The translations under genes and the position numbers were made by a program. The notes beneath the pieces are model-generated. The model saw only the letters and a list, made by a program, of their open reading frames with translations, made no database searches and was not told the DNA's origin. Below, one piece after another: positions 1 through 64,000 of a stretch of 64,000 nt of DNA. Numbering within the stretch: position 1 is the first letter of the stretch; each line of letters starts with the position of its first letter. Source of the stretch: an uncultured Eubacteriales bacterium (lineage in GTDB: Bacteria; Bacillota; Clostridia; Christensenellales; Aristaeellaceae); contig CACWLP010000020.1 in NCBI GenBank assembly GCA_902761755.1, forward strand, positions 1 through 64,000, written 5' to 3'.

Positions 1-124
1 TATGACCGCTCCTCGGACCGGCAAAGCCGGTCCTGCGGATTTAAAATCGAAGGACTGCGGCCCTTCGATGCATCCCAGGGGTATTTTGTCGACAGTCTGT
101 GGCCGGGAGCTTTCGCTCCCGGCC
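1..124 (-). repeat. Dispersed structured repeat, family A, copy 1, with a flanking hairpin
   Basis: Bases 3-98 are an exact 96-base reverse-complement match to 54702-54797. Read on the minus strand, the order is: a hairpin with stem CGAAGGGC/GTCCTTCG and loop CGCA, the string AATCCGCAG, a hairpin GGACCGGC/GCCGGTCC, then CGAGGAGC. A separate 10-bp hairpin (GGCCGGGAGC, loop tttc) lies at 101-124, just after the stop codon of the SPFH gene. The element is therefore in the sense direction 3' of that gene. No T-run follows the hairpin, so I do not call it an intrinsic terminator. The copy may continue beyond the left edge. Confidence 0.85.
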
Positions 125-132
125 GTTGGCTT

Positions 133-1062
133 TTATTTAACTGTGGTTTCCTGGGGCTGAGTCTCGTTCAGGCTCAGCACCGGCAGCGCCTCCGCCGCGC
201 CGCCGCTGACGTAGGTGGGCAGCTGGCCGTTCCAGGTGTTCACCTGGGTGAAATTGATCAGCTCGGGGGTCAGGGACTGGGCGATCTGCCGGTTGGCATC
301 GGCCTCGGCTTCCGCCTTGGTGCGGATGGAGTAGGCCGCGGCGTCCGCGTCGATCTTCACCACGTTGGCCTTCGCCTCGGCGTCGATCTTCTGGCGCTCG
401 GCCTGCTGCTGGGTTTCCATGGTCTTCTGCTCCTGCTCGATCTCGGCCTGCAGCTTCCGCTGGGCGGCCACCTGCTTGGCTTCTACCGCGTCGGTGAAGG
501 CGTCGGTGAAATCCAGGTTCTCGATGGAGACGGAAATGATGTTGATCCCGTAGTGCTTCATTTCGCTCACCAGGTTATTCCGGATCTGGACAGACAGCTG
601 CTCCCGGGCGCTGACCAGGTTTTCCGCGGTGTACTTGGAAAAGACGGCCTTGGTGCTTTCCAGCATCCGGGGATACACCAGCTTGTTGAAATAATCCGTG
701 CCCACTTCCTTGAACAGGGTCATGGCGGTGGTCTTGTCGATGGCGTAGTTGATGGAGCCGATGATGTCCACCTGCTGAATGTCGCTGGAGAAGGCCTGGG
801 TGGAGAAGGGGGTCTTCTGCTCCCGGTTGTCCATGAGAATGATCTCCTGGAAGGGGCTCTTGAAGTGGAAGCCGGCCTCCAGGGTGTAATCCTCCACCTT
901 GCCGAAGGTGGTGATGATGGCGGTGTTTCCGGTGGGCACCTGCACGGTACACAGGGAGAACAGGATGATCGCCAGCACGATCAGCACGCCCGCCAGGATC
1001 AGGCCCTTGGAGGGCTTGAACGCTTTTTTAGCCGTATTGCTGTTCATGTTCACGCCGTTCAT
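133..1062 (-). CDS. SPFH/prohibitin-family membrane protein
   Basis: A 309-residue protein with one N-terminal membrane segment (about residues 20-41), an SPFH/prohibitin domain (about 42-200) and an Ala/Glu/Gln-rich coiled coil (about 195-265). This is the layout of bacterial prohibitin and HflC-like proteins, which form oligomeric rings on membranes and affect membrane-protease access or microdomain organisation. The partner is not identifiable: no ftsH or hflK gene is nearby. The gene stands alone. An extended -10 (TGC before TATACT, plus-strand 1101-1106) and a GAGGAAG ribosome site support the start. The family is clear, the precise role is not. Confidence 0.85.
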   Translation of the reverse strand: MNGVNMNSNTAKKAFKPSKGLILAGVLIVLAIILFSLCTVQVPTGNTAIITTFGKVEDYTLEAGFHFKSPFQEIILMDNREQKTPFSTQAFSSDIQQVDIIGSINYAIDKTTAMTLFKEVGTDYFNKLVYPRMLESTKAVFSKYTAENLVSAREQLSVQIRNNLVSEMKHYGINIISVSIENLDFTDAFTDAVEAKQVAAQRKLQAEIEQEQKTMETQQQAERQKIDAEAKANVVKIDADAAAYSIRTKAEAEADANRQIAQSLTPELINFTQVNTWNGQLPTYVSGGAAEALPVLSLNETQPQETTVK

Positions 1063-1189
1063 TGCTTCTTCCTCGCTTTCGTTTTCTTGGGAACGGGATC
1101 AGTATAGCACACCCGGCCCGCCGGGAAAAGAGGGCGCTTCCCAAATATACAGTTTTTCGCTTGAATTGTCAGCCCCGGTGGTTTTCCTG

Positions 1190-1218
1190 TTGCGCAAACC
1201 GGCGAATGGGTGTAAAGT
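1190..1218 (+). promoter_or_regulatory. Promoter of the esterase-YitT pair
   Basis: TTGCGC (1190-1195), a 17-base spacer and TAAAGT (1213-1218). The expected transcription start falls just after an upstream in-frame ATG at 1223, which favours the ATG at 1265 as the real start. Confidence 0.55.
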
Positions 1219-1264
1219 AAGGATGGAAAAAATCAAAACGTCACCAAAGGAGAACGATCCGGCC

Positions 1265-2083
1265 ATGGCAGACGAAAAAAATCCCTTTCCCTGGCTTGCG
1301 CAGCTGCCGCCCATCCCCCTCTGGCAGGGCGAGGCCCCCTATGCCGCCGACAGCCCCGATCAGGCCCCGCCCTCCCTGCGCCCCTTCCCGGCGGAGAACG
1401 CCCGGGGGGCCGTGGTGGTGGTGCCCGGCGGCGGATATTATATGAAGGCGGACCATGAAGGCGTGCCCATCGCGGTGCTGCTCAACAGCCAGGGCATCAG
1501 CGCCTATGTGCTGGATTACCGGGTGCACCCCTGCCACCCCTTAGCGCCGCTTTGCGACGCCCGGCGCGCGATCCGGCTGGTGCGGTCCCTGGGGTATGAA
1601 AAGGTGGCCATCCTGGGCTTTTCCGCGGGAGGGCACCTGTGCTGCTCCGCCGCCACCCATTTTGACGGCGGAAAGCCGGAGGATCCCGACCCGGTGGAGC
1701 GCTTTTCCTGCCGCCCGGACGCCTTCATTCCCTGCTATTCCGTGGTCACCTTCCGGGAGCCCTTCACCCACCTGAGCTCCCGCCAGGGGCTGCTGAGAGA
1801 GGAATGGGAAAAGGAAGAATGGCTGCATTTCTTCTCCGCCGAGGAGAACGTCGCCGCCGATACGCCCCCGGCCTTTCTCTGGCACACGGCGGAGGACGGG
1901 ACCGTGCCGGTGCAGAACAGCCTGCTCCTGGCCCGGGCCCTGGCGGATCATCAGGTGCCCTTTGAAATGCATGTGTATCCCGCGGGCGGCCACGGCATGG
2001 GCCTGGCCTCCATGTGCGCGCCGGCCGCCCAGTGGGGCGCTGAAATGTGCCGGTGGCTGCTGGAAAAGGGGTGGGGCGCATGA
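1265..2083 (+). CDS. Alpha/beta-hydrolase esterase (acetyl-xylan-esterase-like)
   Basis: A 272-residue alpha/beta hydrolase without a signal peptide. It has the oxyanion-loop sequence PGGGYY, the nucleophile elbow GFSAGGH, an acidic residue in HTAEDGTVP and the catalytic His in GGHGMG, in the order of the BD-FAE/Axe-type esterases that remove acetyl or feruloyl groups from xylan fragments. Cytoplasmic action on imported oligosaccharides is an inference. The chosen ATG has AAAGGAG 12 bases upstream; an in-frame ATG at 1223 lies nearly on the predicted transcription start. The stop overlaps the next start as ATGATG, so the two genes are coupled. Confidence 0.8.
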   Translation: MADEKNPFPWLAQLPPIPLWQGEAPYAADSPDQAPPSLRPFPAENARGAVVVVPGGGYYMKADHEGVPIAVLLNSQGISAYVLDYRVHPCHPLAPLCDARRAIRLVRSLGYEKVAILGFSAGGHLCCSAATHFDGGKPEDPDPVERFSCRPDAFIPCYSVVTFREPFTHLSSRQGLLREEWEKEEWLHFFSAEENVAADTPPAFLWHTAEDGTVPVQNSLLLARALADHQVPFEMHVYPAGGHGMGLASMCAPAAQWGAEMCRWLLEKGWGA

Positions 2084-2973
2084 TGCAGAAAACGGACCCC
2101 GCTGCCCAGGCAAAGCGCTTTTCCGCGGCCTGGTGGAAGGAAATCGGCCTGCTGAACCTGGGCACGCTGCTCATGGCCGTGGGCGTGTATTTCTTCAAAT
2201 TCCCCAATCATTTCACCACCGGCGGCGTCAGCGGCATTTCCATCCTGCTGGCCCCCTACCTGACCGGCATTTCCACCGCCATGCTGAACCTGATCCTCAA
2301 CGCGGCGCTGCTGGCGGTGGCGCTGCTGTTCCTGGGCCGGGATTTCGGCCTGCGCACGGCGTACTCCAGCCTGGTGTTCTCCCTGCTGACGCTCCTTTTT
2401 GAAAAGATCCTCCCTTTGGACGCGCCCATGACCGGCCAGCCGCTGCTGGAATTGATGTTCGCCGTGGGGATCCCGGCGGTGGGCTCCGCCATCCTGTTCC
2501 ACGTCAGCGCCTCCTCCGGGGGCACGGACATCATCGCCATGCTGATGAAGAAGTTTTCCCATATGAACATCGGCCTGGCCCTGGTGCTGGCCGACCTGGC
2601 GGTGGCCGTGAGCGCGTGCTTCGTATTCGGGATGGAAACGGGGCTGTTCTCCCTCTTCGGGCTGTTCATCAAATCCATCCTGGTGGACGAGGTGATGGAT
2701 AACCTGCGCACCTACAAGGTGTTCCAGATCATCACCGACGACCCCGATCCCATCTGCGACTACATCATGAACCGCCTGCACCACAGCGCCACCGTCACCG
2801 AAGGCAAGGGCGCCTTTTCCCACAGGCCCCATACCATCCTCATGACCGTGGTGAACCGTTCCCAGGCCATCCGGCTGCAGATGTTCGTCCGCTCCACCGA
2901 CCCTCATTCCTTCATCACCATCACCTCCTCCAGCGAGATCATCGGCAAGGGCTTCCGGGGCATGAGCGAATAA
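2080..2973 (+). CDS. YitT-family membrane protein with DUF2179 domain
   Basis: A 297-residue protein with about five or six membrane segments in its first 200 residues (YitT membrane region) and a soluble C-terminal DUF2179 domain (about 215-295). This pairing is common in Firmicutes; the function is unknown. The start ATG overlaps the esterase stop, and an ATG at 2083 is equally possible. The gene ends before a bidirectional terminator. No catalytic motif is visible. Confidence 0.85.
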   Translation: MMQKTDPAAQAKRFSAAWWKEIGLLNLGTLLMAVGVYFFKFPNHFTTGGVSGISILLAPYLTGISTAMLNLILNAALLAVALLFLGRDFGLRTAYSSLVFSLLTLLFEKILPLDAPMTGQPLLELMFAVGIPAVGSAILFHVSASSGGTDIIAMLMKKFSHMNIGLALVLADLAVAVSACFVFGMETGLFSLFGLFIKSILVDEVMDNLRTYKVFQIITDDPDPICDYIMNRLHHSATVTEGKGAFSHRPHTILMTVVNRSQAIRLQMFVRSTDPHSFITITSSSEIIGKGFRGMSE

Positions 2974-3020
2974 CGCTTTTCTGCTTTCTCCCGGCGGCGC
3001 AAAGAAAGAATCTGCACAGC

Positions 3021-3068
3021 AAAAAAACGGCTCCGTCCTGCATGCGGCACGGACGGAGCCGGTTTTTT
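3021..3068. terminator. Bidirectional intrinsic terminator
   Basis: A 10-bp stem GGCTCCGTCC/GGACGGAGCC (3029-3060) with an 11-base loop, an A-run before it and a T-run after it. It can end the YitT operon on the plus strand and the VanX gene on the minus strand. Confidence 0.9.
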
Positions 3069-3079
3069 CCTGTTTGCGC

Positions 3080-3841
3080 TCAATTCGCCTTTACGGAATC
3101 CACGCTCACCGGGAAGGTAAAGTACGTGTCGGCATAAGGCTCGTTTTCCAGGGTAAAATGCCACCATTCCTCCGCCAGCGGCTTAAAGCCGTGGCGGATC
3201 ATGGCTTCCCGCAGGATCATGCGGTTCCGGTACTGTTCCTCCGTGATCCCCTGATAATCCGGATGGCTCAGCTCCCCGAAATAATCGAAGGTGCCGCCCA
3301 TGTCCACTTCCTTTTCCGCGGTCATGTCAAACAGCGTCAGGTCCACCGTGCTGCCCCGGCTGTGGCCGGAATGCTCGGCAATGTAGCCCAGGGGGAACAG
3401 CACGTCCTTCTCCAATTCCGGATAGAAATACGGCTTCATGCGCACGTCCTCAAAATCCAGGGCCCAGCGCATGAAATGGGACACCGCCTTCTGGGGCCGG
3501 TACGCATCGAAGATCTTCAGCCGGTACCCCTGGGCGATCACGTCGTCGCTGACGGCCTTCAGGGCCTCCGCCGCTTCCCGGGTCAGCAGCGCCACGGGCT
3601 GCTCATAGCCGTCGATCCTGTCGCCCACGAAATTGTATGTGGAATAGTAGCGGATCTCCAGGATCGCATCCGGCACCGCATCCGTCAGCAGCACGAAATC
3701 CGAGGCGTCGTCCGAGAGCTTCACGCCGTCCTCCTGTTCGTTCTGCGGTGCGTCTTCCGCTTTCGCCGCTTCCTCGCCCAGCGCCGATACGCACATCCAG
3801 CACAGGCACAGCGCCAGCAATCCGGCCAGCAGTTTTTTCAT
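3080..3841 (-). CDS. VanX-like D-Ala-D-Ala dipeptidase (peptidase M15), exported
   Basis: A 253-residue exported protein with a signal peptide (about residues 1-22, Ala-Leu-rich, ending ALGEE). The M15D motif SGHSRGSTVD supplies the zinc His and Asp, and EEWWHF supplies the catalytic Glu and third zinc ligand. An Arg/Tyr pair in FDAYRPQ also fits VanX/DdpX. The family cleaves D-Ala-D-Ala or related peptidoglycan dipeptides. No vanH, vanA or VanRS genes lie nearby, so a wall-recycling role is more likely than glycopeptide resistance. The start at 3841 is preceded by AAGGAGGA; an ATG at 3862 would place that Shine-Dalgarno sequence inside the gene. Confidence 0.85.
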   Translation of the reverse strand: MKKLLAGLLALCLCWMCVSALGEEAAKAEDAPQNEQEDGVKLSDDASDFVLLTDAVPDAILEIRYYSTYNFVGDRIDGYEQPVALLTREAAEALKAVSDDVIAQGYRLKIFDAYRPQKAVSHFMRWALDFEDVRMKPYFYPELEKDVLFPLGYIAEHSGHSRGSTVDLTLFDMTAEKEVDMGGTFDYFGELSHPDYQGITEEQYRNRMILREAMIRHGFKPLAEEWWHFTLENEPYADTYFTFPVSVDSVKAN

Positions 3842-3918
3842 TTTTTCTTCCTCCTTGCCCATGATCGGCAGATATGCTGCAGCCGGGAAAGCCTGATCCC
3901 CGGCTTTTTGACAGCGCG

Positions 3919-5145
3919 TCAGTATCCCGGCACGTTTTCAAAGAAATCGTTCTGGTTTACGTCCTCGCCCACGGCGGAGTACGCCAGGCCGAAGCGGTAG
4001 CAGCTGTACTTGCTTTCCCGGGGCTCCACCTTGAAATACTCGAACTTGCCGGTGTCCGCGTTCTTCTGCCCGGATTCGTGCTGGGATACGTGCATGCCGT
4101 AGGCGATTTCCGCCATCTCATAGCCCGTTTTCCCGCCGAAGTAATCCATGGGCTTATCCCAATCCATTTCGATGGGATTGTCCCTGTACAGATGCAGATA
4201 CAGCTTCTTCGCCTGCCAGACGCCGTATTCCTCCGCGCTTTCGGGGAAAACCGCGCTGTCCGCCGCCCGGGTGATGCAGTTGAGCAGGGAATCGGCGCAG
4301 ACGCGATGGGCGCCGTGGCCGTATTCGCCGTCCACGTCGTGGCTCACCACCACCTCCGGCTTATACCGGCGCAGCAGCGTCACCACCCATCGGTCGATAT
4401 TGGCTTTGCCCCATTCGGCGTAGGCGGTGCTCAGCTGCCTGGAATACTTGTCCCAGAACCCGCCGAACACCGGGTAGGTCCTGACGCCCATTTCCCACAG
4501 GCCGTTGAGCAGCTCGCTGCGGCGCATTTCCGTGGATTTGGAATTGGTGCCGCAGGTCAGGTACGCCACCACCACCTGCATCTGCCTTTCCCCGGCGTAG
4601 TATGGGATGGTGCCGCCGAAAAAGAGGATCTCATCGTCGGGATGGCCGGTGAGCACCAGCAGGTCCGCCTTCTCCGGGGCGGGCTGCCATTGCTGCACCC
4701 AGCCGGGCACCTCCCCTTCCCCGAAGGCGAAAAACTCGGTGATGTTGAAAATGATGGACTTCTCCACCTGGGGCTTGATGCGGATGGTCTTTTCCCCATC
4801 CGGCAGGGGCGCGTATTCATGGGCGTACGCCCCCGGGCTTTCATACACCGTCACCCATTGCCCGCCGTGCCTGGCCTGGATCTCCCAGGGATACAGCTTG
4901 GTGCCGAAGCAGACGTACACGCCGTACATGGGCGTAGGCGACTCCACCTCCACCCACGGGTTCCGCGCCGGTTCGGTAATATTGGGCGTGGCCCAGTCCC
5001 GGTCGGTCATGCGCTCCACCTTGAAGGCCCTGGGGCTGATGGTAAAGGTGCACTGCGCGGTGATTTCCTGCGCCTCCTCCCCGTAAGCGGGAACGGAAAG
5101 CAGCAGGGCCGTGAGCGCAAAGACGAGCAGCCAGCGGTATTTCAT
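3919..5145 (-). CDS. Exported PIG-L/LmbE-family deacetylase
   Basis: A 408-residue protein with a signal peptide (about 1-22), an N-terminal beta-rich region (about 30-145, perhaps discoidin-like) and a PIG-L deacetylase domain from about 155. The zinc motif GHPDDE and the later SHDVDGEYGHGAHR are present, so the active site looks complete. The family removes N-acetyl groups from sugars such as GlcNAc conjugates. An extracellular glycan or wall substrate is inferred from the signal peptide. The gene precedes the VanX-like gene by 77 bases on the same strand, so they may be co-transcribed. GGAGG lies upstream of the start. Confidence 0.85.
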   Translation of the reverse strand: MKYRWLLVFALTALLLSVPAYGEEAQEITAQCTFTISPRAFKVERMTDRDWATPNITEPARNPWVEVESPTPMYGVYVCFGTKLYPWEIQARHGGQWVTVYESPGAYAHEYAPLPDGEKTIRIKPQVEKSIIFNITEFFAFGEGEVPGWVQQWQPAPEKADLLVLTGHPDDEILFFGGTIPYYAGERQMQVVVAYLTCGTNSKSTEMRRSELLNGLWEMGVRTYPVFGGFWDKYSRQLSTAYAEWGKANIDRWVVTLLRRYKPEVVVSHDVDGEYGHGAHRVCADSLLNCITRAADSAVFPESAEEYGVWQAKKLYLHLYRDNPIEMDWDKPMDYFGGKTGYEMAEIAYGMHVSQHESGQKNADTGKFEYFKVEPRESKYSCYRFGLAYSAVGEDVNQNDFFENVPGY

Positions 5146-5174
5146 TCTTTGATCCTCCGAAAAGCGATTCCCTG

Positions 5175-5209
5175 AAAAAAGCCTGCCGCGCCGGATGGGC
5201 GCAGCAGGC
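5175..5209 (-). terminator. Intrinsic terminator of ispH-rpsA
   Basis: Read on the minus strand: a 12-bp stem (GCCTGC-T-GCGCC with GGCGC-G-GCAGGC, one wobble), loop CATC, followed by TTTTTT. It starts about 15 bases after the ispH-rpsA stop codon. Confidence 0.9.
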
Positions 5210-5223
5210 GTAAACCATTTTTC

Positions 5224-7338
5224 TTATTCGGCGTCGGCAGGCGCTTCCTCGGCGGGAGCAGCCTCTTCCACAGGCGCTTCCTCAACGGGAGCTTCCTCAG
5301 CGGGGGCTTCCGCATAGGCGCCGGCAGCGGCCATGGCTTCCTTGATGCTCAGGCTGATGCGCTTGGCCTCGGGATCCACCGCCAGCACCTTCACCAGCAC
5401 GGGCTGGCCCACCTGCAGCACGTCTTCCACCTTCTCGATCCGGGTGGGGGCGCACTGGGAAATATGCACCAGGCCGTCCACGCCGGGCTCCAGCTCGATG
5501 AACGCGCCGAAGGGACGGATGCGCACCACATTGCGCTCCAGCACGGTGCCGACGGGGTACTTTTCTTCGATGTTGTCCCAGGGCTTGGGCTGCAGCTGCT
5601 TGTAACCCAGCTGGATGCGTTCCCGCTCCCGATCCAGGGACAGGATCTTCACTTCCACTTCCTGGTTGATGCTCAGCACGTCGCTGGGATGGCCCACGCG
5701 GCTCCAGGCCATATCGGTGATATGGATCAGGCCGTCCACGCCGCCCAGGTCCACAAACGCGCCGAAATCGGCGAACCGGCGCACGATGCCCTTCACCACG
5801 GCGCCTTCTTCCAGGCGATCCCACGCGGCGGCCTTCTTGGCGGCGGATTCTTCGGCGATGACCTGCTTGCGGCTGGCCACGATGCGCTTCTTCTGCTTAT
5901 CCACGTCGATGATCTTCAGCTTCATGTTCTGGCCCACGAACTGATCGATCTTTTCCACGTAGCGGGGCGCCAGCTGGGACGCGGGCACGAAGGCGCGGAT
6001 GCCGCCCTCCACCTGAGCCAGCAGGCCGCCCTTGACGGCTTCCTTGCCCACGGCGTCCACATATTCGTTGTTCTCATACTTTTCCATCAGCGCATCCCAC
6101 ACCTTGCGGTTGACGATGTTGCGCTGGGAAAGCAGGACGTTGCCTTCGCCGTCGTTGACCTTGACGACCTCGACCTCGATTTCGTCACCGAGCTTCACGT
6201 CCTTTTCCACCATGTCGGAGCGCTTGATCAGCCCATCGGACTTGTAGCCGATGTTGACGCACACTTCGTCATCGGAGATCTGCACCACGGTGCCGGTGAC
6301 GGTCTGGCCCGGGCGGATGCGAACCACGGTCTTTTCAATGTCCTCCATGGTCAGGGCCTGGCTGTCGCCGGCTTCCTGGGGCTCCGCAGCGGCGGGGGCT
6401 TCCTGCACTTCCGGGGTTTCCGGGGCGGCGGGAGCTTCCTGCTCAGCGGGGGCATTGGTGACGGGTTCCTGGGGTTCCTGGTCGATGTGTTCCATGTCGT
6501 TCATGCGTGTGACAACCTCCTTAAATGACCAATCCGGTGTGGATGCGCCGGCGGCTATTCCTATGTGATGTTTGTGGATATTTGCAAAGTGCGGCGGAAT
6601 TTCCTCCGCACGTTCCACCAGAATCGTCCGCGGGCAGATCGCCCGGCAGATCTCATACAGCTTGCGGGTGTTGGCGCTGTTTTTTCCGCCCACCACCACC
6701 ATGGCGTCCATTTCCCGGGCCAGCTCCCGGGCCTCCGTCTGGCGGTTGCGGGTGGCGGGGCAGATGGTGCACCGGACGCTGAGGCGCGGGATCTTTTCCC
6801 GCAGGATCTGCGTGATGCGCTCCCAGGCTTCCATGGAAAACGTGGTCTGGGATACGGCCAGGGCCTCCTCCATGGGCGGCAGCGCCGCGGCCTCTTCCTC
6901 CGTGCCCACGATGTGGCACTCCCCGGGGCACCAGCCCGCCGTGCCCTGCACCTCGGGATGCTCCGGCTCTCCCACCAGGATCACCGGCACGCCCTTTTCG
7001 CCGCTTTCCCGGACGATCCGGTGCAGCGCCCGGACCGACGCGCAGGTGCAGTCCCGGACGATCAGGCCCCTTTCGCGGCACTTTGTTTCCACCTCCGGGG
7101 CCACCCCGTGGCTCCGCAGAAGGATCATGGCGCCGCTTTCCGCGTCCTCCAGCCGGTCGATGGGGATCACGCCTTCCCGGCGCAGCGCCTCCACCGCCTC
7201 GGGATTATGGATCACCGCGCCCAGGGAATAACACCTGAGCCCTTTCTCCCGGGCTTCCCCCGCCGCGGCGTGGGCTTCCTCCACGGCCTTGCGCACTCCG
7301 GCGCAATACCCGGCGTACCGCGCGATCTTACACGGCAC
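5224..7338 (-). CDS. ispH-rpsA: IspH (HMBPP reductase)-ribosomal protein S1 fusion
   Basis: A fusion of about 704 residues. The N-terminal ~285 residues are 4-hydroxy-3-methylbut-2-enyl diphosphate reductase, the last step of the MEP isoprenoid pathway. The three iron-sulfur cysteines are visible in AGYCAGV, DCTCASV and CTICPATRNRQ, along with RSHGV, HPEVQG and TTFSM. A Pro/Ala/Glu linker (about 290-340) joins four S1 RNA-binding repeats and a Glu/Ala/Pro-rich tail. S1 proteins bind mRNA on the ribosome. The same fusion is known in Clostridia; why the two are joined is unclear. I prefer the GTG at 7338, which gives an IspH-like N-terminus and has GGGTGG upstream; a TTG at 7356 is the alternative. 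No cmk gene precedes it. Confidence 0.93.
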   Translation of the reverse strand: MPCKIARYAGYCAGVRKAVEEAHAAAGEAREKGLRCYSLGAVIHNPEAVEALRREGVIPIDRLEDAESGAMILLRSHGVAPEVETKCRERGLIVRDCTCASVRALHRIVRESGEKGVPVILVGEPEHPEVQGTAGWCPGECHIVGTEEEAAALPPMEEALAVSQTTFSMEAWERITQILREKIPRLSVRCTICPATRNRQTEARELAREMDAMVVVGGKNSANTRKLYEICRAICPRTILVERAEEIPPHFANIHKHHIGIAAGASTPDWSFKEVVTRMNDMEHIDQEPQEPVTNAPAEQEAPAAPETPEVQEAPAAAEPQEAGDSQALTMEDIEKTVVRIRPGQTVTGTVVQISDDEVCVNIGYKSDGLIKRSDMVEKDVKLGDEIEVEVVKVNDGEGNVLLSQRNIVNRKVWDALMEKYENNEYVDAVGKEAVKGGLLAQVEGGIRAFVPASQLAPRYVEKIDQFVGQNMKLKIIDVDKQKKRIVASRKQVIAEESAAKKAAAWDRLEEGAVVKGIVRRFADFGAFVDLGGVDGLIHITDMAWSRVGHPSDVLSINQEVEVKILSLDRERERIQLGYKQLQPKPWDNIEEKYPVGTVLERNVVRIRPFGAFIELEPGVDGLVHISQCAPTRIEKVEDVLQVGQPVLVKVLAVDPEAKRISLSIKEAMAAAGAYAEAPAEEAPVEEAPVEEAAPAEEAPADAE

Positions 7339-7480
7339 CGGAACACCACCCCACAATACGAGCGAATATAATAGGCTTCGCCGTATATCCTGTTTTTCCT
7401 GCCGGTGTGAAAAAAATATTTAAATTTTTTTGCAGGAATTTACAGATCCGCTTTTTTCCGGCCGTCCGCACGAAAAAAGG

Positions 7481-7748
7481 GGATGTTGCGTAAAGCCAAT
7501 CTGCAACTTCCTCTTTGTTTACAGGGATATTGGTTCTCATAAAAAAATGAGCAACAGCGAATACCGGGAAATCGAAGAACCCCGGGGTGGTTTGGAGGGG
7601 CCGCAGCCCCTCCAAGTGTAATCCGCAGCAGCGACCTGTGCGCTGCGAGGAGCATTTGGAGTCCCGCAGGGACGAGAGGAAAAGGCGTTTCTGTCGATCA
7701 AATGGAGGATCCATTTGATCGAAGGGGCTGTGCAACAGCCCCTTGTTT
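7481..7748 (+). repeat. Dispersed structured repeat, family B, copy 1
   Basis: A 268-base copy of an element also found at 21681-21987 and 47760-48013. It opens with a hairpin (GGATGTTGC with GCAACTTCC, one mismatch). It then has GGAGGGGC-CGCA-GCCCCTCC (7594-7613), AATCCGCAG, a CAGCG/CGCTG hairpin and CGAGGAGC. It closes with a 13-bp palindromic stem (TCGATCAAATGGA and its complement) and the hairpin AAGGGGCTGT/ACAGCCCCTT. It lacks the GCAGAGCATGCC module of copies 2 and 3. Unlike the other copies it sits between two minus-strand genes and is antisense to them. The stretch 7339-7480 before it holds only AT-rich sequence with no clear gene. Confidence 0.9.
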
Positions 7749-7758
7749 CAGGCTCGCG

Positions 7759-8178
7759 TCATGCGGATTTCGCTTTGGGCTCCATCCCGGCGCGCAGCAT
7801 GCCGGTCAGGCCGCCCGCCGCCGCGCCCATTCCCAGATCCAGGGCGTAGGCCAACGGCTCGAACCGCTGGCCGGACAGCAGCGCGTACAGCAGCACGCCC
7901 AGGCCCATGTACGCCAGGCCCACGCCGATCCCCCGGCGGGGCCCCGCGCTCTCTCCCCGGGGCACCGCCGCGCAGGCGCCCGCCGCCACGGCCCCGGCTT
8001 TGATCAGCTGATTGACGATGCGCACGAAGCGATCCTCCATATCGGTGAGGGCGATGACCACCGCAAACAGGCAAACCGCCGCCGCCGTCACCGCCACCGC
8101 CGTCAGGACCCCCCGGGCCAGGGCCGTCCTTCCTTTGTCCGCGCTTTTTTTCCGTCTGCGCGCCGTATACTGCGTCAT
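7759..8178 (-). CDS. TIGR04086-type small membrane protein
   Basis: A 139-residue protein with a basic N-terminus (RRRKKS) and about four hydrophobic segments (about residues 22-45, 55-75, 85-103, 112-130). Length and pattern fit the TIGR04086/DUF3792 membrane proteins of clostridia, whose function is unknown. The match rests on pattern only. GGGAGG lies 8 bases before the ATG. It is 50 bases downstream of cca on the same strand and may share its transcript. Confidence 0.6.
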   Translation of the reverse strand: MTQYTARRRKKSADKGRTALARGVLTAVAVTAAAVCLFAVVIALTDMEDRFVRIVNQLIKAGAVAAGACAAVPRGESAGPRRGIGVGLAYMGLGVLLYALLSGQRFEPLAYALDLGMGAAAGGLTGMLRAGMEPKAKSA

Positions 8179-8228
8179 GCTTTACGCCTCCCGCCGTTTT
8201 TTCTATGGATATGCGGCGGGCGGCGCCT

Positions 8229-9461
8229 TCATGCGTTCAAAAGCTCCCGGGCCCGGGCGAGCAGCGCGTCCCGTTCGTTGGGCGTTTCCCCGCGCACCAC
8301 CTGCAAAAGCAGCCGGTCCAGCATTTGTCCGATCCCAGGGCCCCTGAGCCCCAGGGCGGAAAGATCCCGTCCGTTCACCGCCAGGTCCCGCAGGGAATGG
8401 CAGGCGTGCTCCCGGAGCAGTTCCCGCCGCCTTTCCTCCGCCAGCGCGGCGTCCCGCCCGGCGGCGTCCGGGTCCTCCCCGGCGGCGATCCTGTCCGCCC
8501 GTTGCAGGGCGATCAGGCTTTCCAGGCACTCCGAGCCCACCCGCGCCAGCATTTCCCATGCGTTCCCGGGCGTCACCCGGACGGGGGCGTTCGCAACCAG
8601 CGCCGCCGTGCGCTCTTGCAGGCTGTTGGACAGTTTCAGCTCCTTCATGGCAGCCCGGGCCGCGTCCCTGCCCAGGTCCATGAGCAGCGCCGCCCAGCGC
8701 GCCGCTTCCTCCCCGGGCGACGCGTCCACCCGGCAGCAGGCGCGGGTCCAGGCCGGGCCCTGCGTCAGCTCCGTCAGGCCCGGGACCGCCGCGGCGATCA
8801 CCTCCGGATAGCCCGCCAGCACCTGCCCGGCATCCTTCCCCAGCAGCAGCCCGCCCATTTCCGCGGCGATGCGCTCCCGGCTGATCGCTTTGAGCTGATC
8901 CCGGCGAACCCGGACGGCCCGGGCCGTCTTTTCCTCGATGGGAAACCCCAGCCGCGCGGAAAAGCGCAGCGCCCGCAGGATGCGCAGCCCGTCCTCCGAA
9001 AAGCGCGCTTCCGCCTCGCCCACGCACCGGATGATGCCCCGTCGGCAGTCCTCTTGACCCCCGAAGGGATCCACGATGCCCCGAAGAGGGGAATACGCCA
9101 TGGCGTTGACGGTGAAATCCCGGCGGGAAAGATCCTCCTCGACCCGGTCGGTAAAGCGCACGGAATCGGGGTGGCGGCCGTCGGAATACGCGCCGTCCAC
9201 CCGGAAAGTGGTGATCTCCAGGGGCATGCCGGATAGAATCACCGTCAGCGTGCCGTGCTGCACGCCGGTTTCGACGGTTCTTTCCGCCCGGAATACCCGC
9301 TGCATATCCGCCGGGGAAGCCGCGGTGCAGATGTCGTAATCGTGGGGCGCCGCGCCCAGCACCCAATCCCGCACGCAGCCGCCCACCGCATAAGAAGCGA
9401 ACCCCGCTTCCTCCAGCATCTCCAGCGCCCGGGCGACGGGCTGCGGCAGCTCAAAACGCAT
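8229..9461 (-). CDS. cca: CCA tRNA nucleotidyltransferase
   Basis: A 410-residue class II CCA-adding enzyme, which builds or repairs the 3' CCA of tRNAs. The polymerase head has GGCVRDWVLG and the metal-binding pair HDYDICTAA, with RRDFTVNAMAY and a neck motif EDGLRILRALRFSARLGF. An alpha-helical body follows from about residue 175. No HD phosphohydrolase motif is visible in the C-terminal half. The start has AGGAGGAA before it. A good promoter (TTGACA, 17 bases, TAAGAT) lies upstream and overlaps the divergent promoter of the next operon. Confidence 0.95.
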   Translation of the reverse strand: MRFELPQPVARALEMLEEAGFASYAVGGCVRDWVLGAAPHDYDICTAASPADMQRVFRAERTVETGVQHGTLTVILSGMPLEITTFRVDGAYSDGRHPDSVRFTDRVEEDLSRRDFTVNAMAYSPLRGIVDPFGGQEDCRRGIIRCVGEAEARFSEDGLRILRALRFSARLGFPIEEKTARAVRVRRDQLKAISRERIAAEMGGLLLGKDAGQVLAGYPEVIAAAVPGLTELTQGPAWTRACCRVDASPGEEAARWAALLMDLGRDAARAAMKELKLSNSLQERTAALVANAPVRVTPGNAWEMLARVGSECLESLIALQRADRIAAGEDPDAAGRDAALAEERRRELLREHACHSLRDLAVNGRDLSALGLRGPGIGQMLDRLLLQVVRGETPNERDALLARARELLNA

Positions 9462-9482
9462 AGAAAATTCCTCCTCGCCCCC

Positions 9483-9511
9483 ATCTTAATCGTTCCCGTT
9501 TGCCTTGTCAA
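9483..9511 (-). promoter_or_regulatory. cca promoter
   Basis: On the minus strand: TTGACA (plus coordinates 9506-9511), 17-base spacer, TAAGAT (9483-9488). Its -35 box shares five bases with the -35 box of the divergent plus-strand promoter. Confidence 0.8.
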
Positions 9512-9533
9512 TCCTTTGGTTTCATGGTAGAAT
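9505..9533 (+). promoter_or_regulatory. Promoter of the methyltransferase-barnase operon
   Basis: TTGTCA (9505-9510), 17-base spacer, TAGAAT (9528-9533). It is the only clear promoter before the five co-directional genes that end at the terminator near 14246. Confidence 0.75.
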
Positions 9534-9578
9534 AATTGCTGAAGGATTCAATGTTTATCCGTATGCGGAGGGATTGCC

Positions 9579-10061
9579 ATGGAGCCGCTGGAAGCCGTCG
9601 TCGCCGCCCGGGCCCTGCTGGCCGGAAAAACGCCCCTGAAAAAGGACTGCGGGCGTTCCTGCGGCGCGGCCTGCTGCCAGAGCGACGAGGACGGCCAGGG
9701 GGGCATGCTGCTCTTCCCCGGGGAGGACGCGCTGTACGATCCTCTGCCCGAAGGCTTCCGCATCGAACGGAACGACCAGGTGCTCCCCGGGGCGAAGCTG
9801 CTGATCTGCCAAGGGGATTGCAGCCGGGATGCGCGGCCCCTGGCCTGCCGGCTGTTCCCGCTGCTGCCTACCCGGGACGGCCCCGTGCCGGATCAAAGGG
9901 CTTGGGCGGTGTGCCCGCTGATGCGCTTCGGGCTGCGGGGCATGGACCCGGCGTTCGTTCAGGCGGTCCGGGAAGCAGGAGAGATCCTCTACGCCTGCCC
10001 GGAGCACGCGCGGTATCTGGACGCGCAGCACGCGTTCAACGCGCTGCTCACGCAGTGGTAA
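9579..10061 (+). CDS. Cys-rich YkgJ-like putative metal-binding protein
   Basis: A 160-residue soluble protein with a dense Cys cluster near the N-terminus (CGRSCGAACC, about residues 24-33). Further cysteines lie in CQGDCSRDARPLACRLFP and near AVCPL and ACPEH. The spacing resembles the YkgJ/UPF0153 zinc- or iron-chelating family, in which several Cys bind a metal centre, but the match is loose. First gene of the operon, 17 bases before the methyltransferase, with GGAGGG 7 bases before its ATG. A modification or redox role is possible but unproven. Confidence 0.6.
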   Translation: MEPLEAVVAARALLAGKTPLKKDCGRSCGAACCQSDEDGQGGMLLFPGEDALYDPLPEGFRIERNDQVLPGAKLLICQGDCSRDARPLACRLFPLLPTRDGPVPDQRAWAVCPLMRFGLRGMDPAFVQAVREAGEILYACPEHARYLDAQHAFNALLTQW

Positions 10062-10078
10062 AAGAAAGGAGATACGTC

Positions 10079-11302
10079 ATGCGCTGGGTACAAACGGTGT
10101 GCTGCCGGGAGATCCACGGGGACGGAAAAAGCGGCGAGATCCTGGTCCGGGACGCCCGGGGGGATTTTTCGCCCTGGCACGGCCAGGCCGCCTGCGTGTA
10201 CATGGACCCGCCCTTTATGACGGGCGAGGATTTTTATCTGCACATGCGGGTGGGCGAAGCGGGCTGGGAAACCGGCAAGGACGCCCTGGCGCTGCCCGCC
10301 TACCGGGATAAGTACGAAAGCCGGGAGGCTTACCTGGCCATGCTCCGGGACGCGGTGGAGAACGCCAGGGCGCTGCTCCGGGAGGACGGCTCCATGTTCC
10401 TGCATCTGGACAGCCGCGCCGCCGCCCACGCCCGCCTCCTGTGCGACGGGATCTTCGGCGAAAGCAATTTCGTCAACGAGATCATCTGGGCCTACCAGTC
10501 CGGCGGCCGCAGCATGAAGCGCTTTTCCCGCAAGCACGACGTGATCCTCTTTTACCGCAAATCCCGCCGCCAGTATTTCGATATCACTTCCGTGCCCCTG
10601 CCCCGCAGCGAAAACCGGCAGAACCACATGCGCAAATGCGTGGACGAGGACGGGCGCACCTACCGCACCATCCAGTCCGGCGGCAAGACCTATACCTATT
10701 ACGACGACGATCCGGTGTATCCCGGCGACGTGTGGGCGGACGTGAGCCACCTGCAGCAGAAGGATCCCCAGCGCACCGGCTACGACACCCAGAAGCCCCA
10801 GGCGCTGCTCAGCCGCATCATCCGCTGCGCCTCCCGCCCGGGGGACCTGGCTGCGGATCTGTTTTCCGGCAGCGGCACCACGGCGGTGACCGCGGCCCTG
10901 GAGGGACGGCGGTTCCTGGCGTCCGATCTGTGCCCGCTGTCCCTCGCCGTCGCCCGCAAGCGATTGCTGGACACCGCCATGACCGTATCGGCGCCCACGC
11001 TGGAAACCCCCGCCTTCCTCAGCGCCCAGATCATCCCCGGCATCGCCTATCACGACGTACGGCTGCTGGATTACGCCCCGGAAACGGGCGCCGTACAGGG
11101 CCTGGACGCGGTGGATCAATGGTCCGTGGGGTTCCTCCGGGACGGCGTTTTCTACGCCCAGGCCAACGCCGCCCGGCGCAAGCAGACCCCGGCGCTGCCC
11201 TCCCTGCTGCAGCTGCCTCAGCTGCGGGGCACCCCCGCCATCCTGATTTCGGACGTGTACGGCGAACGCCGCCTGTGGCGGCTTGAGGAGGACGAGAAAT
11301 GA
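10079..11302 (+). CDS. DNA methyltransferase (N4-cytosine/N6-adenine type)
   Basis: A 407-residue class beta DNA methyltransferase: the catalytic motif DPPF (DPPFMTG, about residue 43) comes before the AdoMet motif DLFSGSGTT (about 260). The internal region resembles type III Mod proteins (VNEIIWAYQSGGRS, KHDVILFYRK, DTQKPQALLSRII). The last ~110 residues carry no motif I recognise and may be target recognition. No restriction enzyme gene adjoins, so it is an orphan here. AAAGGAGA lies 6 bases before the ATG at 10079. Its stop overlaps the barnase start by four bases (ATGA), so the two are translationally coupled. Confidence 0.88.
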   Translation: MRWVQTVCCREIHGDGKSGEILVRDARGDFSPWHGQAACVYMDPPFMTGEDFYLHMRVGEAGWETGKDALALPAYRDKYESREAYLAMLRDAVENARALLREDGSMFLHLDSRAAAHARLLCDGIFGESNFVNEIIWAYQSGGRSMKRFSRKHDVILFYRKSRRQYFDITSVPLPRSENRQNHMRKCVDEDGRTYRTIQSGGKTYTYYDDDPVYPGDVWADVSHLQQKDPQRTGYDTQKPQALLSRIIRCASRPGDLAADLFSGSGTTAVTAALEGRRFLASDLCPLSLAVARKRLLDTAMTVSAPTLETPAFLSAQIIPGIAYHDVRLLDYAPETGAVQGLDAVDQWSVGFLRDGVFYAQANAARRKQTPALPSLLQLPQLRGTPAILISDVYGERRLWRLEEDEK

Positions 11303-12120
11303 AAAAGAATCCCTGGCTGAAGCGGCTGCTGCTGGTGCTGGCAGCGCTGGCGCTCATTTTTGCGGTGCGGGAGGCGGCGCCCCGGTTCCTGGGCGCGCCC
11401 CTGTCCCCCGCCGCCAATGCCCAGGCGGAGCAAAAGCCCTTCCAGACCCTGAAAAAAGGCGGCTCCGGGGCGGAGGTGCGCAAAGCCCAGGAAGCCCTCA
11501 AATCCCTGGGCTATTACGGCGGCCGCACGGACGGCAATTTCAGCCGCGCCTTTGAGGAGGCCGTCATTGCCTTCCAGAAGGATTTCGGCCTGACGCCGGA
11601 CGGGAAGATCGACGAGGAAACCTATCTGTTCCTCCTTTCCGAGCTGCCCGCCGCCTCCCCGTCCCCCGCGCCGTCCCCCGCGGAAAAGAAGCCCACCGCC
11701 GCGCCGGGCAGGCCCACGGCGGCCCCCGCGCCGTCCCCCGCGCCCACGGAGGAACCCTTCGTCGTTCAGTACGAGGATTATTCCGACAAGGACCACGTGG
11801 CCGCGTACCTCCATCTGTTCGGCGAGCTGCCCCCCAATTACATCACCAAGAAGGAAGCCACGGAGCTGGGCTGGGTGAACAGCTGGGGCAACCTGTGGAA
11901 GGTGGCCCCGGAAATGAGCATCGGCGGCGATTACTTCGGCAACTATGAAGGCCAGCTGCCCACGGCCCGGGGCCGGAAATACTACGAATGCGATATCGAT
12001 TACGACCCCCTGGAAAACGGCGGCCGGCGCAACGGCAAGCGCATCATCTACAGCAACGACGGGCTGATTTTCTACACCGAAGATCACTATAACACCTTTG
12101 AGGAGATCACGTTCCAATGA
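11299..12120 (+). CDS. Barnase-family ribonuclease with peptidoglycan-binding domain (toxin)
   Basis: A 273-residue protein in four parts: a signal anchor or signal peptide (about 9-23, possible cleavage near ANAQAE at 39-44), a PG_binding_1 domain (about 48-115, with the signature LKSLGYYGGRTDG), a Pro/Ala/Ser linker (about 118-152), and a C-terminal guanyl-specific RNase of the barnase type (about 165-273). Residues matching the barnase active site are present: Lys184 (NYITKKEA), Glu230 (YYECDIDY), Arg244, Arg248 and His263 (EDHYNTF). The RNase should be active, and the protein is exported or membrane-anchored by prediction. Its stop overlaps the barstar start (ATGA). The wall-binding module suggests display on or release from the cell wall. 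Confidence 0.93.
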   Translation: MKKNPWLKRLLLVLAALALIFAVREAAPRFLGAPLSPAANAQAEQKPFQTLKKGGSGAEVRKAQEALKSLGYYGGRTDGNFSRAFEEAVIAFQKDFGLTPDGKIDEETYLFLLSELPAASPSPAPSPAEKKPTAAPGRPTAAPAPSPAPTEEPFVVQYEDYSDKDHVAAYLHLFGELPPNYITKKEATELGWVNSWGNLWKVAPEMSIGGDYFGNYEGQLPTARGRKYYECDIDYDPLENGGRRNGKRIIYSNDGLIFYTEDHYNTFEEITFQ

Positions 12121-12404
12121 AAAGAGTACAGCTTTCCGCCGCCCGGTGGCTCTCCGCTGCCCAGGCCCACGGGGCCCTTGCCGCCGCGCTGGATTTCCCG
12201 GAATACTACGGGAAGAACCTGGACGCCCTGCACGACTGCCTCACCGACCTGAACGATACCCAGCTGGTGATCGAGGACTGCGCCGCGGCCGCCCGGCAGA
12301 TCGAGAACTGGGGCGGTTTCCTCAGCGTATTTTTCGATTCCGCCGCGGAAAACCCCCGGCTGCAGATCCGGCTGCTGCCCGGCAACGGAGATTACGGGGA
12401 CTGA
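12117..12404 (+). CDS. Barstar-family RNase inhibitor (immunity protein)
   Basis: A 95-residue protein closely resembling barstar: FPEYYGKNLDALHDCL matches the barnase-binding helix, with Tyr30, Tyr31, Asp36 and Asp40 matching the key contact residues. Barstar's Trp38 is replaced by His39. It has no signal peptide, so it should stay in the cytoplasm and neutralise RNase before export or after re-entry. It overlaps the barnase gene by four bases, the classic toxin-immunity arrangement with matched translation. Confidence 0.93.
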   Translation: MKRVQLSAARWLSAAQAHGALAAALDFPEYYGKNLDALHDCLTDLNDTQLVIEDCAAAARQIENWGGFLSVFFDSAAENPRLQIRLLPGNGDYGD

Positions 12405-12420
12405 CGAAAAGAGGTAAACC

Positions 12421-14193
12421 ATGGCCCAGACCAGAATGAAGCTCCGGGATCTGCTCCGGCGCTTTCTGCCTTATTACGGAAAATACAAAAAAGAGATCGC
12501 CTTCGATCTGTGCTGCGCGCTGCTGACCACGGGATGCGAGATCATTTTCCCCCTGATCGTCCGCGCCATCACCAATCAGGCGGTAAAGGATTACACTGCC
12601 ATCACCGCCGATTGGGTGCTGAAGCTGGGGGCGCTGTATCTGCTCCTTAGGATCATCGACACCGCGGCCAACCATTTCATGCAGTACTGGGGCCACATCA
12701 CCGGCGCCAAGCTGGAAACGGACATGCGCACGGACCTGTTCAACCACCTGCAGCAGCTGTCCTTCTCCTATTACAACGAAACCAAGGTGGGCCAGATCAT
12801 GGCCCGCATCACCTCGGACCTGTTCGATGTCACCGAATTCGCCCATCACTGCCCGGAGGAGATCCTGATCTCCTCCGTCAAGATCACGGCGTCCTTCATC
12901 ATCCTGTGCGGCATGAACGCGCAGCTGACGCTGATGATCTTCGTGCTGCTGCCCTTCATGCTGGTGGGCACCCGCTATTTCCGCCGCAAGATGCGCGCCG
13001 CCTTCAAGGACGCGCGGCACCAGGTGGGCGAGATCAACGCCCAGGTGGAGGACAGCCTGCTGGGCGTGCGGGTGGTGCGCTCCTTCGCCAACGAGGACCT
13101 GGAGATCGAAAAATTCGGCGAGGGGAACAGAAAGTTTTTCGGTTTCAAGAAGAAGCAATACCGCTACATGGCCGGGTTCAACACGGTGACCCGGCTGTTC
13201 GACGGGCTGATGTACATCACGGTGGTGGTGATGGGCGCGCTGTTCCTCAAGGACGGCAGGATCGGCGTGGGGGAATACACGGCGTACCTGCTCTATATTT
13301 CCACCCTCCTCACCTCCATCCGCCGCATCGTGGATTTCTCCGAGCAGTTCGAGCGCGGCATGACGGGCATCGAGCGCTTCTGCGAGGTCATGGACGCCCC
13401 GGTGGAGATCAGGGACAATCCCGGCGCGAAGGACATCGGGGAGGTCCGGGGCGAGGTGTGCTTTGAAAAGGTGGGCTTCCATTATTCCGACGACCCCGCC
13501 CACGAGGTGCTCTCCCAGGTGGACATGCGCATCCTGCCGGGCCAGAACGTGGCGCTGGTGGGTCCCAGCGGCGCGGGGAAAACCACCCTGTGCAACCTGA
13601 TCCCCCGGTTTTACGACGTGACCTCCGGCCGCATCACCATCGACGGCCGGGACATCCAGGGGATCACCCTGCATTCCCTCCGCAACGCCATCGGCATGGT
13701 GCAGCAGGAGGTGTACCTCTTCTCCGGCACCGTGCGGGAGAATATTTCCTACGGCAAGCCCGGCGCTACCGACGAAGAGATCGTCCTGGCCGCCAAACGC
13801 GCCGGGGCCCACGAATTCGTATCGAAGCTGCCCAACGGCTACGATACCTACATCGGTGAGCGGGGCGTGAAGCTCTCCGGCGGGCAGAAGCAGCGGCTGT
13901 CCATCGCCCGGGTGTTCCTGAAGAACCCGCCCATCCTGATCCTGGACGAGGCCACCAGCTCCCTGGACAACGAAAGCGAGCTGCTGGTGCAGAAATCCCT
14001 GGAGGAGCTGGCCAAGGGCCGCACCACCTTCACCATCGCCCACCGGCTCACCACCATCCGCAATGCCGACGTGATCTGGGTGCTGACGGAAAAGGGCATC
14101 GAGGAAATGGGCACCCACGAAGAGTTGATGAAAAAGGGCGGCATCTATTATTCCCTGTACAGCCTGTACGCCGGGAAGGGCAGCGCGGACTGA
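12421..14193 (+). CDS. ABC exporter, fused membrane and ATPase domains (MsbA-like)
   Basis: A 590-residue half-transporter: six membrane helices (about 25-320) followed by an ATPase with Walker A GPSGAGKTT, signature [13 protein letters not shown], Walker B ILILDEATSSLD and the switch His in IAHRLTT. It should dimerise and export lipids, drugs or peptides. No C39 peptidase domain is present, so it is not a peptide-processing exporter. It starts 16 bases after barstar and ends the operon at a strong terminator. Export of the barnase is unlikely by this route, since that protein has its own signal; substrate unknown. Confidence 0.92.
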   Translation: MAQTRMKLRDLLRRFLPYYGKYKKEIAFDLCCALLTTGCEIIFPLIVRAITNQAVKDYTAITADWVLKLGALYLLLRIIDTAANHFMQYWGHITGAKLETDMRTDLFNHLQQLSFSYYNETKVGQIMARITSDLFDVTEFAHHCPEEILISSVKITASFIILCGMNAQLTLMIFVLLPFMLVGTRYFRRKMRAAFKDARHQVGEINAQVEDSLLGVRVVRSFANEDLEIEKFGEGNRKFFGFKKKQYRYMAGFNTVTRLFDGLMYITVVVMGALFLKDGRIGVGEYTAYLLYISTLLTSIRRIVDFSEQFERGMTGIERFCEVMDAPVEIRDNPGAKDIGEVRGEVCFEKVGFHYSDDPAHEVLSQVDMRILPGQNVALVGPSGAGKTTLCNLIPRFYDVTSGRITIDGRDIQGITLHSLRNAIGMVQQEVYLFSGTVRENISYGKPGATDEEIVLAAKRAGAHEFVSKLPNGYDTYIGERGVKLSGGQKQRLSIARVFLKNPPILILDEATSSLDNESELLVQKSLEELAKGRTTFTIAHRLTTIRNADVIWVLTEKGIEEMGTHEELMKKGGIYYSLYSLYAGKGSAD

Positions 14194-14204
14194 ACGGCGG
14201 CATA

Positions 14205-14254
14205 AGAAAAACGGCAGCCGGGAGAAGGCTTCTCCCTCGCTGCCGCTTCTTTTA
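14205..14254. terminator. Bidirectional intrinsic terminator
   Basis: A stem GGCAGC-CGGGAGAAG with CTTCTCCC-TC-GCTGCC (about 14208-14244), A-rich before and T-rich after. It ends the toxin operon on the plus strand and the cyclo-ligase operon on the minus strand. Confidence 0.88.
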
Positions 14255-14809
14255 TTTCGTATAAATTTCCGTTTCTGTAATGACCGCGTCCATCTCCACG
14301 TCCGTTTCGTCCATGGGAATGCCGTCGGTCAGCAGTTTTTCAAAGCACAGGCAGATTTTTTTCGCCCGCGTCTCCGGCAGAAACGCGTCGTAATACCCGC
14401 CGCCGTGGCCCAGGCGGCTCCCATCCCGTCCCGCCGCCACGCAGGGGATCAGCGCCAGGTCGATCTCCTCCGGCGGCACGGCTTCCGCCTCCGGCCCCGG
14501 GGCGGGGATGCCCAGGCGGCCGGGGAGGAGTTCCGCCCGGCTGCGGATCGCCGCCGCCTCCATCTGGGGCGGTTTTTCACACCGGGGCACGCAGACGCGC
14601 TTTCCATCCGCCAGCGCCCGGCTGATGAGGGCGGCCGTATCCGGCTCCAAGGGCATGCTGACAAACAAAAACACCGTGCGGGCCTGCCGGTATGCTTCCA
14701 GCGCCAGCACCCGGTCCCGGATGGCCGCGCTGTTTTCCGCCCGCTCCCGGGCGGTCATGCCCTCCGCGATCTTTCGGGCGCGAAGGCGCAGCGCTTCCTT
14801 TTCCGTCAC
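14252..14809 (-). CDS. 5-formyltetrahydrofolate cyclo-ligase
   Basis: A 185-residue member of the 5-FTHF cyclo-ligase family, converting 5-formyl-THF to 5,10-methenyl-THF with ATP. The C-terminal motif RLGHGGGYYDAFL is the nucleotide and substrate loop of the family, and length fits. It starts at a GTG that overlaps the stop of the upstream M42 gene (GTGA). It is the last of four same-strand genes that overlap or nearly touch (14252-17861), probably one operon. Confidence 0.9.
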   Translation of the reverse strand: MTEKEALRLRARKIAEGMTARERAENSAAIRDRVLALEAYRQARTVFLFVSMPLEPDTAALISRALADGKRVCVPRCEKPPQMEAAAIRSRAELLPGRLGIPAPGPEAEAVPPEEIDLALIPCVAAGRDGSRLGHGGGYYDAFLPETRAKKICLCFEKLLTDGIPMDETDVEMDAVITETEIYTK

Positions 14810-15804
14810 GCGCCGAAATCCCCGTTCACGAATTCCTTGAGGATTTCAAGCGCCCCGTCCATATCCCGCATGTCGATGACCTCGCAGGCGGAATGGACGT
14901 AGCGGCAGGGGATGGACAGCGTCCCCGCCGGCACGCCGCCCCGGGAATGCTGGATGGCCGCCCCGTCGGTGCCGCCGAAGGGCAGGATCTCGCGCTGATA
15001 CGGCACGCCCGCCTTTTCCGCCGCGGCGATCAGGGCGTCCCGGACGCAGGGGGTGGCGATCATGGACCGGTCCATGAATTTAACGGCCGCGCCCTCCCCC
15101 AGCTTTACCGCGGGCAGCTTCACCTCCGGGGTGTCCCCCCAGGCGGTGACGTCGATGCCCACGCCCAGATCCGGCGCGATCCGGAAAGCGGCGGCGGCGG
15201 CGCCCCGGGTGCCCACCTCCTCCTGAACGGAGAACACGGCGGCGATATTGTTCCGGGGCGTCCCGATCTGCATTATCAGTTCCGCCAGCAGCGCGCAGGC
15301 GCAGCGGTCGTCCATGGCGGGGGCGGCGATGCGGTGCTCGCCCAGGGGGATGATCTCCGGCGCGAACACGCAGGCGTCCCCCAGGTTCACCATGGTCAAC
15401 GCTTCTGCCTTGTCCTTCGCCCCGATGTCCACGAACAGGTGCTGCATCCCGGCGGTCTCGCCTTTGGTGGGCTGGCACACGGCCACGCCGTGGACGCCGC
15501 TGCCGAACACCACATGGCGGCAGCGCATGCTGTCCAACGACACGCCGCCGACGGGCGTGACCCTCAGATACCCTTCGTCCTCGATGTCCGTCACCACCAA
15601 GCCGATATGGTCCATGTGGGCGGAGAACATGATGGTTTTCCCGTTTTCCCGGCCTTTCTTTTCCACGATCAGGTTGCCCATCACATCGGTGCGGATGCTG
15701 TCCACGTGCTCCCGGAGCATGGCCGTGAGCACGTCCGCCACCCGGGTCTCCTGGCCCGAGGGGCCGTACACGCAAAGCACTGTTTTCAACGTATCCAATA
15801 ACAT
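14806..15804 (-). CDS. M42-family metallo-aminopeptidase, paralogue 3
   Basis: A 332-residue M42 peptidase (glutamyl aminopeptidase/endoglucanase M42 family). Co-catalytic metal ligands are visible in SAHMDHIG, PAMDDRC, the QEEVGTRG catalytic Glu pair, GVGIDV and CRYVHS. These enzymes form cytoplasmic tetrahedral dodecamers that trim peptides. AGGAGG precedes the ATG. It lies 21 bases downstream of its sister gene; the three copies clearly differ from each other, so they probably differ in specificity. Confidence 0.92.
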   Translation of the reverse strand: MLLDTLKTVLCVYGPSGQETRVADVLTAMLREHVDSIRTDVMGNLIVEKKGRENGKTIMFSAHMDHIGLVVTDIEDEGYLRVTPVGGVSLDSMRCRHVVFGSGVHGVAVCQPTKGETAGMQHLFVDIGAKDKAEALTMVNLGDACVFAPEIIPLGEHRIAAPAMDDRCACALLAELIMQIGTPRNNIAAVFSVQEEVGTRGAAAAAFRIAPDLGVGIDVTAWGDTPEVKLPAVKLGEGAAVKFMDRSMIATPCVRDALIAAAEKAGVPYQREILPFGGTDGAAIQHSRGGVPAGTLSIPCRYVHSACEVIDMRDMDGALEILKEFVNGDFGA

Positions 15805-15825
15805 ATCTCTTTTCCTCCTGTCGTT

Positions 15826-16830
15826 TCACGCGTTTTCCGCGTACGCCCGCGCCAAAGCAAGCTGGGCTTCGATATCGCTGAGCTTCGCCACGGAGCTGGG
15901 CCCGTGAATGTAGCGGCAGGGCACAGACAGCACGCAGGTCCGTACCCCTTCCCGGCTGCGCTGATACGCCCCGGCGTCGTTGCCGCCGGTGGCCCCGCGC
16001 TTCACCTGATGGGCAACGCCCTTTTTCTCTGCCAGGTCCATCAGCTCCCGGTATAATTCCCCGTTGGCGATGGACGCCCGGTCCATGAAGGAAACGGCGA
16101 CGCCCTTCCCCGGCTCGCATACGGTGCGGGTTTTGTCCGCGTCGCCCATGTCCCCGGCGGTGGTGCCCTCCAGCACGATCACCGTATCGGCCTGCGTCTC
16201 AAAGGCCGCGCCCGTGGCGCCCCGCAATCCCACTTCCTCCTGGGTGACGAAGGCGCAGGTCACGTCCGCGTCGTATTCGTTTTCCAGGAGCCTGAGCAGG
16301 TTCCAGCAGCCCACCCGGTCGTCCAGGGCTTTGGAGACCACGCAGCCGTCGCCGAATTCCTGATAGCCGGTATCAAAGTACGCGTAGCTGCCCGGCGGGC
16401 AGTCCGCAAGCGCTTCCTCCTTCGTTTTGGCCCCGATGTCGATGTAGAGATTTTCATAGTCCAATACGCGCTTGCGGTCCTCGGGGCTCTGCAGGTGGAT
16501 GGCCAGGGCGCCGATGACGCCCTTTACGTTCTTGTCCCCCACCGTCACGTATTTGCTCACCGTCACCCGGGGATCGACGCCCCCCACGGGCCGGAAAATG
16601 AGCAGCCCGTCGTCGGTGGCGTCCAGGATGATGAAGCCCACCTCGTCCATATGGGCGCTGAACAGGATGTGCCGCTTGCCCGTCCTGCCCTTTTTGAAGG
16701 CGATCACATTGCCCATCCGGTCGATCCGGACGCTGTCGCACAGGGGCCTGGCCGCTTCCATCACGGTCTTGCGCACCGCGCCTTCCCGGCCGGAAGCGCC
16801 GTTGAGTTCACACAGGGTTTTCAGGTCCAT
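15826..16830 (-). CDS. M42-family metallo-aminopeptidase, paralogue 2
   Basis: A 334-residue M42 peptidase with SAHMDEVG, ALDDRVGC, TQEEVGLRG and CRYIHG. The metal-binding Asp seen as GIDV or FDV in its neighbours is Glu here (VIVLEGTTAGD). This could shift metal preference or activity. It overlaps the preceding M42 gene by ten bases and has its GGGAGGG ribosome site inside that gene, so the two are coupled. Confidence 0.92.
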   Translation of the reverse strand: MDLKTLCELNGASGREGAVRKTVMEAARPLCDSVRIDRMGNVIAFKKGRTGKRHILFSAHMDEVGFIILDATDDGLLIFRPVGGVDPRVTVSKYVTVGDKNVKGVIGALAIHLQSPEDRKRVLDYENLYIDIGAKTKEEALADCPPGSYAYFDTGYQEFGDGCVVSKALDDRVGCWNLLRLLENEYDADVTCAFVTQEEVGLRGATGAAFETQADTVIVLEGTTAGDMGDADKTRTVCEPGKGVAVSFMDRASIANGELYRELMDLAEKKGVAHQVKRGATGGNDAGAYQRSREGVRTCVLSVPCRYIHGPSSVAKLSDIEAQLALARAYAENA

Positions 16831-17861
16831 AATTCACCCTCCCAGCTTTCGTCGATCTGCGCCAGGTAATGGGCCAGCAGCCGCGCGCCTTCCTTGAGGG
16901 CGTGCATATCGAAGGTTTCCACGTTGGTGTGCATGTATTTGATCGGCAGGGACAAAAGCACCGTGGGCACCCCCGCCCGGGTGACGGACAGATCGTCCGC
17001 GTCGGTGGACGTATAGCGCGGGGTCACCTCGATCTGCAGCTCGATGCCGTTTTCCCTGGCCGTTTCCTCCAGCTTCTTCACCAGGAACGGATTGAGGAAC
17101 GGCCCCTTGCTGGTGACCAGCGAGGTGATTTTGCTGGTGGAATTCCGGGGCGCGCCGGGGGTGTCCGCGTGGCATACGTCGAAGGCCACGCCCAGATCCG
17201 GCGCCACGGCGAAGCCGGCCACCGTCGCGCCGTAGCTGCCGATCTCCTCCTGGCAGGTGGCCACGAAATACAGATCCGCGGTGTGCTTCATGTCCTTGAG
17301 CCGCCGGGCCGCGTCCAGCATGATGGCCACGCAGCCCCGGTCGTCCACCGTTTTGGCGGCCACCCGGCCGTTTTTCATCTCCACCCAGCGGTATTCAAAG
17401 CACACCGTGTCCCCCACGCGCACCTTGCCCCGCACCTGCTCCGCGTCCATGCCCATGTCCACGAACAGGGTTTCCCAGGTATAGTTGTTCTTCCGGTCCG
17501 CTTCTTTCAGCAGATGCGGCGGCGTCGCCCCCACGACGCCCGGCAGGACGCCCTCCTTCGCGTACACCCGCACCCGCATGCCGGGCAGCACCCGGGGGTC
17601 CACGCCGCCCACGCTCTGCAGCCGGAGGGAGCCGTCCTTCTCGATCTTGCTCACCATCATGCCGATTTCGTCCAGGTGGGCGCAGATCATCACCTTGGGG
17701 CCGCTTCCCTTTTTGTGGGCGACCACGCAGTTCAGCGGCGTGATCTCCACTTCATCCGCATAGGGCGCGAACGCCCCGGCGATGTACTCCGCCGCGGCGC
17801 GTTCATTGCCCGTCACGCCGGGAACGGCCGTCACTTCCTTCAAAAAATCTTCCGTTTTCAT
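16821..17861 (-). CDS. M42-family metallo-aminopeptidase, paralogue 1
   Basis: A 346-residue M42 peptidase, first gene of the operon. Motifs: CAHLDEIG, TVDDRGCVA, CQEEIGSYG, GVAFDVCHAD and KYMHTNVE, giving the full set of metal and catalytic residues. GGGAGG lies 12 bases before the ATG and a TATAAT box lies further upstream at plus 17897-17902, though its -35 is poor. Three tandem paralogues suggest a peptide-scavenging cassette able to trim N-terminal residues of different kinds. Confidence 0.92.
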   Translation of the reverse strand: MKTEDFLKEVTAVPGVTGNERAAAEYIAGAFAPYADEVEITPLNCVVAHKKGSGPKVMICAHLDEIGMMVSKIEKDGSLRLQSVGGVDPRVLPGMRVRVYAKEGVLPGVVGATPPHLLKEADRKNNYTWETLFVDMGMDAEQVRGKVRVGDTVCFEYRWVEMKNGRVAAKTVDDRGCVAIMLDAARRLKDMKHTADLYFVATCQEEIGSYGATVAGFAVAPDLGVAFDVCHADTPGAPRNSTSKITSLVTSKGPFLNPFLVKKLEETARENGIELQIEVTPRYTSTDADDLSVTRAGVPTVLLSLPIKYMHTNVETFDMHALKEGARLLAHYLAQIDESWEGELWT

Positions 17862-17927
17862 GGGTGATATATTCCTCCCTTGGATGATCGCCTTCGATTA
17901 TACAACACTCCGCCAAAAAAGTACAGC

Positions 17928-17962
17928 AAAAAAGGCGGGCCCGCCCTTTCAGGCAGCCCGCC
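17928..17962 (-). terminator. Intrinsic terminator of ecfT
   Basis: On the minus strand, a GGCGGGC/GCCCGCC stem followed by TTTTTT, about a dozen bases past the ecfT stop codon. Confidence 0.8.
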
Positions 17963-17973
17963 CCGCAATCCAG

Positions 17974-18780
17974 TCAAAAAAGCCGGTTCACCAGCGCCAC
18001 GCCCAGGATCAGCACGGCCACCCACAGGCAGGCCCAGTAATCCCTTTCTTCACACTTGAGCACCCGCAGCCGGGTGCGCCCCTCGCCGCCGTGATAGCAC
18101 CGGGCCTCCATGGCCATGGCCAGGTCTCCCGCCCGGCGGAAGGCGCTGACGAACAGGGGCACCAGCAGCGGCACCATCGCCTTGGCCCGCTTGAACAGAT
18201 TGCCGGATTCAAAGTCCGCCCCCCGGGCGGTCTGGGCCTTCATGATCTTGTCGGCCTCCTCCAGCAGCGTGGGGATGAAGCGCAGGGCGATGGTCATCAT
18301 CATGGCCATCTCATGGGCGGGGAAACGGATCACCTTGAGGGGCGAAAGCAGCCTTTCCAGCCCGTCGGTGAGGGCGATGGGCGCGGTGGTCAGCGTCAGC
18401 AGGCTGGAAAACAGCACCAGCAGCACCAGCCGCAGGGAATACCGCACCGCCGTGATCACCGATTCCCGCTTGATCACCGCGAAGCCCAGATCCAGAAGGG
18501 GCGTTTCCCCGGGCAGGAAAAACAGGTTCATCACGAACGTCAATATCAGGATGAAGCGCAGGGGCTTCAAGCCCTTGATCATCAGCTTCACCGGCACCCG
18601 GGAAAGCCGCGCCGCCAGCGCCAGGAACACCATCACCGGCACCAGGGCCATCAGGTTCTGCGCCAGGAATACGGCCACGATGGCCGCGATCAGCAGCACG
18701 ATCTTGACCCGGGGGTCCATCTTGTGCACTTCGCTGTCCACGGGGTAGTACTGGCCCAGGGTGATGTTATTGAACGCCAT
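17974..18780 (-). CDS. ecfT: ECF transporter transmembrane component EcfT
   Basis: A 268-residue membrane protein with about six membrane segments and the two Ala-Arg-Gly-like coupling motifs typical of EcfT (AQTARGADF, and MEARCYHGGEGRTR near the end). It couples the two ATPases to separate substrate-binding S components for vitamins or metals. The ATG at 18780 has GGAGGG upstream and overlaps the ecfA2 end by 14 bases. No S component lies in the window, so this is a shared (group II) module. Confidence 0.93.
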   Translation of the reverse strand: MAFNNITLGQYYPVDSEVHKMDPRVKIVLLIAAIVAVFLAQNLMALVPVMVFLALAARLSRVPVKLMIKGLKPLRFILILTFVMNLFFLPGETPLLDLGFAVIKRESVITAVRYSLRLVLLVLFSSLLTLTTAPIALTDGLERLLSPLKVIRFPAHEMAMMMTIALRFIPTLLEEADKIMKAQTARGADFESGNLFKRAKAMVPLLVPLFVSAFRRAGDLAMAMEARCYHGGEGRTRLRVLKCEERDYWACLWVAVLILGVALVNRLF

Positions 18781-19636
18781 GGGCTTTCCCTCCCTTCCAC
18801 AGGGCCAGCAGCGCGTCGTATGCCTGATCCTCCCGGAACATTTCCTCCGGGCAGGCCACGCCCTTTCCGCGCAGCAGCATCCCGATCCGGCACACGGAGG
18901 GCACGTCCAGCCCCATGCTTTCCAGGCGCTCGCCGTGGCGGAAAATTTCCTCCGGCGCGCCTTCCATGGCAATGGCGCCCTTTTCCATCACCACCGCCCG
19001 GTCGGCGAACCGGGCCACGTCGTCCATGGAATGGGAGATCATCACCACCGTGGTGCCCTGGCTGTGCAGATGGGAAATCAGCTGCAGCATGTCCTCCCGG
19101 CTCTGGGGGTCCAGCCCCGCGGCAGGCTCGTCCAGCACCAGCACCTCCGGCCGCATGGCGAGCACCCCCGCCATGGCCGCCCGGCGCATCTGCCCGCCGG
19201 ACAGCTCAAACGGCGATTTTTCCGCGATGCCGGGATCCGTCAGGCCCACCCGTTCCAGGGCCTCCTCCACCCGTTCCTTGATTTCATTTTCCGCAAGCCC
19301 CAGGTTCCTGGGGCCGAAAGCCACGTCCTTGAATACCGTTTCCTCAAACAACTGGTGCTCCGGATACTGGAACACCAATCCCACCGCCCGGCGCAGCTCC
19401 TTTTTGCTGAAGCCCTTTTCGTGAATGTCCTTCCCGTCCAGGAGCACCCGGCCCTCCGTGGGCTTGAGCAGGCCGTTGATGTGCTGGGCCAGGGTGGATT
19501 TTCCGCAGCCGGTATGCCCGATCAGCGCCAGGAATTCCCCGGGGCGGATCTCCAGCGTCACATCCCGGATGGCGGTGGCCTGGAAGGGGCTGCCGGGCTG
19601 ATAGGTATGCGTCACATGATCCAATCGGATCAGCAC
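18767..19636 (-). CDS. ecfA2: ECF transporter ATPase EcfA2
   Basis: A 289-residue ABC ATPase with Walker [11 protein letters not shown]-loop [13 protein letters not shown], signature [10 protein letters not shown] and Walker [14 protein letters not shown]. It pairs with EcfA1 below EcfT. The start is a GTG within the last codons of ecfA1, with GAGGAGG about ten bases upstream. The C-terminal extension is normal for EcfA. Confidence 0.93.
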
Positions 19637-20463
19637 AGCTTCGCCACCTCCTCCGCCATTTCTTCCGGGGTCAGGATGCCTTCGGGCAGGGGCATCCCCG
19701 CCTTCCGCAGCCGCCGGGCCAGCCGGGCCGTCACCGGCGCGTCCAGGCGGTATTCCCGCAGTTTTTCCTCCTGCGTAAACACTTCCCGGGGCATGCCGCT
19801 CATAACGATCTGCCCGTCGTGCATCACGTGCACCCGGTCCGCCTCCACGGCCTCTTCCATAAAATGGGTGATCCAGATCACCGTGATCCCCTTATCCCGG
19901 TTCAGCCGCTTCACGGCGTTCAGCACCTCCCGCCGGCCCCGGGGATCCAGCATGGCGGTGGATTCGTCAAAAATAATGGCCTCCGGCTCCATGGCCAGCA
20001 CGCCGGCGATGGCCACCCGCTGCTTCTGCCCGCCGGACAGGAGATGGGGCGCCCTCTCCGCGTATTCCATCATGCCCACGTCCACCAGCGCCCGTTCGAT
20101 CCGCCCGGGCATTTCCTCCGTGGGCACGCCGATGTTCTCCAGCCCGAAGGCCACGTCCTCCCGGACCACGGTGGCCACCAGCTGATTGTCCGGATTCTGA
20201 AACACCATCCCCGCCCGGCGGCGGATTTCCCAGGTGTTCTTTTCGTCCCGGGTGTCCATGCCGCAGACGGTGACCGTGCCCTCCGTAGGGGTATACAGGC
20301 CGTTCATCAATTTGGCCATGGTGGATTTTCCGCTGCCGTTCCGGCCCAGCACCGCGTGAAATTCGCCGAAGGGAACGGACAGCGTCACGTCCCGGACGGC
20401 CAGGGGAGCGTCCTCGTCATAGGCAAAGGATACGTGATCCAGGGTGAAAATGGCGTCTGCCAT
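19630..20463 (-). CDS. ecfA1: ECF transporter ATPase EcfA1
   Basis: A 277-residue ABC ATPase with Walker [11 protein letters not shown]-loop [13 protein letters not shown], signature [10 protein letters not shown] and a Walker B ending AIIFDES, where Ser replaces the usual Pro. First gene of ecfA1-ecfA2-ecfT. In many Firmicutes this module follows ribosomal protein genes and precedes truA; here it has its own promoter and stands alone. Confidence 0.93.
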
Positions 20464-20510
20464 GATGCTTCCTCTTTCCCGGTGGATTTTTCGCCTGCGG
20501 GCGCAGGCAG

Positions 20511-20539
20511 ATTATACCACATCCCCCCGCCCCGCGCAA
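20511..20539 (-). promoter_or_regulatory. ecfA1-ecfA2-ecfT promoter
   Basis: On the minus strand: TTGCGC (plus 20534-20539), 17-base spacer, TATAAT (20511-20516) with TGG in front (extended -10). The leader has a small hairpin GCCTGC/GCAGGC. Confidence 0.8.
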
Positions 20540-20572
20540 GAACGGCGCGCAGGCGCAGAAAAAACTTTGGGC

Positions 20573-20601
20573 TTTACACAAACGGAATTTCATTATATAA
20601 T
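20573..20601 (+). promoter_or_regulatory. yajC promoter
   Basis: TTTACA (20573-20578), 17-base spacer, TATAAT (20596-20601). It lies back to back with the ecfA1 promoter. Confidence 0.85.
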
Positions 20602-20638
20602 GTTTGGGTACAATCCTTGAAAGGCGGTATTCACGAGT

Positions 20639-21019
20639 ATGCTGATGAATTTGCTGTTCGGCGTCGCTCAGGCGCAGGGAACCACCACGCAGACCTATAC
20701 GGAGGGCAGCCCTTACGCTTCTCTGTTAGGGATGGTGCTGCCTCTGGTGCTGATGGTCCTGATCTTCTATTTCATGCTGATCCGGCCCCAGCGCAAGAAG
20801 GATAAGAAGGTCAAGGAAATGCTGAATAATCTGAAGCCCGGTGATCTGGTGACCACCATCGGCGGCATTTTCGGCACCATCGTATCCATCCGCGAGGATC
20901 GCATCACCCTGGCCATCGGGCAGAAGAACGCCCAGCCCACCGAAATGACCGTGGCCCGCTGGGCCATCCGCCAGGTGGAAGAAGTCTCCGTGGAAAACGA
21001 CGGCGAGATCCTGGCCTGA
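20639..21019 (+). CDS. yajC: Preprotein translocase subunit YajC
   Basis: A 126-residue protein with one membrane segment (about 28-50) followed by [10 protein letters not shown] and a small beta domain ([20 protein letters not shown]), the hallmark of YajC, an accessory of SecDF. It is longer at the N-terminus than usual, with an Ala/Thr-rich stretch ahead of the membrane helix. Usual neighbours tgt, queA and secDF are absent. AAAGGCGG lies 11 bases before the ATG; an ATG at 20645 is also possible. Confidence 0.93.
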
Positions 21020-21037
21020 CCGGGAAAAACAAGATGA

Positions 21038-21079
21038 AAAGGCCTGCCGGCGCGTCCGCCGCACCGCGGGCCTTTTTTT
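21038..21079 (+). terminator. Intrinsic terminator of yajC
   Basis: AAAGGCCTGC (21038-21047) pairs with GCGGGCCTTT (21066-21075), one wobble, followed by a T-run. mntP starts only 17 bases after it, so mntP may depend on read-through or on a promoter inside yajC. Confidence 0.85.
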
Positions 21080-21095
21080 GCAGGGAAGGATTTCT

Positions 21096-21665
21096 ATGAA
21101 TTTGTTCGAATTGATCGCCATTGCGGTGGGGCTGTCCATGGACGCCTTCGCGGTGTCGATCTGCAAGGGACTGGCGCTGAAAAAGATCACGGTGCGCCAC
21201 GCGCTGACGGTGGGCGTCTGGTTCGGGCTGTTCCAGGCGCTGATGCCCCTGATCGGGTATTTCCTGGGCGCCCAGTTCAAGGAGCTGATCTCCGCCTACG
21301 ATCATTGGGTGGCCTTCGTGCTGCTGCTGCTGATCGGCGGGAACATGATCAGGGAAGCGGTGTTTTCAAAGGATCAGGACGTTCCGGACGCGGCGCTGTC
21401 CTTTTCCGCCATGCTGCCCCTGGCCGTAGCCACCAGCATCGACGCCCTGGCCATCGGCGTCACCTTCGCATTCCTGGAGGTGTGGGGCGGCATTTTCCTG
21501 GCCGTGGTGCTCATCGGAATCATCACCTGCGGCCTGTCCATGGCCGGGGTGAAGATCGGCAGCCACTTCGGCGACAAATACGAAAAGAAAGCCCAGATCC
21601 TGGGCGGCGTGATCCTGATCCTGCTGGGCATCCGCATCCTGCTGGAGCACACGGGAGTCCTCTGA
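21096..21665 (+). CDS. mntP: Manganese efflux pump MntP
   Basis: A 189-residue protein with six membrane segments. The duplicated family motif is present: [14 protein letters not shown] in the first half and [15 protein letters not shown] in the second, each with the Asp needed for manganese efflux. The ATG at 21096 with GGGAAGGA in front is preferred over 21078. I see no yybP-ykoY manganese riboswitch in the short leader. Confidence 0.92.
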
Positions 21666-21680
21666 CCCAAAAACATAAAC

Positions 21681-21987
21681 AGAGGATGTTGCATAAAGCC
21701 GATCTGCAACATCCTCTTTGTTTGCAGGGATATTGGTTCTCATAAAAGAATGAGCAGCAGTGAATACCGGGAAACCGAAGAACCCCGGGGTGATTTGGAG
21801 GGGCCGCAGCCCCTCCAAGTATAATCCGCAGCAGCGAAGCGTGCGCTGCGAGGAGCATTTTTGCTAAAGCAGAGCATGCCCTGCGGGAGCAACCGGGAGT
21901 CCCGCAGGGACGAGAGGAAAAGGCGTTTTATGTCGATCAAATGGAGGATCCATTTGATCGAAGGGGCTGTGCAACAGCCCCTTGTTT
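21681..21987 (+). repeat. Dispersed structured repeat, family B, copy 2 (longest)
   Basis: A 307-base copy with every module. It opens with a perfect 12-bp hairpin (AGAGGATGTTGC and its complement). The core hairpin GGAGGGGC-CGCA-GCCCCTCC, AATCCGCAG and CGAGGAGC follow. Next come the GCAGAGCATGCC module bounded by TTGCT/AGCAA, the GTCCCGCAGGGAC module, the 13-bp TCGATCAAATGGA stem, and the closing AAGGGGCTGT/ACAGCCCCTT hairpin. It starts 15 bases after mntP in the sense direction and ends 10 bases before the convergent EAL gene, so its last hairpin may act as a terminator. Confidence 0.92.
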
Positions 21988-21997
21988 GCCGCGGGCG

Positions 21998-24877
21998 TCA
22001 CACTTCCCGCAGCACCGTGATGTATTCCACACCCAGGCTTTCGTCCGTCACCCGGTCCGTCTTCAGGTGCAGGCGGATGTGGCGGCCGTTGGGCAGATGC
22101 ACCGTAAATTCCCGCTCGTAGGCGGCCGTGTGATCGGCGAAATAGGCGCCGATCTGATCGTGGCTCAGCGTGTTCCCGTCCTCCACCCACTGGTAGATGG
22201 TGCCGTCGTTGAGAGCGCGGTCAAATTCGTCCCAGGGCAGGCCGCAGCGCTCCTCCAGCCCGTGCACCACCAGCTCCAGCCGCAGCCCTTCCCGGCTGTG
22301 CCGGGTGAACACGATGGTATCCGAAGAGAAGCGGGCCAGAATGCGCATCTGGTTGCGCAGCATCATGACCTCCGTCACGTCCACCACCACGCACTGCCAG
22401 CAGGTCGGGCCGTACAGATCGGTGAGCTGGCTCTGCTCCGCCACGTACAGGTATTCCCCCTCCTTTGTGATCAGCCGGTAGGGGCGCACCCGCTTCTGCG
22501 TGCCGTCCACCAGCGCCTGGGCGTCGTGAAGCACGCGGCTGCGGTCCTCGGGATGGATCATGTTGATCAGCCGATTCTGGAACCGGGCGCGTATCTCCCG
22601 GGCGGTAAAGCCCGTCATGGTCAGGAAATTGCGGCTGATGTACTGGAATTCAAAGCCGTCCTCCTGGCTGCAGCGGAAATAGCCGCCGGGAATATCGGTA
22701 TTCAGGTACTGCAATTCCGTCACGTCCTGGGAGGAGCCGTAAAACCGCACCCCCCGGACGTCTTCCCCGATATAATACAGATGCACCTGGATCCAGACGA
22801 TGACGCCGTTGGGCTTGTAAATGCGGAAGATGCCCCCCGCGCCGTTCATCCGATCCCTGGCGGCGGCCTTCATCATCAGGAAGAACCGCTCCCGGTCCTC
22901 GGGGTATACGTAATCCTGCATGCCGTGGATCCGCTGGTTCAGCATGTCCAGCTCGATCCCCACCATCAGATAAAACTGCTGATTGTAGCGGACGATATCC
23001 ACCTGATCGTCCTTCCACACATAGAAGGCCACGGGGCCCAGGATGTTGTTGAGCATGGCGTCGCTGAACACGTTTTCATCCAGGAATTCCCGCACGTGCA
23101 GCTCCTGATTGGCCTTCACCTGGAAGCCGTGCAGATCGATCCTGGATTCGTCCGCGATCAGCGCCTCGAATTCCCCGGGGGCCACGGGCCGATGGAAGAA
23201 ATAGCCCTGCATGTACCGGCAGCCCAGATCGGACAGGAACACCACCTGCTCCTGGCTTTCCACGCCCTCCACGATCACAGGGGTGGAGAGGGTCTTGGCC
23301 ATGTTGATGACCGATTCCAGGATGCTGATGCCCTTGCGCTCCTCCTGCTGGCCCAGGCGAAGGAACTGGGCGTCCAGCTTGATCACGTCCACGTTCAGGG
23401 AGCTGAGCATGTTCAGGGAGGAGTATCCGCTGCCGAAATCGTCCATCAGCACCAGGAAGCCCATTTCCCGCAGGCGCTTCACCGTGCTCCGCACGGTTTC
23501 CGTATCTTCCACGTAGGCGGATTCTGTGATTTCGATCTTCAGCAGCCCGGCGTCCAGGCCGTACTTGTGCAGCAGGGACAGGAGGAACTCGGGCACGTCG
23601 ATGACGAACAGGTCGATGGGCGACACGTTCACGGAGATGGGCACGGGCTTTCCGCCCCGGTCGATGAAATCCCGCAGCCATTTGCACACCGATTCCCAGA
23701 TGAATTTATCCAGATTCGTCACGATGCCGTGGCGCTCCAGAATGGGCACGAACACCGCCGGCGGCACCCACCGCCCGTCCGACCGGCGCCACCGGGCCAA
23801 GGACTCCGCCCCCACGATCTTCCGGCTGGATACCCGGCACTGCGGCTGCAGCCAGAAGGAAATCTCGCCGTTTTCCAGGGCGTGCTGGAAATCCACCAGC
23901 AGGTGGTATTCCTCCATGGTTTTCCGTCGCAGCGTGCCGTCGTACACGCGGATGCGGGCGTGCACGTTGCCCTTGATCTCCTCCGCGGTCATGGCCGCAT
24001 GGTTGAACACCGAGCCGATGGGCTCCGCATCGTCGTCCATCAGGCTGATGCCGAACAGGGGCGTAAAGCCCACCGTCTTGCTGACGGCCACCACCACGTC
24101 CTTGAGTTCCTGATACAGTGCATCGATCCGGGGACGGTCATAGGGCGTCATGAGGCAGAAATCATCCTGCCCGCGATACCCCGCCAGACCGTCCGTTTCC
24201 CGAGACGTTCTGAGCAGGATCTCGCCGAACCTGCGCAGCACAAACAGGCCGTTTTCCCGGCCGTGCCAGTCGGTAAACAGCTTGAAATGGTCAATGTCAA
24301 TGGCGATCAGGCACCAGTTTTTCTTTTCCTGCCTCCGCTTCTGCTCCCCCAGGACGAAAAAGTCCCGCTCCCGGAGCAGGCCGGTCAGCTCGTCCCGCTG
24401 CAGGTTCGTTTTGCCTGTGGGCAGCGTTTCCAGGGGGATGACCCCGTCCTGGGAGGCATCGTACACATAACACCGCGCCGTGCCCCGATTCATGCCGAAG
24501 CGCGGGCCGCCCACCACCACGCTTCGGGCGGCGCACCAGGCGCCGTCCACCGTTTCCAGGCGGATCTCCATCCAGATCACGCCGGGCATTTCGGCGTTTT
24601 CCAGCTGCGCGGCCAGGTTTTCCGGGGCCATCAGGCGGCGGTAGGTCTCCCGGTCGTCCGGGTGCACCATTTTTTCATAGGTATATTCAAACAGCGTGCT
24701 GTAGGCGCCCTCGGACGGCGTGATCCTGAACCGGCCCTCCGTGCGCGCCATGTTGCTGTACCGGTCCGCCTGCACGTCAACAACCGCCATTTCATCAAAT
24801 GACGTTTCGTCCAGGTATTCCAGCACCTGCGCCGCAGGCAGCTTTTCCAGCAGCAGCCTCAGCAGCTCCCTTTTCAT
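21998..24877 (-). CDS. PAS-GGDEF(degenerate)-EAL-PAS-PAS signalling protein
   Basis: A 959-residue cytoplasmic protein with no clear membrane helix. Rough order: PAS-like region (25-125), GGDEF-like domain (160-310), EAL domain (320-570), then two PAS domains (about 590-820) and a C-terminal region. The GGDEF signature is replaced by RGQDDF, so diguanylate cyclase activity is doubtful. The EAL domain keeps its metal and catalytic residues (ESLARW for EALxRW, NVSP, ITES, DDFGSGYSSL, IKLD, VEGVE, QGYFFHRP), so c-di-GMP hydrolysis is likely. Sensory PAS domains on both sides are unusual. A promoter with a palindrome sits about 160 bases upstream. Confidence 0.9.
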   Translation of the reverse strand: MKRELLRLLLEKLPAAQVLEYLDETSFDEMAVVDVQADRYSNMARTEGRFRITPSEGAYSTLFEYTYEKMVHPDDRETYRRLMAPENLAAQLENAEMPGVIWMEIRLETVDGAWCAARSVVVGGPRFGMNRGTARCYVYDASQDGVIPLETLPTGKTNLQRDELTGLLRERDFFVLGEQKRRQEKKNWCLIAIDIDHFKLFTDWHGRENGLFVLRRFGEILLRTSRETDGLAGYRGQDDFCLMTPYDRPRIDALYQELKDVVVAVSKTVGFTPLFGISLMDDDAEPIGSVFNHAAMTAEEIKGNVHARIRVYDGTLRRKTMEEYHLLVDFQHALENGEISFWLQPQCRVSSRKIVGAESLARWRRSDGRWVPPAVFVPILERHGIVTNLDKFIWESVCKWLRDFIDRGGKPVPISVNVSPIDLFVIDVPEFLLSLLHKYGLDAGLLKIEITESAYVEDTETVRSTVKRLREMGFLVLMDDFGSGYSSLNMLSSLNVDVIKLDAQFLRLGQQEERKGISILESVINMAKTLSTPVIVEGVESQEQVVFLSDLGCRYMQGYFFHRPVAPGEFEALIADESRIDLHGFQVKANQELHVREFLDENVFSDAMLNNILGPVAFYVWKDDQVDIVRYNQQFYLMVGIELDMLNQRIHGMQDYVYPEDRERFFLMMKAAARDRMNGAGGIFRIYKPNGVIVWIQVHLYYIGEDVRGVRFYGSSQDVTELQYLNTDIPGGYFRCSQEDGFEFQYISRNFLTMTGFTAREIRARFQNRLINMIHPEDRSRVLHDAQALVDGTQKRVRPYRLITKEGEYLYVAEQSQLTDLYGPTCWQCVVVDVTEVMMLRNQMRILARFSSDTIVFTRHSREGLRLELVVHGLEERCGLPWDEFDRALNDGTIYQWVEDGNTLSHDQIGAYFADHTAAYEREFTVHLPNGRHIRLHLKTDRVTDESLGVEYITVLREV

Positions 24878-25036
24878 TCGATTCCCCCCGATGGCCTGAA
24901 AGACGCGCCCGGGCCTGAAAGCGATTTCCGGCGGGTCGCCCCGTAAAGATAAAAACCCTTCCGGTCTTCATCCTGATTCCGTTTTCAGCGTACCGTTTTT
25001 TTCAGCGCACGCGCTTTCGCTTCATGGGCTGGATTA

Positions 25037-25065
25037 ATTGTAACATAACTGTTACATAATTGCAA
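25037..25065 (-). promoter_or_regulatory. Promoter of the EAL gene with overlapping palindrome
   Basis: On the minus strand: TTGCAA (plus 25060-25065), 17-base spacer, TACAAT (25037-25042). An inverted repeat TGTAACA-TAAC-TGTTACA (25039-25056) covers the spacer and -10 box, a placement typical of a repressor operator. The ~150-base leader to the start codon shows no riboswitch I recognise. Confidence 0.65.
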
Positions 25066-25102
25066 GCAATTCTTTCCATTTAACCCGGATCCCGCCGGCG
25101 TA

Positions 25103-26254
25103 TCAGCGGATCACCCCGGCGCTGATCTTGAGGGCCAGCACCCTTTCCACGCTTTGATCGATCCGGTCCCAGGTAAGGCTCCCCGTATCCAGGGCGCGGA
25201 AAACCGCCTGGACGGCGGCGGGCAGATCCGCGGGCAGGAAAACCAGGTCCGCCCCCGCCTGCAGCGCCAGGACCGCGGCTTCCCCGGGTTTATAAAAGCT
25301 GACGATGCAGGGCATGCGCAGGGATTCGGTGATCACCACGCCGTCATAGCCCATTTCCTGCCGGAGGATGCCGATCATCCGGGGGGACAGGGAGGCGGGC
25401 ACATCGTCCCCCAGGCTCCGGGCGACACCGTGGCTCATCATGATCATTTCCGCTCCCGCGTCGATCAGATCCGCATAAGGCAAAAATTCCGTCCGCCGCA
25501 TATCCTCCAGGCTGCGGCGGTTCACCGCCGTGCCGTAATAATTCTTCTTGCCCAGGCTGCCGTCGTTGGGGAAGTGCCCGAAGCAGGGGATCACACCCTC
25601 TGCCCGCAGCCCCTCCGCAAAGCCCCCGGCCAGGAGGGATACCCGGGCGGGGTCCGCGCCGAAGGTGCGGCCCGATACGTCGCTCTCCGCCGCGATCTGC
25701 ATATCCAGCGGCACGGCGAGATCCAGATTGATCCCCAGGGGCGCAAGGTAGCCGCCGATGTACGCCCCCGCGCTCCGGGCTTCTTCCGCATCTCCGGGTA
25801 GTTCCTCCGGCCCCGGCGCATAAGGCCGGCCCAGCTTGTTGGCCACCCGGGACAGGCTGCCCCCTGCTTCGTGCACGCCGATGAACAGGGGCTGCATCCC
25901 CGCCGCCCGGGCCTGGGCCTGCAGGGAAGCGGTCAGGGCCGCCAGCTGCGTTTCCGAGGCAATGTTCTGCCCGTAGAGCGCCACGCCCCCCACGGGATAC
26001 CGGGAAAAAACGTTGCCCTCCGGCAGCGCGAGGGTGTACTTTTCCCCCGTCAGCATTTCCGGCGTCACCAGAAACAGCTGGCAGACCTTTTCCTCCTCCG
26101 TCATCAGCCGCATCAGCGCCCGGGCCTGGCGACGGGGATCGGGGCGCAGGACGCTGTCATCCTCCACCACCACAAAGCTGTCCTCCTCCCCCCGGGAGCA
26201 GAACGGCAGCCCCAGCAGCGCCAGGGCGAGCACCAGGCACAAAAAACGGCGCAC
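25103..26254 (-). CDS. Exported GH3-like protein with degenerate active site
   Basis: A 383-residue protein with a signal peptide (about 1-23) and a glycoside hydrolase family 3 N-terminal domain resembling NagZ beta-N-acetylhexosaminidase (GRTFGADP, GGFAEGLRAEGV, GYDGVVI). The key residues differ. The usual KHFPGHG...DSH stretch reads CFGHFPNDGSLGKKNYYG, without the catalytic His. The nucleophile stretch, normally TDxLxM, reads TESLRM, with Glu for Asp. It may be inactive or bind rather than cut. GTG start at 26254 chosen for AAGGAGG 8 bases upstream. Alternative: a GH3 subfamily with altered chemistry. Confidence 0.8.
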   Translation of the reverse strand: MRRFLCLVLALALLGLPFCSRGEEDSFVVVEDDSVLRPDPRRQARALMRLMTEEEKVCQLFLVTPEMLTGEKYTLALPEGNVFSRYPVGGVALYGQNIASETQLAALTASLQAQARAAGMQPLFIGVHEAGGSLSRVANKLGRPYAPGPEELPGDAEEARSAGAYIGGYLAPLGINLDLAVPLDMQIAAESDVSGRTFGADPARVSLLAGGFAEGLRAEGVIPCFGHFPNDGSLGKKNYYGTAVNRRSLEDMRRTEFLPYADLIDAGAEMIMMSHGVARSLGDDVPASLSPRMIGILRQEMGYDGVVITESLRMPCIVSFYKPGEAAVLALQAGADLVFLPADLPAAVQAVFRALDTGSLTWDRIDQSVERVLALKISAGVIR

Positions 26255-26276
26255 GGCGGCAACCTCCTTTTTCCGT

Positions 26277-26305
26277 ATTGTATCACACCCGGAAAAAACG
26301 CGCAA
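26277..26305 (-). promoter_or_regulatory. Promoter of the GH3-like gene
   Basis: On the minus strand: TTGCGC (plus 26300-26305), 17-base spacer, TACAAT (26277-26282). Confidence 0.75.
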
Positions 26306-26312
26306 CGTAAGA

Positions 26313-26360
26313 CGGACGGAACGCCGGAAAAGCGCTTGTCCCCGCCTGCGGAATCATGTA
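26313..26360 (+). repeat. 48-bp direct repeat, upstream copy (damaged promoter)
   Basis: Identical over 48 bases to 26655-26702. It contains TTGTCC and a 17-base spacer, but the -10 position reads TAATAT instead of TATAAT because the sequence diverges right at the copy's end. The copies bracket about 294 bases of repeat-rich DNA. Confidence 0.9.
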
Positions 26361-26458
26361 ATATCAGAAATATATCATGTCATGTAATATCAGAAATATA
26401 TCATGTATATAGAGATATATCATAAATAGAGATATATCATGTAATATCAGAGATATAG
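26353..26458. repeat. AT-rich short tandem repeats
   Basis: Imperfect copies of a unit like ATCATGTAATATCAGAAATAT, in two long and about three shortened versions (AGAGATATATCAT and similar). Base composition differs sharply from the GC-rich surroundings. No gene is visible in it. Confidence 0.8.
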
Positions 26459-26470
26459 AAGAAACAACAG

Positions 26471-26575
26471 AAAGGCTTCCCCTTGAGGGGAAGCTGTCAC
26501 CGAAGGTGACTGATGAGGTGGCCACCTCATCCGAGCCGCTTCGCGGCCCACCTTCCCCTCCAGGGGAAGGCTTTT
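26471..26575. repeat. MITE-like imperfect palindrome
   Basis: A 105-base element built of nested hairpins. They are GCTTCCCC-TTGA-GGGGAAGC (26474-26493), GTCACC-GAA-GGTGAC (26496-26510), a perfect 20-base palindrome GATGAGGTGG and its complement (26512-26531), GCCGC-TTC-GCGGC, and CCTTCCCCT-CC-AGGGGAAGG (26551-26570). The two ends are imperfect inverted repeats. This resembles small non-autonomous repeats scattered in clostridial genomes; no transposase is present. The remaining stretch 26576-26654 holds nothing I recognise. Confidence 0.75.
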
Positions 26576-26654
26576 CGCAAGATCTTTCGCTTGTCCCCGA
26601 AAGCAAGGCTTCCCGGGAACGCTGTTCACGCTTTTTCCCATTCATGCGTGCTCC

Positions 26655-26702
26655 CGGACGGAACGCCGGAAAAGCGCTTGTCCCCGCCTGCGGAATCATG
26701 TA
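26655..26702 (+). repeat. 48-bp direct repeat, downstream copy (intact promoter)
   Basis: Exact copy of 26313-26360. Here the sequence continues into TATAAT, giving a complete promoter for pepC. Confidence 0.9.
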
Positions 26703-26706
26703 TAAT
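26678..26706 (+). promoter_or_regulatory. pepC operon promoter
   Basis: TTGTCC (26678-26683), 17-base spacer, TATAAT (26701-26706). It drives the run pepC-VOC-MATE-GH13-CARF nuclease, which has no other clear promoter or terminator inside. Confidence 0.82.
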
Positions 26707-26746
26707 GGTACGGGAAACCATTCACAAAAGAAAGGAAGCCGTTCTT

Positions 26747-28081
26747 ATGAATAAAACGCCGATCACCCAGGCAAGCCTGGACGCCTGGTCCCACGCTTAC
26801 CGCACGTCCGACGCCCGGCGCATCGCCACCCTGGCCCTGAGCAAGCAGGACGTGATGGACGCCTGCTATTCCCCCGTGCCCCAGCTGAACCGCAGGCGCA
26901 AATTCTCCCTGGAGATCGAAACGCTGCCCGTCACCAATCAGGAACACAGCGGCCGCTGCTGGCTCTTCGCCGCGCTGAACGTGCTGCGCGAGCGCATCGC
27001 CAAAACGCTGAACCTCAAGAATTTTGAGCTGTCCCAGAGCTACATGGCCTTCTGGGACAAATTCGAGCGCGCCAATTATTTCCTGGAGGCCATGGTGGAA
27101 ACCGCCTCCCTGCCCACCGACGACCGCACGGTCTCCTTCCTGCTGCAGACCGGGGTGCACGACGGCGGCCAGTGGGATATGTTCGCCAACATCGTAAGCA
27201 AATACGGCGTGGTGCCCAAGGACGTGTTCGGGGAAACCTACCAGTCCGCCAACACCCGGAATATGAACCACCTGCTGAACCGCAGCCTGAAGGCCTGCGC
27301 GGTGAAGCTGCGGGCCCTCGTTGCCCGGAACGCCTCCCCGGAGGAGATCCGCGGGGAGAAGGAAAGGATGCTGGGGGATATCTACGGCTTCCTCTGCTCC
27401 TGCTACGCCGAGCCGCCCCGGGCTTTTGATTTCGAATATACCGACAAGGACGGCGTTTATCACATCGAAAAGGGCATGACGCCCCGGGCCTTCACCGAAA
27501 AATACGTGGGCGGCCTGCTGAACGACACCGTCAGCATCATCAACGCCCCCACCCGGGACAAGCCATACCACAAAACCTATACCGTGAAATTCCTGGGCAA
27601 CGTGGTGGGCGGCCGCCCTGTAAAGCACCTGAACCTGACCATGGACGAATTCAAGCAGTGCGTGATCCGCCAGCTGCAAGCGGGCAAGGTGGTCTGGTTC
27701 GGCAGCGACGTGGGCAAGTTCGGCGACCGGGAAGCGGGCATCTGGGACGACGGGAGCTTCAACGCGCCGCTGCTCACCGGGCTGGACCTGGAGATTTCCA
27801 AAGAAGACAGCCTGGATTACGGCTTTGCCGCCATGAACCACGCCATGGTGATCACCGGGGTGAACCTGGACGAGGGCCGGCCCACCCGCTGGAAGATCGA
27901 AAACAGCTGGGGCGACGCCCACGGGGACAAGGGATACTACATCTGCTCGGACAGCTGGTTCGACCAGTATGTGTTCCAGGCGGCGGTGGAAAAGGAATAC
28001 CTTTGCGATCTGGCCGCCTTCGCCGAGCAGGAGCCCATCGTCCTGGAGCCCTGGGATCCCATGGGCACCCTGGCGGAATAA
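26747..28081 (+). CDS. pepC: Aminopeptidase C (bleomycin hydrolase family, C1B)
   Basis: A 444-residue cytoplasmic cysteine aminopeptidase, normal length for PepC. Active-site elements: Gln and Cys in NQEHSGRCWLFAALN, His in AMNHAMVITGV and Asn in WKIENSWGD. The family forms hexameric barrels that trim peptides. The ATG at 26747 has AAAGGAAG about 8 bases before it; an in-frame start at 26513 would lie upstream of the promoter and is rejected. First gene of a five-gene run; the next start is 10 bases past its stop. Confidence 0.95.
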   Translation: MNKTPITQASLDAWSHAYRTSDARRIATLALSKQDVMDACYSPVPQLNRRRKFSLEIETLPVTNQEHSGRCWLFAALNVLRERIAKTLNLKNFELSQSYMAFWDKFERANYFLEAMVETASLPTDDRTVSFLLQTGVHDGGQWDMFANIVSKYGVVPKDVFGETYQSANTRNMNHLLNRSLKACAVKLRALVARNASPEEIRGEKERMLGDIYGFLCSCYAEPPRAFDFEYTDKDGVYHIEKGMTPRAFTEKYVGGLLNDTVSIINAPTRDKPYHKTYTVKFLGNVVGGRPVKHLNLTMDEFKQCVIRQLQAGKVVWFGSDVGKFGDREAGIWDDGSFNAPLLTGLDLEISKEDSLDYGFAAMNHAMVITGVNLDEGRPTRWKIENSWGDAHGDKGYYICSDSWFDQYVFQAAVEKEYLCDLAAFAEQEPIVLEPWDPMGTLAE

Positions 28082-28091
28082 GGAGCGAACC

Positions 28092-28475
28092 GTGAGAATC
28101 GAGCATGCCGCCCTGTACGTTTTCGACCCGGAGGGCGCACGGGATTTCTTCGTCCGCTTCTTCGGCGGAAAGGCGAACGCGGGGTATCACAACAAAACCA
28201 CCGATTTCCGTTCGTACTTCCTCTCCTTTGACGGCGGCGCGCGCCTGGAGATCATGACCCGCCCGAGCCTCAGGGCCTCCGATCCCGGCGCGCTGCGCAC
28301 GGGCTATGCCCATCTGGCCTTCAGCGCCGGCAGCCGGGCGCAGGTGGACGCCCTGACGGAACGGCTGCGCCAGGCGGGTTATCCCGTTCTCTCCGGCCCC
28401 CGGGTCACCGGCGACGGCTATTACGAAAGCTGCGTGGCGGGCTTTGAGGGCCATCCCATCGAAATCACCGAATAA
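28092..28475 (+). CDS. VOC/glyoxalase-superfamily protein
   Basis: A 127-residue protein of the vicinal-oxygen-chelate fold: two beta-alpha-beta halves beginning IEHAALYVFD and TGYAHLAFSAGS, ending GFEGHPIEITE. Possible metal ligands are His5, Glu52 (ARLEIM), His76 and Glu124. The substrate cannot be told; relatives include lactoylglutathione lyase-like and resistance proteins. GTG start at 28092 with AAGGAG 6 bases ahead. Confidence 0.82.
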   Translation: MRIEHAALYVFDPEGARDFFVRFFGGKANAGYHNKTTDFRSYFLSFDGGARLEIMTRPSLRASDPGALRTGYAHLAFSAGSRAQVDALTERLRQAGYPVLSGPRVTGDGYYESCVAGFEGHPIEITE

Positions 28476-28493
28476 TCGGCACCGGAGAAAAAA

Positions 28494-29840
28494 ATGACCG
28501 TCGATCGCAAGGCATTCTACGGCCGGCTGCGGCATCTGACGCTGCCCTTCGCTTTCCAGAGCCTGATGCTGGCCTCCGTCGCCGCCGCGGACGCGCTGAT
28601 GCTGGGCAGCGTGGACCAGGTTGAAATGGCGGCGGTGTCCCTGGCCACCCAGATCCAGTTCATCCAGAACATGTTCCTCAGCGCCGTGGTAGGGGCGGGG
28701 GGCATCCTGGGGGCGCAGTACTGGGGCAAGAAAGATCAGAAAGCCGTGGAGGACCTGCTGCACATCATGCTGCGGTTTGCCGGCGCGGTTTCGCTGCTGT
28801 TTTTCGCGGGGTGCGAACTGATCCCCGAAGCGCTGATGCGCATTTTCTCCCACGATGAGCCCATCATCCTGATCGGCGCGGAATACCTGCGGGTGGCCGG
28901 CTGGTCCTACCTGCTGACCGGGATCTCCCAATGCTACCTGATCGCCATGAAGGTGACGGACCGGGCGGCGCCCAGCGCCTGGATCTCCTCCGCCGCCGTG
29001 GGGCTCAACATCGTATTCAACGCCCTGCTGATCTTCGGCGTGCCCGGGGTGGTGGACCCCATGAACGCCCGGGGCGCGGCCGCGGCCACCACCCTGGCCC
29101 GTGGGATCGAGCTGTCGCTGTGCCTGATCGTATCGGAAATCCCCGGCTATCTCCGGCCGATCTTTCGGCGGCTGTTCGCAAGGCGCAGGCAGCTGGAAAA
29201 GGATTTCCTGCGCCAATGCCTGCCGCTGATGGGCGGGGCGCTGTTCTGGGGCGTGGGCTTCACTTCGTACACCGCCATCATGGGCCATATGGGCAAGGAC
29301 GCCGCTGCCGCCGGCGCCGTGGCCGCCGTGGTCCGGGATCTGATCTGCTGCGTCTGCGACGGCATCGGCAACGCCGCCAGGATCATGGTGGGCAACGAGC
29401 TGGGGGCGGGCAACCTGGAAAAGGGCAAGGCCTACGGCCTGAAGCTCACCAACGTATCCTTTGTCATCGGCTTTTGCTCCACCGCCGCGGTGCTGGCCCT
29501 GACGCCCCTGATCACCCATCTGGTGAAGCTGACGGAGGACGCCCAGGAGCATTTGACCGGCATGATGCTCATCCTGGCGGTGTACATGATCGGCCGCTGC
29601 GTCAACACCGTCACCATCAACGGCGTGCTGGACGGCGGAGGCGATACGGTGTTCGACATGTATTCCCTGGCGGTGTGCATGTGGGGCGTCGCCATTCCCC
29701 TGGCGCTGCTGGGGGCCTTCGCGTTCCAATGGCCCGTGCTGGCGGTGTACGCCTGCACCTGCCTGGACGAGGTGGGCAAGATCCCCTGGGTGATGGTCCG
29801 GCTGAAAAAATTCAAATGGGTCAGAAATCTGACCCGATAA
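28494..29840 (+). CDS. MATE-family efflux transporter
   Basis: A 448-residue membrane protein with about twelve membrane segments in two six-helix halves, the layout of MATE exporters that expel cationic drugs or metabolites using Na+ or H+ gradients. Family-like stretches include GAGGILGAQYWGKKD and NAARIMVGNELGAGN. Start 18 bases after the VOC gene. Confidence 0.9.
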   Translation: MTVDRKAFYGRLRHLTLPFAFQSLMLASVAAADALMLGSVDQVEMAAVSLATQIQFIQNMFLSAVVGAGGILGAQYWGKKDQKAVEDLLHIMLRFAGAVSLLFFAGCELIPEALMRIFSHDEPIILIGAEYLRVAGWSYLLTGISQCYLIAMKVTDRAAPSAWISSAAVGLNIVFNALLIFGVPGVVDPMNARGAAAATTLARGIELSLCLIVSEIPGYLRPIFRRLFARRRQLEKDFLRQCLPLMGGALFWGVGFTSYTAIMGHMGKDAAAAGAVAAVVRDLICCVCDGIGNAARIMVGNELGAGNLEKGKAYGLKLTNVSFVIGFCSTAAVLALTPLITHLVKLTEDAQEHLTGMMLILAVYMIGRCVNTVTINGVLDGGGDTVFDMYSLAVCMWGVAIPLALLGAFAFQWPVLAVYACTCLDEVGKIPWVMVRLKKFKWVRNLTR

Positions 29841-29861
29841 ACATGAAAGGAGGCGCCCATC

Positions 29862-31415
29862 GTGCCGCGCATGCCCCAATGGCTTGAAACCGCCGTGTTT
29901 TACGAGATCTATCCCCAATCCTTCCAGGATACGGACGGGGACGGCGTCGGGGATCTGCAGGGGATCATCCGCCGCCTGGACTACGTCAAGGACCTGGGCT
30001 GCACCGCCCTGTGGCTGAATCCCTGCTTTGCTTCCCCCTTCCTGGACGCGGGCTACGACGTATCGGATTATCTGCAGATCGCCCCGCGCTACGGCACCAA
30101 CGGGGACGCGAAAAGGCTGTTTGAGGAGGCGCACCGCCGGGGGCTGCGGGTTCTGTTGGATCTGGTGCCCGGCCACACCTCCTGGGAGCATCCCTGGTTC
30201 AAGGCCTCCATGCAGGCGGAGAAGAACGAATACACCGACCGCTATATCTGGACCGACTGCATCTGGGAGGAGCCCGCGGGCTGCGCTTCCCTGCGGGGCA
30301 TCAGCCCCCGGGACGGCAGCTGCGCGGTGAATTTCTTCACCCATCAGCCCGCCCTGAATTACGGCTTCCTGCACCCGGAAAAGCCCTGGCAGCAGCCCAT
30401 GGATGGCCCGGGGCCTCTGGCGACCCGGGAAGCCATGCGGGACGTGATGCGCTTCTGGCTGGATCTGGGCTGCGACGGCTTCCGGGTGGATATGGCGGGC
30501 TCCCTGGTGAAGGGCGACCCGGAGGGCAAGGGCACCGTCGCCCTGTGGCGGGATTTCCGGGCGTTCCTGGACCGGGAATACCCCGACGCCGCCCTGGTAT
30601 CCGAATGGGGCGAGCCGGACAAGAGCCTGCAGGGCGGCTTCCACATGGATTTCCTTCTGCCCTGGGGCCCCACCCATTACAACGATCTGTTCCGGTGCGC
30701 CTCCCCCTTCTTTGCCGGCAAAGGCGACGCGTCGGTATTCGTGGAGAAGTACTGGGCCAGCTATGAAAAAACGGAAAAGAAGGGCCTGATCTGCATCCCC
30801 TCCGGCAATCACGATATGGACCGGCTGGCCCGCTTCATCCAGGGGGACAGCCTGAAAATCGCCTTCGCTTTCCTGCTCAGCATGCCCGGCGCGCCCTTCA
30901 TTTACTATGGGGACGAGATCGGCATGCGGTACGTGGAAGGCCTGGTTTCCGTGGAAGGCGGCTACGGCCGCACGGGCAGCCGTTCCCCCATGCAGTGGGA
31001 CGAAAGCGAAAACGCCGGCTTTTCCTCCGCGCCGAAGGAAAAGCTGTATATCCCCCAGGACCCGTCCCCGGACCGGCCTACCGCCGCCGCCCAGTGCGGC
31101 GATCCCGCCTCCCTCCGCAGCGAGATCCGGCGGCAGATCGCGGTGCGCAAAACCCATCCCGCGCTGCAGAGCCGGGGGGAGATCCGCTTTGTTTCGGACG
31201 GCGCGCCGGGCACGCCCCTTTCCTATGAACGAACTGCGGAGGGCGAGCGCGTGCTCGTAGCCCTGAACCCCGCCGATGAAGCGCGCTTCTGCCCCCTGAC
31301 GGGGAATGTGCGCAAAACGCTGTATCAGCTGGGCGAAGCGCCCGCCGCGGAAGGAGGCCGGCTGCGCCTGGCGCCCCGGTCCGCGGCCTGGCTGCTGCTG
31401 GGAGAAAGCCAATGA
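29862..31415 (+). CDS. GH13 alpha-amylase-family glycoside hydrolase
   Basis: A 517-residue cytoplasmic GH13 enzyme. Conserved regions: AVFYEIYPQSFQDTDGDG at the start, GFRVDMAG (nucleophile Asp), LVSEWGEP (acid/base Glu) and GNHDMDR (transition-state Asp), followed by a C-terminal beta domain. It resembles oligo-1,6-glucosidase or maltodextrin glucosidase types, but exact specificity is open. GTG start at 29862, AAAGGAGG 8 bases ahead. Its stop overlaps the next start by four bases, tying it to the CARF-like nuclease. Confidence 0.9.
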   Translation: MPRMPQWLETAVFYEIYPQSFQDTDGDGVGDLQGIIRRLDYVKDLGCTALWLNPCFASPFLDAGYDVSDYLQIAPRYGTNGDAKRLFEEAHRRGLRVLLDLVPGHTSWEHPWFKASMQAEKNEYTDRYIWTDCIWEEPAGCASLRGISPRDGSCAVNFFTHQPALNYGFLHPEKPWQQPMDGPGPLATREAMRDVMRFWLDLGCDGFRVDMAGSLVKGDPEGKGTVALWRDFRAFLDREYPDAALVSEWGEPDKSLQGGFHMDFLLPWGPTHYNDLFRCASPFFAGKGDASVFVEKYWASYEKTEKKGLICIPSGNHDMDRLARFIQGDSLKIAFAFLLSMPGAPFIYYGDEIGMRYVEGLVSVEGGYGRTGSRSPMQWDESENAGFSSAPKEKLYIPQDPSPDRPTAAAQCGDPASLRSEIRRQIAVRKTHPALQSRGEIRFVSDGAPGTPLSYERTAEGERVLVALNPADEARFCPLTGNVRKTLYQLGEAPAAEGGRLRLAPRSAAWLLLGESQ

Positions 31416-32569
31416 AAACCCTGATTGAGCTCTATGACGAGCGGCCCATCGAAAACGTGCTGGCCACGGAAATGTTCCGTCCGGAGGAAACGGTGCTGGT
31501 GTGCCCGCCGGAGATCGCCGGGAACCACGCCTTCCGCCGGGCGCTGGAAACGTACTTCGCCCGCCGGGGCTGCCAGGTCCGCCTGTCCTTCGTTTCCGCA
31601 AGCCTGCTGGACGCGGTGAAGGTGGAAAAAACGCTGCGCCGCGTGCTGGACAGCCGGGAGGACTGCGCCATCGACATTTCCGGCGGCGGCGATGCGGCGC
31701 TGTTCGCCGCGGGGGCCATTTCGGGCGAAACCCCGGTGTTCACCTACAGCCGGCGGAAGAACGCCTTCTTTGAAATCAAAAACGCCCCCTTCGCCCGGAA
31801 CCTGCCCTGCACCGTGCGGCTGGACGCGGAAAGCTGCTTCCTGATGGCGGGTGGCACGCTGCTGCCGGGCCGGGAGGACAATCAGGAACTGCCCCGCCGC
31901 CTGGCGGAGATCGGCACCCTGTTCCGGATCTACGCCGCCCACCGCCGGGTCTGGAACCGCCAGATCGGCTACATCCAGCGCCTATCCGCCGCCGACAGCC
32001 TGGCCGCCCGGGGCAAGCGCACGGGCCGGGGGGAAAACGGCGTCGTTACGGCGGACGAATCCCTGCTGCGGGATTTTGCGGACGCCGGGCTGATCCTGGA
32101 TCTTTCCCTGGACGGGGAGGAGGTTTCCTTCCGCTTTCCGGACGCCATGACCCGCTTCTGGCTGCGGGACATGGGCTCGGTGCTGGAATTGCAGGTATAC
32201 CGGGCGTGCCTGGCGGCGGGCTGCTTTGACGACGTGATCCTCAGCGCGGTGGTGCAGTGGAACGCCGACGCGAAAAAGCGCAACGCCGTCACCAATGAAA
32301 TCGACGTGATGGCCGTCCGGGGCGTGCAGCCGGTGTTCATCAGCTGCAAGACCGCCGAAATCAAAACCGAAGCCCTCAACGAGCTGGCGATCCTGCGGGA
32401 CCGGTTCGGGGGCAAGGGCTCCCGGGCGGTGATCGTCACCTCCGCCCCGGAAGCAAAGGGCCGGCCCCAGATGCGCCGCCGGGCGGCGGAACTGGACATC
32501 GAAGTGATCGACTGGAACGACCTGAAGCTGAACCGCCTGATCCCCCGGCTGAGAAAAGGGCCGGCGTAG
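31412..32569 (+). CDS. DUF1887 (Card1/Can2-type) CARF-domain nuclease, stand-alone
   Basis: A 385-residue protein. Residues 1-150 look like a CARF-type Rossmann domain (ELYDERPIENVLA at the start; the ligand-loop candidate IDISGGGDAALFAAG at 87-101). The C-terminal part (about 250-385) is a PD-(D/E)xK nuclease fold with Glu259 (VLELQVY), Asp298 (NEIDVM) and Lys313 (FISCKT). Card1/Can2 proteins with this plan cut nucleic acid when cyclic oligoadenylate from type III CRISPR binds. The usual Glu two residues before the Lys is Ser311 here. No CRISPR genes are seen. It overlaps the GH13 stop (ATGA). Confidence 0.78.
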   Translation: MKTLIELYDERPIENVLATEMFRPEETVLVCPPEIAGNHAFRRALETYFARRGCQVRLSFVSASLLDAVKVEKTLRRVLDSREDCAIDISGGGDAALFAAGAISGETPVFTYSRRKNAFFEIKNAPFARNLPCTVRLDAESCFLMAGGTLLPGREDNQELPRRLAEIGTLFRIYAAHRRVWNRQIGYIQRLSAADSLAARGKRTGRGENGVVTADESLLRDFADAGLILDLSLDGEEVSFRFPDAMTRFWLRDMGSVLELQVYRACLAAGCFDDVILSAVVQWNADAKKRNAVTNEIDVMAVRGVQPVFISCKTAEIKTEALNELAILRDRFGGKGSRAVIVTSAPEAKGRPQMRRRAAELDIEVIDWNDLKLNRLIPRLRKGPA

Positions 32570-32583
32570 AGGAAGTATAAAGC

Positions 32584-32648
32584 AAAAAACCGAAGGACAA
32601 AGCGGAAATGAGCCTGCTCTTTTTCTCACTTGTCCTTCGGCTTTTTTA
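32584..32648. terminator. Bidirectional intrinsic terminator
   Basis: CCGAAGGACAA (from 32590) pairs with TTGTCCTTCGG (to 32640) around a long AT-rich loop, A-run before and T-run after. It ends the pepC operon on the plus strand and the pot operon on the minus strand. Confidence 0.88.
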
Positions 32649-32700
32649 TGCTTCGGGATCCTGCCCGGTCAGCCGGATCCGCCAAATTTTCGGGAAAGCC

Positions 32701-33942
32701 CTATTTCGCCGGCTCCGGCACCTGCTCGGATACGCCGAAGCCCGTCATGCTGCCCACCACGCGGGTGGAGAAGTTGCCCCGGCGGTTGACCCTTTCGCCC
32801 ATGAACACCAGGATGGCCGTGCCGCCGCCGTCCAGGTTCAGCGCTTCCTGCACGCCCCTTTCCAGCATGCGCTCCGCCAGCCACCGGATCTCCGCGCCCT
32901 TGGACCGCTCCTGCCGCCCTTCCACACAGAGCACGAAATAATGATACGGCTCGATCATGCCCAGGGCGATCCGCGGCTCATGGTAATGGTTTTTGTCCTT
33001 CAATACCGCTTCCGACAGCGCCCCGTCCTGCACCAGGATGGGGCCGAAGGAATAGGTGGAAACAACGCCCATATCCAGGTATTCCTGGGCGGTGTGGGAT
33101 TTTCGGGAAAAGGTCTTCATGCTGCCGTCGCCGAACACCGCCAGCACGTCCAGGCTGCACACGCTGAAGGGCGTTTTATCGTCCGTGGCGATCACCTGGC
33201 CCTCCCGGATGATGATGCCGGCGGAGCCGTCCACCTTCTCGTTGATCCGGTGGCCGTAATGATCGTCGGACAGGGCCAGCACGATCCTGTTCTGCCGGGC
33301 GAAAAGCAGCGGGTCGATCAGCTTGGTGCCGGCCGGCCGTTTGCCGTTGGGCTGGGTATAGGAAACCAGCGGCGATTCCGGGCTGCAATGAATGTCCGCC
33401 TCGTACCACACCAGGGGCGTCCATTGATCCGTATACCGGGTGATTTCGATATACAGGGAGGCGGAGGCGTAGACCCATTTTCCCGCCTCGGCATCCGCGA
33501 AAATGAATTCCTCGCCCTCCGCCGCGTCCGCCAGAAAGCCCTCCTCCGTCTGGGGGGGCATGGGGATGGGCGTGGGCGCGGGGGTGGGCACGGGAGTGGG
33601 CGGCGGCACCGGGGAGGGCGTGGGGCCCATGGTGCCGGGCACGCATTTCCCCGAATACACCAGCGCCTGCAATTCCGCGTCGGCCTCGCCGGTTTCTTCC
33701 AGGCCGTTGTTCTTCTGCAGCAGCTTCACCCGTTCCGCCGTCAGGGAATTGTACTGGTCGGACACGTTCTTGTCCTTGAAGTACCCCAGCCAGTACATGG
33801 CGGTCTTGAACTGCTTCACGTCCTGGCCCTCTGTGCCCACCTTCAGGGTGCGGTATTCCTCCGCGCAGGCAGACGCGCAGAGGCTGATGAGCAGCATGCA
33901 CATCAGCCCCGCGCAGAGGATCAGCCATTTCTTACTTCGCAT
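32701..33942 (-). CDS. Exported phosphodiester glycosidase (NAGPA-like) with PG-binding-like domain
   Basis: A 413-residue exported protein: signal peptide (about 1-27), a peptidoglycan-binding-like helical domain (about 30-95, LKVGTEGQDVKQFKTAMYWLGYF), a Pro/Thr linker (about 105-132) and a NAGPA domain (about 170-400) with the family motif LNLDGGGTAILVF. NAGPA proteins cleave phosphodiester-linked sugars, plausible on wall polymers. The start lies inside the last codons of potD (11-base overlap), making it the last gene of the polyamine operon, an unexpected partner. Confidence 0.85.
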   Translation of the reverse strand: MRSKKWLILCAGLMCMLLISLCASACAEEYRTLKVGTEGQDVKQFKTAMYWLGYFKDKNVSDQYNSLTAERVKLLQKNNGLEETGEADAELQALVYSGKCVPGTMGPTPSPVPPPTPVPTPAPTPIPMPPQTEEGFLADAAEGEEFIFADAEAGKWVYASASLYIEITRYTDQWTPLVWYEADIHCSPESPLVSYTQPNGKRPAGTKLIDPLLFARQNRIVLALSDDHYGHRINEKVDGSAGIIIREGQVIATDDKTPFSVCSLDVLAVFGDGSMKTFSRKSHTAQEYLDMGVVSTYSFGPILVQDGALSEAVLKDKNHYHEPRIALGMIEPYHYFVLCVEGRQERSKGAEIRWLAERMLERGVQEALNLDGGGTAILVFMGERVNRRGNFSTRVVGSMTGFGVSEQVPEPAK

Positions 33943-35026
33943 TTTTTACCTGGCCCCAGAACGAATTGTAGATCGTCAGCTTATCGTCGGGGATATCGTG
34001 GAAGAATTCGCAGCGCTGGATCACGTCCGGCGAGGGATTGATGGTGGTGTTCTCGGTATAGTCCTCGCCCATCAGCTCGATGGCCGCGGCGTTGGGGGAG
34101 GAATACCAGATGTATTCGCAGTTCTTCTTGGCGATGTCCGGGCGGCACAGGAAGTTGATCAGCTTTTCGGCGTTTTCCTTGTTCTTCGCCGTGGCGGGGA
34201 TCACCATGGGATCGATCCACACGTTGCTGCCTTCCTTGGGCACCGCGTAGGCCAGATCCTCGTTCTTTTCCATGGCGTAAAGGGCGTCGCCGGAGTACAC
34301 CACGGCCAGGGCCGCTTCGCCCGCCACCATCTTGTCCTTGGTTTCATCCACGTAATAGGCCTTTACCATGGGCTTCTGCTCGATCAGCTTATCCGTGGCG
34401 GCCTTCAGTTCGGGCACTTCCCGGGTGTTCATGGAATAGCCCAGGTATTTGAGGGTCACGCCCATGGTGTCGCGGATGGAATCCAGCATGAAAATATTGT
34501 CGGCATACTTTTCATTCCACAGGATGCCCCAGGAATCCACCGGATCGCTCACCAGCTTGGTATTGTACAGGATGCCCACGGTGCCCCACATGAAGGGCAC
34601 GCTGTATTTGTTCTCGGGGTCGTAATCCGGGTTCACCAGGTCCTTGCTGATGTTGGAGAAATTGGGCACGTTATCGAAATTGATCTCCGCCAGCATGTTT
34701 TCCCTGATCATGCGTTCCACGCAGTAATCGGAGGGGAACACCAGGTCATAGGCGCCGGGGCTGACCCGCACCTGCACCATCATGTCCTCGTTGGTGGTGA
34801 AGTACATCCTGTTCACGTGGATGCCGGTTTCCTGCTCGAAAAGATCGAACACCTCTTCGTCCATGTAGTCGTACCAGTTGTACACGTTCACCACCTTGCC
34901 GGTGGCCGGGACCTGCTCCGTGCTGGTCGCAGGCGTTTCGGCGCCCTTCTTGGGCAGCACAAAAATCAGGATGGCGGCAACGGCAATCAGGGCAACCAGA
35001 GCGATGATCAGGCCTTTCTTTTTCAT
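33932..35026 (-). CDS. potD: Spermidine/putrescine-binding protein PotD
   Basis: A 364-residue extracytoplasmic substrate-binding protein with a basic, hydrophobic N-terminus (about 1-25). No lipobox Cys is visible, so it is probably held by an uncleaved anchor. PotD-like stretches: VNVYNWYDYMDEEV, YDLVFPSDYCVERMI and the polyamine-pocket region VVYSGDALYAM. It delivers polyamines to PotBC. GGAGG lies 9 bases before the ATG. Confidence 0.93.
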   Translation of the reverse strand: MKKKGLIIALVALIAVAAILIFVLPKKGAETPATSTEQVPATGKVVNVYNWYDYMDEEVFDLFEQETGIHVNRMYFTTNEDMMVQVRVSPGAYDLVFPSDYCVERMIRENMLAEINFDNVPNFSNISKDLVNPDYDPENKYSVPFMWGTVGILYNTKLVSDPVDSWGILWNEKYADNIFMLDSIRDTMGVTLKYLGYSMNTREVPELKAATDKLIEQKPMVKAYYVDETKDKMVAGEAALAVVYSGDALYAMEKNEDLAYAVPKEGSNVWIDPMVIPATAKNKENAEKLINFLCRPDIAKKNCEYIWYSSPNAAAIELMGEDYTENTTINPSPDVIQRCEFFHDIPDDKLTIYNSFWGQVKNAK

Positions 35027-35053
35027 GGGTCGCGTCCTCCATTCAAAAAATGA

Positions 35054-35821
35054 TTATTTTTCCTGGCTGTCGGTCCGCTTGTTGACCAGCAGCAGCAATA
35101 CCAGCAGAACCACGAACATGAGCGCCGACAGGGCGTTCATGGTGGGCTTGATGCCCTTGCGGGCCTGCGAGTAAATGAGGGTGGACAGGTTCTGCACCAG
35201 GGGCGAAGTGGTGAAATAGCTGATGGTGAAATCGTCCAGGGAGAGGGTGAAGGCCAGCATGGCGCCGGTGATCACCCCCGGCATCACCTCGGGCAGGATC
35301 ACGTGGAACAGGGCGTACATGGGCGTCGCCCCCAAGTCCAGCGCCGCTTCGTAGCTGTTCTTGTTCATCTGCTGCAGTTTGGGCATCACCGACAGGATCA
35401 CGTAGGGCACGTCGAAGGTGATGTGGGCCAGCAGCATGGTCACGTATCCGCGCTCCACCTGGGTGAAGATGAACAGGAGCATCAGGCTGATGCCGGTGAC
35501 GATATCCGGCATGGTCATGGGGATGTTGTTCAGCGTCAGCATCAGGGCCTGGGGCCGCTTGCGCATGGCGTGGATGCCGATGGCCGCCAATGTGCCCAGC
35601 ACGGTGGAGAACAGGGCCGCCAGCACGGCGATGCTCACTGTGATCCACAGGGCGTTCATGATGTTGGGATCGTCAAAGAGCTTGCCGTACCAGATGAGGG
35701 AAAAGCCTTCCCATTTGGCGCGGCTCTCCCCCGCGTTGAAGGACTGGATGATCAGCACCACGATGGGGATGTAGAGGAACAGAAGGATCAGGCCCAGATA
35801 AATGCGCTTGAGCGTTTTCAT
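35054..35821 (-). CDS. potC: Spermidine/putrescine permease PotC
   Basis: A 255-residue ABC permease with six membrane segments and the EAA loop EAALDLGATPMYALFHVILPE that contacts PotA. The ATG at 35821 overlaps the potB stop (ATGA), fitting coupled synthesis of the two permeases. Confidence 0.94.
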   Translation of the reverse strand: MKTLKRIYLGLILLFLYIPIVVLIIQSFNAGESRAKWEGFSLIWYGKLFDDPNIMNALWITVSIAVLAALFSTVLGTLAAIGIHAMRKRPQALMLTLNNIPMTMPDIVTGISLMLLFIFTQVERGYVTMLLAHITFDVPYVILSVMPKLQQMNKNSYEAALDLGATPMYALFHVILPEVMPGVITGAMLAFTLSLDDFTISYFTTSPLVQNLSTLIYSQARKGIKPTMNALSALMFVVLLVLLLLVNKRTDSQEK

Positions 35822-36837
35822 ACGATGCCGCCCCCTTCCCCTTCGGGATCCGCCTTGCGCAGAAGCCCCAGGGACGCCAGGATCAGGATCATCATGATCA
35901 GGCTCAGGGCGCTGCCCACATTCCATTCGTTCAGGCTGGTGGAAAGGAATTTCGCTTCGATCAGATCGCCGAACAGCTGCACCTTGCCGCCGCCCAGCAG
36001 CCGGGAGATATAGAAGGTGGTGACGGCGGGCATGAACACCATCGTGATGCCGCTGACCACCCCGGGCACCGACAGGGGCAGCGTGACCTTATAGAAGGTG
36101 TGCCATTTGTCGCACCCCAGGTCCATGGCGGCTTCGGACAGCTTGTAATCCATTTTGTTGAGCACGTTGTAAATGGGGAACACCATGAAGGGCAGGAAAT
36201 TGTACACCATGCCCAGCTGCACCGCCGCCAGGTTGTTCAGCAGCTTCTGCCTGCCCACGCCCATCATTTCCAGCACGTTATTGATCAGGCCGTTGTCCTC
36301 CAGCAGGCTCATCATGGCGATGGTGCGCAGCAGGAAATTCATCCACATGGGCACGATGAAAAGGATCACCAGGGTGGGCCCCAGCTTGAATTCCCGGTCG
36401 GCCATGATATGCGCCGCGGGATAGCCCAGCAGCAGGCAGATGGCGGTGCACAGGAAGGCCATCCACAGGGAGAACACCAGGGTGTCGATGTTGATGGCGT
36501 TCCGGGCCAGGCCCAGGTCCTCCAGCGAAAGCCCCATGGCCAGGTAGCTTTCCAGCTCCTTCGGGTCTATGGCCTTGCGGGCGTTGTAATTGCTGTCCCA
36601 GAAATTCTTGAAATTATCCAGGGTGAAATTCCCCGCCGGATCGGTGAAGGAGAAATACGCCACCAGCAGGCAGGGGATCACCGTGAAAAGCGCCAGCCAC
36701 AGCACGTAGGGCGATGCGAACAGCGGGCGCTTGAACCCGCGGTTCTTCTTCACGTACATGCCCACCAGCGTCAGGAACGCCGCCAGGCCCGCGCCCATCA
36801 CCCAGTAGCCCCAAACGGGCACCTGAAAATCGGTCAT
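35818..36837 (-). CDS. potB: Spermidine/putrescine permease PotB (extra N-terminal helix)
   Basis: A 339-residue ABC permease, with the EAA loop [17 protein letters not shown]. Compared with typical PotB (about 280-300 residues) it has one more hydrophobic segment at the N-terminus (about residues 9-29, [18 protein letters not shown]) and an insertion of about 40 residues after the first usual helix. The start overlaps the potA stop. Confidence 0.92.
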
Positions 36838-37913
36838 TGCGCGTCTTCCTCCTGCGGCTGCTTGTTCTCTTCCTGCATGGGGTGCATGATGTGGATGTTG
36901 AAGGGCACCACCGACAGGCCCACCCGGCTGCCTTCCGGCTGCATGGTGGTGGAATGGACCTTCCAGATGGAGTGGCCCGCGTCGATCATCATTTCGTAAT
37001 GCACGCCCTTGAAGAGCACGGACTTGATCACGCCCGTCACCTGGCCCACGTCCTCGCCCACCAGCAGCACGTCCTCAGGCCGGATCACCACGTCCACAGG
37101 CTTGTCCTCCCCGAAGCCGGAGTCCACGCAGGGGAAGTCCGCGCCGCAGAAATGCACCATTTCGTCCCGCACCATGGTGCCGGAAAAGATGTTGCTTTCC
37201 CCGATGAAGTTGGCCACGAAGGCGTTGCTGGGCTCGTCGTAAATGGATTTGGGCGTGCCGATCTGCAGGATGTTGCCCCCCTGCATCACCACGATGGTGT
37301 CGCTCATGGTGAGGGCTTCCTCCTGATCGTGGGTGACGTAGAGGAAGGTGATGCCCAGGCGCTGCTGCATGGATTTGAGCTCCAGCTGCATTTCCTTGCG
37401 CAGCTTCAGGTCCAGCGCGCCCAGGGGCTCGTCCAGCAGCAGCACCTCGGGCTCGTTCACCAGGGCCCTGGCGATGGCGATGCGCTGCTGCTGCCCGCCG
37501 GAGAGGGATTCCACGCTGCGCTTGCCGAAGCCGGAGAGGTTCACCAGGTCCAGCATGTAATCCACTTTTTTCTGGATCTCCGCCGCCGACATTTTTTTGA
37601 TCTTGAGCCCGAAGGCGATGTTGTCCTTCACGTTCAGGTGGGGAAACAGGGCGTACTTCTGGAACACCGTGTTCACCCGGCGCCTGTAGGGCGGGATTTC
37701 GGAAATATCCTGGCCGTCGAAGATCACCCGGCCGCTGTCGGCCCTTTCAAAGCCGCCGATGATGCGCAGCGTGGTGGTCTTCCCGCAGCCGGAGGGGCCC
37801 AGCAGGGTGACGAATTCCTTCTGGCGGATGTAGAGGTTGATATGGTTGAGCACCGTGACGCCGTCGTAGGCTTTTGAAATATCCTCCAGGGTGATGAGGC
37901 GCTTATCTTCCAT
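36834..37913 (-). CDS. potA: Spermidine/putrescine ATPase PotA
   Basis: A 359-residue ABC ATPase: Walker [10 protein letters not shown], signature [13 protein letters not shown], Walker [13 protein letters not shown], and a C-terminal TOBE regulatory domain (about 275-345). It powers PotBC. It follows the cupin regulator by 18 bases. Confidence 0.94.
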
Positions 37914-37931
37914 CGTGCGGATCCCCCTTGA

Positions 37932-38474
37932 TCAGAATGTGGGCGGCGTGGACACCCAGAGCAGCTGGGCCTTGCGCTTCCCCGTGTTTTCCACCCAATG
38001 CACCGCGCCGGGATGCAGGGAAAAGCTCTCCCCCGCCCGGACCCGCAGCATCTTTCCGTCCACGTGCAGCGTCAGGGTACCCCCCAGCACGTAGCCGAAT
38101 TCCTCGCCCTCGTGGGGCGGCAGCTCCTGGGTGCGGCCGCCTTCCCCCAGCTCCACCAGGATGGGCTCCATATCGTTCTTCTGGGCGCTGGGCACCAGCC
38201 AGGTGATGCTGCCCCGGAGGGTTTCCCCGTCTTCCTTGACGAACATATCGTTCCGGGAAAAGACGTATTTTTCGTCCCCCGTCTCGGAAAAGAATTCCTT
38301 GAGATTGCTGCCCAGGCATTCCAGCATGTCCGTCAGCGTGGCGATGGAGGGCGAGGCCAGGTCCCTTTCCACCTGGGAAATGAACCCCTTGCTCAGCTCG
38401 CACCGGTCCGCCACCTCTTCCTGGGTCAGCTGCCGCTGCAGCCGCAGCTGCTTGAGCTTTTCGCCGATTTTCAC
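37932..38474 (-). CDS. HTH-cupin transcriptional regulator (PuuR-like)
   Basis: A 180-residue protein with an XRE-type helix-turn-helix (about 1-60; LTQEEVADRCELSKGFISQVE) and a C-terminal cupin sensor domain (about 105-175; PHEGEEFGYVLGGTLTL). Such proteins repress polyamine uptake or use genes and sense polyamines. First gene of the pot operon; two palindromes just behind the promoter suggest autoregulation. GTG start at 38474, GGGGGG 6 bases ahead; a start at 38519 would lie inside the first operator. Confidence 0.92.
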   Translation of the reverse strand: MKIGEKLKQLRLQRQLTQEEVADRCELSKGFISQVERDLASPSIATLTDMLECLGSNLKEFFSETGDEKYVFSRNDMFVKEDGETLRGSITWLVPSAQKNDMEPILVELGEGGRTQELPPHEGEEFGYVLGGTLTLHVDGKMLRVRAGESFSLHPGAVHWVENTGKRKAQLLWVSTPPTF

Positions 38475-38499
38475 CCGCGTCCCCCCTTTCCGCAAAAAA

Positions 38500-38551
38500 T
38501 GTTTAGATAAACTAAACATTTTCCTCAGCCGTCGGTTTAGAAAAACTAAAC
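38500..38551. promoter_or_regulatory. Twin operator palindromes of the pot operon
   Basis: Two copies of GTTTAG-N5-CTAAAC: 38501-38517 (spacer ATAAA) and 38535-38551 (spacer AAAAA), centres 34 bases apart. They lie between the predicted transcription start and the regulator start codon. They probably bind the HTH-cupin regulator. Confidence 0.82.
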
Positions 38552-38566
38552 TTTTCAGCAGAAAAC

Positions 38567-38595
38567 ATTAAACCACAGATACGGCTCCGTGTCAA
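38567..38595 (-). promoter_or_regulatory. pot operon promoter
   Basis: On the minus strand: perfect TTGACA (plus 38590-38595), 17-base spacer, TTTAAT (38567-38572). Confidence 0.85.
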
Positions 38596-38628
38596 TATCC
38601 CTTTTTCGTTTTTTCCCCTTTTTCCGGC

Positions 38629-38656
38629 AAAAAACCCCGGGGCAAAAACCCCGGGG
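38629..38656 (-). terminator. Intrinsic terminator of the SH3b-repeat gene
   Basis: On the minus strand, CCCCGGGG, loop TTTTTG, CCCCGGGG, then TTTTTT. It insulates the gene from the pot promoter just beyond. Confidence 0.85.
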
Positions 38657-38693
38657 CCTGCAGCGTGCCGTTTCATCCGAAAAAGATTTGTTT

Positions 38694-40022
38694 TTATCGC
38701 AGATACCAGGAAATCATCCATCCCTCCTGGCCGTTCACCCGGATGCGGCACCAGGTATCGCCCCTTTCCAGCAGCTCCACCACCGTGCCGCTGGGGATCT
38801 GGGCGATGACGTTGTCCTCCTCGCTGTGGGGGCGGGAGCGGAGGTTCACGAAGGAATTGTTGGGCTGGGTCACGGTGGCGGTGCCGGGCACGGGGGTCGG
38901 CGCGGGAGTGGTGCCGGGGGCCGGCGTGGGCGTCACCACGACGCCGGGAGGCGTGGTGGTGAGGAACTGGCGCATCATATAGCCGTTCTGTCCCGCCACC
39001 GTCACCTGGCACCAGTTGCCCACCGTGTTCCATACGGAAACGGCGGTGCCGTTGGGATACAGGCCCAGGGAAGCGGAGGACATGCTGACGTTCTCCCGCA
39101 GGTGCAGCTTGCCCGAATTGCCGGTGGCCACATACATGGTCACCGCCACAGGCGCGGGCGCGGGGCTGGCGCCCGGTTCGGGCGTGGGGGACGGCACGGG
39201 CACAGGGGAGGGCACGGGGGCCGGGCCGCCGTTGACCGTGGACAGGAAGCCCATCATCATATAGCCCTGCAGCCCGCCCACCTGCACCTGGGCCCAGCCG
39301 TTGCCCAGGGGGATGGCCTGCACCGCGGTGCCGTTGGGGAACAGCCCCAGGGACCGGGACGAGGTGCTGGTCGCTTCCCGCAGATGCAGCTTGCCGGAAT
39401 TGCCGGTCCAGACGTACAGCGTGGTGGCCCTGGCAGGATCAAAGGGCGGAGGGGTGGGCTGCCCGGGCACGGGCGCCGGCGCCGGGGAACTGCCGGAAAG
39501 GAACTGCAGCATCATATAGCCCTGCAGTCCGCCCACCCGGACGAAGGCGAAATTGCCCACCCGGGCCGTCACCTGCACCGCGGTGCCGTTGGGGAACAGC
39601 CCCAGGGACCGGGAGGCAGTGGTGGGCTGCTCCCGCAGGTGCAGCTTGCCCGTATTGCCCGTCCGGACGTACAGGGTGGTATCCTCCGTGGGCACGGGGG
39701 TCACCACCGTCCAGGGCACGGCCGTGGGAACGGGCCCCACGGGAGGAACGGCGGTAAGGCAGCTCAGGAGCATAAAGCCGTTCTGCCCGCCCACCGTCAC
39801 AGTGGCCCAGCCGTTCTGGGTGCTGTGCACCGTAATGGGCGTGCCGTTGGCGTACAGCCCCAGGGAAGCAGCCTGCACGCTGGGCTGGGTGCGCAGGTGC
39901 AGCCGCCCGGTGTTGCCGGTGCGCACATACATGGTGGTATCTTCCGCCAGGGCCGCGGTCAGCGGCAGCGTCAGCGCCGCCAGCAGCGCCAGCACGAAAA
40001 CGATCCTGATCAGCTTTTTCAT
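38694..40022 (-). CDS. Exported protein with five SH3b domains
   Basis: A 442-residue exported protein: signal peptide (about 1-26, ending AALAED) and five bacterial SH3 (SH3b) domains of about 60 residues each (near 28, 113, 200, 293 and 380), separated by Pro/Thr/Val linkers. The first four carry the same signature TGN(T/S)GKLHLR or GRLHLR and LGL(Y/F)xNGTxV; the fifth is different (FVNLRSRPHSEED). SH3b domains usually bind wall peptides. No catalytic domain is present, so it is likely a wall-binding scaffold. Confidence 0.88.
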   Translation of the reverse strand: MKKLIRIVFVLALLAALTLPLTAALAEDTTMYVRTGNTGRLHLRTQPSVQAASLGLYANGTPITVHSTQNGWATVTVGGQNGFMLLSCLTAVPPVGPVPTAVPWTVVTPVPTEDTTLYVRTGNTGKLHLREQPTTASRSLGLFPNGTAVQVTARVGNFAFVRVGGLQGYMMLQFLSGSSPAPAPVPGQPTPPPFDPARATTLYVWTGNSGKLHLREATSTSSRSLGLFPNGTAVQAIPLGNGWAQVQVGGLQGYMMMGFLSTVNGGPAPVPSPVPVPSPTPEPGASPAPAPVAVTMYVATGNSGKLHLRENVSMSSASLGLYPNGTAVSVWNTVGNWCQVTVAGQNGYMMRQFLTTTPPGVVVTPTPAPGTTPAPTPVPGTATVTQPNNSFVNLRSRPHSEEDNVIAQIPSGTVVELLERGDTWCRIRVNGQEGWMISWYLR

Positions 40023-40073
40023 AATTTGTTCGCTTCCTTTCGGGGATGCGCAGGGCCTGCCTGCTTGATGATC

Positions 40074-40102
40074 AGTATACCATATCCCGCCATGGATTCC
40101 AA
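40074..40102 (-). promoter_or_regulatory. Promoter of the SH3b-repeat gene
   Basis: On the minus strand: TTGGAA (plus 40097-40102), 17-base spacer, TATACT (40074-40079) with TGG before it (extended -10). Confidence 0.78.
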
Positions 40103-40251
40103 TAGCTGCCGGGGCAAAAACCGCGTGTTTTACACTGGTTACAATTTTCTTTCTTTTTCGCGCAAAGCGAAACAAACGCCCCCTTTGCCCCGTCTGTACT
40201 ATATATGGCCTTTCCCGGCGCTTTATGCCGCCCGGAAAGATTTTTTATAGA

Positions 40252-40286
40252 AAAAGCCGGACCCGTCAGGATCCGACTCCGTCTTT
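40252..40286 (-). terminator. Intrinsic terminator of galM
   Basis: On the minus strand, GTCGGATCC pairs with GGGTCCGGC (two wobbles) around TGAC, then TTTTT. It starts a few bases after the galM stop codon. Confidence 0.75.
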
Positions 40287-40290
40287 CATT

Positions 40291-41343
40291 TCAACGGACA
40301 GAGAAGGTGTATACAGTCGCGGTCCTGTACACATCCCCCGCTTTGAGGACGGTGGAGGGGAATTCCGGATGGTTGGGGCTGTCGGGGTAATGCTGGGTCT
40401 CCAGCGCGGCCCCGGCAAAATTGCCGTAATGCGCGCCGCCCTTGCCGGTCTGATCCATGGTCTGGGCGCTGTAGAACTGGATGCCCGGCTCCTCCGTCAG
40501 CACCCGCATTTCCCGGCCACTGCCCGCGTCATAGAGCACGGCGGCTTCCTTCATGCCCTCGCCCCGGAGCACGTAGTTGATATCGTAGCCCGCCACGTTC
40601 TCCATCAGGTGGCATTCCCCCATCCGGGCGATGCCGTCGCCGATGCGGGTGGGCGTGCGCAGGTCCAGGGGTGTGCCGGCCACGTCTGCGTATTTCCCGT
40701 TGGGGATCAATTCGTCGTCCACGTCGGTGACGCAGTCGGCGTTGATCTGCAGCGTATGGCCCAGGATGTTCCCCACCCCGGCCCCCGCCAGGTTCCAGTA
40801 AGCGTGGTTGGTCAGGTTCACCACGGTGTCCTTGTCGGACTGGGCAAGATACCGGATGGTCAGGGCGTTTTGATCGTCCCAGGCGTAGGTCACCTGCACC
40901 CGCAGCTTTCCGGGGTATCCTTCCTCGCCGTCGTGGGCCACGTAGGTGAGCACCAGGGCGTCCTCGCCCTCGGCCTCCAGGATCTGCCCCTTCCACCATT
41001 TCTTGTCAAAGCCCTCGCGGCCGCCGTGAAGGCTGTTTTTCCCGTCGTTGGGAAACAGGGTGTATTCCTGCCCGTTCAGGGAAAAGCGGCTGCCGCCGAT
41101 GCGGTTGCCGTAGCGCCCCACGATGGCGCCCAGAAAGCCGGGCTTCTGATCGTATTCCTCCAGGGTGTCAAAGCCCAGGCACACGTCGGCCAGCTTTCCT
41201 TCCCGGTCCGGCACCCGGACGGACACCAGATGCGCCCCGAAATCCAGCACGGAAACGGACGCGCCGTTTTGATTCGTCAGGGTATACAGCGTCATTGGAC
41301 GGCCGATCTGGTCGATGCCGAAGGGCTTCATGGTGATGCTCAT
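40291..41343 (-). CDS. galM: Aldose 1-epimerase (galactose mutarotase)
   Basis: A 350-residue mutarotase that interconverts alpha and beta anomers of sugars. Motifs: GRYGNRIGGSRF, NSLHGG (catalytic His), NLTNHAYWNLAG (second His) and the C-terminal ALETQHYPDSPNHPEFP with the catalytic Glu. GAGGAGG lies ahead of the ATG. The leader has a small hairpin AACGC-ATAA-GCGTT. No other Leloir genes nearby. Confidence 0.94.
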   Translation of the reverse strand: MSITMKPFGIDQIGRPMTLYTLTNQNGASVSVLDFGAHLVSVRVPDREGKLADVCLGFDTLEEYDQKPGFLGAIVGRYGNRIGGSRFSLNGQEYTLFPNDGKNSLHGGREGFDKKWWKGQILEAEGEDALVLTYVAHDGEEGYPGKLRVQVTYAWDDQNALTIRYLAQSDKDTVVNLTNHAYWNLAGAGVGNILGHTLQINADCVTDVDDELIPNGKYADVAGTPLDLRTPTRIGDGIARMGECHLMENVAGYDINYVLRGEGMKEAAVLYDAGSGREMRVLTEEPGIQFYSAQTMDQTGKGGAHYGNFAGAALETQHYPDSPNHPEFPSTVLKAGDVYRTATVYTFSVR

Positions 41344-41386
41344 GCCGTATTCCTCCTCGAAACGCTTATGCGTTGCTCACATGCTT

Positions 41387-41415
41387 ATTATATGCTATTT
41401 TTTTCCGCTTGAAAA
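41387..41415 (-). promoter_or_regulatory. galM promoter
   Basis: On the minus strand: TTTTCA (plus 41410-41415), 17-base spacer, TATAAT (41387-41392). Confidence 0.65.
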
Positions 41416-41470
41416 GCATAAATTTTCAAACAAACGGAAAAACTGATGCCATCCAGGAGGCGATGAATCC

Positions 41471-42442
41471 ATGCAGACCAGATCCGTTCTATTCCGTCCC
41501 CGTCCCCGGCTTTTCGCGCTGTGCGCGCTGGGCGCGCTTCTGCTGCTGGGCGCGGGAGCAATATTCACCCTGACCGCCGCAAAGAAAAGCTCCCCTGTGC
41601 TCGCCCGCACGGAGGAATGGGAGGTGCGCCAAGGCGCGCCGGACGCCGCGGGAAAGAGAACGCTGCTGCGGGGAAAAGGCCTGGCCCTGGGCGAAGCGGC
41701 GCTGATCAGCCCGCTGCATCCCCTGGACGGCGCCTTTCCCGCCCCCAGCACCCGCACCGTCACCGCCATGGTGGGCACGTATCTCAACGCCGAGGAAACC
41801 GCGGCGCTCCGGGAGGAGGTGATCTACGCCCTGTGCGCCATGGAATTTGATCATCCCTTCAGCCGGGACGTGCGGATCACCGAGGGCGCGCTTTCCGCCG
41901 CCCAGATGGAAGACCGCCGCCGGGACGCCCTGCGGCGCTACACCGGCATCCTGCCCGTCAGCGAAGCCCTGGACAGCGCCGTGACGGCCGCCCCCGGCCC
42001 CGCCGAAAGCGATCACCGCACGGGGCTTTCCCTGGATATCCGGCTGCTGGGCCCGCTGGACATGAGCCGGGCCGACCCCCTGCTGCGCAGCGAAACCGGG
42101 GAATGGCTGGCCGAAAATATGTGGCGCTACGGCTTCATCCGCCGCTATGCCCCCGGAAGGAGCGAGGAAGGGAACTGCGAAAACATCCACCTGCTCTACA
42201 CCGGGCGCATCCACGCCGCCGCCATGCACCTCCTGGGCCTGGGGCTGGAAGACTATCTTTCCCTGCTCCACCGGGAAGGGAAAATCACCCTGCTGCACGG
42301 CGGCGCGCCCTGGGCCGCCGTATACTGTTTCCCCGCGGACGGAACGCTCACCGTTTCCGTGCCGGCGGAGGGCAGCGTCAGCGCGGGGCTGGACAACACC
42401 GGCTGGGCCGTGGCCGCCGTTTCGTTCGGGTATATTCCCTGA
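41471..42442 (+). CDS. VanY-like D-Ala-D-Ala carboxypeptidase-family protein (M15B)
   Basis: A 323-residue protein with an N-terminal membrane anchor (about 13-34) and an M15B domain. The zinc motif ESDHRTGLSLDI (His and Asp) and a C-terminal ENIHLLYTG stretch are present; the usual EPWHFRYVG has changed Trp to Ile but keeps the His and the Glu three residues before it. It is likely a wall carboxypeptidase, with some divergence. A beta-rich C-terminal tail of about 60 residues is additional. AGGAGG lies 10 bases before the ATG. Confidence 0.8.
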   Translation: MQTRSVLFRPRPRLFALCALGALLLLGAGAIFTLTAAKKSSPVLARTEEWEVRQGAPDAAGKRTLLRGKGLALGEAALISPLHPLDGAFPAPSTRTVTAMVGTYLNAEETAALREEVIYALCAMEFDHPFSRDVRITEGALSAAQMEDRRRDALRRYTGILPVSEALDSAVTAAPGPAESDHRTGLSLDIRLLGPLDMSRADPLLRSETGEWLAENMWRYGFIRRYAPGRSEEGNCENIHLLYTGRIHAAAMHLLGLGLEDYLSLLHREGKITLLHGGAPWAAVYCFPADGTLTVSVPAEGSVSAGLDNTGWAVAAVSFGYIP

Positions 42443-42444
42443 GG

Positions 42445-43902
42445 TTACGGCGCTTCCTGCGCCTGCCCGAGCCAGCTGCGGCTTGTATAGAACAGCGCCG
42501 TGCCGTCCACGCAGAGGGCGTCGTGCAGGCTGTCATAGGAGTACAGGGCGATTTCCCGGCTGACCGAATTGCTCCGGAGCACGATCACCGCCTCCGGATC
42601 ACCCTGGGGCTGATACCCTTCCGGCAGCCGGCCCTCGCTCCCGATGGACTGCAGCTTCAGATACCAGGTGAGGAACGCCTCCTGATCCACGATTTCGCCC
42701 TCCGGATCCCGGGTCACTTCGCATTCGTAGAGGGTGCGGCCGTATTCGTCCACGGCGATCTGATTGTTTTCCGTCACGCTCTCCACCAGCGCCACCCGGT
42801 AGGCCTTCCGCACCTCTCCCGATGCAAAGGAAACGCGCTGCAGATCGTTGGCGGGAAAATTCACCGGCCTGAGCAGCAGCAGCCCGTCGGCGTTCATCTC
42901 CTTCCAGAAGCCCAGCAGGAAATTGCTGGCCCGGAACACCCGGCCTTTCCACAGCACGTACACGCCGCTTTCCCCGGTATCGTCTCCCACCAGCAGGGTA
43001 TACTCCTTCTCCGGCACGTCCAGCGTCACCTGTTCCCCCGTGGCGGCTTCGCCGGTGATCACCGTGGGCGCCTGGGTCAGCGTCACGGTCAGGGCGGGCG
43101 CATCCAGCCCATACAGGGACAGATCGGTTTCTTCCGCGCTCCCCAGGCACATATCGAAGGCCATGTCGCCGATTTTTTTCAGCAGCGCGTCCATCCGCGC
43201 AAGATCCGCGGGATATCGGTACGGCTTTTCCAGGATCCAGCCGCTGGGGGTGTAGCGCGCGTCCAGCACGGCGTCCCCTTCCACGCGGATCCGGTCCAGC
43301 AGGGAAGGGTCCAGCCGGGGCTGATCGAAGGCCCGGAAGTAATCCCGTTCCCGGAAGAAGGGCTCGCATTCCGCCTCCAGCACGGTGTACACCGTATTTT
43401 TCCCCTCCGCCATGGCGTAGCGCTGGGGCGTTTCCTCGGGGCTCAGATCCCCGAACAGCACGGTTTTTTCCTCCCCGTCCGCATACCGGACGGTGAGGCG
43501 CAGCGCCGGGGCCGCAAGGCCGAAATCCGCAAGCGCCGCGCTTCCCTCCCCGTCCCATACGGTCTGCGCCGCCGTCACCTCCGCGGCCATCATTTCGATC
43601 TCTTCGATCAGTCCTTCCTCCAGCGCTATGGTTTCCATGCCCTCCGGGATCAGGCTTTCCCCCGCCCGGACCAGGCGGAAGCCCGCGCCCTCCCGGGGCC
43701 GGCACTCGATTTCCCGGATCTCCGCGGCGGGCCGGTCCAGCAGATTCACCTGGGCGGGCTGCTCCGGCGGAGGCGGCAGCTGGGTTTCCGGGCGCAGCAA
43801 AACCGCCGCGATCCCCGCGGCGAGGGCCGCCGCCAGGAACAGCAGCAGCACCGTCCGTTTTTTCATCGGGCGCTTTTCTTTTTTCCGGGGCGCTTTTTCC
43901 AT
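42445..43902 (-). CDS. DUF4340-domain exported/membrane protein
   Basis: A 485-residue protein with one N-terminal membrane segment (about 15-35), a Pro-rich stretch and repeated DUF4340-like beta modules (DFGLAAPALRLTVRYADGEEKTVLFGD, then YGLDAPALTVTLT). DUF4340 proteins usually follow a Gld-type ABC system, as here; their role is unknown. The ATG at 43902 overlaps the upstream stop region, so it is the last gene of a four-gene operon. Confidence 0.85.
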   Translation of the reverse strand: MEKAPRKKEKRPMKKRTVLLLFLAAALAAGIAAVLLRPETQLPPPPEQPAQVNLLDRPAAEIREIECRPREGAGFRLVRAGESLIPEGMETIALEEGLIEEIEMMAAEVTAAQTVWDGEGSAALADFGLAAPALRLTVRYADGEEKTVLFGDLSPEETPQRYAMAEGKNTVYTVLEAECEPFFRERDYFRAFDQPRLDPSLLDRIRVEGDAVLDARYTPSGWILEKPYRYPADLARMDALLKKIGDMAFDMCLGSAEETDLSLYGLDAPALTVTLTQAPTVITGEAATGEQVTLDVPEKEYTLLVGDDTGESGVYVLWKGRVFRASNFLLGFWKEMNADGLLLLRPVNFPANDLQRVSFASGEVRKAYRVALVESVTENNQIAVDEYGRTLYECEVTRDPEGEIVDQEAFLTWYLKLQSIGSEGRLPEGYQPQGDPEAVIVLRSNSVSREIALYSYDSLHDALCVDGTALFYTSRSWLGQAQEAP

Positions 43903-43903
43903 A

Positions 43904-45370
43904 TCACAGGTTCCTTCTGGGCCACAGCACCAGCGCCGCCGCAAGGATCACCAGCAGCGGCAGCAGCGCGATCACGATCACGGGCGCCGTGAGGCTCTTC
44001 ACTGTCAGCCCCTCCCGCAATGCGTTTTTGGGCAGGATATTCAGGTTCAGCGTTTCCCCGCCCTGCAGCGTGCGCACCGCCTGGAGCAGAAAGGCCGAAG
44101 CGTCGGTGTTGTTTTTCACCCATTCGTCGGTGAATACCGTCAGGTTGCCGATGATGAACAGGTGGCTCACCTTGCCGCTGTCCTCGATCCGGTCGGCCCA
44201 CAGCGCCAGGGGGAACACGCCTTCCTCGTCCCCGGGCTGCTGCTCGGACAGGCTGGCGCCGTCCTGGTAATTGCGGATAAAAGCGTCACCGGTGAGCAGC
44301 ACGGGGAACAGGCTCACGTTCCCGGGCGAGGGAGATTCCGGGCGGAAGGCCCTCGCGCCGCCCAGCAGCAGGATATCTTTTCCCGCCTCCAGCAGAGGCC
44401 GGGTCATCTGGGTATCCTGCATGTACGGCAGCAGATACACGGGCAGCCCGTTGTAATAGCTGTCCCGGGCGCTTTCCTTGGCAATCGCCAGCCCGGGGCG
44501 GCAGGAAACGCCCCAGGACCGGAGCAGCGCGTTATAGTTTTCCATATCCAGGGGATCGGAATACTGGCTCACGATGAACAGATCCCCGCCCTGATCCGAA
44601 AACGCAGAAATCTTTTCCAGGTCCTCTTCGGTGAGATCAAACCGGGGCGAGAGGATCATGAGCACCCCCTCCGGGTCCAGCGCGTCCCCGGCGTTCAGGT
44701 TCACCGTGCGGCTTTCAAAGCCGCCGGCGGCCAGGGTTTCCCTGAGCGGCGCCGCGTCCTCCTCCGTCACCTCGCCGTGGCCGAAGAGGATCTGCACGCA
44801 GGGCAGCTCGTCCCGGGATACGTAAAGCACCGCTTCCGTCAGGCTTTTTTCATAGGTATAGCCCGCCGCGCTGAAAGCGCCCGCCTCCACATCGTAGGAA
44901 TACACGTAATAGTCGTCCTCGTTGAGGATCCGGGTGCGGCCCGTCTCATCGCAGTGGACGATCACGCATTCCTCCGTCACCTGCCTTTCCCCCGCCGAAT
45001 CCCGGTAGGCCGTGGCGAAGGCCGGGGAGCGCACCAGGCTTTCCTCCGTCCAGACGACGTGGGGCGTGGCGGCGGCATAGCGGTCCAGCAGGGAAAGCAG
45101 CGTTTTATCGCCCCCCGCCGCGGGGGTCAGGGCATAGATGCGCACGTCCTTGTCCAGCTGGGAAAGCACCGCGTCCGTTACTTCCCCCTGGGTGGTGGCG
45201 GCATTGAAGGACAGGTCCGCCTGGAGGGCATAGCGCTTTTCCAGCACGTCCGCCAGCGCGGCGATCAGGAGCACCAGGATCACCGCCGCGGCCGTCAGCA
45301 GCACGGAAAAGCCGCCGCAGCGCAGTTTTCTGTTGTTTTTCAGGCGTTCCGCCCACTTTTTTCCGCTCAT
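43904..45370 (-). CDS. GldG-like ABC auxiliary protein
   Basis: A 488-residue protein: N-terminal membrane helix (about 20-42), a large extracytoplasmic domain (ABC_transp_aux type, about 60-440) and a C-terminal membrane helix (about 460-482) followed by PRRNL. This is the GldG plan known from gliding-motility ABC systems and widespread in non-gliding bacteria. The start overlaps the permease stop. Confidence 0.85.
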   Translation of the reverse strand: MSGKKWAERLKNNRKLRCGGFSVLLTAAAVILVLLIAALADVLEKRYALQADLSFNAATTQGEVTDAVLSQLDKDVRIYALTPAAGGDKTLLSLLDRYAAATPHVVWTEESLVRSPAFATAYRDSAGERQVTEECVIVHCDETGRTRILNEDDYYVYSYDVEAGAFSAAGYTYEKSLTEAVLYVSRDELPCVQILFGHGEVTEEDAAPLRETLAAGGFESRTVNLNAGDALDPEGVLMILSPRFDLTEEDLEKISAFSDQGGDLFIVSQYSDPLDMENYNALLRSWGVSCRPGLAIAKESARDSYYNGLPVYLLPYMQDTQMTRPLLEAGKDILLLGGARAFRPESPSPGNVSLFPVLLTGDAFIRNYQDGASLSEQQPGDEEGVFPLALWADRIEDSGKVSHLFIIGNLTVFTDEWVKNNTDASAFLLQAVRTLQGGETLNLNILPKNALREGLTVKSLTAPVIVIALLPLLVILAAALVLWPRRNL

Positions 45371-46080
45371 GACTGCGCCTCGCTCCACCGCCGGGCGTCC
45401 AGCACCCTGACGCTCAGAAACAGCATAATGAAAATGAACAGCACGTAATACAGCAGGCTGGACAGGCTCAGCTGCCCCCGCACGAAGGGCGCGAAGCGCC
45501 GGTACAGGCTCAGGAAATTCAGCGCGGAACGGACGAGCCCCGCCGACGCGTCGGCCAGCACGTCCGCCAGCCACATCACCAGGTTCACCCCCACTCCCAC
45601 CAGCGCCGCGGTCATCTGGCTGCGGGCGAAGCAGGAAAGGAGCAGATCCATGGCCGCGAAAGCGCAGCCCTGCAGCAGCAGCCCCAGGTACGCCGCCGCC
45701 GTTTCCCCGAAGTACAGTTTTCCGTACACCGCCACCAGCAGGGGGTATACCCCCGTCAGCGCCACCGTCAGCAGGATCACCGTGCAGGCCGCCAGGTATT
45801 TCCCCAGCACCATTCCCGTCAGGGTGCAGGGCGAAGCGTAAAGCATCCGGTCCGTGCCGCTGCGCCTTTCACCGGCGATGAGGCGCATGGTGAGCACCGG
45901 GGTCAGCAGCACCCACAGGTAGCTCAGCTGCGCCAGCAGCATCAGCAGATTCCCGCTCCGGGCGGCCAGATTGCCCACGCCGAAAAAAATCCCGCCCAGC
46001 GTCAGGAACACGCCCAGGAACACATAAGCGGCGGGGGTGAAAAAATAACTCTGCATTTCCCGCCGGTACACGGCGCCCAT
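45367..46080 (-). CDS. ABC-2 type permease (GldF-like)
   Basis: A 237-residue membrane protein with six membrane segments and the family's loop MRLIAGERRSGTDRMLYASP. It forms the channel with the upstream ATPase; substrate unknown. Confidence 0.88.
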   Translation of the reverse strand: MGAVYRREMQSYFFTPAAYVFLGVFLTLGGIFFGVGNLAARSGNLLMLLAQLSYLWVLLTPVLTMRLIAGERRSGTDRMLYASPCTLTGMVLGKYLAACTVILLTVALTGVYPLLVAVYGKLYFGETAAAYLGLLLQGCAFAAMDLLLSCFARSQMTAALVGVGVNLVMWLADVLADASAGLVRSALNFLSLYRRFAPFVRGQLSLSSLLYYVLFIFIMLFLSVRVLDARRWSEAQS

Positions 46081-46098
46081 ATCCGCGCCCCCTTTCCC

Positions 46099-47031
46099 TC
46101 AGTCTTGTTCCCTTTCCGTGACCCGGAGGAAGATCTCCTCCAGGCTGTCCTCCACCGGGGTCAGCCGCAGCAGCGGCCAGCCGTTCCGGGAAAGCAGCGC
46201 GAACAGCTCCCTTTCCGGTTCGCCCTCCGCCGCGGGCGTGAGAACCACCTGGGTCAGCCCCGGCTCGCTTCCGCGCTCCGTTTCGGCGGCCTTCACGCTT
46301 TTCAGGCTCCGCAGCGCCGGCAGCAGCGCCTGTTCCCCGCAGGCGATCAGCGCCCGCAGGGGCTTTTTCTCTCCGGCGCTTTCCCTTAGGTCCCGGTCGC
46401 ACACCACCCGGCCCTGATGCAGGATGATCACCCGGTCGCAGATCTGCTGCACTTCGCTGAGAATGTGGGAGGAAAACAGGATCGTGTGCTCCCCGGCCAG
46501 GGCGCGGATCAGCGCCCGCATTTCGCTGCTCTGCCTGGGGTCCAGCCCGGAAGTGGGCTCGTCCAGGATCAGGGCGTCCGGCGTGCCGCACAGGGCCTGG
46601 GCCACGCCCACCCGCTGCCGGTAGCCCTTGGACAGATTGCCGATCTTCCGGCCGGCCACGTCCGCAAGCCCCGTTTTTTCCATGACCTCTTTCAAATGCG
46701 CATCCATGCCGCGCTTTTCCACCTGCCGGAGCCGGCAGGCGAATTTCAGGTATTCCCGCACCGTCATTTCATCGTACATGGGCGCCTGCTCCGGCAGATA
46801 CCCGATGAGCCGCTTGGCCTGCCGGGGCGCCATCGTCACGTCGTATCCCCCCACGGTCACGCTGCCGGCGGAGGGCGCCAGGCATCCGCACAGGATGTTC
46901 ATGGCGGTGGATTTTCCCGCCCCATTCTGGCCCAGCAGCCCCACCGCCTGCCCCCGGGGCACCGAAAAAGAAACCTCCCGCAGGGCCCGGTGCGCTCCGT
47001 AGCGCTTGGATACCGCCTGAAACGCAATCAT
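46099..47031 (-). CDS. ABC transporter ATPase (GldA-like)
   Basis: A 310-residue ATPase: Walker A LGQNGAGKST, signature LSKGYRQRVG, Walker B ALILDEPTSGLDP, and a C-terminal ~80-residue extension usual in GldA/CcmA-type ATPases. First gene of the ATPase-permease-GldG-DUF4340 operon. An extended -10 (TGATATAAT, plus-strand 47071-47079) lies upstream; the -35 is weak. Confidence 0.9.
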   Translation of the reverse strand: MIAFQAVSKRYGAHRALREVSFSVPRGQAVGLLGQNGAGKSTAMNILCGCLAPSAGSVTVGGYDVTMAPRQAKRLIGYLPEQAPMYDEMTVREYLKFACRLRQVEKRGMDAHLKEVMEKTGLADVAGRKIGNLSKGYRQRVGVAQALCGTPDALILDEPTSGLDPRQSSEMRALIRALAGEHTILFSSHILSEVQQICDRVIILHQGRVVCDRDLRESAGEKKPLRALIACGEQALLPALRSLKSVKAAETERGSEPGLTQVVLTPAAEGEPERELFALLSRNGWPLLRLTPVEDSLEEIFLRVTEREQD

Positions 47032-47139
47032 GGCAAACCTCCCGTTTTCCTCGCCGCACGGCGTGATCCTATTATATCACACCTTGGCCCGTTTTGCGTA
47101 AACATTTTGTAAAGACGGATCCGGTAAGACGGATTGTGC

Positions 47140-47168
47140 TTTACGAACGGGCTGATTTGTGGTATAAT
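47140..47168 (+). promoter_or_regulatory. Promoter of the small membrane protein gene
   Basis: TTTACG (47140-47145), 17-base spacer, TATAAT (47163-47168). Confidence 0.78.
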
Positions 47169-47255
47169 AAGTTTTACTCACCCACCGGAAAAAGAAAACG
47201 CGGGTGATTCCAGCGCTATTTCCCCACTTTTCTGGCGAAAGAAGGCGAAGAAACC

Positions 47256-47741
47256 ATGATGTACGGGAAAACCAGGCCCCGGGTGTCCATGCAGCGGGGC
47301 GATTTGAAACTGCAGCGCAACGTACTGATCCTCGTTTGCATCGCGCTGTTCATCGCGGTGGCCGTGCTGACGTACGTGGTCATCCGGAATTCCGTTTACC
47401 GCCGGAACGCCCAGCTCCAGTTCCATCAGCGGGCGATCAGCGCCGCCGCCACCGCGGTGGACGAGGTGAGCCGCCTCAACGGCTCCACCACGTCCTCCAC
47501 CGCGGCGCAGCTTGCCCGGGTGCGCCAGCAGGTGTATTACATGGAGCAGCTCAATCAGATCAGCATCGCCCTGTCCGGGGAGGGCGGCCGGCTGGTGCCC
47601 GCGGAGCAGTTCGAGGCGCTGGATAAGGATCTGGACGAGTTTGAGGCCCTGGCCCAGCGATCCACCATTTCCACCCTGGATACCCGCGCCGATCTGCTGG
47701 AGCATCTGAGCGCAGTGCAATCCGTGCTGGAGCGGCGCTGA
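47256..47741 (+). CDS. Small single-pass membrane protein, unknown function
   Basis: A 161-residue protein not recognised. It has a basic start (RGDLKLQRN), one membrane helix (about 22-43) and an extracytoplasmic, mostly helical region rich in Gln, Ala and Glu that could form a coiled coil (about 48-160). Its own promoter lies about 90 bases upstream. A family B repeat begins 18 bases after its stop in the sense direction. ATG at 47256 or 47259. Confidence 0.7.
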   Translation: MMYGKTRPRVSMQRGDLKLQRNVLILVCIALFIAVAVLTYVVIRNSVYRRNAQLQFHQRAISAAATAVDEVSRLNGSTTSSTAAQLARVRQQVYYMEQLNQISIALSGEGGRLVPAEQFEALDKDLDEFEALAQRSTISTLDTRADLLEHLSAVQSVLERR

Positions 47742-47759
47742 AAAAACCGGTACGCAGAA

Positions 47760-48013
47760 AGAGGATGTTGCGTAAAGCCAATCTGCAATATCCTCTTTGT
47801 TTACAGGGATATTGGTTCTCATAGACGAATGAGCAACAGTGAATACCAGGAAATCAAAGAATCCCGGGGTGGTTTGGAGGGGCCGCAGCCCCTCCAAGCG
47901 GAATCCGCAGCAGCGACCTGTGCGCTGCGAGGAGCATTTTTGCGAAGCAGAGCATGCCCTGCGAGAGCAATGGAGGATCCATTTGATCGAAGGGGCTGTG
48001 CAACAGCCCCCCT
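47760..48013 (+). repeat. Dispersed structured repeat, family B, copy 3
   Basis: A 254-base copy. It keeps the opening hairpin (one pair changed to a G-T wobble), the GGAGGGGC-CGCA-GCCCCTCC hairpin, AATCCGCAG, CGAGGAGC and the GCAGAGCATGCC module. It lacks the GTCCCGCAGGGAC module and half of the TCGATCAAATGGA stem. The last hairpin is followed by CCTTTTTT and can terminate transcription of the gene before it. Confidence 0.92.
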
Positions 48014-48016
48014 TTT

Positions 48017-48289
48017 TTATAATCTGGATACAACCGGTCTTTCCCATCCGCTGCGGTCCACCCGGTAGAAGCCGATCAGGTTCCCGGGGCGGCTGCGCTG
48101 ATACGCGTCCAGCACCGCCTGGGCGTCCCGCAGGTCGAACCGGACGGACAGCCCGCAACCGACGCTCACGTCCCGGGGGGTGGAAACCACCTGGCTGTCG
48201 ATGCCCGCCCGGCGCAGCGCCGCGTCGAAGCGCATCACCTGCTGGCGGCTGCGGAAGGCGGCGATGCCGAATGTTTCATGGCTGGTCAT
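48017..48289 (-). CDS. DUF3343 putative Se/S carrier-like protein
   Basis: A 90-residue protein with the DUF3343 pattern: an N-terminal FRSRQQVMRFDAALRRAGI helix and a Cys in the loop VSVGCGLSVRFD, a candidate for carrying sulfur or selenium. GAGGAGG lies 8 bases before the ATG at 48289. It is divergent from the cysteine desulfurase-like gene, and in clostridia these two families often travel together in selenium-related loci. Confidence 0.8.
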   Translation of the reverse strand: MTSHETFGIAAFRSRQQVMRFDAALRRAGIDSQVVSTPRDVSVGCGLSVRFDLRDAQAVLDAYQRSRPGNLIGFYRVDRSGWERPVVSRL

Positions 48290-48370
48290 GCTTTTCCCCT
48301 CCTCCTCATACAGTGTATGAGCGGGAACGGCCGCGGGTGCCTTTCCGCGCCGACGAAGGAGGAGCAGCCC

Positions 48371-49501
48371 ATGATCTATCTGGACAACGCGGCCACCACC
48401 TGGCCCAAACCCCCGGAGGTGATCCGGGCAGTCAGCGGCGTGATGGAAAAAATCGGCGGCAACCCGGGCCGGGCGGGCCACCGCTTCGCCCTGGCCGGCG
48501 GGCGCATTCTGGAAAACTGCCGGGAATTGGCGGCGCATCTGGCGGGCGTTTCCGCCCCGGAGCAGGTGATTTTCTGCCTCAACTGCACCGACGCCCTGAA
48601 CACCGCCATCCGGGGCACCCTCCACGAGGGGGACGAGGTGCTGGTCTCCCACGCGGAGCACAACGCGGTAATGCGTCCCCTGATGGGCTATCACGACGCG
48701 GGAAAGATCACGGTGCGCATCCTGCCCCCGGAGCAGGACGGGCTGCTGTCCCCCGATACGGTGCTCTCCGCCATTGGCCCGAAAACGGCCCTGATGGTCC
48801 TCAGCCACGCCAGCAACGTCACCGGCATCCTCCAGCCGGCCCGGGCCATCGCCGACGTCTGCCGCAGCCGGGGCGTTCCCCTGCTGCTGGACGCCGCCCA
48901 GACCGCCGGCACCGAGGACCTTTCCGCCGTCGGGGCGGACATGATCGCCATGCCGGGGCACAAGGGGCTGCTGGGGCCCATGGGCACGGGGCTGCTGTGC
49001 CTGGGAAGGGGCATGCTGCCCCGCCCCTTCCGGGAAGGCGGCACGGGATCGGCCTCCGAAAGCATGCGCCAGCCCGATATGCTCCCCGACCGGCTGGAAA
49101 GCGGCACGGCGAACCTGCCGGGCATCGCGGGGCTGTGCCAGGGGATCAAATTCGTGCTGCGCCACCGCACGGCCATGGCGGATTACGAGCAGGCGCTGCG
49201 CCGCCGGCTGTGGGAGGGGCTTCAAAACATCCCCGGCGTCGCGGTGCTGGGCGGGGACGAAAGCGTGCCCCACGCCGGAGTGCTCAGCTTCAACATCCGG
49301 GATCTGGACAGCGGCCGCGTGGCGGACGAACTGGACAGAAGCGGCATCGCCGTCCGGGGCGGGCTGCACTGCGCTCCCTCCGTTCACGCCTGGCTGGGCA
49401 CCACCCAGACCGGCGCGGTCCGGTCCAGCCTGGGGCCCTTCAATACGGAAGCCGACGTGGACGCCCTGCTGTCCGCTGCGGAAAAAATCGCAAAAGGCTG
49501 A
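48371..49501 (+). CDS. Cysteine desulfurase-family aminotransferase V (TIGR01977-like)
   Basis: A 376-residue PLP enzyme. The Schiff-base Lys is in MPGHKGLLGP, the PLP His in SHASNVTGIL, and the catalytic Cys loop is GLHCAPSVH. It resembles the EF2568/TIGR01977 group, thought to supply sulfur or selenium for molybdenum hydroxylases or related enzymes. ATG at 48371 with AAGGAGG upstream. The 81 bases shared with the divergent DUF3343 gene must hold both promoters, though I see no clear boxes. Confidence 0.85.
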   Translation: MIYLDNAATTWPKPPEVIRAVSGVMEKIGGNPGRAGHRFALAGGRILENCRELAAHLAGVSAPEQVIFCLNCTDALNTAIRGTLHEGDEVLVSHAEHNAVMRPLMGYHDAGKITVRILPPEQDGLLSPDTVLSAIGPKTALMVLSHASNVTGILQPARAIADVCRSRGVPLLLDAAQTAGTEDLSAVGADMIAMPGHKGLLGPMGTGLLCLGRGMLPRPFREGGTGSASESMRQPDMLPDRLESGTANLPGIAGLCQGIKFVLRHRTAMADYEQALRRRLWEGLQNIPGVAVLGGDESVPHAGVLSFNIRDLDSGRVADELDRSGIAVRGGLHCAPSVHAWLGTTQTGAVRSSLGPFNTEADVDALLSAAEKIAKG

Positions 49502-49563
49502 CCGTATAAGCGCCTTCCCCGCCGGGCATACTGATCCCATCAGCCAGAAGGGGGGGTACGCCC

Positions 49564-50109
49564 ATGCCAGCAGCGGAAAACCGGCTCTGGGACGCTTTCG
49601 CGGCGGAGTGCGCCGCGTACATGAAATATACCTTCTACGCCCAGGCGGCGCGGAAGGAAGGCTATCAGCAGATCGCGGACATCTTCGAGGAAACCGCCAA
49701 GAACGAGCAGGCCCACGCCCGGCTGTGGCTCACCGCCCTGGGCCGGCTTCCCGACGGCACTCAGCCGGGCGATACCGAAAAATGCCTCCGCGCCGCCATT
49801 CAGGGGGAGCATACCGAATGGACGGAGCAGTATCCCGAATGCGCCCGGGAGGCAGGCGAAGCCGGGGACGCCGCGCTGCAGCGCCAGTTCGAGGGCGTGG
49901 GGGCCGTGGAGGCCTCCCACGAGCAGCGGTTCCAGACCCTGCTGGACCGGCTGCTTACCGGCACCGTATTCGCCCGGCGGGAAGGGGACGTGCCCGTGTG
50001 GCGCTGCCGGTTCTGCGGCCATCTGCACACCGGCATGGATGCCCCTTCCCCCTGCCCCGTGTGCCGGTATCCCCAGCTCTATTTTGAAATCAACGCCGTC
50101 AATTACTGA
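49564..50109 (+). CDS. rbr: Rubrerythrin
   Basis: A 181-residue peroxide-detoxifying di-iron protein. The four-helix domain has the ligand stretches AAECAAYMKY, ETAKNEQAH and GVEASHEQRF-type helix (EGVGAVEASHEQRF); the C-terminal rubredoxin domain has CRFCGH and CPVC. Typical of anaerobes. It starts 62 bases after the desulfurase gene with GGGGGG upstream and may share its transcript. Confidence 0.94.
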   Translation: MPAAENRLWDAFAAECAAYMKYTFYAQAARKEGYQQIADIFEETAKNEQAHARLWLTALGRLPDGTQPGDTEKCLRAAIQGEHTEWTEQYPECAREAGEAGDAALQRQFEGVGAVEASHEQRFQTLLDRLLTGTVFARREGDVPVWRCRFCGHLHTGMDAPSPCPVCRYPQLYFEINAVNY

Positions 50110-50146
50110 CGCCGGGCCCGCAAAGTATTTCAAAACTTTTACGTTT

Positions 50147-50190
50147 CTGTGTCGGTTCTTGTTGCAATCCGACACAGATTTTGTTATACT
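50147..50190 (+). promoter_or_regulatory. moxR operon promoter with inverted repeat
   Basis: TTGCAA (50162-50167), 17-base spacer, TATACT (50185-50190). A 9-bp inverted repeat CTGTGTCGG/CCGACACAG (50147-50155 and 50169-50177) brackets the -35 box, possibly an operator. No T-run follows, so it is not a terminator for rubrerythrin. Confidence 0.75.
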
Positions 50191-50262
50191 GTTCTGTGGC
50201 CGGGACAAGCCTTCCGGCCCGAGAAAAAGATTTTTCTGTTCCATGAAAGGAGCGTACGCCTT

Positions 50263-51222
50263 ATGCAGTCCACCCCCGCCCAGCCCAGGCCGCTGGTTTA
50301 TGCCCTGCAGCAGAATATCCGGCAAGTGATCGTCGGCAAGGACGAGGCCATCGAGCTCATGCTCATCGCCCTGATCTGCCGGGGCCACGTGCTGATCGAG
50401 GACGTGCCGGGAGTGGGCAAGACCACCATGGCCGCCGCCCTGGCCAAATCCCTGCAGTGCTCCTTCAAGCGCATCCAGTTCACCCCGGACGTGACGCCCT
50501 CGGACGTGACGGGCTTCACCATGGTGAACATCCAGACCGGGGAAATGGAATTCAAGCCCGGCGCGGTGATGAGCCAGATCGTGCTGGCGGATGAGATCAA
50601 CCGCACCTCCCCCAAGACCCAGTCTTCCCTGCTGGAAGTGATGGAGGAGGGCCAGGTGACCGTGGACGGCGTCACCCATACGCTGCCCCGGCCCTTCATG
50701 GTGCTGGCCACCCAGAACCCGGTGGATTTCGTGGGCACCTATCCCCTGCCCGAAGCGCAGATGGACCGGTTTTTCCTGCGCATTTCCGTGGGCTATCCCA
50801 CGGTGGAGGAGGAAATCGACGTGCTGGAGCGTTACTCCGGCCAGACCACGCCTATCCAGTCCCTCCAGCCCGTGTGCGGCGCCCAGGAGATCATCGCCAT
50901 GCAGGAGCAGCTGGGCACGGTGTACGCCAGCCGGGAAGCCCGCAGCTACGTGGCCACCATCACGGCCCAGACCCGGGATCACGCCGCGCTGCAGCTGGGC
51001 GCGTCCCCCCGGGGCTCCATCGCGCTGCTGCGGGCGGCCCAGGCCTGCGCCCTGCTGTCCGGGCGGGATTACGTGCTGCCCGACGATATCCGCCGCATGG
51101 CCCTGCCGGTGCTGTCCCACCGGCTGATCCTCACCCCGGAAGCCCGGATGAAGGGCGTATCGGCCCAGCAGGTTTTGTCCCAGCTGATCGAAACCGTGCC
51201 GGTGCCCACCGGCCGGTCATGA
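50263..51222 (+). CDS. MoxR-family AAA+ ATPase
   Basis: A 319-residue AAA+ ATPase: Walker A EDVPGVGKTTMA, Walker B IVLADEINRTSPK, sensor 1 VLATQNPVDF, and a C-terminal lid. MoxR ATPases act as chaperones or activators, usually next to DUF58 and transglutaminase genes as here. ATG at 50263 has AAAGGAG ten bases ahead. The stop overlaps the DUF58 start (ATGA). Confidence 0.94.
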   Translation: MQSTPAQPRPLVYALQQNIRQVIVGKDEAIELMLIALICRGHVLIEDVPGVGKTTMAAALAKSLQCSFKRIQFTPDVTPSDVTGFTMVNIQTGEMEFKPGAVMSQIVLADEINRTSPKTQSSLLEVMEEGQVTVDGVTHTLPRPFMVLATQNPVDFVGTYPLPEAQMDRFFLRISVGYPTVEEEIDVLERYSGQTTPIQSLQPVCGAQEIIAMQEQLGTVYASREARSYVATITAQTRDHAALQLGASPRGSIALLRAAQACALLSGRDYVLPDDIRRMALPVLSHRLILTPEARMKGVSAQQVLSQLIETVPVPTGRS

Positions 51223-52370
51223 CAGGCCGGGGCGCGGCGGCCCTCGCCGCCCTGGCGACCAGCGCGGTGTGCGCGCTGTCGCTGGGCAATCTGCTGTATC
51301 TGTATATCGCGCTGCTGCTTCTGCTGCTGCTGCTTTACGGGCTGGTCAGCTGCCTGTGGGCCCGGCGCACCGCCGAATGCCGCCAGTTTTTAAGCGCGTC
51401 CTCCGTTCCCCGGGGCGGCAGCGCCATGCTGACCGCCCAGGTTTATCATGCCTGTCCGCTGCCGGTAGCGGCCCTGCGGGGGGAATACCTGTGGGGAAAT
51501 CAAACGGAGGAATGCGAGTTTTCCGCCGCGCCCTTCAAGCCGGTCAGCCGCCGGGTGAGCCTGAGCGCCCGGCACGTGGGCTGCTTTGACGCCGGGATGC
51601 GCGTCCTTTGGGTGCAGGATCTGTTCGGCCTGTTCCGCATGAAAAAAACGCCGGCCTCCGGGGACGCGGTGCTTTCCGTGCTGCCCCGGCCTTTTGATAT
51701 CGAAAAGCCGCGCTTCACCCTGGGGGACGACGGCAGCGCCGCCCTGGGCCGCACCCAGGAGGATTACAACGCGCCGGAGGACGTGCGCGCCTACCGCCCC
51801 GGCGACGCCATGAAGCGCATCCACTGGAAGCTGAGCTCCCGGAAACGGGAGCTGCTGGTGCGCCGGTTCGAGACTCCCGCCCCGCCGGACACCCTGATCC
51901 TCCTGGACTGCGATACCCCCCGGGGCGGCGAAGGGGTGCCCGAAGGCAAGGAAAGCCTGAGGGACGCCCTGTGCGAAACCGCGGTGGCCGTGGCCCGGAT
52001 GCAGATGGCGGACGGCAGTCCCGTCCGGCTGCCCATTTACGGCGCCCGGGCCAACGAATTCGCCTCCGACCAGGCCGAGGGCCTGACGCTGCTGCAGGAA
52101 ATGCTGGCGGCCCAGCCCTTCGGCGGCGGGGAGGATTTTTCCCGGGTGCTGAACCTGGAACTGCGCCGGATGCGGCGCACCGGCGCCGCGGTCATCATCA
52201 CCACCCGCCTGGACGCCCAGATCGTGGAGGGGGTCAGCCACATCCGCCGCATGGGCCCCAGCGCCCGGCTGTATCTGGTCACCTATACCCCGGACGATCC
52301 CGCCTGCCAGCCCTACGTATCCCGGCTGCAGCATCATCTGGTGGAGGTCTGCTATGTCACGCCCGCGTGA
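51219..52370 (+). CDS. DUF58-domain protein
   Basis: A 383-residue protein with two closely spaced N-terminal membrane helices (about 5-45) and a C-terminal DUF58/vWA-like region including the signature YRPGDAMKRIHWKLSSR. Function unknown; it works with MoxR and transglutaminase partners in many bacteria. It overlaps both neighbours (4 and 17 bases). Confidence 0.92.
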   Translation: MTGRGAAALAALATSAVCALSLGNLLYLYIALLLLLLLLYGLVSCLWARRTAECRQFLSASSVPRGGSAMLTAQVYHACPLPVAALRGEYLWGNQTEECEFSAAPFKPVSRRVSLSARHVGCFDAGMRVLWVQDLFGLFRMKKTPASGDAVLSVLPRPFDIEKPRFTLGDDGSAALGRTQEDYNAPEDVRAYRPGDAMKRIHWKLSSRKRELLVRRFETPAPPDTLILLDCDTPRGGEGVPEGKESLRDALCETAVAVARMQMADGSPVRLPIYGARANEFASDQAEGLTLLQEMLAAQPFGGGEDFSRVLNLELRRMRRTGAAVIITTRLDAQIVEGVSHIRRMGPSARLYLVTYTPDDPACQPYVSRLQHHLVEVCYVTPA

Positions 52371-54627
52371 ATGGGATTGGAAAGAATCCGTCACGGTTTA
52401 TCTGACGGCTTTGCTGCTGGCCTTGGGGATGAGCCTGCTCTTTTACAAGGCCCTCTTCCCCCAGCAGGCCGTCTGGCCGTCCGTGGCCTGGTGCGCCCTT
52501 TTTTGCCTGATTCTTCATGTTTTTTTCTCGCTGCGCTTCCGCTTCAAATGGCTCATCGGCGTGGCGGCGTTCGCCGCGCCTTTGGTCTGGCTGGCGCTGG
52601 ACGGCGGCCCGCTGTACCCCGTGATCCAGGGGGTCAAGGCGGCGTCCCTGTCCTTCTCCACGGTGCCGGAAGCCGCCGCGCCCTATGCGTCCCAGCTGCG
52701 CTGGGCGATGTGCCTGCTGTTCTCCCTGCTGGCTTCCTCCCTGGCCTGGGACCGGACGCTGCCCCTGGCCCTGTTCTCCGTCGTCGCGGTGACCGTGCTC
52801 TCCTTTGTGCTGGGCGCCCGGGCGCAGCTGCTGCTCTATGTGCTGCCCGCCGCGGCGGGGCTGCTTTTGCTGCTGGCGGGCAACGAAGGCAAGCGTCCCG
52901 TTGTGGTGATCGCAGCCTGCGCCCTGGCGGGCGGCGCGTTCCTGCTGCTGCCTCCCGCGCCCCGGACCGTGCAGCCCCTGGAAAAGGCCGCCACCGACCT
53001 GCGCCAGTTCGTGGAGGATTATCTGCTGTTCAACGAATTCCGCAGCACCTTTTCCCTGACCACCGAGGGCTACCAGCCCCTGGATAACCGCCTGGGCGGC
53101 AAGGCCCAGCCCTCCCACCGGGAAGTAATGGAAGTGACGGGGGACCGCACCGTGTTGCTGCGGGGCCGGGCGTATGACGATTACTCCGGCCTCAACTGGT
53201 ACGATACCCTGGCGTCCCGGCGCTTCCTGTATGCCTCCCCCCGGTTTACCGCCCAGCGGGACGAACTGTTCGATCTGGTGCGGCCCCTGGCCGGCGATCT
53301 GCCCCAGGCGGCCACCCTGTCCGTCCGGATGCTGGGGGACGCCACCACCACCCTGTTCACCCCCTGCCGCACGCTGAGCATGCAGATGGAAAGCGACCGG
53401 ATGGTGCTGTATTACAACCTGGCCTCCGAGCGCTTCATCACCCGCAACCTGGCCCTGGAGGACCGCTACTCCCTCACTTATCTGCCCTTTGCCCCGGGCC
53501 AGCCCGAAACAAGCGCCGCGATCGCAGCCTGCGCGGACAGGAACGACCCCCATTACGATCAGATCGCCGGGCAGTACCTGGAAATCCCCCGCCACATCCA
53601 GCAGGAAATCTACGATATCGCCGCCAAAGCCACCGAAAACGCCCAGACGCCCTATGAAAAGGCCCTGGCTATCCAGCGCTATCTGCAGACGAATTACCGC
53701 TATAATCTGAACGTGGCCACCCCGCCGGAGGGAGTGGATTTCGCCGCGTGGTTCCTCATCGGGGAGAAGGAAGGCTACTGCACCTATTTCGCCACCGCCA
53801 TGACGCTGCTGTGCCGCATTTCCGGCATCCCCGCCCGGTACGTGACGGGCTACCTGGCCGTGCCGGACGAAAGCGGGAAAGCGGTGGTGACGGGAGAAAA
53901 CGCCCACGCCTGGACGGAGATTTACCTGAACGGCTTCGGCTGGCTGGATATCGACGCCACGCCCCGGGGCGACAACCGCCCGGGCAGCGACAGCGGCGAG
54001 GACGCGCCGGATCATCAGCCCTCTCCGCCGCCGTCCCCGTCGCCCTCCCCGGCGCCCAGCCCCACGCCGCCGCCCTCCGCGCCCCAGGAGACCCCCACCC
54101 CGGAACCGCCGCCCTCCGCCCCGCCGGACAGCGACAGCCCGGACGCGCCTACGCCCACGCCGGAGCCGCCCGCCCCCGGGGAAACCCCCGCGCCGGAGCC
54201 GGATCGGAAGGACCCGGACACGCCCGGAAAGCAGCCGCCCTTCCCCTGGTGGATCCTTTTGATCCTGCTTTTCGCCGCGCTGCTGGCGCTGCGCCTGTAT
54301 TTCACCGAGCCCCTCCGCCGCGCCGGGAAGCACCCGGAAAAGGCGGCGGCGATCCTCTTCGGGGCCATCGGCGCCCTGCTGGCCGCCCGTCGGCTGCGCC
54401 GCGGGCCCGCCGAAACGCTGCACGCATTCGCCGCCCGGGCGGATATCCCCCTCCGGGCAAAGAGCCTGCCTGAGATCACGCCCCTGGCGGACAGCTACGC
54501 CGCCCAGCTTTACGGCCGCCATCCCGCCGACCCCGCGCCCTTCGCAGATGCGTACCGCGCCCTGCGGAGCCGGGCCTCCCGCTGGACGCGGTTCCGCCTT
54601 GCGGTCAAACGGATATTCGGCAGATGA
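52354..54627 (+). CDS. Transglutaminase-like membrane protein (TgpA family)
   Basis: A 757-residue protein: N-terminal membrane region of about five or six helices (about 10-200), an extracytoplasmic transglutaminase-like core with Cys (EGYCTYFATAM), His (NAHAWTEIYL) and Asp (LDIDATP), a long Pro-rich linker (about 555-625), a C-terminal membrane helix (about 632-650) and a helical DUF4129-like tail. The complete triad suggests peptidase or cross-linking activity at the surface. Last gene of the moxR operon. Confidence 0.92.
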   Translation: MSRPREWDWKESVTVYLTALLLALGMSLLFYKALFPQQAVWPSVAWCALFCLILHVFFSLRFRFKWLIGVAAFAAPLVWLALDGGPLYPVIQGVKAASLSFSTVPEAAAPYASQLRWAMCLLFSLLASSLAWDRTLPLALFSVVAVTVLSFVLGARAQLLLYVLPAAAGLLLLLAGNEGKRPVVVIAACALAGGAFLLLPPAPRTVQPLEKAATDLRQFVEDYLLFNEFRSTFSLTTEGYQPLDNRLGGKAQPSHREVMEVTGDRTVLLRGRAYDDYSGLNWYDTLASRRFLYASPRFTAQRDELFDLVRPLAGDLPQAATLSVRMLGDATTTLFTPCRTLSMQMESDRMVLYYNLASERFITRNLALEDRYSLTYLPFAPGQPETSAAIAACADRNDPHYDQIAGQYLEIPRHIQQEIYDIAAKATENAQTPYEKALAIQRYLQTNYRYNLNVATPPEGVDFAAWFLIGEKEGYCTYFATAMTLLCRISGIPARYVTGYLAVPDESGKAVVTGENAHAWTEIYLNGFGWLDIDATPRGDNRPGSDSGEDAPDHQPSPPPSPSPSPAPSPTPPPSAPQETPTPEPPPSAPPDSDSPDAPTPTPEPPAPGETPAPEPDRKDPDTPGKQPPFPWWILLILLFAALLALRLYFTEPLRRAGKHPEKAAAILFGAIGALLAARRLRRGPAETLHAFAARADIPLRAKSLPEITPLADSYAAQLYGRHPADPAPFADAYRALRSRASRWTRFRLAVKRIFGR

Positions 54628-54673
54628 CCCCGATGGCCGCGGATGCGGAAAACCTGCTTCTATACAACAATCG

Positions 54674-54883
54674 CTCCCGGGCGGCAATCCGCCCGGGAGT
54701 CAGACTGTCGACAAAATACCCCTGGGATGCATCGAAGGGCCGCAGTCCTTCGATTTTAAATCCGCAGGACCGGCTTTGCCGGTCCGAGGAGCGGTCAATC
54801 GAAAGACTGCTTTAGCTGGCTTTCGATGGCAGGGTGTCGACTTTGTCGACACCCTGGCTCCCGGGCGGCAATCCGCCCGGGAG
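54674..54883 (+). repeat. Dispersed structured repeat, family A, copy 2, composite of six hairpins
   Basis: In order: hairpin CTCCCGGGCGG-CAAT-CCGCCCGGGAG (54674-54699); CGAAGGGC-CGCA-GTCCTTCG (54733-54752); AATCCGCAG; GGACCGGC-TTT-GCCGGTCC (54767-54785); CGAGGAGC; ATCGAAAG/CTTTCGAT (54798-54827); CAGGGTGTCGAC-TTT-GTCGACACCCTG (54830-54856); and a second exact copy of the first hairpin (54858-54883). Bases 54702-54797 match 3-98 exactly in reverse complement. It follows the transglutaminase gene in the sense direction. No gene lies in 54628-54932. Confidence 0.88.
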
Positions 54884-54932
54884 CTCCTTTCTGTTATGGG
54901 TTCAGGGCCGCAGAAAGGCTCTGACGCGCTTT

Positions 54933-55928
54933 TTATCCGTTCCCGTCCAGGGTGGTATCGTAATCCAAATATTCCACCGTGCCGTCCAGGGCGTTGACCT
55001 CCACGGTGTAGATCCCGTCGCCCTCCTGCCAGCCGTCCTCGGCCAGTGATTGGAAGGTCATGTGAAAAACGGGGTGGCCGTCCGGGTGACCGGCGCTGAA
55101 ATACGCCGGGAAAAACACGGTATCCTCAAACTGCAATCGCGCCTGCTGCTCCCCGTTCAGGCCGTAGGCGTCGATCACGCCCTGGCGTCCCAGCCCGACC
55201 AGCTCCTCCCGGGTGAACGCGGACCTTTCTTCGCTGGCCTTTCCCGCCTCCTGCAGCCCTTTCATGAGCTGATCCGCCTGGGCCTGGATTTCCGCGTCGG
55301 TTTCTTGCATCCATTCCTCAGTTTCCGCCGCCGGAGCGTCCGCCTCATCCATACCGCCGTACAGATCCACGTTCTCTCCGCGGATTTTTTGATAGAACCG
55401 GTTCATATCATGGGTCGCGGCGGTGATCTTCACCATCTCTCCCAGCTGCTCCGCGCCCCAGGCCTCCGCGTCGAAGCCGCCGGTTGTGTCCTTTCCCTCC
55501 AGCGTCCACGAAACGTTTTCCACCTGCCCATCCGTCACCCGCACCAGATAAGACCCCAGCTTTTCTCCCAGCTCGTCCCCCCGGTCATAGGTGACGCGCC
55601 AATGCCGGCCGTCGTTCCCTTGAGAATCCTGGCTGAAAAACCCCAGCATGGCAGCCGTCAGGCCGTATTTTTCCTCCAGCGCCTGATTCGCCAGCCTTTT
55701 CGCGTCCACCCGGGGAGACAGCAGCCCCCGGCCGACGGCATAGGCCGTAACGGCGGTCAGAACCAGCGCGGCGATCAGCATGGCGGGAAGCCGCTTTTTC
55801 CTTCGGGCGGGGGCGGCTTTCTCCGCTTCGGCCAGCACCCGCCGGGCAAGAAACGGATCTCCCTTCAGGCCGGACAGCCCCACGTCGAACGCCCGGCAGA
55901 TCAGGGCGCGTTCTTTCCGCTCATTCAT
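54933..55928 (-). CDS. Membrane protein, probable anti-sigma partner with PepSY-like domain
   Basis: A 331-residue protein with a short cytoplasmic N-terminus (about 1-46), one membrane helix (about 47-68) and a long extracytoplasmic part. The end (VEVNALDGTVEYLDYD) resembles a PepSY-like fold. It overlaps the sigma factor gene by eight bases, the usual place for an anti-sigma factor, and the topology fits. No zinc-binding HxxxCxxC motif is visible, so it would not be a ZAS-type anti-sigma. Confidence 0.7.
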   Translation of the reverse strand: MNERKERALICRAFDVGLSGLKGDPFLARRVLAEAEKAAPARRKKRLPAMLIAALVLTAVTAYAVGRGLLSPRVDAKRLANQALEEKYGLTAAMLGFFSQDSQGNDGRHWRVTYDRGDELGEKLGSYLVRVTDGQVENVSWTLEGKDTTGGFDAEAWGAEQLGEMVKITAATHDMNRFYQKIRGENVDLYGGMDEADAPAAETEEWMQETDAEIQAQADQLMKGLQEAGKASEERSAFTREELVGLGRQGVIDAYGLNGEQQARLQFEDTVFFPAYFSAGHPDGHPVFHMTFQSLAEDGWQEGDGIYTVEVNALDGTVEYLDYDTTLDGNG

Positions 55929-56439
55929 TTTCCTCTCCCCCTTCCAATGCGGCGCGCAGTTTTTCCCGCGCCTGCCGCAATCGCACGGACACCGTGGACT
56001 GGGCCACGCCCAGCGCCGCGGCGATCTCCTGCACCGTCATATCCTGCCAGTAATACAGCGTCACCGCTTCCCGGTACCGCTTGGGCAGCGCCAGCACCGC
56101 GGCCATCAGATCCACCGCCTCGTCGTCCCGAACCTCCGCCGCCAGCGGCATCTCCTCCGGTGTTATCCGCCGGTCCACCCGGCGGAACCAGGCGCTGCGG
56201 CGCATGCTGCGGCATACGTTCACGGCAATGCGGATCAGCCAGGTTTTCTCGCTGCATTCGCCCCGGAACCGGTCCATCGCCCAGTATGCTTTCAGAAATG
56301 TTTCCTGCACCGCGTCCCGGGCGGCTTCCCGATCCCGGAGATACACATAGCATAATTTCAGCAGCGTATCCTGCCAGGCTTCCGCCAGTTCCGCCAGCCG
56401 CTCCTTTTTCCCGTCCGCAGCGCTGCCTGCTTCCTGCAT
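55921..56439 (-). CDS. ECF-family RNA polymerase sigma factor
   Basis: A 172-residue ECF sigma factor with region 2 (LCYVYLRDREAARDAVQETFLKAYWAMDRF, WLIRIAVNVCRS) and region 4 (ALPKRYREAVTLYYWQDMTVQEIAAALGVAQSTVSVRLRQAREKL) separated by a short linker. ATG at 56439 with AAAGGAGG 6 bases ahead. It probably directs its own operon and an extracytoplasmic stress response set by its membrane partner. Confidence 0.93.
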   Translation of the reverse strand: MQEAGSAADGKKERLAELAEAWQDTLLKLCYVYLRDREAARDAVQETFLKAYWAMDRFRGECSEKTWLIRIAVNVCRSMRRSAWFRRVDRRITPEEMPLAAEVRDDEAVDLMAAVLALPKRYREAVTLYYWQDMTVQEIAAALGVAQSTVSVRLRQAREKLRAALEGGEENE

Positions 56440-56506
56440 CCGTCCGTCGCCTCCTTTCATCTGTACTGACGCGGCAGGGGCGCGTTTTTTTCGGTTTCCG
56501 CCGCGC

Positions 56507-56541
56507 AAAAAACGCCGGAGCGAATCGCTCCGGCGTTTTGG
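56507..56541 (-). terminator. Intrinsic terminator of the sugar-importer ATPase gene
   Basis: Palindromic stem ACGCCGGAGCGA/TCGCTCCGGCGT, about 12 bp, T-run on the minus strand. It lies just after the stop of the 56552-57673 gene. Confidence 0.88.
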
Positions 56542-56551
56542 AACCCGGGGA

Positions 56552-57673
<1,122 letters not shown>

Positions 57674-57858
57674 AGACTGAATCCTCCTTCATTTCATGCG
57701 TGTTCGGGCGGAGCCGGACGCCCACGCCCCTGTCTGCGGATATTATACCGTCTTTTTCTCCGTTTTACCATTCCAAAAACCTCACAAATTTTTCCGTATT
57801 CCTTCGTGCATATGTTGTATCCGCTGGGAGCAAGGCGGCCGGTTTTCGCCATCGTCTA

Positions 57859-57887
57859 TTGACAAGACGCCCGCTCCGCGCCATAAT
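57859..57887 (+). promoter_or_regulatory. Sirtuin gene promoter
   Basis: TTGACA (57859-57864), 17-base spacer, CATAAT (57882-57887). Confidence 0.8.
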
Positions 57888-57923
57888 ATGCACAAAAAAA
57901 GGTGTGCAAAAGGAGGCGCGAAC

Positions 57924-58661
57924 ATGGGCGACGAAACCATCCTCAAGCTCAGGGACCTGCTGGCAGGCTCCCGCCGCGCGGTTTTCTTCGGCGGCGCCGG
58001 CGTATCCACGGAAAGCGGCATCCCGGATTTCCGCAGCACGGACGGGCTGTACCACCAGCAGTGGCGCTATCCCCCGGAAACCATCCTGAGCCACGATTTC
58101 TTTCTTTCCCGGACGGAAGAATTCTATGATTTTTACCGGCAGAAGATGCTCTTCCCCGACGCGAAGCCCAACGCCGCCCATCTGGCCCTGGCGGAGCTGG
58201 AAGGCCGGGGCGTCCTTTCCGCGGTGATCACCCAGAATATCGACGGATTGCACCAGGCCGCCGGCAGCAAGCACGTGGTGGAGCTCCACGGCTCGGTGCT
58301 GCGCAATCACTGCACCCGCTGCGGCCGCGCTTTCTCCCTGCAGGAGATCCTCTCCTCCTCCGGCGTTCCCAAATGCCCCTGCGGCGGAACGATCAAGCCC
58401 GACGTGGTGCTTTACGGCGAGCAGCTCCCCGCCGAGGCCATCGAGGACGCCCTGGACTGCATCGCCCGGGCGGACCTGCTCATCATCGGCGGCACCTCCC
58501 TGGCGGTGTACCCCGCCGCGGGCTTCGTGCAGGGCTATTCCGGCCCCCTGGTGATCATCAACCGCTCTCCCACCCCCATGGACCGCCGGGCCGATCTGCT
58601 CATCTCCCGGCCCATCGGCGAGACGCTGGCCGCCGTAATGGCCGGGTTCGATGAAAAATGA
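57924..58661 (+). CDS. cobB: NAD-dependent protein deacylase (sirtuin)
   Basis: A 245-residue sirtuin. Motifs: GAGVSTESGIPDFRS, TQNIDGLH, catalytic His in ELHGS, zinc Cys in HCTRCG and CPCGG, and GGTSLAVYPAA. It removes acyl groups from Lys using NAD, for instance to reactivate acyl-CoA synthetases. ATG at 57924 with AAAAGGAGG upstream. Monocistronic. Confidence 0.94.
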   Translation: MGDETILKLRDLLAGSRRAVFFGGAGVSTESGIPDFRSTDGLYHQQWRYPPETILSHDFFLSRTEEFYDFYRQKMLFPDAKPNAAHLALAELEGRGVLSAVITQNIDGLHQAAGSKHVVELHGSVLRNHCTRCGRAFSLQEILSSSGVPKCPCGGTIKPDVVLYGEQLPAEAIEDALDCIARADLLIIGGTSLAVYPAAGFVQGYSGPLVIINRSPTPMDRRADLLISRPIGETLAAVMAGFDEK

Positions 58662-58699
58662 CATAAAATCTGTAACATTTTCTCCCGTTCTTTTCGATA

Positions 58700-58743
58700 T
58701 ATATCAAAAATATATTGACATTTCGTAATATTTTTGATATAAG
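58700..58743 (+). promoter_or_regulatory. Promoter with 14-bp inverted repeat
   Basis: TTGACA (58715-58720), 17-base spacer, TATAAG (58738-58743). A perfect inverted repeat, TATATCAAAAATAT at 58700-58713 and its complement at 58728-58741, places one arm upstream of -35 and the other across the -10 box, with -35 in the loop. Probably an operator; the AT content is far above its surroundings. Confidence 0.8.
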
Positions 58744-58819
58744 TAAGCAGGAGAATTGTCATTTTCCACAAAGAACTATCAACGATGGCGAGAAAAGCGC
58801 CATGGAAGGGGATAAGAAA

Positions 58820-59971
58820 ATGGCCAAGGTTCGCAGGAATGACCAACGCGGGAAAAGCGCCTATGTCACATTGGCGATTATCCTGGTCCTGCTGCTGCTG
58901 GTGACGGTTGGCTGCTATCTTTTGAAGCAATGGGCGGACAAGGATTACAACGAGCGCCAGGCCCAGGCGGAGACGGAAGCCAACAGGATCAACGACCAGC
59001 TGAGAGAGGATTACGCGAAAGCCAAAGCGGAAGAAAGGGCGAAGAGCCAGGAGAAAAAAGTGGAAACGCCCCAGCGCCCCGCTCCCAAGGGCGAAGGCTG
59101 GGAAGTGCTGGATCTGAGTTCTTTCCCCATCAGCAATACCCGGACCCTCTCCGTGACCCGGAAAGACCTGGTCAAGGGCGGCATGCTGCTGCTCAATCAC
59201 TGGTATTCCCAGCCCGCGGATTTCCCGGAAGCTGACCTGATTTCCGTGCATACCTCCAAGAACGGCATCCCGGTGAAGAATTCCAGCGTCAAGCTGTTCC
59301 CCGCCGCCGTCACCGCCCTGGAAGAAATGCTCAAAGCCGCCAACGACGCCGGGCTGGACGGCTACCTGATCGACGAGGGCTACCGCACCAACGAGACTCA
59401 GCAAGGCTATTACGATAAGGAAGCCGCCCATTACGCCGAAAAGCTCAGCGGCGACGCCCTGCGGGACAAGGTCAGCCAGACGGTGAACTACCCCGGCACC
59501 AGCGAATACCAGAGCGGCCTGTCTTTCCGGGTGGACCGGTATAAAAAAGACGACAAGGAGTTCATGAACAAAAAGTTCAAGGACATGGAACAGTCCGACT
59601 GGCTGCTGGAGCACAGCTGGGAATACGGCATCATTTTCCGTTTCCCGGTGCAGGGCTATCCCAATGCCACGGTCACCGATAAGGGCTGGAAGACCGGGGA
59701 ACACAAGCAGCTGAGCATCTACCGCTACGTGGGCAAGGCCAACGCCGCGGTGATGCACATCATGGATTTCTGCATGGAAGAATACATCGAGTATCTGGCC
59801 CGTCATCCCCACATCGCGGTATACCAGGACGGCGTCCTCAAGTATGAGATCACCTGGACGGAGGACACGAACCCCACCGGCGACGTGACGGCGACCACCG
59901 CCGCCAACGCCCGGGAAACCATCGTATCCACCGACAACTGCGGCGGCATCATCGTGGCCATCGCTTACTGA
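58820..59971 (+). CDS. VanY-fold membrane protein without zinc ligands (pseudo-carboxypeptidase)
   Basis: A 383-residue protein: membrane anchor (about 16-38), a charged Ala/Glu/Lys coiled coil (about 42-82) and a VanY-like (M15B) domain. The domain keeps the scaffold (DEGYRTNETQQGYY, NYPGTSEYQSGLSFRV, QLSIYRYVGK). However, the motif SExHQxGLxxD has Tyr for His and Arg for Asp, and the EPWHFRYVG region reads QLSIYRYVG, so the Glu and His are lost too. It is probably a binding protein, not an enzyme. ATG at 58820 chosen for GGAAGGGG 8 bases ahead; 58802 is the alternative. Confidence 0.8.
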   Translation: MAKVRRNDQRGKSAYVTLAIILVLLLLVTVGCYLLKQWADKDYNERQAQAETEANRINDQLREDYAKAKAEERAKSQEKKVETPQRPAPKGEGWEVLDLSSFPISNTRTLSVTRKDLVKGGMLLLNHWYSQPADFPEADLISVHTSKNGIPVKNSSVKLFPAAVTALEEMLKAANDAGLDGYLIDEGYRTNETQQGYYDKEAAHYAEKLSGDALRDKVSQTVNYPGTSEYQSGLSFRVDRYKKDDKEFMNKKFKDMEQSDWLLEHSWEYGIIFRFPVQGYPNATVTDKGWKTGEHKQLSIYRYVGKANAAVMHIMDFCMEEYIEYLARHPHIAVYQDGVLKYEITWTEDTNPTGDVTATTAANARETIVSTDNCGGIIVAIAY

Positions 59972-59993
59972 CAAACGGAAAAAGCAAAAACGC

Positions 59994-60030
59994 AGCCCTT
60001 CGGACGGATCCGTCCGAAGGGCTTGTTCTT
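59994..60030. terminator. Intrinsic terminator between convergent genes
   Basis: A 15-bp perfect stem (AGCCCTTCGGACGGA and its complement, 59994-60023), followed by a T-rich stretch on both strands. It serves the VanY-fold gene and the RNase J gene. Confidence 0.88.
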
Positions 60031-60048
60031 TGGCCTTTTGTTTCTTTT

Positions 60049-61713
60049 TTATCCCAGGTCCACGATGATGGGCAGGATCATGGGGTTGCGCTTGATCTTT
60101 TCATAAATGTAATGGTGCAGCTCGTCCTTGATGCGGTTTTTGATGCTGGGCCAGTCGCTGCCCTCGATGCGGCCGTAGCTGGCGATGATGGAGCGCACCA
60201 CCTCCCGGGTGGATTCGATGATGTCCTCGTTCTCCCGGACGTAAACGAAGCCGCGGCTGATCACGTCGGGGCCGGAAACCAGCACGCCGTTGGTGCGGTC
60301 GAAGGCCATCGCCACGATGATCAGGCCGTCCTGGCTCAGATGCCTGCGGTCCCGCAGCACCACGTTGCCCACGTCCCCGATGCCCAGGCCGTCCACCAGC
60401 ACTTCGCCGGTGGGCACCGTTTCGCCCAGGGACAGGCTTTCCCGGTTCATTTCGATCACCTGGCCCGCGGAGGGGAGCACGATGTTCTTCCGGTCCATGC
60501 CCATGGCCTCCGCCAATTCCGCGTGCTGCCAGAGCATGCGGTATTCCCCGTGGACGGGGATGAAATACTGGGGCCGCACCAGGGCGTGCATCAGCTTGAT
60601 CTCCTCCTGGCAGGCGTGGCCGGATACGTGCACCTCCGCCATGGCCTCGTAAATCACCTCGGCGCCGCAGCGGTATAGCTGATTGATCACCCGGGAAACG
60701 AATTTTTCATTGCCGGGGATGGGCGTGGCGGAAATGATCACCTTGTCGCTGGGCTTGATCTGCAGCTTGCGGTGCTCGGAATAAGCCATGCGGGTCAGGC
60801 CGCTCATGGGCTCGCCCTGGCTGCCGGTGGTGAGGATCAGCAGCTCGTCGTCCCGGTAGGAATCCAGATCGTCCATTTCCAGCAGGTATCCTTCGGGGAT
60901 CACCAATTCGCCCAGCTGCATGGCCACCCGGCTGACGGAAATCATGCTGCGGCCAACGAAGCACACCTTGCGGCCGAAGCGGATGGCGCTGTCGATCACC
61001 TGCTGCAGCCGGTTGATATTGCTGGCGAACATGGCCACGATCACCCGGCCTTGGGCGTTGCGGAACTGGTTGATGAAAGTGTCGCCGATCTTGCGCTCGC
61101 TCATGGTATAGCCCGGGCGCTCGATGTTGGTGCTTTCGCACAGCAGGGCCATCACCCCCGCGTCCCCGGCGGCGGCCAGGGCGCTCAGATCGGTCACTTC
61201 CCCGTCCACGGGAGTAAAGTCGATCTTGAAGTCCCCGGAATGCACCACCACCCCGGCGGGGCAGGAAATGATCAGGGCGCAGGCGCCGGGGATGGAATGG
61301 CTCACCTTCACGAATTTCACCGTGAATTTCCCGATCTTCACTTCGTCCCGGGGCATCACGGGGTTCATCTGGATGCCGTTCACCCGGTGCTCCCGGAGCT
61401 TCAGGTCGATCAGCGCCAAGGTCAGCCGGGTGCCCCAGATGGGGGCGGGCACCTGCTGCAGCACGTAGGGCGTGGCGCCGATATGGTCCTCATGCCCGTG
61501 GGTGAACACGTAACCCCGCACCCGGTCCTTGTTGTCCACCAGGTACGTCACGTCCGGGATCACCAGGTCGATGCCCAGCATATCCTCGTTGGGGAAGATG
61601 CTCCCCACGTCCACCACCAGGATATCGTCTTCATATTCCAGAACCGTCAGGTTCTTTCCGATCTCATCCACGCCTCCCAGCGGAATGATCCTCAGTTTGC
61701 TTGACTGCGCCAT
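60049..61713 (-). CDS. rnj: Ribonuclease J
   Basis: A 554-residue metallo-beta-lactamase RNase with the zinc motif THGHEDHIG, later His/Asp ligands (VHSGDFKID), a beta-CASP domain and a C-terminal region. RNase J gives Firmicutes 5'-3' exonuclease and endonuclease activity for mRNA turnover and rRNA maturation. AAAGGAGG precedes the ATG. Only one copy is in the window. Confidence 0.95.
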   Translation of the reverse strand: MAQSSKLRIIPLGGVDEIGKNLTVLEYEDDILVVDVGSIFPNEDMLGIDLVIPDVTYLVDNKDRVRGYVFTHGHEDHIGATPYVLQQVPAPIWGTRLTLALIDLKLREHRVNGIQMNPVMPRDEVKIGKFTVKFVKVSHSIPGACALIISCPAGVVVHSGDFKIDFTPVDGEVTDLSALAAAGDAGVMALLCESTNIERPGYTMSERKIGDTFINQFRNAQGRVIVAMFASNINRLQQVIDSAIRFGRKVCFVGRSMISVSRVAMQLGELVIPEGYLLEMDDLDSYRDDELLILTTGSQGEPMSGLTRMAYSEHRKLQIKPSDKVIISATPIPGNEKFVSRVINQLYRCGAEVIYEAMAEVHVSGHACQEEIKLMHALVRPQYFIPVHGEYRMLWQHAELAEAMGMDRKNIVLPSAGQVIEMNRESLSLGETVPTGEVLVDGLGIGDVGNVVLRDRRHLSQDGLIIVAMAFDRTNGVLVSGPDVISRGFVYVRENEDIIESTREVVRSIIASYGRIEGSDWPSIKNRIKDELHHYIYEKIKRNPMILPIIVDLG

Positions 61714-61821
61714 AAAAGCCTCCTTTCAGGGTATTGGTTAATACAAGAAAAACGATCTTTCATCGTATCCGATCCTTATTCAGAACTGCCCCGGAAAGGG
61801 CGCTGCAAGACGGACAATAAC

Positions 61822-61867
61822 CAATCTGGGATTATTATACCATAGGATCCGGAAAAATACCAGATTG
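61822..61867 (-). promoter_or_regulatory. rnj promoter region with flanking inverted repeat
   Basis: On the minus strand an extended -10 (TGGTATAAT, TATAAT at plus 61834-61839). CAATCTGG (61822-61829) and CCAGATTG (61860-61867) form an 8-bp inverted repeat around it. The remaining intergenic stretch to 62019 holds a hairpin CCATCCCC/GGGGATGG (61948-61968) and nothing else I recognise. Confidence 0.55.
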
Positions 61868-62019
61868 ATTTTTGACGAAATATGGCCTGTTTTCTGCATC
61901 AATATGAATAAATTGCACAAAGCGCGGCGTTTTTGCGCCCGGAAACGCCATCCCCATGGCGGGGATGGATACCAAATAATGACAGCGGCGGCCAGCCGGA
62001 GTTTTTCCTTCCTCGGGCG

Positions 62020-62048
62020 TTGTCCCCGGGCGGCGGATATGCTATAAT
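62020..62048 (+). promoter_or_regulatory. Promoter of the dipeptidase operon
   Basis: TTGTCC (62020-62025), 17-base spacer, TATAAT (62043-62048). The -10 overlaps an in-frame ATG at 62048, ruling that ATG out as the start. Confidence 0.85.
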
Positions 62049-62079
62049 GAGAAACGGATTTCTGTGCGGAGGTGCTTCC

Positions 62080-63000
62080 TTGATCCTTTGCGACACCCAT
62101 GCGGACACCCTCTACGTCCGCGCCATGCACCCGGAGCGTCCCTGCGACGTGACGAAGGAAAAGGCGGCGCGGGGCGGCGTCAGCGTGCAGACGTTGGCGC
62201 TGTACGTGGGCGGCAGCCCGGCGCTTCCCGATATCGCCCGGGCGTTCGCCGGGATGTTCGCCCAGGCGGAGGCGCTGGAAGCATCCGGCTGGAAGCGCAT
62301 CGGGGATTACCGGGACGCCCGGGAGGGGGAATGCGCCTTCCTGCTTTCGGTGGAGGGCTGCGATCTGTTGGGGGAAGACCCTTCGCTGCTCTCTCTCTGG
62401 CGGAAAAAAGGCGTGCGGATGGCGGCGCTGTGCTGGAATTATGAAAACGCCCTGGGCACCCCCGCCGTCCGGGACCAGGACGCGCCCCTGACCCCCTTCG
62501 GCCGGGAGGCAGTAAAAGAAATGCTGCGCCTGGGCATTGCCCCGGACGTGAGCCACCTGAACCGGCGCGGATTCCGGGACCTGACGGACATGGGGATCGC
62601 GCCGATCGCGTCCCATTCCTGCTGCGCCGCGCTCTGCCCCCACCCCCGGAACCTGACCGACGATCAGCTCAAAGCCCTGTTTTCCGCCGGGGGCTACGTG
62701 GGCGTGAATTTTTATCCCCTGTTCCTGGACGCCCGCGGCCGGGCCGGGCTGGACACCGTGTGCCGCCACGTGCTGCACATGCTGGATCTGGGCGGCGAAG
62801 GGCGCGTGGGCTTCGGATCGGACTTCGACGGCATCGAAAAAAAGCCCCGGGGCCTTGCCGGGCCCCAGGATTTTCCCGCCCTGCTCCGGGCGCTGGAAAA
62901 ACGGGGCGTCACGGGGGATCTGCTCCGGGGGATCGCAGGGGAAAACCTGCTGCGGTATTACGACCGGATCGACCCAAAACCTGAACGAAAGAAGGAATGA
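62080..63000 (+). CDS. Membrane dipeptidase (M19, renal dipeptidase family)
   Basis: A 306-residue M19 metallopeptidase. Motifs: DTHADT (HxD metal ligands), SVEG, DVSHLNRRGFRDL, IASHSCCAALCPHPRNLTDDQL and GFGSDFDGI. Family members cleave dipeptides, often with a D-residue. The start is TTG at 62080 with GGAGG 7 bases ahead. First of three genes with tiny gaps (3 and 1 bases). Confidence 0.92.
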   Translation: MILCDTHADTLYVRAMHPERPCDVTKEKAARGGVSVQTLALYVGGSPALPDIARAFAGMFAQAEALEASGWKRIGDYRDAREGECAFLLSVEGCDLLGEDPSLLSLWRKKGVRMAALCWNYENALGTPAVRDQDAPLTPFGREAVKEMLRLGIAPDVSHLNRRGFRDLTDMGIAPIASHSCCAALCPHPRNLTDDQLKALFSAGGYVGVNFYPLFLDARGRAGLDTVCRHVLHMLDLGGEGRVGFGSDFDGIEKKPRGLAGPQDFPALLRALEKRGVTGDLLRGIAGENLLRYYDRIDPKPERKKE

Positions 63001-63003
63001 CCC

Positions 63004-63708
63004 TTGCTCGGCATCATCGGCGCCATGGACAAAGAGGTGGACACCCTGCGCGCCGCCATGACGGACACCCGGGAGGAAAAAATCGGCTTCACCCGCTGCA
63101 CGGTGGGCACGCTCTGGGAAACGCAGGTGTGCCTGGCCCAGTGCGGCATCGGCAAGGTCCACGCCGCCCTGTGCGCCCAGGCCCTGATCCTGCGGCATCC
63201 CGTGGACGCGCTGCTGAACATCGGCGTAGCCGGGGCGCTGCGCCCCTCCCTGGGGATCGGGGACGCGGTAATCGCTTCCTCCGCCGTGCAGCACGATATC
63301 GACACCTCTCCCCTGGGTGACCCGCCGGGCATGATCTCCGGCCCCAACATCGTGCACATCCCCTGCGATCCGGCCCTTTCCGCCCTGCTGCGCCGGGCCG
63401 CGCAGGAGGCGGATCTGCGCTGGGAGGAAGGCGCCGTCGCCACCGGGGATCAGTTCATCACCGGCACGGAAAACAAGCGGCGCATCGCGGAAGCCTTCGG
63501 CGCCGCCGCCTGCGATATGGAGGGCGGGGCCATCGCCCAGTGCTGCTATGAGATGGGCGTGCCCTACGCCGCCTGCCGCCTGATCTCGGACACCCGGGAC
63601 GGCGACGAAAGGGAGTACATGGAAAAGGCGGCCCTGGCCTGCAAAAACGAAGAAACGCTGCTGCGGAAATTCCTTCCGCTGTACCGGCAAACCAAGGAGG
63701 AAAAATAA
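63004..63708 (+). CDS. mtnN: 5'-methylthioadenosine/S-adenosylhomocysteine nucleosidase
   Basis: A 234-residue MtnN/Pfs enzyme that splits MTA and SAH to free adenine, ending SAM by-product recycling and yielding autoinducer-2 precursor. Motifs: GIIGAMDKEVDTL, NIGVAGAL, TGDQFITG and DMEGGAIAQ (catalytic Glu), with SDTRDGD. TTG start at 63004; AAGGA lies ahead. Confidence 0.94.
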   Translation: MLGIIGAMDKEVDTLRAAMTDTREEKIGFTRCTVGTLWETQVCLAQCGIGKVHAALCAQALILRHPVDALLNIGVAGALRPSLGIGDAVIASSAVQHDIDTSPLGDPPGMISGPNIVHIPCDPALSALLRRAAQEADLRWEEGAVATGDQFITGTENKRRIAEAFGAAACDMEGGAIAQCCYEMGVPYAACRLISDTRDGDEREYMEKAALACKNEETLLRKFLPLYRQTKEEK

Positions 63709-63709
63709 A

Positions 63710-64000
63710 ATGGACAAGTGGGATCAGCGGTTTATGGATCTGGCCCGGACGGTATCCACCTGGACCAGCTGCTTCGCTCCGGGGCGGGCCATCGGTGCCG
63801 TCATCGTCAAGGACAAGCGCATCATGACCACCGGCTACAACGGCGCCCCCGCGGGGATGAAGACCTGCCGGGAAAAGGGCGAATGCCTGCGGCGGAAGCT
63901 GGGCATCGAAAGCGGCACCCGGGCGGAGGTGTGCTACGCCGCCCACGCCGAGCAGAACGCCATCCTGCAGGCCGCGAAGCTGGGCATCAGCATCGACGGC
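63710..64000 (+). CDS. dCMP deaminase, partial (runs off the right edge)
   Basis: The first 97 codons of a dCMP/cytidine deaminase-family gene. Visible: GAVIVKDKRIMTTGYNGAP and the zinc and catalytic motif HAEQNAI. The PCxxC zinc pair must lie beyond the edge. The family makes dUMP for dTMP synthesis, or a competence protein ComEB in some Firmicutes. ATG at 63710 with AAGGAGG 9 bases ahead, one base after the mtnN stop. Confidence 0.88.
   Translation, partial: MDKWDQRFMDLARTVSTWTSCFAPGRAIGAVIVKDKRIMTTGYNGAPAGMKTCREKGECLRRKLGIESGTRAEVCYAAHAEQNAILQAAKLGISIDG

What the first reader, a model, noticed from the sequence alone, without database searches (positions are those of the whole stretch)
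9505..14246. Five-gene operon: Cys-rich protein, DNA methyltransferase, wall-binding barnase, barstar, ABC exporter
A single promoter and terminator enclose five same-strand genes. Methyltransferase-barnase and barnase-barstar each overlap by four bases (ATGA), so translation is coupled. A toxin-immunity pair is normally a stand-alone unit or sits with a secretion system; a DNA methyltransferase translationally coupled to an RNase toxin is unexpected. It could be a defence or competition locus in which methylation status and RNase release are linked, or simply a stable neighbourhood. Gene identities are established by motif; the joint function is inference.
Basis: partly seen in the sequence, partly recalled or inferred. 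Interest (0 to 1): 0.82.

Follow-up and report, generated by a model that had tools for sequence, protein, structure and literature searches.

The report
Wall-bound RNase behind a DNA methylase
In one genus of uncultured bacteria, several of them from rumen samples, the genes for a probably wall-anchored RNA-cutting enzyme and its inhibitor sit tightly coupled behind a cysteine-rich protein gene and a DNA methylase gene; the four-gene unit is real and conserved, but a joint function is unproven and the fifth gene, an exporter, is only a local neighbour.

Summary
Anatomy confirmed: Cys-rich protein, DNA methyltransferase (MT), PG_binding-barnase and barstar, with exact ATGA overlaps at 11299-11302 and 12117-12120, and an ABC exporter 16 nt downstream. 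Relatives redraw the unit. In the window's genus (29 genomes), MT and barnase adjoin in 27 of 27 assembled junctions; the gap is -4 to +6 in 26, with AGGAGG at the MT 3' end in 24. The promoter is conserved in 15 of 15 upstreams aligned. The exporter is not part of the unit: next to barstar in 0 of 26 other testable genus loci. Outside the genus it falls apart: Cys-MT is the wider pair (adjacent in 80 of 119 listed genomes with both), while MT and barnase adjoin in 11 of 106, all 11 of this genus. PG_binding_1 on barnase is also genus-specific in the sample (14 of 15 versus 0 of 115). Most likely a surface-anchored RNase with its cytoplasmic inhibitor, appended to a solitary-methyltransferase operon: shared expression, separate functions. 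A methylation-linked toxin or defence locus is not excluded but has no direct evidence.

The parts
9505..9533 (+). sigma-70-type promoter-like site, TTGTCA-17-TAGAAT with extended -10 TG; read on the other strand TTGACAA could serve the divergent CCA-adding enzyme gene
   Evidence: CCTTGTCAA and TGRTANNAT kept in 15 of 15 genus upstreams aligned
9579..10061 (+). Cys-rich protein, 160 aa, 8 invariant Cys in 32 aligned relatives; no Pfam family (YkgJ-like is a resemblance from memory)
   Evidence: adjacent to MT in 80 of 119 listed family genomes with both
10079..11302 (+). N6_N4-type DNA methyltransferase without a restriction enzyme beside it, 407 aa; motif IV DPPF near the N-terminus, motif I region LFSGSGTT C-terminal (motif names and beta-class order recalled)
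11299..12120 (+). PG_binding-barnase: N-terminal hydrophobic stretch, PG_binding_1, Pro-rich linker, RNase domain with the catalytic residues
11464..11625 (+). PG_binding_1 domain (aa 56-109)
11806..12108 (+). barnase-type Ribonuclease domain (aa 170-270)
12117..12404 (+). barstar, inhibitor, 95 aa
12421..14193 (+). ABC exporter (best NCBIfam match MsbA, below its cut-off); co-directional neighbour in this genome, not part of the conserved unit
14212..14260 (+). hairpin plus T-rich tail, probable terminator

Best explanation
A pair that is widespread in the family (Cys-rich protein + solitary DNA methyltransferase) had a barnase-barstar pair attached directly downstream in one genus. The four genes share one conserved promoter-like site and are spaced for coupled translation (shown by sequence: overlaps or near-overlaps, and ribosome-site-like motifs inside the upstream gene; one transcript and coupling itself are inferred). 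The barnase is exported by its N-terminal hydrophobic stretch and held at the wall by PG_binding_1, where it digests RNA; barstar stays in the cytoplasm and neutralises enzyme that has not left (inferred from family knowledge). The use of the RNase is probably phosphate or nucleoside scavenging from outside RNA, with harm to neighbours possible. MT and Cys protein act on their own target; the RNase is a co-expressed passenger. The ABC exporter is a genome-specific neighbour.
For: Unit kept in the genus: 27 of 27 assembled junctions, with sharp edges and a conserved promoter-like site. Cys-MT is wider: MT in 164 of 200 and Cys in 173 of 200 family genomes, adjacent in 69 of 108 listed genomes outside the genus with both. 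Barnase and barstar go with each other, not with MT: of 200 genomes 140 have both, 2 barnase only (G002, G059), 4 barstar only (G107, G144, G159, G167), 54 neither (compared by hand from the tables). Barnase also sits directly behind other housekeeping genes elsewhere: a SPOUT_MTase gene (L186, L200, L201) and dnaN (L182, L191, L194) (one member of each cluster scanned), which fits a passenger. E73, R87 and H102 equivalents intact in 15 of 15 genus copies examined. All 15 have a hydrophobic stretch before the RNase domain and 14 of 15 PG_binding_1. In genus g17 barstar is followed by a PNP_UDP_1 (nucleoside phosphorylase superfamily) cluster member in 5 of 5 loci (one member scanned), which points to nucleoside use. 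Balifase (PMC5021464, passages seen) is an extracellular RNase in one operon with its inhibitor and is induced by phosphate starvation.
Against: A pure passenger might be lost or drift away in some genomes; 27 of 27 with a ribosome-site-like motif suggests that shared expression is selected. In the barnase tree the 15 genus copies are not one clade: it needs 3 changes, with G030 and the G115/G164 pair outside the main group, on weak forks, so one attachment event is neither shown nor ruled out. In G030 the link is looser: gap 68-83 nt with a stable hairpin between, and no PG_binding domain. R83 equivalent is Ala in 2 of 15 genus copies. Scavenging versus competition is not resolved. No RNA, protein, methylation or activity was measured.
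Confidence: 0.6

Rival explanations
1. Wall-displayed toxin with immunity: the PG-bound barnase is a weapon against neighbouring cells and barstar is self-immunity; coupling to MT only sets dosage. (Not exclusive of the best explanation as to anatomy; it differs in the use of the RNase.)
For: Toxin-then-immunity order; simple barnase-barstar pairs are described as a possible incipient toxin-immunity order (PMC3482391, passages); PG_binding_1 in 14 of 15; only 2 of 142 genomes with barnase lack barstar.
Against: No delivery module and no variable toxin tips seen: PG_binding and Ribonuclease only in 15 of 15 scanned, same model found in 28 of 29 genomes. In some genera barstar is far from barnase: about 1.0 Mb in G091 and 1.5 Mb in G185, each with a single match of both families. 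11 of 41 other family barnase loci had no barstar within 400 nt. Phosphorylase-family gene next door in g17.
Confidence: 0.25
2. Functional link: methylation by MT controls the operon, or MT level sets RNase dose, so that DNA methylation state and surface RNase are tied.
For: Genus-wide kept spacing with AGGAGG at the end of MT in 24 of 27; sharp edges of the conserved unit.
Against: In the rest of the family MT and barnase are apart: 95 of 106 listed genomes with both; MT target unknown; no methylation data.
Confidence: 0.1
3. Inherited neighbourhood without selection: the order is kept only because the genus shares one ancestor.
For: Seen in one genus only; the 29 genomes are not independent.
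Against: MT proteins of other genus members are 70-74% identical to the window's and the surrounding order has decayed where testable: CCA-Cys 17 of 22, c42-CCA 3 of 9, barstar-exporter 0 of 26. A genome-wide rate was not measured.
Confidence: 0.2
4. Anti-phage or abortive-infection locus with a restriction-modification logic.
For: MT matches PADLOC type II and III methyltransferase models.
Against: No DNA-cutting enzyme in the unit or among the window neighbours scanned; the RNase has an N-terminal hydrophobic stretch that suggests export; MT is found in 164 of 200 family genomes; no PADLOC model matched barnase or barstar.
Confidence: 0.04

Closest known systems
Barnase/barstar, binase and balifase of Bacillus (RNase PF00545; inhibitor PF01337)
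   Same: Same RNase and inhibitor families; K27, E73, R83, R87, H102 equivalents present in the window (residue numbers' roles recalled); balifase and its inhibitor share an operon (PMC5021464, passages).
   Different: Here the RNase has PG_binding_1 and a Pro-rich linker, barnase R59 is Tyr, and the pair is spaced for coupling to a DNA methyltransferase.
Simple barnase-barstar toxin-immunity pairs and polymorphic toxins (PMC3482391)
   Same: Toxin-then-immunity gene order; that paper notes peptidoglycan-binding domains such as PGB1 in several toxin polypeptides (passages).
   Different: No delivery module and no exchange of toxin tips seen here.
Solitary DNA methyltransferases (solved sequence relatives RsrI, MboIIA, EcoP15I Mod, CcrM; CamA as a functional parallel)
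   Same: Sequence relatives in the PDB and lineage-wide conservation. CamA, an orphan methyltransferase of C. difficile, was seen only as a search listing with the start of the abstract.
   Different: Paired with a Cys-rich protein; target sequence unknown; no orthology to CamA or CcrM was tested.

Membership tests
Barnase (N1/T1 RNase) | PF00545 over the curated cut-off | tested here: met
   65.8 bits, cut-off 24
Barnase (N1/T1 RNase) | catalytic Glu73, Arg87, His102 (roles recalled; positions from the alignment) | tested here: met
   15 of 15 genus copies examined; Lys27 15 of 15, Arg83 13 of 15
Barnase (N1/T1 RNase) | guanyl-preferring RNase activity, secretion | not testable with these tools
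   hydrophobic stretch before the RNase domain in 15 of 15 is only consistent with export
Barnase-barstar pair | linked or co-occurring PF01337 inhibitor | tested here: met
   linked in 15 of 15 genus loci; 140 of 200 family genomes have both, 6 have one only
Polymorphic toxin system | dedicated trafficking module and exchangeable C-terminal toxins | tested here: not met
   only PG_binding and Ribonuclease families matched in 15 of 15; same domain found in 28 of 29 genus genomes, none in G402
Type II toxin-antitoxin module | cytoplasmic toxin, usually antitoxin gene first | tested here: not met
   toxin gene first; hydrophobic N-terminus; localisation itself not testable
Restriction-modification system | cognate restriction endonuclease beside the MT | tested here: not met
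   window neighbours scanned are a CCA-adding-type enzyme, DUF3792, folate cyclo-ligase and an M42 peptidase; neighbours in other genomes were not scanned for this
Beta-class amino-DNA methyltransferase | motif IV (DPPY/F) before motif I (FxGxG) | tested here: met
   DPP invariant in 35 of 35 rows, motif I C-terminal of it; class name recalled
YkgJ-like Cys-cluster proteins | match to the Pfam family | tested here: not met
   0 families for the window protein; among 32 members at E up to 5 only weak hits, the commonest DUF3109 in 6 at best 0.16

The most novel reading that the evidence does not exclude
In this genus a solitary DNA methyltransferase and a wall-displayed RNase form one regulated unit: methylation of the shared divergent promoter, or the rate of methyltransferase translation, sets how much RNase is put on the surface, so that chromosome methylation state and surface RNA degradation rise and fall together.
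Probability: 0.1. Interest if true: 0.75.

Novelty: new variant of a known kind. Interest (0 to 1): 0.4.

Why it matters
It gives a natural experiment: barnase and barstar occur across a bacterial family at many places, and in one genus the RNase is wall-binding and kept, with its own ribosome-site-like motif, behind an unrelated methyltransferase. If the link is functional it would be a route from epigenetic state to surface nuclease; if not, it is a well-documented passenger pair under another operon's control. The Cys-protein/methyltransferase pair is itself a candidate module worth testing; no description of it appeared in the listings, which is a thin search.

Tried and rejected
Structure prediction of the Cys protein and MT was tried and is switched off, so no fold search was made. 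The idea that the exporter secretes the barnase was dropped: its matches lie elsewhere in the genus (in G115 and G390 on the same contig some 4 kb away on the other strand). The idea of a defence locus was dropped. Rfam: 0 matches at gathering threshold in 9400-14400. A barnase tree of 101 domains (38 of 76 named domains used) puts the genus copies near those of genus g7 of the same family and three named records, with few columns and 46 of 98 inner branches open, so transfer or descent is left open; the named loci were chosen by similarity to the query, which biases identity comparisons. Paper searches on barnase with methyltransferase, operon, polymorphic toxin, rumen or peptidoglycan-binding showed no description of this arrangement in their listings (open-access library; passages of two papers seen, PMC3482391 and PMC5021464, no paper read whole).

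Limits: place tables are truncated; one search used 150, 138 and 150 genomes typed from the displayed rows. Many genomes are incomplete drafts (the window's own 73%). G402 shows neither MT nor barnase, and in G401 the assembly is broken at MT, so 2 of 29 genus genomes do not count for the junction. Some of the 115 other barnase ORFs scanned for PG_binding start at a contig edge. The 75 further named loci are mostly Clostridia; whether any belongs to the window's family was not checked, and the flanks of several are short.

Full report
WHAT IS THERE. Five co-directional ORFs lie between 9579 and 14193: a 160-aa Cys-rich protein, a 407-aa methyltransferase (PF01555, 2.1e-38), a 273-aa PG_binding_1 + Ribonuclease protein, a 95-aa barstar and a 590-aa ABC exporter. 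The MT/barnase and barnase/barstar overlaps are exact ATGA. A promoter-like site lies at 9505-9533 and a hairpin with a T-rich tail at 14212-14260. Flanking genes on the other strand are a CCA-adding-type enzyme and a folate cyclo-ligase. The Cys protein has no Pfam match; 32 aligned relatives share 8 invariant cysteines, which suggests metal or Fe-S binding (inference).

THE UNIT IN THE GENUS. The search holds 29 genomes of the genus. The RNase was found in 28: 27 long matches and the shorter G030 copy; G402 has only a PG-binding match. The MT-barnase junction is assembled in 27 (window, L142-L151, L242-L258 without L256), and the two genes adjoin in all 27. The gap runs from -4 to +6 in 26 of 27; G030 is the exception, with 68 or 83 nt depending on the start taken and a hairpin of its own. 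AGGAGG lies at the end of MT before the barnase start in 24 of 27, and a similar site at the end of barnase before barstar in 25 of 27. The upstream region holds CCTTGTCAA and TGRTANNAT at constant spacing in 15 of 15 aligned. Edges, where testable: Cys-MT 24 of 24, MT-barnase 26 of 26, barnase-barstar 27 of 27, CCA-Cys 17 of 22, c42-CCA 3 of 9, barstar-exporter 0 of 26. An HTH-protein gene lies on the same contig as barnase in 20 of 27 genomes with both, downstream of barstar in the loci mapped, some with an M28 peptidase gene between. The window genome has that HTH gene on another contig (C3) and the exporter in this place.

OUTSIDE THE GENUS. In 200 family genomes (the genus included) MT is found in 164, the Cys protein in 173, barnase in 142 and barstar in 144. 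From the displayed rows (150, 150 and 138 genomes) Cys and MT adjoin within 400 bp in 80 of 119 genomes with both; MT and barnase adjoin within 600 bp in 11 of 106, all of this genus. Next closest are G148 (2.3 kb, opposite strand) and five genomes of g17 (4.8-6.3 kb). MT reaches other families of the order (45 of 200 genomes, 12 of them in the family). In 20 of the 33 loci outside the family that I fetched, the Cys profile hits beside MT in 5, on the opposite strand, and barnase in 0. None of 75 further named barnase loci (mostly Clostridia) has MT in the held flanks, and 70 of 75 have barstar near barnase. PG_binding_1 is in 14 of 15 genus barnases, 0 of 41 other family barnases and 0 of 74 named ones (L087 of the 75 was left out).

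HOW IT MOST LIKELY WORKS. Shown: gene order, spacing, RNase active-site residues, hydrophobic N-terminus, PG-binding domain, inhibitor pair. Inferred: one transcript, coupling, export, wall anchoring, RNA digestion outside, barstar as cytoplasmic guard. Use: scavenging is favoured because g17 barnase-barstar is followed by a phosphorylase-superfamily gene in 5 of 5 loci and because a Bacillus relative is induced by phosphate starvation (PMC5021464, passages); competition is the main rival (PMC3482391, passages). MT looks like a solitary methyltransferase (solved relatives RsrI, MboIIA, EcoP15I Mod, CcrM); its target is unknown.

AGAINST THIS READING. Retention in 27 of 27 is stronger than a careless passenger would show, so co-expression may be selected. 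The genus barnases do not form one clade in a poorly resolved tree, so one attachment event is not shown. 11 of 41 other family barnase loci have no barstar within 400 nt, so the pair is not always linked. The counts rest on draft genomes of one genus that share ancestry. No activity, transcript or methylation was measured.

VERDICT. Observation confirmed; interpretation partly supported. A genus-specific, probably wall-binding variant of the secreted barnase-barstar kind, kept behind a wider Cys-protein/methyltransferase pair; the exporter does not belong. The confidences given to the rivals overlap, since they concern partly different questions (use of the RNase, and selection on the linkage).

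Noticed in passing
L190 (=L043), L192 (=L049), L193 (=L054), L195, L196, L197, L199 (same family) and L078 (named): Proteins with two barnase domains in one ORF: in 8 of 8 one domain keeps the E73, R87 and H102 equivalents and the other has lost the His (and Glu to Gln in 3); an active-looking RNase fused to a pseudo-RNase, with barstar within 400 nt in 8 of 8.
   Followed up: partly
L186 4241-5207, L200 5088-6158, L201 4293-5396; L182 5196-6871, L191, L194: In other genera barnase lies directly downstream of a SPOUT_MTase (RlmH-like, name recalled) gene, or of dnaN (one member of each cluster scanned).
   Followed up: partly
G091 contig 1 (1481316 and 484657), G185 contig 1 (1642761 and 169203); G174, G044, G120 on different contigs: Barnase and barstar are both present but far apart or on different contigs, while over 200 genomes they almost always co-occur.
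   Followed up: partly
L173 6968-8215, L176 7552-8799: Two MT copies of genus g20 read DPPG instead of DPPF/Y at motif IV, so they may be inactive.
   Followed up: no
L150 8258-8345: G030 has a 10-bp inverted-repeat hairpin between MT and a barnase that lacks the PG-binding domain.
   Followed up: partly
window 9483-9533: The shared element TTGTCAA/TTGACAA may serve as -35 for both the operon and the divergent CCA-adding enzyme gene.
   Followed up: partly
window 11944-11946 (aa 216 of the barnase): Barnase Arg59, a barstar contact as recalled, is Tyr in 15 of 15 genus copies, 38 of 48 other family domains and 68 of 76 named domains, so the inhibitor interface may differ.
   Followed up: no
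named barnase loci L067-L141: 40 of 75 named barnase ORFs carry a lipobox-like motif by a simple pattern, against 8 of 41 other family and 0 of 15 genus ORFs: surface tethering may be common but by different means.
   Followed up: no
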